DNA of 33,581 nucleotides from an uncultured Verrucomicrobiota bacterium (lineage in GTDB: Bacteria > Verrucomicrobiota > Verrucomicrobiia > Chthoniobacterales > JACTMZ01): contig CAJBKE010000038.1 of the NCBI GenBank assembly GCA_903953565.1, positions 1 through 33,581 on the forward strand. The letters run 5' to 3'. A model generated the notes under the pieces. It was given only the letters and a program-made list of their open reading frames with translations. It searched no databases and was not told the DNA's origin. A program made the position numbers and the translations under genes. Shown piece after piece: positions 1-33,581 of the stretch (position 1 is its first letter; every line of letters begins with the position of its first letter).

Positions 1-1
1 G

Positions 2-88
2 GCAGCGGTCGATCCCGCCGCCGAGTTGCCTGCTGTCGTCGGCTTCCCGCCTAGCAGGCGTCAACTGGAAGCCGTCGCGGGCGTTTAA
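2..88 (+). CDS. Possible C-terminal end of an unidentified protein (partial)
   Basis: A reading frame is open from the window edge to a TAA at 86-88 and gives about 28 residues containing LPAVVGF and ending RRQLEAVAGV. The composition looks like real protein, and a hairpin followed by a T-run lies just downstream, as expected at the end of a + strand gene. The piece is too short to name a family. A chance open frame in GC-rich DNA is a real alternative. Confidence 0.35.
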   Translation, partial: AAVDPAAELPAVVGFPPSRRQLEAVAGV

Positions 89-93
89 GCCGC

Positions 94-129
94 GAGAGCG
101 AGATCTTCGTTCTCTGCTGTTATTTTTTT
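94..129 (+). terminator. Probable rho-independent terminator
   Basis: GAGAGCGA (94-101) pairs with TCGTTCTC (107-114) across a 5-base loop, with one G-T pair. A T-rich run follows at 120-129 after a short spacer. It lies a few bases after the stop at 86-88 and would end the partial upstream gene. The spacer between stem and T-run is longer than ideal. The rest of the gap, to 270, shows nothing I can support. Confidence 0.45.
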
Positions 130-270
130 GATCCGATTTTTTACGAGGCCAACGAATCATCCTCGGCATGCAGACGTCGCTTCGCACCATAAGTCGAAAC
201 CAAATACGCCCCCTACAAAATGCACATTAATCGAGCGGAACGCCCATGTCAAACGGGCCGCCCGCAAGGT

Positions 271-1125
271 TCACCCCGCCTTCTCGCGGTTGGTGATGTC
301 ACGCGCGATGCCGATCAGGCCGATGCATTGACCTCCCTTCGAGAAGACCGGCGACTTGACCGTCTCGAGCAGGCATTCACCACCGTCGGGATGCTCTAAG
401 CGCTGTTTGTAATTAAGCGACCTGCCGGTCTCCATGACTTGCCTGTCCTGCTCCAGAAGTCTCTGGCACATCTCGACCGGCAAGAAGTCGCAATCCCTCC
501 CGCCGACAATCTCACCAACTCTATGTTGGGCGAATCGCGCGAAAGCGTCGTTGCACATCATGTAGACCCCGTGGGTGTCTTTCATGAAGATCAACTCGGG
601 AACAGACTCGAGAAGGCTGTTCAGGAACGCCGTTTGTCGGCGCATCGATTCGGCCCGGCGACGGAGGACCTTGCTCCGACGTTGCAGCTTGCGGCGCTCC
701 CCCCACGAATTGACGAGAGATTCGACCATCAGACTTATCTCTTCGTAGTCGAACGGCTTGCGGACGAAATAAACCCTTTCCCGTAGCCTCTCGCGGATCT
801 CCGGGGTGCCGACGTCGCTATAAGCCGAACTAATAACGATATCAATCTCCGGATCGATGGTACGCAACTGCTCAGCGGTGACCAGTCCGCTCTGCTTGGG
901 CATGCGCATATCGACGATGCAAAGAGGAACCCGCTCCCAGCGTGCGTGCATCCGTGCGTAGTCCTGAATCATCTCTCTGGGATCGGTGTAGGCCAAACAT
1001 CGCAAAGCAACATCCGATGGGCGGTTTCCCCCAAAGCTCGGACCGGACTCGCCGGAAAACATGAGGCGGTAGACCTCCAAGACCTTGGGATCGTCATCGA
1101 CAACAAGGATCTTTATCTCACGCAT
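271..1125 (-). CDS. Response regulator with receiver and PAS domains
   Basis: The 284-residue protein starts with a CheY-like receiver domain (about 5-135). The acidic cluster is DDD at 10-12, the likely phospho-acceptor is D72 in PLCIVDMRMP, a Ser lies in VISSAY and the switch Lys is in VRKPFD, so the receiver looks functional. An Arg-rich, probably helical linker (about 140-165) leads to a PAS domain (about 166-280) with the typical PELIFMKD and GLIGIARDIT segments. No DNA-binding, GGDEF or kinase output domain is present, so it probably passes the signal on by protein contact or senses a ligand through PAS. It is the last gene of a three-gene - strand unit and overlaps the kinase gene by 8 bases. 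The kinase at 1118-3004 is the likely phosphodonor by position. The domain calls are clear; the ligand and target are unknown. Confidence 0.87.
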   Translation of the reverse strand: MREIKILVVDDDPKVLEVYRLMFSGESGPSFGGNRPSDVALRCLAYTDPREMIQDYARMHARWERVPLCIVDMRMPKQSGLVTAEQLRTIDPEIDIVISSAYSDVGTPEIRERLRERVYFVRKPFDYEEISLMVESLVNSWGERRKLQRRSKVLRRRAESMRRQTAFLNSLLESVPELIFMKDTHGVYMMCNDAFARFAQHRVGEIVGGRDCDFLPVEMCQRLLEQDRQVMETGRSLNYKQRLEHPDGGECLLETVKSPVFSKGGQCIGLIGIARDITNREKAG

Positions 1126-3004
1126 TTTTAATCCTCACTGTAACGGTGGCACCTTTTCCAACGCCTTCCGATTCCACGCTCAATTCGCCGCCGGCCGCGG
1201 AAAGGGAGACGGCAAAAAAGTGAAGCCCGAGGCCGTGCCCCTCCTCACCCTTCGTGCTGAATCCCATCTGCGTAACGCGCGCGAGATTTTCGGGTGAAAT
1301 TCCCACACCTTTGTCCCTCACCACGGCTCGGGCACCGTCATCCAATGCTTCGCAACGCACCTCGATCGCGGCGCCAAGCAGGTGGGGCGGGCTAGATGCT
1401 TCGACGGCATTCTTGAGCACGTTGTCCAGGCCGGCCTTGATGATCGGGCGAATCCCGCGGACCTTCACCTCCTCAACAGGGAGATTGTATTCAATCCGGG
1501 GGTAATCAAGTTGCATGTCTGTGACGATGTGGTGGAGCAGGGAACCGAGATCGATCTCTTCGGGCACGTTGCGCACGGCCCTCACAAGTCCGTCTTCCAT
1601 GAAAGCGGTGGAGAGCCTGATCAATCGCTTCACGTCCTCAATGGATCCGACCGCTTGCTCGAGCGTTTGGAGCAGTCCAAGCTTGAACAGCGAGGCCGAA
1701 TTCTCGTCACCGCCGGCAGGCTGCCTCCTGGTAATCGCTTCGTGGAGATCGTGCAGGTCGTTGTCTTTCTCGGCACCCGACTTCGCCGCCGCGCCGAATA
1801 CCTTGCATGAAAGATCCTTGATCTCCCTTTTTATCCTGTTCAACCGGATGACAGGAACCTCAAGCCGCGTGATGGCATTGCGCAGGTCGTGCACAAAGCC
1901 GCGCGCGGCGTTGTATTGGCCGATCTTGTAGGCCAACTCGGCCTCACGCGAACGCAACTCCGCTTGGAGCCTCGCCTCCGATCTCTCCAGCTTGTCGACC
2001 TCGTTGAGCAAAGCCTCCCGGGGAACCATCAAAAGAAAACACCAGCCGGTCACCTCCACATCGGCCTTGGCGATAAAAATGGTTCCGTCGGCGGAGGAGG
2101 CGCGAAGAAGCTTCTTCTTGGATCCTAGAAAGCCCGACAAATCGGCGCGCAACAGCGGATCCGGGATATTTGAAACCCTGAGGTGAGCCGGATCCGTCTC
2201 ATCGGCATCGATAGGTCGAAGAGTGGTGAACGGCTTGCCCTCCCCAAGCCCGAGCAAACGGCGTGCTTCGTCCGTGGCAGCGAGGATTGTTCCGGCACGG
2301 GAAACAAGCATGGAGGAAGCGCCCCATGGCAGCTTCCACTTCACGATCTGGTTCAGCACATCGACCGTGACATCGAGCCCAACCACTCCTTTGAGAACGT
2401 CTCCGTCATAGACGGGAGCGATCGACGACAGCATCCAGCCGCGCCCCGCCGGGTCGCCATAGATGCTGGTCCAGACCGGCTTGCGCTCCAGATTATTCGT
2501 CTCATCTGCAAGGTAGAAGAAGCTGAACTTTCCCATGTCGAGTTCAGGCGGGTAGATGTTCCACGCATCCTGGATGAACGGATAATACCTGTTCATGTCC
2601 GCGGGCACGTCGGTGTTGAAGTAAGCGGCCACCACATCGGGCTTCGCGTTCTTGGCCACGCGGTAAGCAGGATTGAGGGCAACGCTTTTCTTGGCAAACA
2701 GCCATTCCTCTTCGCCCATTTCGCGCAAGGACGACCGGGGCACGAAAAAGCTCGTGCCGTCTTCCGTGTAGCTGGTTTGGTAAATAGAGCCGTTGGGAGC
2801 AGTGGCAAACTCAACCGGCGGCGCGGGAGTATCTGCTTCCAGTTCCGAGAAAAAGCGCCGGTGTTCCTCGGCAAAGGCGACAGTCGACGCTTGGATGCTG
2901 GTGAAGTGCCGGTTGAGACTCTCAGCACGTTGGTCCGCAAGCGCCTTGAGCAGGGCGCAGAGAGCTTCCTCCGTGAAGCGAGCGGGAGGAGCAGTGTCGG
3001 GCAT
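1118..3004 (-). CDS. Sensor histidine kinase with Cache-type sensor domain and no visible membrane segments
   Basis: This 628-residue protein has a helical N-terminus (about 10-55) and a double Cache/PDC-like sensor region (about 60-330) containing AAYFNTD, VWTSIYGDPAGRGWM and VVGLDVTVD. A charged coiled coil follows (about 332-365). The phospho-acceptor segment is FVHDLRN with His372, and a GHKL ATPase domain covers about 490-626 with N-box DNVLKNAVE, G1 DKGVGIS and G2 GHGLGLHF. It should autophosphorylate on His and hand the phosphate to the receiver proteins encoded on both sides. Cache domains normally sit outside the membrane between two transmembrane helices. I see no such helix before or after this one, so the protein appears to be cytosolic. 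The start ATG at 3004 lies 67 bases after the upstream receiver gene. The kinase assignment is firm; the ligand is unknown. Confidence 0.88.
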   Translation of the reverse strand: MPDTAPPARFTEEALCALLKALADQRAESLNRHFTSIQASTVAFAEEHRRFFSELEADTPAPPVEFATAPNGSIYQTSYTEDGTSFFVPRSSLREMGEEEWLFAKKSVALNPAYRVAKNAKPDVVAAYFNTDVPADMNRYYPFIQDAWNIYPPELDMGKFSFFYLADETNNLERKPVWTSIYGDPAGRGWMLSSIAPVYDGDVLKGVVGLDVTVDVLNQIVKWKLPWGASSMLVSRAGTILAATDEARRLLGLGEGKPFTTLRPIDADETDPAHLRVSNIPDPLLRADLSGFLGSKKKLLRASSADGTIFIAKADVEVTGWCFLLMVPREALLNEVDKLERSEARLQAELRSREAELAYKIGQYNAARGFVHDLRNAITRLEVPVIRLNRIKREIKDLSCKVFGAAAKSGAEKDNDLHDLHEAITRRQPAGGDENSASLFKLGLLQTLEQAVGSIEDVKRLIRLSTAFMEDGLVRAVRNVPEEIDLGSLLHHIVTDMQLDYPRIEYNLPVEEVKVRGIRPIIKAGLDNVLKNAVEASSPPHLLGAAIEVRCEALDDGARAVVRDKGVGISPENLARVTQMGFSTKGEEGHGLGLHFFAVSLSAAGGELSVESEGVGKGATVTVRIKNA

Positions 3005-3071
3005 ACGTAAAAGAATTCGACGCTACCAACCCCGAGTCAAGGCACGGCCGCTGGCAAGATCCGCGAACGCC

Positions 3072-3956
3072 TTAATCGAAACTCCTTATAACCACCTCAA
3101 AGCGCGAGCCACGGCGACCGACGCCGTGAAGTAAACGAACTTCACCACCGGCAGACCGCAAATACCTGTCGAGAACGTAGCGTTCGGCGAAGTGCGCGCA
3201 CTCGTCGGCGTCCAAAAACGGAGCCAGCGTGGGCGAAACCTTTGCGGGCCCCTTGTAGTCCAAGGTGACCATGGCGCCGGATCCGGATCTTTCGCCGATG
3301 ACTTCGACGAGACTGCTTTCATCGACACAATGAGCGAGGAGGCTGTCCAGACCGGTCTTCAAGGGGGCATGATGGGCCCGAACTGAAATCCCGGCCGCGA
3401 CATTGGAGGACTCGATTTGCGCCCCTTGCTCGCGGAATTTTTCGCAGAGCGATTTCAAGAGCGCGGAAATCGGCACCTCCTCCGCGTGAGTTCTGGCGAG
3501 ATCAAGCACATTGCGAGTGCGGAGCGACCGCTCAACAAAACCATTCACCGCTTTGCGAAACTTTTCCCTATCGAGGTCGTGCAGCCTGAAGAAACGCACG
3601 CCATCCAACTGGCCTTCGGCAGCCAACGCGTCGCGCACTTCTCCGATGAGGCCATCATCCGCGTGCGTAGCGATGAAGATCCCGATGTCTTTGTCCTTCT
3701 GCCGGATCCGTTGCACCGTCTCCAGCCCGCGCTTGGTGTTCACCCTGCTGCCATAATGCTGCATCAGGTCGACAATGCAGAGGGGGTAGCGTTTGCCGTC
3801 CGCCATCATCTGGCCGAACATCTTTTCGAACTCGTCGAAGTCACCGACCCAATGCGTGACCAAATGGCTGTCGGCGTTCTCGTTAAGGACCTCCCAGTAA
3901 TAGCCGGCCATCTCGGACTTATCGTCGACGACCAAAATGGCATTTTCTTCAAACAC
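3072..3956 (-). CDS. Receiver protein fused to a degenerate histidine-kinase-like ATPase domain
   Basis: The first 135 of 294 residues form a receiver domain with DD at 11-12 and a likely phospho-acceptor D63 in PLCIVDLM. The neighbouring receiver-PAS protein has VRKPFD where this one has FRLHDLD, so the usual switch Lys is missing. Residues about 155-294 follow the ATPase domain of the adjacent kinase: LKTGLDSLLAHCVDES matches IKAGLDNVLKNAVEAS, and AGGEVRLL near the end matches AGGELSVE. The N-box Asn, the G1 DxGxG and the G2 GxGLG motifs are all lost, and no phospho-acceptor His segment is visible. I infer a non-catalytic pseudo-ATPase, possibly a dimerisation or regulatory partner of the kinase. 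It is the first gene of the - strand unit. A very divergent but active ATPase cannot be excluded. Confidence 0.75.
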   Translation of the reverse strand: MFEENAILVVDDKSEMAGYYWEVLNENADSHLVTHWVGDFDEFEKMFGQMMADGKRYPLCIVDLMQHYGSRVNTKRGLETVQRIRQKDKDIGIFIATHADDGLIGEVRDALAAEGQLDGVRFFRLHDLDREKFRKAVNGFVERSLRTRNVLDLARTHAEEVPISALLKSLCEKFREQGAQIESSNVAAGISVRAHHAPLKTGLDSLLAHCVDESSLVEVIGERSGSGAMVTLDYKGPAKVSPTLAPFLDADECAHFAERYVLDRYLRSAGGEVRLLHGVGRRGSRFEVVIRSFD

Positions 3957-4053
3957 AGCTTATTGGGGCATGGAGGGTGATGGAGTGGCGGAGTATTGAG
4001 ATACTAATCTCGATCTGCAGAACGAGCAATTGTTAAATTCTCTCTAGTCTCTG

Positions 4054-4074
4054 GCACCTTGGCTAATCAGGTGC
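4054..4074. promoter_or_regulatory. Inverted repeat in the divergent promoter gap
   Basis: GCACCT (4054-4059) and AGGTGC (4069-4074) form a perfect 6-base inverted repeat with a 9-base spacer, 17 bases before the start at 4092. A smaller one, AGTAT-TGAG-ATACT, lies at 3992-4005. The 135-base gap must hold the promoters of the signalling module and of the transglutaminase-like gene, so either could be an operator. There is no direct evidence, and 6-base palindromes are common. Confidence 0.22.
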
Positions 4075-4091
4075 TCTTCTTGAACTGATCC

Positions 4092-4718
4092 ATGTTCGGA
4101 CTCACCCCCCACGAGACTTCCACCCTGCGCCAGCTCTCCACCCCGCGCAAAATCCAGGACTTCCTCGACCGCCTGCCGATCAATTTTGAAAAGCACGGCG
4201 ACACCCACATGTCGCCGCGCCGCGTGCTGCGAGAACGCAAAGCCCACTGCGTCGAAGGCGCGCTCGTCGCCGCCGCCGCGCTCTGGATCCACGGCAAACC
4301 ACCACTCCTCCTCGATCTCAAAACCATCCAACTCGACGACGAACACGTTGTCGCGCTCTTCAAGGAACACGGACGCTGGGGAGCCATCTCGAAAACCAAC
4401 CACGCCGTCGTCCGCTACCGCGATCCGATCTACAAAACCGTCCGCGAGCTGGCCATGTCCTACTACCACGAATACTTCCGCGACCATGACGGACTGAAAA
4501 CGCTGGCCTCGTATTCGCGTCCGTTCGATTTGCGCACAATCGGCGACTATTGGGTCACCACCCACGAGGACTTGTGGGAACTCGACGATATTCTCAACCG
4601 AGTTCCGCATTACAAATTCGTCCCGAAAAAGAACGAACACCTCGTCCGCCGCGCCACCCCCTTCGAGCGTCGCGTGCTCAACGCACGTGAGTGGTCGAAG
4701 GACGATCCCCGCACCTGA
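4092..4718 (+). CDS. Transglutaminase-like superfamily protein
   Basis: The 208-residue protein has a Cys in KAHCVEGALVAAAALW (C53), a short helix, then LLLDL and DDEHVVALF (H85), and later NHAVVRYRDPIY. This Cys-helix-strand-His layout is that of bacterial transglutaminase-like (papain-fold) proteins. C53 and H85 are the best catalytic candidates; D111 in RDP may be the third residue, but that is less sure. There is no signal peptide or membrane segment, so it is probably cytosolic. Members of this fold cleave or form amide bonds, and the substrate here is unknown. It stands alone, divergent from the signalling module and convergent with alanine dehydrogenase. A long open frame on the opposite strand (4044-4769) is a shadow. 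Confidence 0.65.
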   Translation: MFGLTPHETSTLRQLSTPRKIQDFLDRLPINFEKHGDTHMSPRRVLRERKAHCVEGALVAAAALWIHGKPPLLLDLKTIQLDDEHVVALFKEHGRWGAISKTNHAVVRYRDPIYKTVRELAMSYYHEYFRDHDGLKTLASYSRPFDLRTIGDYWVTTHEDLWELDDILNRVPHYKFVPKKNEHLVRRATPFERRVLNAREWSKDDPRT

Positions 4719-4740
4719 GCATCCCCGGATGAACTTTTTC

Positions 4741-4760
4741 GTGCCGGTGTCAACCGGCGC
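4741..4760. terminator. Hairpin between convergent genes
   Basis: GTGCCGGT (4741-4748) pairs with ACCGGCGC (4753-4760) over a GTCA loop, with one G-T pair. It lies 22 bases after the stop of the transglutaminase-like gene and 62 bases beyond the end of alanine dehydrogenase on the other strand. There is no clear T-run on either side, so terminator function is only suggested by position. Confidence 0.3.
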
Positions 4761-4822
4761 GAAAACCATCTTCTCCCATCTTCTTCAATTTGCCTTCGGC
4801 TGTCTCGCAGACTCGGCTGTGG

Positions 4823-5929
4823 CTAAGCCTTTCCCAAATCCAACGGCGCCGCCGGCAATCCATGCGCCTCCGCCACCATCGGACAAGTCACCCTTCCGTC
4901 ATGCACGTTGATACCCCCGCGCAGCGCCGGAACCTTCTCGCACGCCGCCTCTAGCCCCAAATCGGCAATCATCTCGACATAACGCGCCGTCACATTGGTC
5001 AGCGCCTGCGTCGCCGTCCGCGCGTAAGCACCCGGCATATTGGCCACGCAGTAGTGAATGACACCCTCTTCCACAAAGGTCGGATTTTCATGCGTGGTCG
5101 GACGCGAAGTCTCCGCGCATCCGCCCTGATCGATGGCGATGTCGACAAAGACACTGCCGGGCTTCATGTGACGCAGCATCTCGCGGGTGATCAAGCGTGG
5201 AGCCCGAGCGCCCGGCACGAGAACCGCACCGATGAGCAAATCAACATTCGGCAGAACTTCCTGCAGGTGCGCCTCGTTGGAGTAAAGCGTGTGCGCCGTG
5301 TGCAGCGTGATGTCGAGAAAGCGCATGCGCTCGAGATCAACCTCCAGAATCGTCACATCCGCTCCAAGCCCCTGCGCCATGCGCGCAGCATTGATTCCCG
5401 AAGTCCCGCCGCCGATGACCACGACTTTGCCTGGCAAGACACCCGGCACACCGCCGAGCAGCACTCCGGTTCCGCCTTGGTGCTTGGCCAGCAGGTTGGC
5501 CCCGACCACCACGGACATACGACCGGCAATTTCGCTCATCGGCTCGAGCAGGGGCAAATGGCGGTTGATCTCGATCGTTTCGTAAGCCAATCCGGTCACC
5601 CCGCTTTTCATCAGCGCTTCGGTGAGGGTTTTGTCCGCCGCCAGGTGCAAGTAAGTGAAGAGGACCTGGCCCTTGCGCAGCAGCGGAATCTCGTCCGGTT
5701 GCGGTTCCTTCACTTTGACGATCAGGTCGGCATCGAAAGCCTCCGCGTGCGTGCCGACCATCGTCGCTCCCGCTGCCTCGTAGTCGCTGTCCGGATAACC
5801 GCACCCCGATCCCGCCCCGCGCTCGACGAGCACGGTGTGGCCTCGCTTCCTCAACTGGTAAGCCGTGGCGGGCAACAAAGCCACACGATGCTCCTGCTTC
5901 TTAACTTCACGGGGAACGCCGATTTTCAT
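4823..5929 (-). CDS. ald: Alanine dehydrogenase
   Basis: This enzyme reversibly deaminates L-alanine to pyruvate and ammonia with NAD+, linking amino acid and central carbon metabolism in the cytosol. Its 368 residues fit the family length. The N-terminus MKIGVPREVKKQEHRV is characteristic, with substrate-binding R15. K74 in VKVKEP and H95 in FTYLHLA are in the expected places. The NAD-binding Rossmann motif is VVIGGGTSG, and IAIDQGG carries the conserved catalytic Asp. The start ATG at 5929 is the only one consistent with the family N-terminus. It is monocistronic, with a palindromic repeat upstream of its start. Related NAD(P) transhydrogenase alpha subunits share the fold, but length and motifs favour Ald. 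Confidence 0.96.
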   Translation of the reverse strand: MKIGVPREVKKQEHRVALLPATAYQLRKRGHTVLVERGAGSGCGYPDSDYEAAGATMVGTHAEAFDADLIVKVKEPQPDEIPLLRKGQVLFTYLHLAADKTLTEALMKSGVTGLAYETIEINRHLPLLEPMSEIAGRMSVVVGANLLAKHQGGTGVLLGGVPGVLPGKVVVIGGGTSGINAARMAQGLGADVTILEVDLERMRFLDITLHTAHTLYSNEAHLQEVLPNVDLLIGAVLVPGARAPRLITREMLRHMKPGSVFVDIAIDQGGCAETSRPTTHENPTFVEEGVIHYCVANMPGAYARTATQALTNVTARYVEMIADLGLEAACEKVPALRGGINVHDGRVTCPMVAEAHGLPAAPLDLGKA

Positions 5930-5957
5930 AGGGGGATGACTCTCTATACCCCAGTTT

Positions 5958-6043
5958 GTGGCAGCGGTCTATGACCGGGTGGATCGCGCACTCCGAGCGC
6001 GATTTTCCCAAAAAGAATCGCGCCGGGACGGCGCCGATCCACC
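5958..6043. repeat. Composite REP-like element: GTAG-type half plus GTGG-type inverted pair
   Basis: GCGGTCTATGACC (5963-5975) matches one arm of the GTAG-type repeats at 7876 and 26403, although the GTAG itself is altered. It runs into the GTGG-type element: GGTGGATCGCG at 5978-5988, internal GCGCGAT/ATCGCGC arms, and the closing arm GATCCACC ending at 6043. Near-copies of the second part lie at 9925, 22070 and 25766. It fills most of the gap between the antitoxin gene and alanine dehydrogenase. The boundaries are my own reading. Confidence 0.75.
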
Positions 6044-6069
6044 TGTCACTCAGGCCTCACACTCAAGTT

Positions 6070-6357
6070 TCATCCCTCTTTTTCAAGCCGCTCCGCCAAC
6101 CACTGCTTGATCATGCTCTGGTAATTCAAATAACGCGACCGCGCCACGCGTTTGATCCGCGCCAGCATCCGCGGGTCGAAACGCAAAGTCACCGTGGCCG
6201 ACTCGCGCGCGTCGCTTTTCGGAATCGACGCGTTCATCAGCTTCGGATCCAACCCGTGCCCCAGCCAGAATGACGCCTCCGCCGCCTCGTCCTCGAAAGC
6301 CGGCACCTCGGACCACGCATGCAGTGTGTGCAATTCGCTTTGGTTGTTATTCGGCAT
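6070..6357 (-). CDS. CopG-family antitoxin (partner of BrnT-like toxin)
   Basis: The 95-residue protein begins with an acidic region, EVPAFEDEAAEASFW, that resembles the leader of the CopG_antitoxin family. It ends in a ribbon-helix-helix segment: TVTLRFDPRMLARIKRVA (strand then helix), then YQSMIKQWLAERLEKEG. Such proteins bind DNA as dimers, block the partner toxin and repress their own operon. Its start overlaps the end of the toxin gene by 11 bases, the usual toxin-first order for brnT-type loci. The family and pairing are well supported; that the pair is active is inferred. Confidence 0.82.
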   Translation of the reverse strand: MPNNNQSELHTLHAWSEVPAFEDEAAEASFWLGHGLDPKLMNASIPKSDARESATVTLRFDPRMLARIKRVARSRYLNYQSMIKQWLAERLEKEG

Positions 6358-6613
6358 TTTTCCTTTCGAAGAAGTTTTCTTCGTCCTTGGTCATGGCCCG
6401 CGCCGCGATAACACGCAGGGTTTTTCCATCGGTCCAGAACACGCTAAAAATCCCCCGCCCCTCGGCCGATCGTCCGAGATTGAAATACCGTGCCTCGCCA
6501 CTCTCGTAATCCGGGAGCAACCGCAGGCTGAACGGGTCTTCGAAGGATTCCTCGATGGCCCGCGGCGTCAACGCCTTGAGGTCGAAAGGTGCCTCGAGCC
6601 AATCGAATTCCAT
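6347..6613 (-). CDS. BrnT-like toxin
   Basis: The 88-residue protein begins MEFDWLEAP and has the central DPFSLRL and GRSAEGRG segments, ending RVIAARAMTKDEENFFE. These match BrnT toxins (small RelE-like ribonucleases), where the tail is usually R-I-I-S-A-R-x-A-T-K-x-E-R-x-x-YE. The KHG segment that BrnT proteins normally have near residue 15 is absent; the sequence there is FDLKALTPRAIEES. The protein is therefore a divergent BrnT and its activity is uncertain. It lies 10 bases after the glyoxalase-family gene and overlaps the antitoxin gene by 11 bases. It could be transcribed from the chelatase-glyoxalase unit as well as from its own promoter. Confidence 0.75.
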   Translation of the reverse strand: MEFDWLEAPFDLKALTPRAIEESFEDPFSLRLLPDYESGEARYFNLGRSAEGRGIFSVFWTDGKTLRVIAARAMTKDEENFFERKNAE

Positions 6614-6623
6614 AAAAACGCGC

Positions 6624-7004
6624 CTAGCGCGGCGCCTGGATCAACTCGATCTCGTAGCCTTCCGGCGCGTCGATGAAGGCGAAGACCGTTCCGGTCGAGG
6701 ATGTGGTCGGACCATCGGAAAGCGGATGACCCTTGGCCGCCGCGTCCTTGGCGAATTGCTCCAAGTCCTCGACCTCGAAGGCGAGATGGGTCAGATCAGG
6801 CCCGACTACCACTGGTCCGCTCCCCGGATACGAGCAAATTTCGATCAGTTCCTCGCTGCCCGGTGTTTCCAAAAAGACCAACTCGGATCCGCGCGGCGAT
6901 TTATGACGGCGGATTTCCTTCAGACCGAGCACGTCCTTGTAAAAATTGACCGTCTTCTCGAGGTCATTCACACGGTAACGGGTATGGAGCAGCTTGGTAA
7001 CCAT
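6624..7004 (-). CDS. gloA: VOC-family protein, probable lactoylglutathione lyase (glyoxalase I)
   Basis: This 126-residue vicinal-oxygen-chelate protein has two beta-alpha-beta-beta-beta modules. Candidate metal ligands are H7 in LLHTRYRV, a Glu in ELIEICSYP, the His in LTHLAFEV and the Glu in YEIELIQ near the end. The segment VNFYKDVLGLKEIRR is typical of glyoxalase I. That enzyme converts the hemithioacetal of methylglyoxal and glutathione (or another thiol) to the lactoyl thioester in the cytosol. It lies 12 bases downstream of the chelatase-like gene and 10 bases upstream of the toxin gene. Other VOC enzymes of this size are possible, so the substrate is inferred. Confidence 0.83.
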   Translation of the reverse strand: MVTKLLHTRYRVNDLEKTVNFYKDVLGLKEIRRHKSPRGSELVFLETPGSEELIEICSYPGSGPVVVGPDLTHLAFEVEDLEQFAKDAAAKGHPLSDGPTTSSTGTVFAFIDAPEGYEIELIQAPR

Positions 7005-7016
7005 AGATACGTCTTA

Positions 7017-7862
7017 TCACGAGGTGCCCGGGCTTGTCTGCCCGTTTCGCGGGACCCCCTTGGCGCAAAGTTCCCACGAATGCACCTGGTCGAGGATCAC
7101 CTCGGCCATCCCCGGATCCGTCCCCACCGCGCGCGAATAAAAAAGCCGCCGCCCCTCGAGCAGATAGGGATTCCTCCGCTCCCGCTCCTCCGCCCCCCCG
7201 CCGCCCGGAATTCCCAACAAACCCGGAATGTCCTCATCGCTGTGCAAACCGTCCGCGATGAAAAACGGCACCGCGATCACGTCTTGGCACGCCGTGATCT
7301 CACACCAGTCTTCGATCTTCGGCGGCGTTTCCATGAACGCCCCGTGCACCTCGGCAAAAATTCCGCGCGCCTTGATGTCCGCGACCTGTGCCTCGACCGC
7401 CTCGGAACTCCTCGTATCGAGCGGCGTCCCGTGCCCGAGCACGAGTAGTGCCGCCTTGGCATAATCGACCCCCGGAGCCACCCCGCGCGCACAATGCAAA
7501 AGCACCTCGGTCATGCGCGGATGACCTCCCACCGGCAAACACAACCGCAAGACCTGCCCGTTCTCCCGCCGCGTCACCGGACCAATCAAAGCGAGTTCCT
7601 TCGGGATGACATTGCGCACAAAATATCCCTCCACCGTGAAATTCGGCACAATGAAAACCTCCGGCATGGTGAGCGCATCCAGCGCCTCCCGCAGTCCGGG
7701 TTCTTCTTTCCAGAACCCGCAACTCACCTCGCCGAATAGTCCCGACTCCCGCAGACGCTCCGTCAATTCCCGCGTCGGTCGACTCGACGTGGCATTGACA
7801 CTCGACCCGTGCGCCAGCACGAGCAGCGCCGCCTCGGGTTTCGGAGCAAAAGGAGCCTTCAT
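7017..7862 (-). CDS. Two-domain CbiX-like sirohydrochlorin chelatase family protein
   Basis: Two chelatase repeats are visible in 281 residues. The first has ALLVLAHGSS near residue 12 and VFIVPNFTVEGYF. The second has ALLVLGHGTP near 142 and VIAVPFFIADGLHSDEDIP. CbiX/SirB enzymes insert Co2+ or Fe2+ into sirohydrochlorin for cobalamin or siroheme. The second domain keeps both metal-site histidines; the first keeps only the HG one, with Tyr where the other is expected. I chose the ATG at 7862 because the frame upstream of it runs through a dispersed repeat (7876-7920). No other tetrapyrrole gene is nearby, so the substrate is uncertain. It starts a probable unit with the glyoxalase and toxin-antitoxin genes. 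Confidence 0.75.
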   Translation of the reverse strand: MKAPFAPKPEAALLVLAHGSSVNATSSRPTRELTERLRESGLFGEVSCGFWKEEPGLREALDALTMPEVFIVPNFTVEGYFVRNVIPKELALIGPVTRRENGQVLRLCLPVGGHPRMTEVLLHCARGVAPGVDYAKAALLVLGHGTPLDTRSSEAVEAQVADIKARGIFAEVHGAFMETPPKIEDWCEITACQDVIAVPFFIADGLHSDEDIPGLLGIPGGGGAEERERRNPYLLEGRRLFYSRAVGTDPGMAEVILDQVHSWELCAKGVPRNGQTSPGTS

Positions 7863-7875
7863 CACGTCCCCCACT

Positions 7876-7920
7876 TGTAGCGCCGGTCTATGACCGCCGG
7901 AACCTAAAAGGTGGATCGCG
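7876..7920. repeat. REP-like half elements (GTAG-type and GTGG-type)
   Basis: TGTAGCGCCGGTCTATGACC (7876-7895) continues to CCGG at 7900. It is a single copy of the GTAG-type palindrome found as an inverted pair at 26403. GGTGGATCGCG (7910-7920) is a lone arm of the GTGG-type element. Both sit in the promoter gap between the chelatase-like gene and the antiporter gene. Confidence 0.75.
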
Positions 7921-7997
7921 TCGAGGCCGGCGCGGTGAAGCCGCACTCAAATCCGATTGACCTTGAGTTACGTTACCCCTCTGGCTGACATTCGCGC

Positions 7998-9284
7998 GTG
8001 CTGACGCTCGCCGCATCCATTTCTGCAGGCACCATCGAACCGAATCCGTGGATGATCCTTCCGTTCGGGGTGATGCTGCTTTCCATTGCTCTCATGCCCT
8101 TCATCCACCTTCACTGGTGGGAGAAGAACTATCCGAAGGTAGCCATCGTTCTCGGACTTTTCACCGCAGGTTACTACTTTTTCGTGCTCGGTGAGCGTGG
8201 TCGCCTGTTGGATGTGGCACACGAATACATCAGCTTTATCGCGCTGATCGGATCCCTCTTCATCGTGGCCGGTGGCGTGCACATCCGCGTGCGAGGCGAA
8301 GCCACCCCGCTGCGCAACACCATCTTCCTAGGAATCGGGGCAGTGATCGCCAACTTCATCGGCACGACCGGAGCTTCGATGCTCATGATCCGTCCCTGGA
8401 TCCGGATGAACAAATACCGCATCACGGCTTTCCACGTGGTCTTTTTCATTTTCATCGTGAGCAACGCGGGCGGCGCGCTCACGCCCATCGGCGATCCGCC
8501 GTTGTTTTTGGGATACCTGAAAGGCGTTCCGTTTTTCTGGACGACCGAGCATCTGTGGATGCCTTGGCTCGTCACCGTCGGTCTGCTGCTGGTCATTTTT
8601 CTGATTGCCGACACGCGCAACTTCCGCCGTGCGCCTGAAGCAGTCCGCGAGCTCGAAACGGCCCACGAGGAATTCCGCGTCGACGGCAAACGCAACTTCA
8701 TCTTCATCGGCATCATCCTGGCTGCCGTTTTTCTCCCCACACCTTGGCGGGAAATCATCATGGGAGCTGCCGCATTGGCTTCCTGGTATGCCACCCCGAA
8801 GCAAGTGCACGAGATGAACCACTTCAATCTCCATCCAATCAAGGAGGTCGCATGGCTTTTTTTCGGAATTTTCGGGACGATGATTCCGGCCTTGGACTAC
8901 CTGCAGTTGCATTCCGACACGCTGGGCGTGGAAACACCGATGCAATTCTATGCGTTCACCGGAGTGCTCTCGGCTGTGCTCGACAACGCGCCCACCTATC
9001 TGACCTTCCTTGCCGCGGCTCTTGGCCAGCAAGGGCTGAGCCTCGGTGAGAGCGCTGATGTGGCCTCTTTTGCCGCATCGCATGCCCAAATCCTCATCGC
9101 CATCTCGCTGGGTGCCGTTTTCTTCGGTGCGGCGACCTACATCGGCAACGGACCGAACTTCATGGTCAAAGCCATCGCGGAGCACGCCAAGGTGGAGACA
9201 CCTTCCTTCGTTGGCTACGTTGTACGTTTCACCTTGCCCTTTTTGGTTCCGATTTTGGCTTTGGTTGCCTGGCTATTCATGTAG
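7998..9284 (+). CDS. NhaD-like sodium:proton antiporter
   Basis: The 428-residue integral membrane protein has about ten to twelve hydrophobic segments, beginning with PWMILPFGVMLLSIALMP. It contains family signatures of the ion transporter superfamily: GTTGASMLMIRP, SNAGGALTPIGDPPLFLGYL, and near the C-terminus SAVLDNAPTYLTFLA and YIGNGPNFMVKAIAE. NhaD-type antiporters exchange Na+ or Li+ for H+ across the cytoplasmic membrane for pH and salt balance. The start is a GTG at 7998 with no obvious ribosome-binding site; the next methionines fall inside the first helix. It is divergent from the chelatase-like gene and 49 bases upstream of a small cysteine-rich protein gene on the same strand. The family is clear; the exact ion is inferred. 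Confidence 0.88.
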   Translation: MLTLAASISAGTIEPNPWMILPFGVMLLSIALMPFIHLHWWEKNYPKVAIVLGLFTAGYYFFVLGERGRLLDVAHEYISFIALIGSLFIVAGGVHIRVRGEATPLRNTIFLGIGAVIANFIGTTGASMLMIRPWIRMNKYRITAFHVVFFIFIVSNAGGALTPIGDPPLFLGYLKGVPFFWTTEHLWMPWLVTVGLLLVIFLIADTRNFRRAPEAVRELETAHEEFRVDGKRNFIFIGIILAAVFLPTPWREIIMGAAALASWYATPKQVHEMNHFNLHPIKEVAWLFFGIFGTMIPALDYLQLHSDTLGVETPMQFYAFTGVLSAVLDNAPTYLTFLAAALGQQGLSLGESADVASFAASHAQILIAISLGAVFFGAATYIGNGPNFMVKAIAEHAKVETPSFVGYVVRFTLPFLVPILALVAWLFM

Positions 9285-9333
9285 TCCAAACCGGCCTATT
9301 TGACTCCGGCACGCGGCGGACTAGGTTGACTAT

Positions 9334-9645
9334 ATGAGATTCGCAGTGCTGCTTCTGTTGCTCTTCAGTGTGGCCGCCGCCCCGCTGTCTCTCGCCGGAG
9401 CATCGCCTATGCCTGCCGCCGAGGCCTGCGCTTCCGCATGTTGCCAGTCCTCGGACGACTGCTGCGCCAAGGCCTGCCAGTGTCCGCCCCTTTCCTGCCA
9501 TGCTCCGGCCGCGCCATCCGCCATGATCCCCGCCGGACAACCCCTCGCGATTTTCTCGCCCGGCAGTTCGGACCGCGTCCGACTGACCGATGATACCTGC
9601 TCCGAGCGGACCTCACGTCCGCCCGTTCCACCGCCGCGAGCCTGA
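9334..9645 (+). CDS. Small exported cysteine-rich protein
   Basis: A clear signal peptide, MRFAVLLLLLFSVAAAPLSLAGA, is followed by a cysteine-dense stretch with eight Cys in about 27 residues: EACASACC, DDCCAKACQC, PPLSC. One more Cys lies near the end, and the tail is SRPPVPPPRA. The mature protein would be periplasmic or outer-membrane associated. Paired cysteines suggest metal binding or disulfide cross-links. The Pro/Arg tail recalls small proteins found with heavy-metal efflux genes, but none are nearby, so that link is weak. It follows the antiporter gene and precedes a second cysteine-rich gene on the same strand. I do not recognise a named family. Confidence 0.68.
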   Translation: MRFAVLLLLLFSVAAAPLSLAGASPMPAAEACASACCQSSDDCCAKACQCPPLSCHAPAAPSAMIPAGQPLAIFSPGSSDRVRLTDDTCSERTSRPPVPPPRA

Positions 9646-9721
9646 GGGCTCACATGGCGTCGGCTTCCGTCCTTGTTGGCGGAAGGAAAATTGGAACGAA
9701 ACCTCAACGGAGATTCAAAAA

Positions 9722-9853
9722 ATGAAAAAATTCATCTTCGCACTTCTGGCGGTCGTCGCCTTGGCCTTCACGGCCACGGCCGCGGCTCCCTGCACCTGCA
9801 CCGACTGCGGCGGCAAATGCTGCCCCTGCGACTGCAGTGCCGGCTGCTGCTAA
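9722..9853 (+). CDS. Exported cysteine-rich mini-protein (43 residues), metallothionein-like composition
   Basis: The ATG at 9722 has a GGAG ribosome-binding site about 11 bases upstream. It encodes a signal peptide, MKKFIFALLAVVALAFTATA, with an AAA cleavage region. The mature part, of about 22 residues, has nine Cys: APCTCTDCGGKCCPCDC then SAGCC. CxC, CxxC and CC spacing is what metallothioneins use to bind Cu(I), Zn or Cd, but those are usually cytosolic. A strong terminator 25 bases after the stop supports a real transcript. The longer frame from 9590 overlaps the previous gene and lacks a signal peptide at its start, so I rejected that start. Function is unknown; periplasmic metal capture or thiol chemistry is an inference. 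Confidence 0.78.
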   Translation: MKKFIFALLAVVALAFTATAAAPCTCTDCGGKCCPCDCSAGCC

Positions 9854-9877
9854 CCTGACCGCCTAGTCAGAACTCAC

Positions 9878-9909
9878 ACGCGCCCCGGGAAACCGGGGCG
9901 CGTCGTTTT
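9878..9909 (+). terminator. Strong rho-independent terminator
   Basis: An 11-base perfect stem (9878-9888 with 9893-9903) made almost entirely of G-C pairs is capped by a GAAA tetraloop and followed by CGTTTTA. It ends the transcript of the cysteine-rich mini-protein gene, possibly including the antiporter gene. Confidence 0.85.
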
Positions 9910-9924
9910 ATGCCGGCAAAGTGG

Positions 9925-9991
9925 GGTGGATCGCGCCGTCCCGGCGCGATATTCCGCGGCAAAGATCGCGATAGGGACACCGCGATCCACC
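9925..9991. repeat. GTGG-type palindromic repeat (BIME-like)
   Basis: The outer arms GGTGGATCGCG (9925-9935) and CGCGATCCACC (9981-9991) are perfect inverted repeats. Inside are two smaller hairpins: ATCGCGCCG-tcc-CGGCGCGAT at 9930-9950, and ATCGCGATAGGG with ACCGCGAT at about 9965-9986. It lies between the terminator of the cysteine-rich gene and the end of the Bat operon. Related copies are at 5978, 22070 and 25766. Confidence 0.85.
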
Positions 9992-10027
9992 TGACAATAG
10001 TAGTTCAGGAGGCTTTGTGGCCCAGCT

Positions 10028-10819
10028 CTACAGCTTGGTTTTCACCTCGGCCAATTCGGCGAAGACGTGGCCGATGAATACTTTGACTTCCACGCGCAGC
10101 GGCAGGCGCAGTTCGTCGTCACTCACCCACACCGTGCCACGTTGGAATTTTTTGTGCGGTTCGAGCGAATAGTCTTTTCCGATCCAGTCGATATCCAACG
10201 AACACCGGATGACGTCGCGCTTTTGTCCCTGCCACCGGAGTTTTTCGCGTCCGAGCACTTTGACCCGGACCAGATACATCCACTCGCCGGGAAAAACCGC
10301 CAAGCTGAGGCTGTCGCCATTGTTCAGCGGTTGGCTGCGTGCGAGCAGCAGCGAACCCGCCATGTCGCGCAGTCCTGCGACATAAAAATTGAGCCAATTG
10401 CCGGGCGAAGCACCTTCCTTTGTGCTTACACGCTGCGAACGCACGCCGCCGGGTCGGAACTCGGAGGTCTCCGTCACGCGGTAGCGCTGGTAGATTTCCG
10501 TCAGCTTGCAGTAAACGGTCTGCCATTCTTTCTCGGCAACTTCGGATTCGAATTCGGCGTCGAGCTTCCAGAGTTTGCGGGCCGCTCCGGTCGTGCCGCC
10601 GCGCACGTTGGTATTCCAAACACCACCCGCACCGCGTTCGAGACGCACATCAGCGGCGGCGGCTTGGATGCCCGACCATCCGAAATTGTAGCGGGCGCGG
10701 ACTTGGTCCGGCGGAGGAGGAAAGTTTCCCGGCCGGAGCGAGGCTGCATCTTGACGCCAACCAGCCTGGACCGCAGAAGCGGAGAGCGCCAAAGCCGCGA
10801 AGAAAGCGAAGCGGGTCAC
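10028..10819 (-). CDS. DUF3108-like exported protein at the end of the Bat operon
   Basis: Starting at a GTG at 10819, the protein has a signal peptide (TRFAFFAALALSASAVQA) and about 245 mature residues rich in beta-strand pattern, with YNFGWSGIQAAAADVRLE, SLAVFPGEWMYLVRVKV and RGTVWVSDDELRLPLRVEV. These resemble DUF3108 proteins, periplasmic proteins of unknown function. The GTG overlaps the TGA of the previous gene (GTGA), indicating translational coupling. That is why I preferred it to an in-frame ATG at 10912, which lies inside the upstream gene and lacks a signal peptide. Its place in the operon suggests an envelope role linked to the Bat system. The family call is moderately sure. Confidence 0.7.
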   Translation of the reverse strand: MTRFAFFAALALSASAVQAGWRQDAASLRPGNFPPPPDQVRARYNFGWSGIQAAAADVRLERGAGGVWNTNVRGGTTGAARKLWKLDAEFESEVAEKEWQTVYCKLTEIYQRYRVTETSEFRPGGVRSQRVSTKEGASPGNWLNFYVAGLRDMAGSLLLARSQPLNNGDSLSLAVFPGEWMYLVRVKVLGREKLRWQGQKRDVIRCSLDIDWIGKDYSLEPHKKFQRGTVWVSDDELRLPLRVEVKVFIGHVFAELAEVKTKL

Positions 10820-11577
10820 GGATTCCCGGGCAAAGCTCCGGGGAAAACAGGTTCCAATGCGGCGGAACGCACCCAACCGTCCACACCGACGGGCAAGCGT
10901 ACGAGCGACCAATCATCGCGCGAGGCGATGACGCGCACCGGTGTACCCACGGGAAGATCGGCCAGTTTTTGCGCGTTGTCCGCCGGCGTGCTGCGCGCAT
11001 CGGCGGCATCGCCCACCACGATGGATGTTTTGGCCAAGGCCACGCGCGAATCACCGGCCCATGCAGCCGCGACAAGAGTGGCTCCGATGACCGCGACAAG
11101 AACGCCGAGGATTGCCAGGCCCGGACGGCGTTTGGCGGCGAACACGGCGAAGACGAGAAGGATCGAGCCGGCCCAGAACAACAGGCTGCCAAGCAAGGCG
11201 AGCAGGTCGAACGAGATGTATTTGCCGACAATTTCCGCCGCTCCCAAACCGGGAGCAGGAACACCGAGTTTGCCCAGCACGTGCTCGAGACTGCTGCGCG
11301 CCGCGCTGTTTCCGGGTTCGAGAGCGAGGGCGCGGCGATAATTGATCGCGGCGGACACATCGCGGCCGAGCCGGAAATCGGCATGGCCGAGATTGAGAAA
11401 AACCGCGGGGTTGCGCGAACCCGCTTTGACCAATTGCTCGTAGGCGTCGCGCGCCGCGGCGTAATCACCCTCGGCATAGGCGCGGTTGCCCTGTTCGAAG
11501 AACGTATTTTCGTCGGCGGGTTGGGCCCAAGCCGCGGTCGCGGCGAGAAGGAGAACGGTAAGAATTTTGCTAAGCAT
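10816..11577 (-). CDS. BatE-like TPR and SH3-domain membrane protein
   Basis: The 253-residue protein has a signal peptide (MLSKILTVLLLAATAAWA), then two to three TPR-like helices (about 25-95) including FFEQGNRAYAEGDYAAARDAY and a following AVFLNLGHADFRLG. Two transmembrane segments follow (about 115-165), then an SH3b-like domain: VVGDAADARSTP, LPVGTPVRVI, DGWVRSAALEPV. BatE proteins of Bacteroides and Leptospira have the same TPR, membrane and SH3 order. The periplasmic repeats probably mediate contacts within the Bat complex. The ATG overlaps the end of batD by 8 bases. A longer frame on the same strand reaches 11898, but that part lies inside batD and is not credible. Confidence 0.78.
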   Translation of the reverse strand: MLSKILTVLLLAATAAWAQPADENTFFEQGNRAYAEGDYAAARDAYEQLVKAGSRNPAVFLNLGHADFRLGRDVSAAINYRRALALEPGNSAARSSLEHVLGKLGVPAPGLGAAEIVGKYISFDLLALLGSLLFWAGSILLVFAVFAAKRRPGLAILGVLVAVIGATLVAAAWAGDSRVALAKTSIVVGDAADARSTPADNAQKLADLPVGTPVRVIASRDDWSLVRLPVGVDGWVRSAALEPVFPGALPGNP

Positions 11578-13480
11578 GGTTTTTGGCGAATTTATCGAGC
11601 AGATCGACGATGCGGCGGCGTTCCTGATCGTCGAGCGGACCGCCACCCGTGCGTCCGTAGTTGAGTTCGTCGCGTTTGGCCAACACGGATTGCAATTCAC
11701 CGCGCTCGGTCGGATCGGAAACACGGCGCGCGAGCGCTTCGTTCGGATCGATGAGGGCGGCGGGCTTGTTGTCCAGCAGGGCGAGACGCGCGAGAACGAA
11801 TTGCCCGGCCGCCGCGTAGAACTCCACCGGGTCGGTGGCTTTCTGCCACGAGGCCTTGGCGGTGCGCACCGCACCCTCGAGTTCGACCGTCCGTGCATCC
11901 TTCTTCCCGCGTTTGCGCATCCAGAGCAGATACGGAATGGAAATGATCAGGGCAGCCAGGACAGCGAAGTTGAGCAGGCGGAACCAGTCCGATGCGACCC
12001 ACGGACGGAAATCCGGGGCATGCGCCGACAAGGCCGCCGCCGGCGCGGCGATATCCGTGGGACCGCCTTGCGTCGGCGGCAAATCTTCGTCCGCCCCCGC
12101 GGCCGTCGAGGTCGCATCGGCCGCCGCCCCGCCTCCCGCCGCGGTCACCGCCACAGGACCGGTGGTCAGGGTGACATATTTTTTCTTCAGCGGATCGAAG
12201 TAAGAGAAGGAAGCACCGGGCGTGGAAGAACGGTCTTCGCGGGCGACCACGCTGTATTCGAACGTCTTGGTTCCGCCGAAACCGATCGTGTCGTTGCCGT
12301 CGAAGGATTCTTTCGGCGCGTAGGTGCGCCATCCGTCGGTCCCGGTGAGTTCGGGGGGCGTCATGGCATCGAAATTCCCGCGGCCCTCGACCTTGAGTGT
12401 CATAGTGACCGGCTCGCCCGCCGCGGTGGTGTCCGGGTCGGCGGAGGATTTCATGGTGAATTGACCGACGGCACCGGAGAAATTTTCCGGACGGTCTTCC
12501 TTCGGAAGCGGCTGCACGTCGAGCTGGCGTCCGTCGGTCGACGCCTGGACGTTTTCCGCGCGTCCGAAACCGGGCATGGGGAAGTTTTGGAAAAACTGGT
12601 CGAAGAAAGGATCGAGTCCGGGCGGGCCGCCGGCCGCGACCATGCGTCCTTCCATTTGCGCGGGCGGAATTTCCAGTTCCCCGGATTTGGCCGGCGTGAC
12701 CGCGCTGCGGAAGGTGACGATGTTGTAGGGGATATCCTCGATGTATTGCTCGGTCTGCTCGGGCTCGCTGAGCGGGGCGGCCGTGAAGCCGTCGCCGCCG
12801 AAGGTCGGGCGCTGCAGGTTGTCGAACTGGCAGTCGGCGCGGAAATAGAAGCGCAGTTCGACCGGAACCACTTCGCCGACGTAGACGCTTTTGTCGCCGA
12901 TGACGATCTCGCCGAAATACGGTGCTGGCTCACCCGAGTCGGTGCGCGGCACGGTGCGGCCCGGAGCGGGCTGGGGCTGGGTTTGGCGTGGCGGACGCTG
13001 CTGTTGCTGCTGGCGTTGCTGCTGCATCGGCGGAGGCGGAAGCATTTGCTGCCCGCCCCCCGGGCCGGGAGGCGGCGGAAGTCTGCCTCCGGGACCGCTG
13101 ACGCGCAGACTCACGGCCGGCGTGCGCACTTGGCTTCCGTCAACCTGCACGGCAAAGCCGGGAATGGTGAAGTTACCCGGGCGATTCGGGATGACGGTGT
13201 ACGAGTAGATGGCCATCGAAGAGGCCTGCATGTTGACGATCTCGGTGCGCTGCGATTTGCCGGTCAGGCGGATCTCGAGACCGTCCACCCCGAGCGAGCG
13301 CGGCATGTCGCCCGGGCGACCGACATTGATGAACTGGTATTGCAACTGCAAGGGCGCGCCAACCTGCCCAGTTTGGGAGCTGATCGAGGCATTGACCTGC
13401 GCGCGGGCGGCGGGAAGGGAGCAAAGCAGGAGCACCGCGGCGGCGAGCAATCGGGAAGCAAAATTCATGGGCGTGTTCAT
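11570..13480 (-). CDS. BatD-like protein (aerotolerance operon)
   Basis: This protein of about 636 residues has a signal peptide (LLAAAVLLLCSLPAARA), several beta-sandwich repeats with sequences such as YSYTVIPNRPGNFTIPGF and VTMTLKVEGRGNFDAM, a Pro/Gln-rich linker (about 140-180) and one transmembrane helix near residue 465 (AVLAALIISIPYLLW). A cytosolic tail ends in RRIVDLLDKF. BatD is thought to link the VWA proteins BatA and BatB to the periplasm. I chose the ATG at 13480, which follows the TAA of the upstream gene after one base; an ATG at 13501 would overlap that gene and add seven residues. Membrane topology matches the family. Confidence 0.85.
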   Translation of the reverse strand: MNTPMNFASRLLAAAVLLLCSLPAARAQVNASISSQTGQVGAPLQLQYQFINVGRPGDMPRSLGVDGLEIRLTGKSQRTEIVNMQASSMAIYSYTVIPNRPGNFTIPGFAVQVDGSQVRTPAVSLRVSGPGGRLPPPPGPGGGQQMLPPPPMQQQRQQQQQRPPRQTQPQPAPGRTVPRTDSGEPAPYFGEIVIGDKSVYVGEVVPVELRFYFRADCQFDNLQRPTFGGDGFTAAPLSEPEQTEQYIEDIPYNIVTFRSAVTPAKSGELEIPPAQMEGRMVAAGGPPGLDPFFDQFFQNFPMPGFGRAENVQASTDGRQLDVQPLPKEDRPENFSGAVGQFTMKSSADPDTTAAGEPVTMTLKVEGRGNFDAMTPPELTGTDGWRTYAPKESFDGNDTIGFGGTKTFEYSVVAREDRSSTPGASFSYFDPLKKKYVTLTTGPVAVTAAGGGAAADATSTAAGADEDLPPTQGGPTDIAAPAAALSAHAPDFRPWVASDWFRLLNFAVLAALIISIPYLLWMRKRGKKDARTVELEGAVRTAKASWQKATDPVEFYAAAGQFVLARLALLDNKPAALIDPNEALARRVSDPTERGELQSVLAKRDELNYGRTGGGPLDDQERRRIVDLLDKFAKNHA

Positions 13481-13481
13481 C

Positions 13482-16037
13482 TTACCAGTCTCTAATGACA
13501 TCCTGAAAGTTCTGACGTTCGCGCAGATCGACCTGTTCCTCCTCGCTCTGTAAAGAACGGAGCAGGGCGCGAGCCTGGGAAGCGCTCATTTTGCCCTCCT
13601 CTTCCTCTTCGGCGACGGCCATGGCGGTGGCGCCTTCTTTTTTCTCGTCGCCGCGCTCGCCAGCCGCTCCACCGCGCAATTCGCCCTGCTTCTTGTCTCC
13701 GGCCTGTTGCGGCACGGCCGCGGGTTTGTCGCCTGCTTTGCCGGGCTCGGGGCGTGATCCGGCCGAAGAACCTTGGTTGCCCTGGGGCTGATCCTGTTTT
13801 TCTTCGTCGCCCTCTCCGCCCTGTTGCTGCTTTTGCTCGCCCGGTTTTTTACCGCCTTCTTTTTTCTCTTCACCCTCGCGGCCCTCGCCGTCCTTTTGCT
13901 GCTCGTCCTGCTGACCGCCGCCGCCTTGCTGTTGCTCGTCTTTTTTCTGCTCACCCTCTTTGTCCTGCTCTTCTTTCCCGCCGGACCCCTGCTGTTGCTG
14001 GTCCTTTTGCTGCTGGCCTTCTTTGTCCTGTTCCTCTTTTCCGCCGGAACCCTGCTGCTGTTGATCTTTCTGCTGCTGGCCCTGCTGGCCTTCCTCTTTT
14101 TTGCCTTCGCCTTCTTGTTGCTGGTCTTTTTGGCCTCCCCCGCCCTGCTGTTGCTGGTCCTTCTTTTGCTGGCCGGACTGCTCCTGCTCTTTTTTACCTC
14201 CATCAGCGGACGGCTGTTGCTCCTTCTGCTGCTGACCGCCTTGCTGCTGGTCTTCCTTCTTCTGGTCACCACCCTGTTGCTGTTCGTCCTTTTTCTGCTG
14301 CTGATCCTTTTGCTGCTGCTCTTGGTCCTTCTGACCGCCGCCGCCCTGTTGCTGTTGCTGGTCTTTGTTCTGTTGATCTTTTTGTTGTTGGTCCTTCTGA
14401 CCTCCACCGCCCTGTTGCTGCTGGTCTTTGTTCTGCTGACCACCCTGCTGCTGGTCTTCCTTCTTCTGATCGCCCCCACCTTGCTGTTGATCTTCTTTCT
14501 TCTGGTCACCCCCACCTTGCTGTTGATCCTGCTTTTGTTGCTGACCGCCCCTCTGCTGCTGGTCTTTTTTCTGATCTTTCTTGTTGTCTTTCTTCTGCTC
14601 TTGTTCGAGCTGTTTGAGCAGTTCCTCGACCCGCTCCTTGTTTTCTTTTGCCTCGGTGTAGTCGGGACGCGTCTTGAGCGCCGCGTCGTATTTGGCGATG
14701 GCGTCTTTCCAGTCGGTGACTTTCTTTTCTTTGTCTTCTTGTCCCTCGCCTTGGCGGAAAAGCGTATTACCGAGGTTGAACTCGGCGGCCGAGCGCAATG
14801 CGGGCTCCTCGGAGAGCATGGCGCGCGAAAAATATTCGGAGGCCTTGCCGTAATCCTTGAGCCGGTAAGCCGCCGTCCCCGCATTCATTTGCAAATCGGG
14901 CGCGTCGGGCTCCATGCTAAGACGCTGCTCGAAAGCGCTGCGCGCCGTCTCATAGTCGCCCTGCTCGTAAGCGGTCAATCCGGACGGCGCGGACCAAGCC
15001 GAACCGGCAGCGAGGAACCAGCAAGCCAACCCCAAGGCCGGACGCCGGCGGCGCTCGCCGACCAGGGCCTGCAGGGCGAGCAGCACAATGGCCGCACCCA
15101 GCGGCCACTGGTAACGCTCGATGGGCCGGCGCGAGGCACTCGCACTCATCTCGACCTCCTTCATTTGCCCGATCCCATCGGCGACCAAACGGCGCGCCGC
15201 ATCCTCGTCGAGCGGCACATAAAATCCTCCGGTGATCTCGGCGATTTCCGTCATGCGTGAAGCGTCGAGTCGCGATTGCACGACTTTGCCCGAGGCATCG
15301 CGGACGAATTCGCCCGGACCGAGCGGAATTTCCGAACCTTCCTCCGATCCGACGCCCACCGTGAAAATACGGATGCCGTTGGCCGCTGCTTGCCGCGCAG
15401 CCTCGAGTCCGTCCGCGTCGAGTTCCTCGCCGTCGGAGACGATGACGATGGCGCGGGAAAATCCTTCCGCTTTGCCAAAAGCCTCTTCGCAGGTGCGGAT
15501 GGCTGCGGCAATGTTCGATCCGCCTTTCGGGATGAGGTCGGTGTCGAGTTCATCCACTGCAGAGAGAACCGCGCTGTGATCGAGCGTGAGCGGCGCCTGC
15601 AAAAACGCCGAGCCGGCGAAAGCGACCAGACCGAGACGATCGCTGCCCAATTCGCTGACCAGATCCTCGGCCAGCAGCTTGGCCCGCTCCAAACGCGTCG
15701 GGGCCACGTCCGTGGCCAGCATGGAACGCGAGACATCCATGGCGATGATGACATCGCGCCCCTTGTGCGGAACCTCGAGAGTGTCATAACCGATCCGCGG
15801 ACCGGCCAGCGCCACGGCCAACAATCCGAGCGCACCGAGCACGCAGGCATTGCGGAACCAGCGGCGCATCGGACTAGTGCTGCCCGCAAGGAGCGCGCGC
15901 AGTTTCGGGGCAACGATGCGACCGATGAGGGCGCGTCGCCGCCGCTCGGCCCACCAAAAGAGGAGAAAGCCCAGCGGCAACAGCCACAGGATATTGAGCC
16001 ACGCGGGGCTGGCGAAAGTCAGGGCAGTCGTCTCCAT
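13482..16037 (-). CDS. BatB-BatC fusion: VWA membrane protein with TPRs and a long Gln/Lys/Gly-rich tract
   Basis: The 851-residue protein joins two usual Bat proteins. Residues 1-330 are BatB-like: transmembrane helices at about 12-30 and 63-80, a VWA domain with metal-site motif D101-x-S103-x-S105 in MDVSRSM, and a third helix at 312-327. Residues 332-851 are BatC-like. They open with a hydrophobic stretch ending SAWSAPSG that reads like a former signal peptide, followed by TPRs (about 352-470). A Gln/Lys/Gly/Asp/Glu tract fills about 478-757, and a conserved tail follows with MSASQARALLRSLQSEEEQ. The ATG at 16037 overlaps batA by 19 bases. The VWA part should sit in the periplasm or cytosol next to BatA. 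A long Leu-rich frame on the opposite strand (13773-15260) is a shadow of the repeat. Confidence 0.88.
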   Translation of the reverse strand: METTALTFASPAWLNILWLLPLGFLLFWWAERRRRALIGRIVAPKLRALLAGSTSPMRRWFRNACVLGALGLLAVALAGPRIGYDTLEVPHKGRDVIIAMDVSRSMLATDVAPTRLERAKLLAEDLVSELGSDRLGLVAFAGSAFLQAPLTLDHSAVLSAVDELDTDLIPKGGSNIAAAIRTCEEAFGKAEGFSRAIVIVSDGEELDADGLEAARQAAANGIRIFTVGVGSEEGSEIPLGPGEFVRDASGKVVQSRLDASRMTEIAEITGGFYVPLDEDAARRLVADGIGQMKEVEMSASASRRPIERYQWPLGAAIVLLALQALVGERRRRPALGLACWFLAAGSAWSAPSGLTAYEQGDYETARSAFEQRLSMEPDAPDLQMNAGTAAYRLKDYGKASEYFSRAMLSEEPALRSAAEFNLGNTLFRQGEGQEDKEKKVTDWKDAIAKYDAALKTRPDYTEAKENKERVEELLKQLEQEQKKDNKKDQKKDQQQRGGQQQKQDQQQGGGDQKKEDQQQGGGDQKKEDQQQGGQQNKDQQQQGGGGQKDQQQKDQQNKDQQQQQGGGGQKDQEQQQKDQQQKKDEQQQGGDQKKEDQQQGGQQQKEQQPSADGGKKEQEQSGQQKKDQQQQGGGGQKDQQQEGEGKKEEGQQGQQQKDQQQQGSGGKEEQDKEGQQQKDQQQQGSGGKEEQDKEGEQKKDEQQQGGGGQQDEQQKDGEGREGEEKKEGGKKPGEQKQQQGGEGDEEKQDQPQGNQGSSAGSRPEPGKAGDKPAAVPQQAGDKKQGELRGGAAGERGDEKKEGATAMAVAEEEEEGKMSASQARALLRSLQSEEEQVDLRERQNFQDVIRDW
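13767..14606 (-). repeat. Low-complexity tandem repeat region in batBC
   Basis: About 280 codons repeat imperfect units such as KKDQQQQGGG, KKEDQQQGG and KEEQDKEGQQ. Codons CAG/CAA, AAG/AAA and GGC/GGT dominate, so the + strand is CTG/CTT-rich. Adjacent units are similar but not identical, as expected of a tract that grows and shrinks by slippage or unequal crossover. Its length is therefore likely to vary between strains. The frame is intact throughout. Confidence 0.85.
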
Positions 16038-17041
16038 ACGGTTTGTCCGAGCAAAGTTTCCGCGGCGAGCAGGACCGTGCCGACCAGCACGAACCACGGG
16101 AACAGGTCCCGGTATTGCGCGACCTTTTGGATCTCGACCTCGGATTTTTCCATTTTGTCGATTTCCGTGAAAATGCGCTGCAGGGACTGCGTGTCGGTCG
16201 CGCGAAAATATTCGCCGCCGGTCATGGCCGCGATGGCCTTGAGGCTCTGCTCGTCGAATTCCACCGGGATCTGGCGGTAAACAGTGCGGCCGAACGGATC
16301 GACAAACGGGAACGGCGCATTGCCGCGGCTGCCAGATCCGATGGTGTAGACCTTGATCCCGAGCGCCTTGGCCGCCTCCGCCGCGGTGAGCGGGGTGACG
16401 CGTCCCATGTTGTTGTCGCCGTCCGTGAGCAGAACGACGATTTTCGATTTTGCTTCCTTGTCCTTGAGGCGGGTGGAGGCGGCGGCCAGCGCGGAGCCGA
16501 TGGCCGTGCCGTCCTCGACCAAGCCGATGCGCGTGCGCTCAAGATTGGTGATGAGCCAGTCGTGGTCGAGGGTCAGCGGACTGACCAAGTAGGGGCGTCC
16601 GGCAAAGGCCACGATACCGATCCGGTCGTTCGGGCGCCCCTCGATGAATTTTTCCGTCACCTGCTTGACTGCCTCGAGCCGGTTGGCGCGTTGCGCGCCG
16701 ATGGTGAAATCCTCGGCCAGCATGGAGCGGGAGACGTCGATAACGAGCATGATGTCCACGCCGCTGGCCTGCGTGCGGGTGATCGTTTTGCCGAGCTGCG
16801 GACGAGCCAAAGCAAGAATGAGACAGGCCAAGGCGAGATAAAGCAGCCCGGTGAGAAAATCTCCGGCGCGCGAGCGGCGACGGCCGCCGATTTTCGCAAT
16901 GGTCTGGGTGGTGGAAAACATCACGCCGGGCGTGCCGCCGAATTTTCCTTTCAGCCACGCGAGAAGAGGAATGAGCAGCAACAGCCAAAGAAACTTCGGC
17001 TGCGCGAAGATCAGATCCGAGAAGTCAGGAAGCGACGGCAT
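16019..17041 (-). CDS. BatA-like VWA-domain membrane protein
   Basis: The 340-residue protein has an N-terminal helix (about 16-30), a second helix (about 62-80), a VWA domain (about 95-290) and a C-terminal helix (about 312-332). The metal-ion site has D102-x-S104-x-S106 in VIDVSRSM, followed by the usual NDRIGIVAFAGRPY and VLLTDGDNN segments. BatA and BatB are paired VWA proteins held at the cytoplasmic membrane that are thought to work with the MoxR ATPase. Its start overlaps the DUF4381-like gene by 17 bases and its end overlaps batBC by 19. The assignment is firm at family level. Confidence 0.9.
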   Translation of the reverse strand: MPSLPDFSDLIFAQPKFLWLLLLIPLLAWLKGKFGGTPGVMFSTTQTIAKIGGRRRSRAGDFLTGLLYLALACLILALARPQLGKTITRTQASGVDIMLVIDVSRSMLAEDFTIGAQRANRLEAVKQVTEKFIEGRPNDRIGIVAFAGRPYLVSPLTLDHDWLITNLERTRIGLVEDGTAIGSALAAASTRLKDKEAKSKIVVLLTDGDNNMGRVTPLTAAEAAKALGIKVYTIGSGSRGNAPFPFVDPFGRTVYRQIPVEFDEQSLKAIAAMTGGEYFRATDTQSLQRIFTEIDKMEKSEVEIQKVAQYRDLFPWFVLVGTVLLAAETLLGQTVWRRLP

Positions 17042-17546
17042 CGGGCACCTCTCCTTTCACCAGATCTTCGGCCAGGGCTGTCAAATCGTCGTTGTCCGCC
17101 GCCGTGGCGTCGGCGCGCGCGAATTTGATCGCGTCCGCCTTCTCGAGAAACCGCGTCAGCCGCGACAGGCGGTCGGCATCGAAGACCGCGCTACCGCGCG
17201 CGGTTTGCAAAAATTCATAAGACGTCTGCGTCGTGGCCGGAAGATGATGCTCCGCCCCGAGGAACGAGCGGAGGACATCGCAGACCTCGATGCTGAAGTC
17301 ATAAGGCGCCGTCTCCTGCGACCGCACACGGGCCGCGGACAGGGCAGCCAGCGCCCGCTCGCGCGCGGTAAGAATGCGCCGCGCCTTGCGCCGCCGCCAA
17401 CGGATGAACGCCCAGAGCGCGAGAGCGACGGCCAAAAGCAGGACGAGACCCGCAGCGATCATGACCGGGAGCGGGTAAGGCAGATACCAGACCGGACCGG
17501 CAATTTCGTGCGGCAGCAGATCGGCGTTGGGGTCGGCGGGAGGCAT
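17025..17546 (-). CDS. DUF4381-like membrane protein of the Bat operon
   Basis: The 173-residue protein has a short N-terminal part with PVWYLPYPLPVMI, one transmembrane helix (about 28-48) followed by a basic WRRRKARR stretch, and a helical cytosolic domain with SIEVCDVLRSFLG, TSYEFLQTARG and a final TALAEDLVKGEVPDA. This layout and its place between the DUF58 gene and batA match the DUF4381 family, which is regularly found in MoxR-VWA operons. Its function is unknown; it may tether or regulate the complex. It follows the DUF58 gene after 3 bases and overlaps batA by 17. Confidence 0.8.
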   Translation of the reverse strand: MPPADPNADLLPHEIAGPVWYLPYPLPVMIAAGLVLLLAVALALWAFIRWRRRKARRILTARERALAALSAARVRSQETAPYDFSIEVCDVLRSFLGAEHHLPATTQTSYEFLQTARGSAVFDADRLSRLTRFLEKADAIKFARADATAADNDDLTALAEDLVKGEVPDAVAS

Positions 17547-17549
17547 GGG

Positions 17550-18437
17550 TCAGGAAGCGAGTCGGCGCTGTTCGCGGCGATCGAAGAACGCGCGCAGAAC
17601 GTGCAAATAGTCCTCATTGGTGCGCAGCGGGATCATGTCGATTCCCGTCTTGCGGAATTCCTGCTCGATCGCTTTTTTGCGGCGATCCTCCAGCGCGAGA
17701 TAGGCCCCGCGCAGGGCGCGGTTCGACGTGTTGATATCGATCTGCTCGCCGGTCTCCGGATCCTCGAGCGTCACGATGCCGACATCGGGCAAATCCTCCT
17801 CGCCGGGATCAACCACCGGGATGGCGATGAGGTCGTGACGGCGCGCCGCCACGGCGAGCGGACGGGAATAACCCTCGTCCATGAAATCGGAAATAAGAAA
17901 GACGACCGCACGGCGCGTCACCACCTTGTTGAGGTATTCGAGTGCCGCGGTGAGGTTCGTTCCGCGGTGGCGAGGTTTGAAGTAGAGCATTTCCCGGATG
18001 AGGCGCAGCGTGTGCATGCGGCCCTTCTTCGGGTGGATGAACAACTCGACCTCGTCGGTAAAGAGGAGCAACCCGACCTTGTCGTTGTTCTGGATGGCAC
18101 TGAAGGCAAGGATCGAGGCGACCTCGGCCGCCAGTTCGCGCTTGCTCGAAGCCACGCTGCCGAAATTTCCCGAGGCACTGACATCGACGACGAGCATGAC
18201 GGTCAGTTCGCGCTCCTCGGTGAATTTTTTGACGAACGGCGTATTCATCCGCGCGGTCACGTTCCAGTCGATCGAACGGATCTCGTCGCCCGGCGTGTAT
18301 TCGCGCACCTCCTCGAAATTCATGCCGCGCCCCTTGAAGACGCTGTGATAGGACCCGGCAAACATCGAGTCGACCAGCCGCCGCGTACGCAACTCGATGC
18401 GCCGGATCTTTTTCAGGATTTCACGGGTGTCCTGCAT
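17550..18437 (-). CDS. DUF58 / VWA-fold protein
   Basis: The 295-residue protein carries the DUF58 signature VREYTPGDEIRSIDWNVTAR (about 44-63), followed by a VWA-like fold with D85-x-S87-x-S89 in VVDVSASG. Later segments are VGLLLFTDEVE, RGTNLTAALEYL and VVFLISDFMDEGY. There is no membrane segment. DUF58 proteins are regular partners of MoxR ATPases and are thought to act as their adaptors, presenting a substrate for remodelling. The gene lies between moxR (after a 99-base gap filled by an inverted repeat) and the DUF4381-like gene. The assignment is clear; the biochemical role is inferred. Confidence 0.9.
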   Translation of the reverse strand: MQDTREILKKIRRIELRTRRLVDSMFAGSYHSVFKGRGMNFEEVREYTPGDEIRSIDWNVTARMNTPFVKKFTEERELTVMLVVDVSASGNFGSVASSKRELAAEVASILAFSAIQNNDKVGLLLFTDEVELFIHPKKGRMHTLRLIREMLYFKPRHRGTNLTAALEYLNKVVTRRAVVFLISDFMDEGYSRPLAVAARRHDLIAIPVVDPGEEDLPDVGIVTLEDPETGEQIDINTSNRALRGAYLALEDRRKKAIEQEFRKTGIDMIPLRTNEDYLHVLRAFFDRREQRRLAS

Positions 18438-18452
18438 GAAGGAGAAGTTTTC

Positions 18453-18534
18453 AGTGTTCAGTTTTCAGTCTTTGGTTCAGTGCCCGGAATCTCTGAAGAC
18501 CCGCTGAACACTGAACCACTGAAATCTGAACACT
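18453..18534. repeat. Large imperfect inverted repeat (CTGAACACTGAA type) inside the Bat operon
   Basis: The left arm (AGTGTTCAGTTTTCAG, then TTTGGTTCAG, 18453-18480) is matched in reverse complement by the right arm (CTGAACACTGAACCACTGAA, then ATCTGAACACT, about 18504-18534). About 22 bases separate the arms, so the element could form a long hairpin in RNA. It fills nearly all of the gap between moxR and the DUF58 gene. A single related arm lies at 22139-22164. Confidence 0.75.
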
Positions 18535-18536
18535 CC

Positions 18537-19526
18537 TCACGGCACCGGCAGCCCGGCGAAGATCTGCTCGACGATCTGTTCGCTGGTCATTTCCTCCGCC
18601 TCGGCCTCGTAACTCACCGCGATGCGGTGGCGCAGCACGTCGGGGCCGACCGATTTCACGTCCTGCGGAGTGACATAACCGCGTCCGTTGAGGAAGGCAT
18701 GGGCCTTGGCGGCCAGCGTGAGGTAAATGGTGGCGCGCGGCGATGCGCCGTAGCGGATCATCCCGTCGAGTTTGAGCCCGTGTGCCGCGGGTTGGCGGCT
18801 GGCCCACACGATATCGACGATGTAGTCCTTCACGCGGTCGTCGACGTAGATCTGGTTGACGATACCGCGTGCGGCGATGATTTCCTCCGGCCGGACGAGC
18901 GTGTTAACGCCGAGTTTCGGCGCGGAGGTGGACATGGCGTCGAGGATGGCGCGCTCCTCGGTGCGCGTGGGATAGCCGACATGCACCTTGAACATGAAGC
19001 GGTCGAGCTGCGCCTCGGGCAACTGGTAGGTGCCTTCCTGTTCGAGCGGGTTTTGCGTGGCCAGCACGAGGAAGGGGTCCGGCAATTTGTAGGTCTGGTC
19101 GCTGATCGTCACCTGACGTTCCTGCATGGCCTCGAGCAAAGCGCTCTGCACCTTGGCCGGGGCACGGTTGATTTCGTCGGCGAGGATCAGATTGGAGAAA
19201 ATCGGACCCAGCTTGGTCGTGAATTCACCATCACGCGGATTGTAAATCAGCGTTCCGATAAGGTCGGCCGGCAGCAGGTCGGGAGTGAACTGCAACCGGG
19301 CAAATCCCGTATGCAGACATGAGGCCAGCGTGCGCACGGTCAGGGTTTTGGCCAAGCCGGGCACACCCTCGAGGAGGACGTGGCCATTGGTCAGCAGGCC
19401 CATGACGAGCCGCTCGACGAGGAGCTTCTGGCCCACCACCACCTTGCCGACCTCGGAAAAAAGCGGCTGCACCCACTGGCTGCCGCGCTGCACTTGTTCG
19501 TTCAGTTCGTACGTTGATTGACTCAT
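18537..19526 (-). CDS. MoxR-family AAA+ ATPase
   Basis: The 329-residue AAA+ protein has Walker A GVPGLAKT (54-61), Walker B LILADE (113-118) followed by INRAPAKVQSALLEAMQE, and the sensor segment VLATQNPLEQEGTY. The C-terminal lid includes VRPEEIIAARGIV and a YGASPRATIYL segment. MoxR ATPases act as chaperones that remodel or insert cofactors into partner proteins, usually with VWA proteins encoded alongside, as here. The ATG at 19526 gives the usual N-terminus. It is the second gene of the operon, 97 bases after a small membrane protein gene. The family is certain; the client is unknown. Confidence 0.94.
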   Translation of the reverse strand: MSQSTYELNEQVQRGSQWVQPLFSEVGKVVVGQKLLVERLVMGLLTNGHVLLEGVPGLAKTLTVRTLASCLHTGFARLQFTPDLLPADLIGTLIYNPRDGEFTTKLGPIFSNLILADEINRAPAKVQSALLEAMQERQVTISDQTYKLPDPFLVLATQNPLEQEGTYQLPEAQLDRFMFKVHVGYPTRTEERAILDAMSTSAPKLGVNTLVRPEEIIAARGIVNQIYVDDRVKDYIVDIVWASRQPAAHGLKLDGMIRYGASPRATIYLTLAAKAHAFLNGRGYVTPQDVKSVGPDVLRHRIAVSYEAEAEEMTSEQIVEQIFAGLPVP

Positions 19527-19563
19527 AAATTTTCGCCGATTGGCCGTCCGCGGTGGACCGCTC

Positions 19564-19619
19564 CGGCTGTTTCTCCCAAAAGAGACAGCCTGACGCGCCG
19601 GATGTTCGATTTCCGGCGC
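19564..19619. other. Two hairpins between the first two genes of the Bat operon
   Basis: GGCTGT..CTC and GAGACAGCC (about 19564-19590) pair with one bulged base. GCGCCGG (19595-19601) and CCGGCGC (19613-19619) are a perfect inverted repeat with an 11-base loop. Both lie just after the stop of the small membrane protein gene, in the untranslated leader of moxR. No T-run follows on the - strand, so they could be attenuators or RNA-stability elements as well as weak terminators. Confidence 0.35.
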
Positions 19620-19623
19620 AAAT

Positions 19624-19974
19624 TCAGGGCGTCGGGATCACATAATAATCGTCCCCCACCTTGGCTTCGTCGTAGACCGTGCGGTCCACCCAGACATTGA
19701 AGACACGGGAACCGTCCGGCGTCTCGACCTTCAGCAGATACTCCCCGTCGATGCGCGTGCTCTGCAGACCGCCCGCGCCGACCGAAATTTCCTGGGCGGG
19801 TTCGGGGGTGAATTCCTTGGCAATGATTTTTCCGGTGAAAGCCCCGCCGCTTTTCATGGTGCGATCGAGCGAAAGAGTGGCCCAGGCAATCGCGGCAAGC
19901 ACGGCCACCGCGATCGCGATGCCGATGAGCAAAATGCGTCCGCGGTCCGGATCGCGGTAAACCTTCGCTTTCAT
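19624..19974 (-). CDS. Small single-pass membrane protein, unknown function
   Basis: The 116-residue protein has a short cytosolic start (MKAKVYRDPDRGR), one transmembrane helix (about 14-35, ILLIGIAIAVAVLAAIAWATL) and a soluble part of about 80 residues with a beta-rich pattern: GKIIAKEFTPEP, RIDGEYLLKVETPDGSRVF, VGDDYYVIPTP. The topology suggests a periplasmic domain. It is the first gene in the same direction as the Bat cluster, 97 bases before moxR, and divergent from the acyltransferase fusion. It may share a promoter with the Bat genes. I do not recognise a named family. Confidence 0.7.
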   Translation of the reverse strand: MKAKVYRDPDRGRILLIGIAIAVAVLAAIAWATLSLDRTMKSGGAFTGKIIAKEFTPEPAQEISVGAGGLQSTRIDGEYLLKVETPDGSRVFNVWVDRTVYDEAKVGDDYYVIPTP

Positions 19975-20082
19975 GGACCCGCAATCATACGGGCTGCCCC
20001 CGCGCGCGGCACGTCGAAAGAGGCCGGCAGACGAAAACCTTCCGCCCGCGCGCCGAGGCGGTTATTTTACAGGTCCTCATCC

Positions 20083-21966
20083 ATGGATTACGCGGTTTAC
20101 CTGCTGGCTGTTTCGCTGCTGGCCGTGCTCGGACGACTCCCGCTCACGCTTGTGTTCCGTCTCGGCGGAGCTTTCGGCCTGCTGGCGTGGGCCGTGCTGC
20201 CGGGCTACCGGCGGTTGGTGCGGCGCAATCTGGAAATTGCCTTCGGCGCCACGATGAGCGCCGGGGAAATCCGCCGGCTCGTCCGCCTCCATTTCTACAC
20301 CCTCGGGGCGAACCTTCTCAGCGTCCCGCGCCTCGCGCGCATGCCGGAGGCCGCGGTGCAGGAGCGCGTCGACCTGATCGGTTTGCCCGGATTGCGGGCG
20401 GCGCTCGATCGCAAGGAGGGTGTGGTCATGGCCATCAATCATATCGGCAACTGGGAACTGTACGCGCAATTGATCGGCCGCGTGCGCGACGTGCCGGTCG
20501 GCGCGATTTTCCAATCGCAGCGCAACAAGTATCTCAACCGCCTCATCGACCGCGACAGGCGCAGACTCGGATTGGAGACTTTCGACCGGCGCAAAGGTTA
20601 CCTCGGTGCGGTCGATCTGGTCCAACGCGGCGGAATCCTCGCCATTCTGGTCGACCAGCATGCCGGCGACGGCGCGTTGTGGACGCCGCTTTTCGGACGC
20701 CTTGCCTCCACCTCGACCCTCGCCGGCATCATCGCGCAGAGCACCGGCGCACCGCTCGTTTCCGTGGCCATCCATACCGTGGGAACCGCGCGCTGGCGCT
20801 GCGTCATCGAGCCTCCCTCCGAGTCGCGGGGCAAATCGGTGGAGGAAATCACCTCGAAACTCAATCGCACCCTCGAACGCGAAATTTCCGTGTCCCCCAA
20901 AGACTGGTTCTGGGTGCACGACCGCTGGAAAACACCGGGTCCTTTCATTCTGGGCAATGCACGGCGCGGATTCTATCTGCCGCCCGGACAAACCGCCTCC
21001 GACCTGCAGCCGTTCCGACTCCTCGTGCGCTCGAGCAATTGGCTGGGCGATGCCGTGATGAGTATTCCCGCGGTGGAAGCATGCAAGTTGGGACGTCCCG
21101 ACCTGCACATCACCGTGCTCGCGCCGGCCAAACTCGCTGCTTTGTGGCGCCGCGTGCCCGCGGTCGATGAAGTGATTGCCATCGAATCCGGCGAATCCCC
21201 GCTCGCGCTCGGACGACGGGTGAAGGAAGAATTCGACGCCGCCATTCTTTTCCCCAATTCCCTGCGCTCCGCGCTCGAAGCCCGCGCCTTGGGCGTGCGG
21301 CATGTGATCGGATATCCCGGCCACCAGCGCCGCTGGTTGCTGCGGCGGATTCCGCCCTTCGCTCCCGAGTCCGGCGGTCACCACGCCGATCGTTTCCTCA
21401 AGCTCGCGGCCTTTTGTGGCGCGCCGGTTGGAAAAGACGGGGCTTCCTTCACGCGCGCCGCGCGCAAATCCGGCGCCATTCCGCGTATCGGTGTCTGTCC
21501 CGGCGCGGAATACGGTCCGGCCAAACGCTGGCCGGCCGAGCGCTTCGCCGCCGCCATGAGCGAGTTCCAGGCGAAGCAGCCCGCCGAGTGGATTCTTTTC
21601 GGGGTGGCCGGAGATGCGCCCGCCGGCGAAGCCATCGCAAACAATTGCTCTTTCGCGGTGACCAACCGCATCGGGCGAACCACCCTCGATCAACTCATGG
21701 ATGAATTGGCAGGCTGCGATGCGCTGCTCACCAATGATACCGGAACGATGCATCTGGCCGCATTCCTCGGCGTCCCGACCGTTGCGATCTTCGGTTCGAC
21801 CGAGCCCGCACTCACCTCACCGCTGGGCGACTTTCATCAGGTCCTGCGCCACAAAGTCGATTGCAGCCCGTGCTTTCTGCGCGAATGCCCCATCGACTTC
21901 CGCTGCATGACCCGCATCGAGCCCGCCGAAGCGGCTGATGCGCTTCGTGAAGTTCTTGCCGGATAG
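20083..21966 (+). CDS. Fusion of a lipid A (LpxL/HtrB-type) acyltransferase and a lipopolysaccharide heptosyltransferase (GT9)
   Basis: Residues 1-300 are an LpxL-like acyltransferase: an N-terminal hydrophobic segment and the catalytic H120-x4-E125 motif in NHIGNWE, followed by AIFQSQRNKYLNRLI, ILVDQHAG and DWFWVHDRWK. Residues about 312-627 are a GT9 heptosyltransferase: VRSSNWLGDAVMSIPAV at the start, CPGAEYGPAKRWPAERF, and the donor-binding NDTGTMHLAAFLGVPTVAIFGSTEP. A Cys-rich tail with CSPCFLRECP is typical of WaaF. The first part adds an acyl chain to lipid A and the second adds heptose to the inner core, both at the inner membrane face. The frame is open across the junction, so one 627-residue polypeptide is predicted. 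It is divergent from the Bat operon and monocistronic. Confidence 0.88.
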   Translation: MDYAVYLLAVSLLAVLGRLPLTLVFRLGGAFGLLAWAVLPGYRRLVRRNLEIAFGATMSAGEIRRLVRLHFYTLGANLLSVPRLARMPEAAVQERVDLIGLPGLRAALDRKEGVVMAINHIGNWELYAQLIGRVRDVPVGAIFQSQRNKYLNRLIDRDRRRLGLETFDRRKGYLGAVDLVQRGGILAILVDQHAGDGALWTPLFGRLASTSTLAGIIAQSTGAPLVSVAIHTVGTARWRCVIEPPSESRGKSVEEITSKLNRTLEREISVSPKDWFWVHDRWKTPGPFILGNARRGFYLPPGQTASDLQPFRLLVRSSNWLGDAVMSIPAVEACKLGRPDLHITVLAPAKLAALWRRVPAVDEVIAIESGESPLALGRRVKEEFDAAILFPNSLRSALEARALGVRHVIGYPGHQRRWLLRRIPPFAPESGGHHADRFLKLAAFCGAPVGKDGASFTRAARKSGAIPRIGVCPGAEYGPAKRWPAERFAAAMSEFQAKQPAEWILFGVAGDAPAGEAIANNCSFAVTNRIGRTTLDQLMDELAGCDALLTNDTGTMHLAAFLGVPTVAIFGSTEPALTSPLGDFHQVLRHKVDCSPCFLRECPIDFRCMTRIEPAEAADALREVLAG

Positions 21967-22032
21967 CGACGGTTCCCTTCGATGAAGGGGCGTCAAGCCG
22001 CCGCCGCGCTGCACCGCGCACTCGGCACGGTT

Positions 22033-22057
22033 ATGCCAGACCTCAAAAGTTTTCCGA
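22033..22057. repeat. Dispersed repeat, ATGCC...AAGTTTTCCGA type
   Basis: Twenty-five bases here match 29675-29699 at 21 positions: both read ATGCC-A-R-ACC, then AAAGTTTTCCGA. Both copies lie between genes next to REP-like elements. Two copies show only that the sequence recurs; its nature is unknown. Confidence 0.55.
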
Positions 22058-22069
22058 TTTTGATCGCCA

Positions 22070-22136
22070 GGTGGATCGCGATGTCCCCATCGCGATTTCT
22101 TTGGTGAAACATCGCGCCGGGACGGCGCGATCCACC
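22070..22136. repeat. GTGG-type palindromic repeat (BIME-like), cleanest copy
   Basis: GGTGGATCGCG (22070-22080) and CGCGATCCACC (22126-22136) are perfect outer arms. Inside are two perfect small hairpins: ATCGCGATG-tcc-CATCGCGAT after the left GTGG, and ATCGCGCCG-gga-CGGCGCGAT before the right CCAC. This is the GTGG-hairpin / hairpin-CCAC layout of paired REP elements. It lies between the ends of two convergent genes. Confidence 0.88.
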
Positions 22137-22138
22137 CC

Positions 22139-22164
22139 ACTGAAAACTGAACACCGAACACTGA
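22139..22164. repeat. Single arm of the CTGAACACTGAA-type repeat
   Basis: ACTGAAAACTGAACACCGAA, then CACTGA, resembles the arms of the inverted repeat at 18453-18534. It directly follows the GTGG-type element and precedes the end of the HtrA gene by 20 bases. Confidence 0.6.
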
Positions 22165-22183
22165 CCCCTGCGCGCGAAGCGCG

Positions 22184-23599
22184 CTACTTCTTCAGTATCG
22201 CGTAGGTCTGCTTGCCCTTGCGCTCAACGAGCAGGACTGCTCCGTCCTCGCCCGAATTCTCCAGCGCGGCGGCCAAGGAGTCCTTGTCTTTGACCGCTTC
22301 ATCGCCGGCTGCGGTGATCACGTCGCGGCGCTGCAAGCCGGCCAGATCGGCCGGACTGTCCGGCTCGATATGGGTTACTATGACACCGCCGGACGGAAGC
22401 GACATCTCGGAGGCCACGTCCTCCGGAAGATTCTGCACCTCGAAGCCGAACGCCGGCCACGGGCCGTCCGCAGCCCCGGTCTCAGGTGCCGGCGGGCGGA
22501 ACGGTTTCGGGCGATCCGAGGCCTGCCGGCCCGCGGGTTCCTGCGGCAACTCCTCGGCTTTCACCGCGACCGTGCGGTAATTGCTGTCCTGACGACGCCA
22601 GACATTGAGCTGGACGGTCTGGCCGATTTTTTTCCCGAGGATCGCTTTTTGCAGATCGCGCGCGCTGTTCACCGGCTGCCCGTCAACGTCGGTAACCACA
22701 TCCGCCGGCTGCAACTCGCTGCGTGACGCAGGGGTGTCGGCGAAAATCTCGCGCACGACCACGCCCCGGTCGACGCCGAGCATTTTTTGCAGAGCCGGCT
22801 CATCGGCGAGCGTTTCGATGCGGATGCCGAGCCACGGACGCACGACCCGCCCGCTTCCCATCAGTTCCGCACTCACCACTTGGGCGATCTTCGACGGGAT
22901 GGCGAAACCGAGGCCGCGATTCAGACCGTTGATCAACGTGTTCACGCCGATGACCTTGCCATCCAAATCAACCAGCGGACCGCCGCTGTTGCCCGGGTTG
23001 ATGGAAGCATCGGTCTGCAGGTAGTCCTCGTAAACAGTGCTCCCCAAATCGCTCCGCCCTTTGCCGCTGATCACGCCGACGGTGAGCGTGTAGTCCAACT
23101 CGAAGGGCGCACCGATCACGCAGACAAATTCCCCCACCCGCGCACGTTCGCTGTCGCCCCAGGAGATTGGCTTGAGCCCGGTGGCGTCGGCCTTGAGCAC
23201 GGCCAAATCCGTTTTGTCATCCACCCCGACCACCTTCAGCGGCAAACGCGTTCCGTCCTTGAGCCGCGCGACGACACCCGACTGCGGATCCGCGCCGTCG
23301 ATCACGTGGGCATTGGTCAGAATGTGACCCTCGTCGGAAATGATGAAGCCCGAGCCCTCGCTTTCCTCCTCCCGCGGGATCTGCGGTCCGCCGGGCTGTG
23401 AACCGAAGAGCGACTCCCAGGAAAACCCGTCACTCGTGCGGCCGGGCTTGTTCACCTCGAGCACGACGACGCTAGGCGCCACCTTTTCATAAATATCGGC
23501 GAAGGAATTGCCCATGGCGCGGGCTACCGAAGGGGCAGCGGCCGCCGGGAGCGCCAGGGCCCAGAGGGACGCGAGAACCGGTAAAAAAGCGCGTTTCAC
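22184..23599 (-). CDS. DegP/HtrA-family periplasmic serine protease with two PDZ domains
   Basis: From a GTG at 23599 the protein is 471 residues with a signal peptide (KRAFLPVLASLWALALPAAAA). The trypsin-like domain has the full triad: H98 in TNAHVIDG, D131 in KTDLAVLK and S205 in NPGNSGGPL. PDZ1 (about 265-350) contains RPWLGIRIE, and PDZ2 (about 380-465) contains SLPSGGVIVTHIEPDSPA. DegP proteins degrade or refold damaged envelope proteins. The frame stays open to 23977 over the start of the polyphosphate kinase gene, but that part lacks a signal peptide, so I rejected it. A second GTG at 23608 is equally possible. It is divergent from ppk. Confidence 0.9.
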   Translation of the reverse strand: MKRAFLPVLASLWALALPAAAAPSVARAMGNSFADIYEKVAPSVVVLEVNKPGRTSDGFSWESLFGSQPGGPQIPREEESEGSGFIISDEGHILTNAHVIDGADPQSGVVARLKDGTRLPLKVVGVDDKTDLAVLKADATGLKPISWGDSERARVGEFVCVIGAPFELDYTLTVGVISGKGRSDLGSTVYEDYLQTDASINPGNSGGPLVDLDGKVIGVNTLINGLNRGLGFAIPSKIAQVVSAELMGSGRVVRPWLGIRIETLADEPALQKMLGVDRGVVVREIFADTPASRSELQPADVVTDVDGQPVNSARDLQKAILGKKIGQTVQLNVWRRQDSNYRTVAVKAEELPQEPAGRQASDRPKPFRPPAPETGAADGPWPAFGFEVQNLPEDVASEMSLPSGGVIVTHIEPDSPADLAGLQRRDVITAAGDEAVKDKDSLAAALENSGEDGAVLLVERKGKQTYAILKK

Positions 23600-23692
23600 A
23601 GCCCTCACCCTAACACATGGCCCGCGCCCGGCAAAGACCACCTCGCTTTCTCTTGTTTTCCCTCGTGGCGGGCTGGAAACTGTCCGGCTGCC

Positions 23693-25762
23693 ATGGATCT
23701 GTCCGATCCCAAATTTTTCATCAACCGCGAACTCGGCTGGCTTGAATTCAACCAGCGCGTGCTCGACCAGGCCAAGGATCCCGCCGTCCCGCTGCTCGAA
23801 CGGCTGAAGTTCCTTTGCATCGTTTCGTCGAACCTCGACGAATTTTTCGAGGTGCGCGTGGCCGGCCTCAAGCAGGTGCTGCAGTCCGGCGCGCAAGACA
23901 CCGGTCCCGATGGCATGAGTGCCGCGCAGCAACTCGCCGCCATCTCCAAACGCGTCCGACGCCTCGTCGCCGACCAATACGCGTGCTGGGGCACGGAAAT
24001 CAAACCACAGTTAGCCGATAAAAATGTCCGCTTCCACCGTTATCCCGATGTCGATCCCGCGGTGCGGACCCACTTCGAAGAATACTTCGAGCGCGAAATT
24101 TTTCCCGTGCTCACGCCGCTGGCCATCGACCCGGCGCACCCCTTCCCGCAACTGCTCAACAAAAGCCTCAACCTCATCGTCGAACTCGAAGGCGAAGGAC
24201 TCGGCACCGACCTCGCCGTGGTGCAGATCCCGCGCATCCTCCCGAGGCTCCTGCCTTTTCCCGACAATAATGCCGCACAACAGGACTTCATTTTCCTCGG
24301 CAACCTCGTGCAGGACCGCGTCGGCCGGCTTTTCCACGGGGTCAAAGTCCGCGGCGCCTACATGTTCCGCATCACGCGTAACAGCAACCTCTACGTCGAC
24401 GAGGAAGAGGCGCGCAATCTGCTCCGTGCCATCGAGGACGAGTTGCGCAAACTCAATCGCGGCAACGCCGTCCGTCTCGAGGTGCAGGACGCGCCGCAGC
24501 AACTCACCGACCGGCTTTGCGACATCTTCAATTTGGAAAAAGAAGACGTCTACCGCGTCGAGTGGCCGATCAATCTCCTGCGCTTGATGCCCATCGCCAC
24601 GGAGCTCGACCGGCCGGACCTCAAATACAAGCGATTCACGCCCGTCACCGTGGTCGGCCTCGGCGAGGAGCACGACATCTTCTTCCACATCCGCAAGGGC
24701 GACATTCTGCTGCATCACCCTTATGACAGCTTCCAGACCGTGCTCGATTTCATCGGCCAAGCCGCCGAGGACCCGCAGGTGCTGGCCATCAAACAGACGC
24801 TTTACCGCACCAGCTCCGACTCGCCCCTCATCCCCCTGCTCGTGCAAGCCTCGCGTCAGGGCAAACAAGTCGTGGTGGCCATCGAGCTCAAAGCGCGCTT
24901 CGACGAGGCGGCCAACATCAAGTGGGCCCGCCAACTGCGCGAAGCCGGCGTCGACGTGGTCTACGGCGTGGCCGGGCTGAAAACCCACGCCAAGATGGCC
25001 ATGGTGGTGCGCAAGGAATTCGACGGCATCCGCCGCTACGTCCACCTCGGCACGGGCAACTACCATCCGTCCACGGCCAAACTCTACACCGACCTGAGCT
25101 TCTTCACCGCGCGCCCTGAAATCACCGAAGACGTGGCCAACCTCTTCAACACCGTGACCGGCGTCTCCCATCTGCCCCCGCCCAACCGTCTCCTCGTCGC
25201 CCCCTGGCACCTGCACAAGGACATCCTTCGCTTCATCGACCGCGAAATCGAAAACGCCCGCGCCGGCAGACCGGCCGCGATTTTCGCCAAGCTCAACGCC
25301 CTGGTGCAGGAAGAAATCATCGAGGCCCTCTACCGCGCCTCGCGCGCCGGGGTCAAAGTCGACCTCCTCGTGCGCGGCATCTGCGCCCTGCGCCCCGGAC
25401 TCCCCGGCGTGAGCGAAAACATCACAGTGCGCAGCATCGTCGGACGTTTCCTCGAGCACAGCCGCATCTACCGCTTCGAAAATGCCGGCGATCCGCATTA
25501 CTTTATCGGCAGCGCCGACTGGATGGAGCGCAACTCCTTCCACCGCGTCGAGGCCGTCTTCCCCGTGGAAAGCAAGGGCATGAAGCAGCATGTGCAGGAC
25601 ATCATCGACTCCTTCTGGAAGGACAACGTGAAAGCCGAGAGCCTCCTGCCCGACGGCACTTACCGGCCCGTGCCGCGCGAAGGCGAACCGTGGGACGCCC
25701 AGGAGGAGTTCCTGGCCGAAGCCGCCCGCCGCCGCAAACGCCACGCGGCTGCACAGGGGTAG
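23693..25762 (+). CDS. ppk: Polyphosphate kinase 1
   Basis: Ppk1 reversibly polymerises the terminal phosphate of ATP into polyphosphate through a phospho-histidine intermediate. The 689-residue length and start ([17 protein letters not shown]) match the family. The C1/C2 phospholipase-D-like domains are visible: H451 in [19 protein letters not shown] is the likely phospho-acceptor, and H589 in [11 protein letters not shown] is the second conserved His. [12 protein letters not shown] is another conserved segment. Polyphosphate supports stress survival and phosphate storage. The gene is divergent from the HtrA gene with a gap of about 90 bases, and a GTGG-type repeat begins 3 bases after its stop. 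An opposite-strand frame of 640 codons is a shadow. Confidence 0.96.
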
Positions 25763-25765
25763 CCG

Positions 25766-25833
25766 GGTGGATCGCGATGTCCCCGTCGCGATTTTATATC
25801 CCCAACCATCGCGCCCGGAGGTCGCGATCCACC
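25766..25833. repeat. GTGG-type palindromic repeat (BIME-like)
   Basis: GGTGGATCGCG (25766-25776) and CGCGATCCACC (25823-25833) are the outer arms, with the inner hairpin ATCGCGATG-tcc-CCGTCGCGAT and a weaker second one. It begins 3 bases after the ppk stop and ends 36 bases before msrB, so it would lie in the transcript if these genes are co-transcribed. Confidence 0.85.
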
Positions 25834-25869
25834 TTTGACAACCTCCATCCCCCGCCGGACATTGCCCGC

Positions 25870-26391
25870 ATGCCCGCACTACTACTCGCCCTTCTCCTCG
25901 CTGCCACCACCGCCGTCGGCAGCGAATCCACACCGGCCACCGTCAGCGTTGTCTTGGTGGGCAAAGACGGCCAAAATCTCCCCTCACAAAAAATGGACAA
26001 AGTGATCAAGACCGATGCCGAATGGCGCGCGCAGCTGGGCGACGGCGAAGTCTACACCGTGACGCGCGGCAAGGGCACCGAGCGTCCGTTCTGCGGGATG
26101 TTCCATGACCACAAGCAGAGCGGGATTTACTACTGCGTTTGCTGCGACCTGCCTCTCTTCCGCTCGGACGCCAAATTCGACTCCGGCACCGGATGGCCGA
26201 GCTTCTTCCAACCCGTGGCCAAAGAAAATGTCATCACCGAGGTCGACCGCGGCCACGGCATGGTCCGCGAGGAAATTCTTTGCGCCCGATGCGATTCACA
26301 CCTCGGACATGTCTTTCCCGACGGACCGCCGCCCACCGGCCGGCGTTACTGCGTCAACTCCGTCTCCTTAAAATTCGTGCCGGATAAATGA
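25870..26391 (+). CDS. msrB: Exported peptide-methionine (R)-S-oxide reductase
   Basis: MsrB reduces methionine-R-sulfoxide in damaged proteins. The 173-residue protein starts with a signal peptide ([18 protein letters not shown]), so it should act in the periplasm. Zn-binding pairs are C89/C92 in CVCC and C138/C141 in CARC. The family signature [14 protein letters not shown] is present, and the catalytic Cys is C161 in [13 protein letters not shown]75 in ERPFCGMF is a candidate resolving Cys. The ATG at 25870 is chosen because it begins the signal peptide; the frame upstream runs through a repeat. msrA follows 91 bases downstream, so the two probably work as a pair. The electron donor in the periplasm is not evident here. 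Confidence 0.93.
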
Positions 26392-26402
26392 TATCTCACG
26401 CT

Positions 26403-26472
26403 TGTAGCGGCGGTCTATGACCGTCGGAACATTTCTTCTCTAAAGCACCGACGGTCAGAGACGGCCACTACA
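26403..26472. repeat. GTAG-type inverted REP pair (BIME-like)
   Basis: The left arm TGTAGCGGCGGTCTATGACC (continuing GTCGG, 26403-26427) is matched in reverse complement by 26448-26472 with four mismatches. Each arm has a GTAG or GTAG-like tetranucleotide followed by a palindrome (CGGTC-TAT-GACCG). It fills the gap between msrB and msrA and ends 10 bases before the chosen msrA start. Confidence 0.85.
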
Positions 26473-26482
26473 CCCCAAAACA

Positions 26483-27061
26483 TTGAAACTCCACGCCGCA
26501 ATCGCTCTTCTCCTTGTCTCATCCCTCCAAGCCGAATCCGAACCCATGAAAACCGAAAAAGCCACCCTCGGAGGCGGATGCTTCTGGTGCGTTGAAGCCG
26601 TTTACGAACGCCTGCCCGGCATTTTGTCCGTCACCTCCGGTTACGCCGGCGGACAAACCGAAAATCCAACCTACGAGCAGATCGGCACCGGCAAGACCGG
26701 TCATGCCGAAGTCGTGCAGATCGAATACGACCCCGACAAAATCTCCTACCAAAAAATCATCGATCTTTTCTGGGACGCGCACGATCCGACCACCCTCAAC
26801 CGCCAAGGCGCCGATGTGGGCACGCAATACCGCTCGATCATCCTGACCGCAAACGATGACGAAGCACGCATCGCGAAGGAGTCACGCGACCGCGCACAGA
26901 CCAAATCCCGATCCCCCATCGTCACCGAGATTGTCCCGCTGGAAAAATTTTACCCCGCCGAGGATTACCATCAGGATTTCTACCGCGAGAACCCGATGCA
27001 TCCCTACAACCTTGCGGTCATCCGCCCGAAGCTGCAGAAGTTGGACGCCAAGGCTGAGTAA
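26483..27061 (+). CDS. msrA: Exported peptide-methionine (S)-S-oxide reductase
   Basis: MsrA reduces methionine-S-sulfoxide, the other stereoisomer from the MsrB substrate. The family motif GGCFWCVEAVYERLPGI carries catalytic C33, followed by SGYAGGQTENPTYEQI, GHAEVVQIEYDP and the NRQGADVGTQYRS segment. From a TTG at 26483 the protein has a signal-peptide-like start (KLHAAIALLLVSSLQA), which argues for export like MsrB. An internal ATG at 26546 would give a cytosolic enzyme and is the alternative; neither has an obvious ribosome-binding site. The signal-like residues in frame make the longer form more likely. It lies downstream of msrB across a GTAG-type repeat. Confidence 0.93.
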   Translation: MKLHAAIALLLVSSLQAESEPMKTEKATLGGGCFWCVEAVYERLPGILSVTSGYAGGQTENPTYEQIGTGKTGHAEVVQIEYDPDKISYQKIIDLFWDAHDPTTLNRQGADVGTQYRSIILTANDDEARIAKESRDRAQTKSRSPIVTEIVPLEKFYPAEDYHQDFYRENPMHPYNLAVIRPKLQKLDAKAE

Positions 27062-27066
27062 ATACA

Positions 27067-27251
27067 AGCCACGGATTGACACGGATTAACACGGATAACT
27101 GAAGCAGATTGTTTGTGCCGAGTGACCTCGGCACAACAAAGAGGTCCGCAGAACAATACGCAACGAAAGCTAGTGTTTGAGGCAACTGATTTTGCCCGAT
27201 GTCAGTCGGGTAAAATCTTATCCAGCCTTTTATCCGCGTCTATCCGTGGCT
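27067..27251. repeat. Inverted ATCCGTG-type repeat enclosing two hairpins
   Basis: AGCCACGGATTGACACGGAT, then TAACACGGATAA (27067-27098), is answered by TTATCCGCGTCTATCCGTGG, then CT (27230-27251). The left arm is a 10-base unit (ACGGATTRAC) repeated three times. Inside are TTGTGCCGAG-TGAC-CTCGGCACAA (27113-27136), a perfect 10-base stem, and ATTTTGCCCGA/TCGGGTAAAAT (27189-27216). It occupies nearly all of the gap between the convergent msrA and transaldolase genes. It looks like a small mobile or structured element; no open frame is inside. Confidence 0.7.
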
Positions 27252-27304
27252 AAAACATTCCATGCCCGCTCTCTGCCTGTCTTTGCACGCAATCGCCGCA
27301 CTAC

Positions 27305-28261
27305 TCAGGCCAAGCGCTTAGCGATCAGGGCCTCGAGCTTGATGATGTCCTCGGTGAACTTCCGGATGCCCTCGGCCAGTTTTTCCGTGCCCATGGCATC
27401 CTCGTTGAGCATCCAGCGGAATGTCTTCTCGTCCAACGGAATTTTCTTAATGTCGGACGCCTTCGCTTCCTCAAGCGAAAGACACCGCGTGAGCGCGCCC
27501 TCGGAACCCTGCAGTTCGGCGAGCAATTCTGGACTGATGGTCAGCAAATCGCAGCCGGCCAACTCGCGAATTTGCGAGGTGTTGCGGAAGCTCGCGCCCA
27601 TGACCTGCGTCTCGTAGCCGAATTTTTTGAAATAGTTGTAGATTGTCCGCACCGACTGCACGCCGGGATCGTCCGCGCCGGTGTATTCCTTGCCGGTCTT
27701 CGCTTTATACCAATCGTATATCCGGCCGACGAACGGTGAGATGAGCCGCACCCGCGCCTCCGCACAGGCGATGGCCTGCGGCAAGGCGAAGAGCAGCGTG
27801 AGGTTGCAGTTGATCCCCTCCTCATGCAGCACCTCCGCCGCGCGAATCCCTTCCCAGGTGGAGGCGATCTTGATCAGCACGCGCTCCTTCGGAACCTTCC
27901 GCTGCGCGTAAAGCCCGATCAACTTGCGCGCCTTCTCGATGGTCGCCGGCGTGTCGAAGGACAACCGCGCATCCACCTCGGTGGAAACACGACCCGGCAC
28001 GATCTGCAAAATCTTCTCGCCGAAAATGGTCAGTAGGTCATCGATGATGTCGCAGATCAGTTCCTCGCGCGGCAAATCAGCCCCCTTGCGCTCCGCGACC
28101 GCTTGATCGAGCAACGGCGCGTATTCCGGCTGCGTGACTGCTTTGTAAATGAGCGAAGGATTGGTCGTTGCGTCCTGCGGCGAGAATTGCCGGATGCTTT
28201 CGAAGTCCCCGGTGTCGGCAACAACCGTGGTGAATTGCTTGAGCTGGTCGAGTTGGTTCAT
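27305..28261 (-). CDS. tal: Transaldolase
   Basis: Transaldolase moves a dihydroxyacetone unit between sugar phosphates in the non-oxidative pentose phosphate pathway. From the ATG at 28261 the protein is 318 residues, the length of E. coli TalB. It starts [20 protein letters not shown] and contains [27 protein letters not shown] and the Schiff-base Lys in [31 protein letters not shown] is also conserved. A same-frame extension to 28489 overlaps the upstream small membrane protein gene and is not credible. The gene follows that small gene after 53 bases, so they may share a transcript. It converges with msrA. Confidence 0.96.
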
Positions 28262-28314
28262 GGGTGAACCTGGGAAGATAACGGAGCCAGCTAAGGAAGA
28301 ACAACCGGATACCG

Positions 28315-28572
28315 TCAGATCTTGGTGCGTTTCTCTCTGATATCCTTGTGGAAGTGGCCGCGGCTGAGGCGCACGACGAGCATGACAAAAGGCGCGGCAA
28401 GGAAGGCGCCAAACACGGGAACCAGCGAACTGTTGCTTGAGAAAGAGAGGGCAACGAGTCCGAGGAAACCGACAAGACCAACAATCCAACTCACCGGCAT
28501 AATATAGTCGGCAAAGACCTCGCTTTCCTGCCGGCGGGCAAGGCGCTTTGTTCTGTCGTCAAACGGCCCCAT
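28315..28572 (-). CDS. Small two-helix membrane protein, unknown function
   Basis: The 85-residue protein has a polar start ([20 protein letters not shown]), two hydrophobic segments (about 26-44 and 51-68) and a basic tail ([13 protein letters not shown]). It should sit in the cytoplasmic membrane with both ends inside. Its first 14 residues are nearly identical to those of a short open frame at 29866-30039, which suggests a duplicated gene family. It lies 53 bases upstream of transaldolase on the same strand. I do not recognise a family. The consistent topology and the second copy make a real gene likely. Confidence 0.65.
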
Positions 28573-28780
28573 CGACTGTCAACCGTTGTGCTTGCCGTGC
28601 AATGACGCAAGCCGTTTCAACAAAACGTCTCCCACATCCCCCGAGATCCCGCCGGTTCAGTCTGCGTGGAGGGCAGCGAGGCGGTCGCGCATGGTGACCG
28701 CTGCGCTCAACTCTTCAAGTTGTCCGTCTCGAGGAATCGGCTATGGCTCAATTCAGCCGTCCACTCACCTCGTAGCAGCC

Positions 28781-29200
28781 TTACGGCCGGATCGAAACTC
28801 CCAGCGCCTCGCCCAGCTTGATCCAATCGCGATGACCGGTCTCGACAACCCAGCGCAGCACCTCCATATCGAGTTCCTCGTATTGGTGCACGACAATGTT
28901 GCGGAAGCCGGCCATGCCGCGCAGCGATTTGGACAACTCCGCGCTGATGATTCCCACCTTCTCGAGCAAAGCGAAGGCCTCGCCATTGCTCTGCGGAACG
29001 CCGAGATGGCGCTCGGCCACCACGTGCATGGCCATGTCGATGGAAGCCTGGCAGGCGCGCTCGATATTGAGCGTGAGCGCATCGACGTGGGAAAAATTGT
29101 CATAACGCGGACAGGCCTGCGCCTCCTCGCCCACCCGCCGGATACAGCGTTCGATGATGGCCGCTTTATTAAGCAGGATGTCGTCAGGCGGCGTAGGCAT
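28781..29200 (-). CDS. hepT: HepT-like ribonuclease toxin (DUF86)
   Basis: The 139-residue helical protein has the HepT motif R100-x4-H105-x-Y107 (RNIVVHQY) at the expected place, after the usual ALLEKVGIISAELSKSLRGM. HepT toxins are HEPN ribonucleases. In the studied Shewanella system the motif Tyr is modified with AMP units by the MntA partner. All key residues are kept here, so the pair is probably functional. I chose the ATG at 29200 because it begins MPTPPDDILLNKA, like the family; an upstream ATG at 29284 would lie well inside mntA. It overlaps mntA by 17 bases. Confidence 0.9.
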   Translation of the reverse strand: MPTPPDDILLNKAAIIERCIRRVGEEAQACPRYDNFSHVDALTLNIERACQASIDMAMHVVAERHLGVPQSNGEAFALLEKVGIISAELSKSLRGMAGFRNIVVHQYEELDMEVLRWVVETGHRDWIKLGEALGVSIRP

Positions 29201-29594
29201 GCAGCACCTCCCGGCGGCTTTCCTGCAAGGAGGCATACATCGAGAGCACCAGCATGGCGAAACGCGCCCGCGCGGCGCGATCACGTTCGAACATCACGCG
29301 GCCATGCGCCACCGCCTCCTTCGCATAAACCAGATTCGCGGTGGACAACACGCCCACATCGACCGGGCGCCCGGCCAAATCCTCCAAGTCGGCCGCCAGC
29401 GACAAACGGTCCTCCCCCGCGATCACGCGCCCGTGCACCGGCAAGAGTGCGATATCCAGATCGCTATCCGGGCGCAAAGCGCCGCGGACCGCGGAACCGA
29501 GCAGGTAGGCAGCTGCGAGATGTTCCTCTTTCTCCAGACGCGCCACCAAGCGGCGCAAAAGAGCGGGCTCCAAAACGGCCGCACGGTTCGACAT
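29184..29594 (-). CDS. mntA: MntA-like nucleotidyltransferase antitoxin
   Basis: The 136-residue protein has the minimal nucleotidyltransferase motif GS-x10-DxD, exactly spaced (G33 S34 ... D45-L-D47 in GSAVRGALRPDSDLDIALL). MntA antitoxins inactivate HepT by adding AMP units to its active-site Tyr. The antitoxin gene comes first and overlaps hepT by 17 bases, the usual order. It lies downstream of a repeat-rich intergenic region. The motifs leave little doubt about the family; activity is inferred. Confidence 0.9.
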   Translation of the reverse strand: MSNRAAVLEPALLRRLVARLEKEEHLAAAYLLGSAVRGALRPDSDLDIALLPVHGRVIAGEDRLSLAADLEDLAGRPVDVGVLSTANLVYAKEAVAHGRVMFERDRAARARFAMLVLSMYASLQESRREVLHAYAA

Positions 29595-29635
29595 AATGGC
29601 ATTTTAGCGCACCGGATGACTGACAACAACCTTTC

Positions 29636-29652
29636 GTAGCCCGCAAAGCGGG
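29636..29652. repeat. Small GTAG-CCCGC-AAA-GCGGG palindrome
   Basis: GTAG is followed by the perfect hairpin CCCGC-AAA-GCGGG. This is the single-REP layout (GTAG then stem) with a different stem from the other repeats. It lies upstream of the mntA start. One copy only in this window. Confidence 0.45.
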
Positions 29653-29674
29653 AGCAGAGAGCAAGCGACAAATC

Positions 29675-29699
29675 ATGCCAAACCCGGAAAGTTTTCCGA
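29675..29699. repeat. Dispersed repeat, ATGCC...AAGTTTTCCGA type (second copy)
   Basis: It matches 22033-22057 at 21 of 25 bases and contains a short palindrome, CGGAAA-GT-TTTCCG. It lies in the 497-base gap 29595-30091, which holds no intact gene. Confidence 0.55.
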
Positions 29700-29800
29700 C
29701 CTTTCGGTATCATCGGTAGGGACGGCTGGCTCAGCCGGCCGCACGCCAAACGAAAGGCACACGGTCGGTCGCCGATTTTCGGGGTTGGTTTCGGGAGAGG

Positions 29801-29870
29801 TGTAGCGGCGCTCTATGAGCGTCAGTGCATTTGCAGATTTATGGTCCGACGCTCATAGAGCGCCGCTACA
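29801..29870. repeat. GTAG-type inverted REP pair, perfect arms
   Basis: TGTAGCGGCGCTCTATGAGC, then GTC (29801-29823), is a perfect 23-base inverted repeat of 29848-29870, with 24 bases between. Each arm has GTAG next to the palindrome CGCTC-TAT-GAGCG. It is the best-preserved GTAG-type pair in the window. Confidence 0.9.
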
Positions 29871-30039
29871 AAAACGGAACGGCCGGCTGCGGGCGCATCG
29901 GTGCCCTTGGTGCGGGACCAGCGCGAGCGCAGCGTGCGAAAGGCGAGATCGGCGATGCCAGGTTGGCCGCTGAGTTGGCACCAACTGGTCGTTTACCACG
30001 GCGGGCCAGCCTCCTCGTTCTGTCGTCGAAGCGCCCCAT
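29866..30039 (-). pseudogene. Probable broken copy of the small membrane protein gene
   Basis: An ATG at 30039 opens a 57-codon frame whose start, MGRFDDRTRRLARR, matches [14 protein letters not shown] of the gene at 28315-28572. The DNA is also similar over the first 41 bases (ATGGGGC, GACGACAGAAC and GCCCGCCG shared). After residue 14 similarity ends, no hydrophobic helices follow, and the stop lies inside the GTAG-type repeat. I infer a truncated or scrambled duplicate. It could instead be a short real peptide sharing an N-terminal motif. Confidence 0.45.
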
Positions 30040-30091
30040 GGCGGCGGATATTTCAGAGGAGGCTTCCCGGAAAACGGGATGCCGATGCAGG

Positions 30092-33000
30092 TCAGCGGAT
30101 GCGCTGGGCCGCGAGGCGGTCGCGCGTGGGAGCGCGCAGGCCGAGGATTTTCTGGGCGTCCTTCAAGAGACGCTTGCGCGACGGCCAGAGCATCAGGCCG
30201 AGTAGCGCGGCCGCCGCGAGGTAAGTCGAGGGCTCCGGGATGGCCGTGATGGTGAAGGTCGTGCCATTCCACGAAGAGCTGGCGATGCCGCCGTTGGTGA
30301 AGGTGAAGAACGACGAGTTGTTGATCGTGCTGGTCAGGTCGGAACCGAAGGTCAGCGTGCTGCCGTAATCGAAGTTGTTGATGGTGAGCAACGCGCTCGG
30401 GGTGTAGGTGCCGAAGTTGATGGTGTTGGCATTGGCATATGACGTCGTGCCGAAGTCGAGGAAGCCGCTGCCGGTCACGGAGAGATTGCCGAAAACTTCG
30501 CTGACCCCCGCCGCGGTGCGGATGGTGCCGCCGGAGAGCGTGACCGCTGCGGAATCGCTCACCTGCCCGCTCTGCGAAACAAGCAGCGTGGCATTGGTGG
30601 CGACTGAAAGGCTGCTCACCGAACCCAGCGCCGAACCCGAGGCGCTGTTAAGATTGAGCGTTCCTGCGCTGACTGTCGTCGCACCGGTGAACGAATTGCT
30701 TGCGGTCAAAAAGAGCGTTCCGATGCCGTTCTTGGTCAGCGACCCGCTGCCGCTGATCGCGTTGGACTGTGTAATGCTGTCCGAGCGATTGAAAATCAAG
30801 GAGGCAAAGTTGGTGATGGCTCCCCAGAGCGATCCCGTTGTGCCGCCGTTGCCGAATTGCAAGGCGCCCGCGCTGATCAAGGTGCCGCCCGAGTAGGTGT
30901 TGGCGCCGGAAAGCGTGAGTGTTCCAGCCCCCGACTTCGTCAAGCCGCCGCCGCCGCTGAGGGCGCCGGAGTAGGTCGTGCTGCTGTTGTTGCCGCCCAC
31001 ATTGAGCGCCACCACACCGCCCGAGGCATTGGTCAGGGCCAAGTTAGTCGAACCCTGCAAGCCGCCCAAGTTCGCGCCGGTCAAGTTGCTGAAGGAAATC
31101 CTTCCCGCGCTGGAGTAGTCCAGTGTGCTGCCGCTCAACGCGTTGGTGTTGGCCAAGGAGAGCACCCCGGCACTGACTGTGGTCGTGCCGCTGTAGTTGT
31201 TGCTCGCGGAGAGGACCAATGTGCCGGCGCCGTTCTTGGCAAGGTTGCCCGCCCCGGTGATCGACCCGGTGAGCGTGAGTGCGGTCGTGCTGTTGCTCAC
31301 GTTGATCGCGCCGGTGCCGCCCGAGGCGAGACTGAAAGTTTTCGTGCTGCCCGCCGTTGCGCCGGTGTAGAGCAACTCACCCGTCGTGCCCGCGGCACCC
31401 AGCACAACCGCGTTGGCACTATTGCCCAGAACACCGTTGGCGCTGGCGTTGTTGATTGTGGCAATGGAAAGCGAACCATCTTGCACACTCAACACTCCAG
31501 AGAAGGTGTTCGCGCCCGACAAGGTCGCGGTGCCCGCTCCGCTCTTGGTCAAGGCACCCGATCCGGCCAAGACCGACGATACCGTTCCCGCATTGGTCAA
31601 CGCGTAGCTGGTCGCGGTCAACGTTCCGTTGGTCAGATTTCCGGAATCCAGGGTGAAGGCACCGTTGGTCCGGCTGAGTCCGCCCAGATTCACCGTCCCG
31701 GCACCGATCGAAACATTGCCATTCGTTGCACCCAACCTTCCCGATCCGCTCAGCGTTAACGTGCCCTCAGCGACAACTGTCCCCCCCGAATAGGTGTTCG
31801 CACCCGCAAATATGAGGGTTCCGCTGCCGGTTTTGGAGATCGTGTTTGTGTTTGCTCCGCTGACCACGCCGCTGAAGGTGACCGCTCCAACGTTCGTGTT
31901 CCCACCACCGACCTGAACCGTCAAATTGCCGGTGAGAGCGGGGTAGTTGTTGCTGATGACGATGTTCGTGGTGGGTTGATCGTCATTGTTGAAGAGGATC
32001 GAGCCAGCCGTGGCGAAATTAGCCGCGTTGGATACCACCAGCGTTCCAGAGCGATTCGCGAGCCCACCACCCGAAACGATGGTGATGGAGTTCGTTACAA
32101 TGTTCGTATTCGCATTAATTTGGAAGGCGAGCGTTGCAGCATTGGAGACGGTGATCGCGGAACCAGCGATATTGCTGAGGGAATCAAAGACAAAGAGCCG
32201 TCCACCTTGTACACCGATGGCCCCGATATTGTTGGTCTTTCCTGTCCCGTTCAGAATCAAATCACCCCCCTGCTTGTCCAGCCCCCCTCCGCCAGTGATG
32301 CGCCCACTCCAAAAAGTGTTGCCCCCAGCCACAAAGACCGTCGCTCCGCCGTTGGTCAGCACAAAGCTGTTTGTGAGTGTGGTTGAGTTATCGGTTATGC
32401 TGAACGTCGCTTTATTGGTGATCGTCACGGTATTCGCACCCAAGTTATTGGACGATGCAACGGAGAGCGTGCCACCGAAGAGGGAGATGCCGCCGGTGAA
32501 GGTGTTCGTCGCACCCAGCGTCAGAGTGCCCGTTCCTATCTTGGTCAAGCCGCCGGAACCAGAGATCACCCTGCTGGCCGATATCGCGCCATCCCCACCG
32601 AAGGTTTTGCCAAAATTGCCACCGATCGTGTTGGTCAATTGCAGGGTGCTATCTGCGTCCGCAGAGATGGTCGATGCAGAGCCTAGGGTGATTGCACCGC
32701 CGTAGGTGTTGGTGCCGGCAACATTCCGCAGCGCACCGCCCGAATTGATACCGGTCCCGTTAAGCGTCAATGCTTCGGCACCGATGGTGATTCCGCCCTG
32801 CAACTCGAGCGCCGCGCCCGATCCGACCGTTGTCCCGCTGTTGGTCGCGCCAAGGCCCGCATTATTTTGAATATTGAGCACGCCTGCCCCGACCGTCGTC
32901 GTCCCGCTGTAGGTGTTCGCGCCCGAGAGAATCAGCGTTCCGCCGTTGGTCTTGACCAAGGAACCGCTGTTGCTGATCACCCCGGAAATAGTCAGATCGG

Positions 33001-33581
33001 TTGCCGCGTTGGTCACCCCGATCACGCCGATGCCGGAGGCCAGATTGATGTTGCGGTCGATCGAGACCGTCGAGCCTCCATATTGCAGCACGCCGCCGTT
33101 GGTGATGATGATCGTCCCGTTCGTGCCGATTGAGCTGTTCTGACCCGCGTTGGCCAAGGTGCTCACGTTCAACACACCAGCACCGATCGTCGTCGTGCCG
33201 CCGTAGCTGTTGGCCGTGCCGGAAAGAATCTGTGTGCCCGCACCGACCTTGACCAGCCCGCCCGAACCGCTCAGATCGCCGGAGAAATTGTTCGTCGCGC
33301 TGTTGGACACCGTGAGCGTCGCGCTGCCCAAGGTCACCGTGCCGGCGCCGCTGACGCCGTCCACCGTGTCGCTGATGCTGTTGAAGTCGAAGGTCGCTCC
33401 GTTGGAGACCACCACCGACGAGGCGTCGGCGATGCGACCGCTGCCGGAAAGTCGCGCCACGCCGGCGCCGATTAGCGTGTCACCCGTGTAGGTGTTGGCC
33501 GCGGCGAGGATCAGCGTGCCCGCGCCCTGCTTGGTCAGACTGCCGGTGTTCGAGATGATCCCTGTGTTGGTCAGGACGAAA
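30092..33581 (-). CDS. Very long autotransporter-associated beta-strand repeat protein with PEP-CTERM signal (partial, start outside window)
   Basis: The frame is open from the window edge to 30092, about 1,160 residues, so the N-terminus is missing. At least ten copies of a repeat like GTLTLSGANTYSGGTT..AGVL are visible, typical of passenger-associated (PATR) beta-strand repeats that stack into a beta-helix. The C-terminus has AIPEPSTYLAAAALLGLMLW followed by basic PSRKRLLKD: a PEP-CTERM signal that exosortase should process, rather than an outer-membrane barrel. The protein is probably displayed on or released from the cell surface. Composition is Gly/Thr/Ser/Asn-rich. An internal GTG at 33460 is not the start, because the repeats continue upstream. 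The + strand frames over it are shadows. Confidence 0.9.
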   Translation of the reverse strand, partial: FVLTNTGIISNTGSLTKQGAGTLILAAANTYTGDTLIGAGVARLSGSGRIADASSVVVSNGATFDFNSISDTVDGVSGAGTVTLGSATLTVSNSATNNFSGDLSGSGGLVKVGAGTQILSGTANSYGGTTTIGAGVLNVSTLANAGQNSSIGTNGTIIITNGGVLQYGGSTVSIDRNINLASGIGVIGVTNAATDLTISGVISNSGSLVKTNGGTLILSGANTYSGTTTVGAGVLNIQNNAGLGATNSGTTVGSGAALELQGGITIGAEALTLNGTGINSGGALRNVAGTNTYGGAITLGSASTISADADSTLQLTNTIGGNFGKTFGGDGAISASRVISGSGGLTKIGTGTLTLGATNTFTGGISLFGGTLSVASSNNLGANTVTITNKATFSITDNSTTLTNSFVLTNGGATVFVAGGNTFWSGRITGGGGLDKQGGDLILNGTGKTNNIGAIGVQGGRLFVFDSLSNIAGSAITVSNAATLAFQINANTNIVTNSITIVSGGGLANRSGTLVVSNAANFATAGSILFNNDDQPTTNIVISNNYPALTGNLTVQVGGGNTNVGAVTFSGVVSGANTNTISKTGSGTLIFAGANTYSGGTVVAEGTLTLSGSGRLGATNGNVSIGAGTVNLGGLSRTNGAFTLDSGNLTNGTLTATSYALTNAGTVSSVLAGSGALTKSGAGTATLSGANTFSGVLSVQDGSLSIATINNASANGVLGNSANAVVLGAAGTTGELLYTGATAGSTKTFSLASGGTGAINVSNSTTALTLTGSITGAGNLAKNGAGTLVLSASNNYSGTTTVSAGVLSLANTNALSGSTLDYSSAGRISFSNLTGANLGGLQGSTNLALTNASGGVVALNVGGNNSSTTYSGALSGGGGLTKSGAGTLTLSGANTYSGGTLISAGALQFGNGGTTGSLWGAITNFASLIFNRSDSITQSNAISGSGSLTKNGIGTLFLTASNSFTGATTVSAGTLNLNSASGSALGSVSSLSVATNATLLVSQSGQVSDSAAVTLSGGTIRTAAGVSEVFGNLSVTGSGFLDFGTTSYANANTINFGTYTPSALLTINNFDYGSTLTFGSDLTSTINNSSFFTFTNGGIASSSWNGTTFTITAIPEPSTYLAAAALLGLMLWPSRKRLLKDAQKILGLRAPTRDRLAAQRIR

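Follow-up and report, generated by a model that had tools for sequence, protein, structure and literature searches.

Two adjacent genes in a 33,581-nucleotide stretch of DNA from an uncultured Verrucomicrobiota bacterium (the whole stretch is referred to here as the window) encode small, cysteine-rich proteins with predicted export signals, and the first of these, ORF1, is probably (at a rough probability of 0.58) a leader that senses metal and governs translation of the second, ORF2, a putative exported metallothionein-like peptide. The switch is most likely ORF1, with ORF2 as the controlled product, because ORF1 ends in a proline-rich, stall-like sequence at a near-fixed distance from its Cys motif, an anatomy that resembles that of the CutF leader. 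Judging from its sequence, the pair is best explained as a self-contained unit with its own promoter-like site and terminator.

A first-pass annotation of the window had described 9334-9853 as a pair of exported, cysteine-rich small proteins of no known family. Both frames are real and both products are Cys-rich with signals that, as judged by eye, would direct export, but the two are not equivalent, ORF1 having a CutF-like leader anatomy; likewise, the lack of a known family holds for ORF2, whereas the nearest known group for ORF1, by sequence features, is CutF/CruR/DUF2946. The features of the locus are as follows:

9300-9327, + strand: promoter-like site (TTGACT 9300-9305, 16-bp spacer, TAGGTT 9322-9327)
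9334-9645, + strand: ORF1, 103 aa; orthologs in 7/11 genomes of the genus, relatives across the order
9618-9711, + strand: predicted long-range pairing in the fold of the window, TCCG 9618-9621 with CGGA 9708-9711
9619-9642, + strand: codons for PPVPPPRA at the proline-rich, stall-like C-terminus of ORF1; no variation within the genus (ORF1 alignments)
9664-9685, + strand: intergenic hairpin, CTTCCGTC / GGCGGAAG, without a T run; present in nearly every module (a related gene pair of this layout)
9709-9712, + strand: putative ORF2 ribosome-binding site GGAG, read from the sequence, ahead of the ATG; kept in most orthologs
9722-9853, + strand: ORF2, 43 aa; orthologs in the same 7 genomes as ORF1, 9/9 Cys invariant
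9878-9910, + strand: ORF2 terminator, an 11-bp stem (ACGCGCCCCGG / CCGGGGCGCGT) followed by a T run; retained downstream of ORF2 across the genus

Distribution and genomic context of the pair

Within the genus, ORF1 orthologs are confined to the same 7 of 11 genomes (the window's counted) that carry ORF2, and the pair is always adjacent. Among the carriers is a MAG deposited as Chthoniobacter flavus (CAMBUL010000003.1), a species of the order Chthoniobacterales, Verrucomicrobiota. Completeness is 65-90% in the four genomes of the genus that lack the pair, and some of these absences may therefore be gaps. An operon with the upstream CitMHS_2 transporter was rejected because the two are inherited independently, with two carriers lacking CitMHS_2 and two non-carriers possessing it; gene order around the transporter differs in an empty-site comparison of genomes G007 and G009, which therefore provides no clean empty site.

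Searches with an ORF1 profile extend the relatives to other families of the order, and a broader profile gave matches in 51 of 213 genomes; across 387 genomes of the phylum no match to the ORF1 profile lay outside the order, and none was found in plasmids. A tiny exported Cys-rich ORF lies 53-98 nt downstream on the same strand in 45 of 52 ORF1-type loci, and these 45 modules span 13 genera and four families. The follower peptides are 40-63 aa long and strongly different between genera, with varying Cys number and spacing (mature parts include KSCPTCCKDQDCKTCCKGKCDECANCNK, SRSADCCGGGACCLLKSSCCAK and TKSSACCGKDKCCSTGCCKK). Of 2361 open frames with 100 codons or more in the same DNA, 40 have a tiny exported Cys-rich follower, and 39 of these 40 contain PP within the last 15 codons. 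The identical distribution of ORF1 and ORF2, together with the order-wide 45/52 pairing, supports control of ORF2 by ORF1.

The gene next after the peptide encodes a heavy-metal-binding domain (HMBD, PF19335) in nine modules from other genera, and four more have HMA, metal-ATPase or further HMBD genes no more than 5 kb away; two HMBD and one HMA, with neighbours, were confirmed by Pfam and the rest were assigned by motif. No metal gene of the scanned kinds is adjacent or within 5 kb in the window's own genus, which weakens the case for a metal-sensing leader.

Several ORF1-type loci without a peptide belong to a different family ending in PPxPPPR. This second small family of the order, GxHPCxxC ... 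PPxPPPR (L298, L305, L372, L374, L377), is followed by an HMA-like or other larger gene and by no tiny Cys-rich peptide, and is possibly another set of CutF-like leaders. At a further locus (L028, genome G034, reverse strand, ~7004-7574) two small exported Cys-rich peptides, beginning MKKSFFAFLVIVTFALSTAFVQASGCCGCGSCGGK and MKKSFFAFFVIVALSASFVQAEGCCGSCGGK, lie near each other, and no ORF1-type gene was seen upstream.

Extension of the ORF2 Cys framework beyond the genus was also rejected: among 387 genomes of the phylum a 7-Cys DNA pattern gave mostly low-complexity or chance matches, and that pattern with one Gly added, run against genome and viral contigs, gave mostly chance or low-complexity sequence among the matches listed, one of which is informative. 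This is a Planctomycetota contig (MAG OFTM347, JAJDEP010000007.1; L389 ~900-1640, also L058), found among the matches listed in the reference-genome scan for the Cys pattern, which carries MLTLNAFAASSVATILVALASAVEVACDCAACGGGCCPCCCC; a Cys-rich frame (CSACCVPC, 36 residues, then PPPQTRCP) ends ~67 nt upstream. As no relatives of this peptide occur in 98 related genomes, the layout is taken as a lead only; if it is truly the same, the module would have arisen or spread beyond the phylum.

ORF1 and known leader ORFs

Sensing by a leader ORF is an established principle, and DUF2946 and CutF-like proteins are known examples (PMC9973294, PMC9426467). In Rhodobacter capsulatus, CutF (cutFOG) monitors periplasmic copper while it is itself being exported (PMC9973294, PMC8456105); it contains C69xxxC73 and the C-terminus PEPEGPPPRL, with C73 to P114 giving 40 residues from Cys to PPP (PMC8456105), and its target is a multicopper oxidase with a Tat signal (PMC9973294, PMC8456105). 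In Bordetella pertussis CruR, CXXC and RAPP are 45 residues apart and copper leads to Rho-dependent transcription end; CruR gates a TonB transporter across a gap of 162 nt (PMC9426467), and later in vitro work demonstrated its arrest at RAPP (PMC12992588).

ORF1 (MRFAVLLLLLFSVAAAPLSLAGASPMPAAEACASACCQSSDDCCAKACQCPPLSCHAPAAPSAMIPAGQPLAIFSPGSSDRVRLTDDTCSERTSRPPVPPPRA) consists of an export signal, a Cys cluster (C32-C55), a variable linker and the C-terminal SRPPVPPPRA. CutF-like proteins have been selected as being shorter than 150 aa, with an export signal, a Cys/His motif, PP in the last 15 residues and a close next gene; a stem-loop masking the ribosome-binding site of that gene and its metal-dependent control are further features of the group (PMC9973294). 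With 103 aa, ORF1 is below the 150-aa limit; its Sec signal looks typical by eye, a Cys motif precedes the proline end, PP falls within the last 15 residues (RPPVPPPRA) and 76 nt separate it from ORF2. It shares with CutF small size, predicted export, a central Cys motif, a C-terminal PPPR and a short structured gap to the next gene, but contains CC, CxC and C clusters instead of CxxxC, and the next gene encodes, here and in the other modules, a 40-63 aa exported Cys-rich peptide rather than a multicopper oxidase.

ORF1 relatives are ~96-114 aa long, and their proline-rich end (mostly RPPVPPPR) is located 5-8 residues from the C-terminus. The Cys-to-PPP distance is 43 residues in the window and exactly 40, as in CutF, in 25 of the 45 modules; a Cys is found 37-44 residues ahead of PPP in 44 of 45, despite varying linker sequence. 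This near-fixed spacing and the CutF-like features (the signal being judged by eye) support the leader reading. The observation that the proline motif of CutF alone failed to stall a reporter (PMC9973294) weakens it.

The same genes could instead encode stable exported metal handlers standing side by side, with ORF1 a periplasmic metal chaperone or sponge, ORF2 a small thiol sponge and no nascent-chain control. Both are Cys-rich, predicted to be exported and inherited together, and CutF was likewise initially taken for a chaperone (PMC8456105). However, ORF1 is highly variable beyond its Cys motif and last residues while its linker length is near-constant, as expected of a nascent-chain device and not of a folded chaperone, and the length of the intergenic gap is conserved and its hairpin covaries (see below), making the side-by-side arrangement unlikely.

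Resemblance to DUF2946 (PF11162) is confined to relatives of the window's ORF1, which is itself unmatched: weak matches occur in 4 of 15 ORF1-type members, with a best score of 19.5 bits against a cut-off of 23.7, and two genomes have no DUF2946 match other than the ORF1 locus, which again falls below the cut-off. CruR and DUF2946 proteins share with ORF1 a leader-like arrangement, in which a Cys motif ~45 residues from a C-terminal proline arrest motif heads metal-related operons, but differ in the 162-nt gap, which is short here, and in RAPP. The window's ORF1 has neither CXXC nor RAPP, ending in RPPVPPPRA instead; CXXC is present in many relatives. The resemblance among relatives is in favour of a leader function, whereas the lack of RAPP and the sub-threshold scores count against it.

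Promoter placement and RNA between the genes

The window's −10 box ends 6 nt ahead of the ORF1 ATG, a layout common to 7/7 carrier genomes of the genus. TTGA-N16-18-TAnnnT, with a −10 box ending 5-10 nt before an in-frame ORF1 start, is present in 39 of 45 modules. Shuffled sequence would be expected to yield 4.2 such cases, and the arrangement precedes 18 of 558 other ORFs in this DNA. Given this short distance, ORF1 mRNA is probably leaderless, a further difference from CutF, and this layout, with the metal-gene neighbours in other genera, supports the leader reading.

Across 21 related modules, the intergenic hairpin shows two-sided changes at 6 of 12 predicted pairs, four of which changed in 8-11 sequences. 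The predicted TCCG/CGGA pairing between the ORF1 end and the ORF2 start overlaps the ORF2 ribosome-binding site, and a second predicted stretch joins CGTTCCA (9624-9630) to TGGAACG (9692-9698). ORF1 ends pair better with their cognate ORF2 leaders than with leaders from other genera; permutation at the genus level gives p=0.004, or p=0.0027 when the ORF1 end is lengthened (these being the two lengths used), and p=0.12, 0.93 and 0.71 for three control regions; the strongest cases form ~9-11 bp between the Pro-Pro-Val codons CCTCCTGTT and AACAGGAGG. This predicted pairing is a candidate switch structure, and the hairpin covariation and cognate pairing are consistent with ORF1 governing ORF2. Weighing against this, when accessibility of the ribosome site was modelled in the presence and absence of the ORF1 end, the difference was not significant (p ~0.1), and just 4 bp contact the ORF2 ribosome-binding site in the window. 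In several modules the site can alternatively pair with the first ORF2 codons. No Rfam family scores above its gathering score at the ORF1-ORF2 locus.

A leader could also act in the opposite sense, as in CruR, with metal releasing the ribosome and Rho-dependent termination turning ORF2 off, in which case ORF2 would be made under metal shortage, for example as an exported metal-acquiring peptide. The DUF2946 resemblance of ORF1 relatives and the precedent of CruR itself (PMC9426467) speak for such a scheme, but CruR needs RAPP and a 162-nt gap, whereas ORF1 ends in a CutF-like PPPR and its gap is short and structured; a thiol-rich sponge is better suited to metal excess, and the HMBD neighbours fit detoxification without proving it. 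CruR-type control is therefore regarded as improbable.

The ORF2 peptide and proposed mechanism

ORF2 (MKKFIFALLAVVALAFTATAAAPCTCTDCGGKCCPCDCSAGCC) can be divided into an export signal of approximately residues 1-20 (MKKFIFALLAVVALAFTATA) and a mature part (AAPCTCTDCGGKCCPCDCSAGCC). As in ORF1, the signal was judged by eye from its basic n-region, hydrophobic core and an A-x-A site in orthologs. The first-pass description of nine Cys in a mature part of about 22 residues is borne out: the mature peptide has 22-23 residues with the pattern CxCTDCGGxCCPCxCxAGCC, and all nine Cys are invariant in seven genomes. No open frame with at least nine Cys in 22 residues arose in 40 Markov shuffles of the window, compared with two in the real sequence. 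The frame is conserved in relatives, as that annotation would have it, with orthologs in six other genomes of the genus at 74-93% identity over full length, free of internal stops, and a pN/pS of ~0.5-0.6 among the genus orthologs. Its suggestion of a metallothionein-like, exported and probably expressed protein is backed by this conservation and by the putative promoter, ribosome-binding site and terminator.

SmtA, MymT and Neurospora metallothionein are tiny, Cys-dense, cytosolic proteins with CC, CxC and CxxC patterns. ORF2 resembles them in size, Cys density and patterns but differs in carrying an export signal, and is probably an exported metallothionein-like peptide, for which extracytoplasmic capture of copper or a similar metal, among the roles already proposed, is the best reading of the sequence. 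Pfam, NCBIfam and PDB searches with ORF2 returned nothing notable, and metallothionein models (Pfam, NCBIfam) gave no match up to E=1. A lipoprotein was rejected, ORF2 having no lipobox (LPAM_1 17.3, cut-off 20) and AAP, KPA, KEA, ATP or QEV preceding the first Cys in orthologs.

Bufferins (DUF2282/Buf2) are Sec-exported Cys-rich peptides that sequester periplasmic copper and require an MNIO enzyme and a partner (PMC12452194). ORF2 is likewise Cys-rich and predicted to be Sec-exported, but is much shorter and matches nothing in Pfam; of 10 carriers searched, 9, the window's genome among them, lack the MNIO enzyme (PF05114), whereas a control Caulobacter genome was positive, and an assignment as a bufferin or MNIO peptide was rejected. 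The alternative of a disulfide-bonded peptide, either structural, as suggested earlier, or antimicrobial, or else of a modified peptide (RiPP), would suit an oxidising periplasm, and in other small exported Cys-rich peptides disulfide bonds or enzymatic modification (bufferins, PMC12452194) are frequent, but it has little chance of being correct given the missing enzyme, the odd number of Cys in CC, CxC and CCxCxC runs, which suits thiolate clusters, and a Cys count and spacing that vary between genera in a way that a single disulfide fold would hardly tolerate.

By analogy with CutF, the preferred reading of ORF1 as a sensing leader would operate as follows. ORF1 would be exported during its own synthesis, so that its Cys cluster arrives at the translocon or in the periplasm before the proline-rich end has left the ribosome, and metal bound to this cluster may hold the ribosome there. 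The held ribosome would alter RNA pairing among the ORF1 end, the intergenic hairpin and the ORF2 start, allowing ORF2 to be translated. ORF2 would then be exported through the Sec pathway and processed, and its mature part, with nine Cys, may serve as an extracytoplasmic sponge that binds a thiophilic metal, Cu(I) being the likeliest.

We tentatively extend this to an order-wide module, a somewhat less secure proposal, in which a leaderless CutF-like nascent-chain metal sensor is joined to dedicated, fast-diversifying tiny exported metallothioneins; metal outside the cytoplasm would then directly turn on translation of the sponge exported there. Leader-ORF copper sensing has been demonstrated for CutF, with a multicopper oxidase as target, and for CruR, with a TonB transporter, and here seems to be tied to a new target class, exported metallothionein-like peptides too small and variable for family searches. 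The papers on CutF-like and CruR leaders cited here, apart from the supplementary lists of CutF-like neighbours, contain no description of the ORF1-ORF2 pairing or the peptides. The layout provides a search rule for any genome (a proline-ended Cys-rich leader, a ~65-nt gap and a tiny exported Cys-rich ORF), and the 45 natural variants, differing in Cys motif, spacing, hairpin and target peptide, would make the holding of a ribosome by a metal-bound nascent chain directly testable.

Three further observations concern other sequences. The Cys codons of ORF2 (window 9784-9866) are matched by Rfam family RF01504 (Afu_254), whose annotation is that of an Aspergillus fumigatus sRNA, at 43.1, against a gathering score of 60; in the frame of ORF2 the Rfam consensus reads as a Cys-rich, metallothionein-like C-terminus, PCSCNCCSSNCNSCSCCSCGL, followed by a stop, so the A. 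fumigatus 'sRNA' may be a coding gene. Elsewhere in the window, 13482-16097 (− strand) encodes a von Willebrand/TPR-type membrane protein, BatB-like by eye, which adjoins BatA- and BatD-like genes and contains a very long Q/K/G-rich low-complexity region with QQGGGDQKKED repeats, the length of which varies between relatives. A 1122-aa repeat protein at 30092-33460 (− strand) has, by eye, autotransporter-like strands and an apparent PEP-CTERM sorting signal near its end (PEPSTYLAAAALLGLMLWPSRKR).
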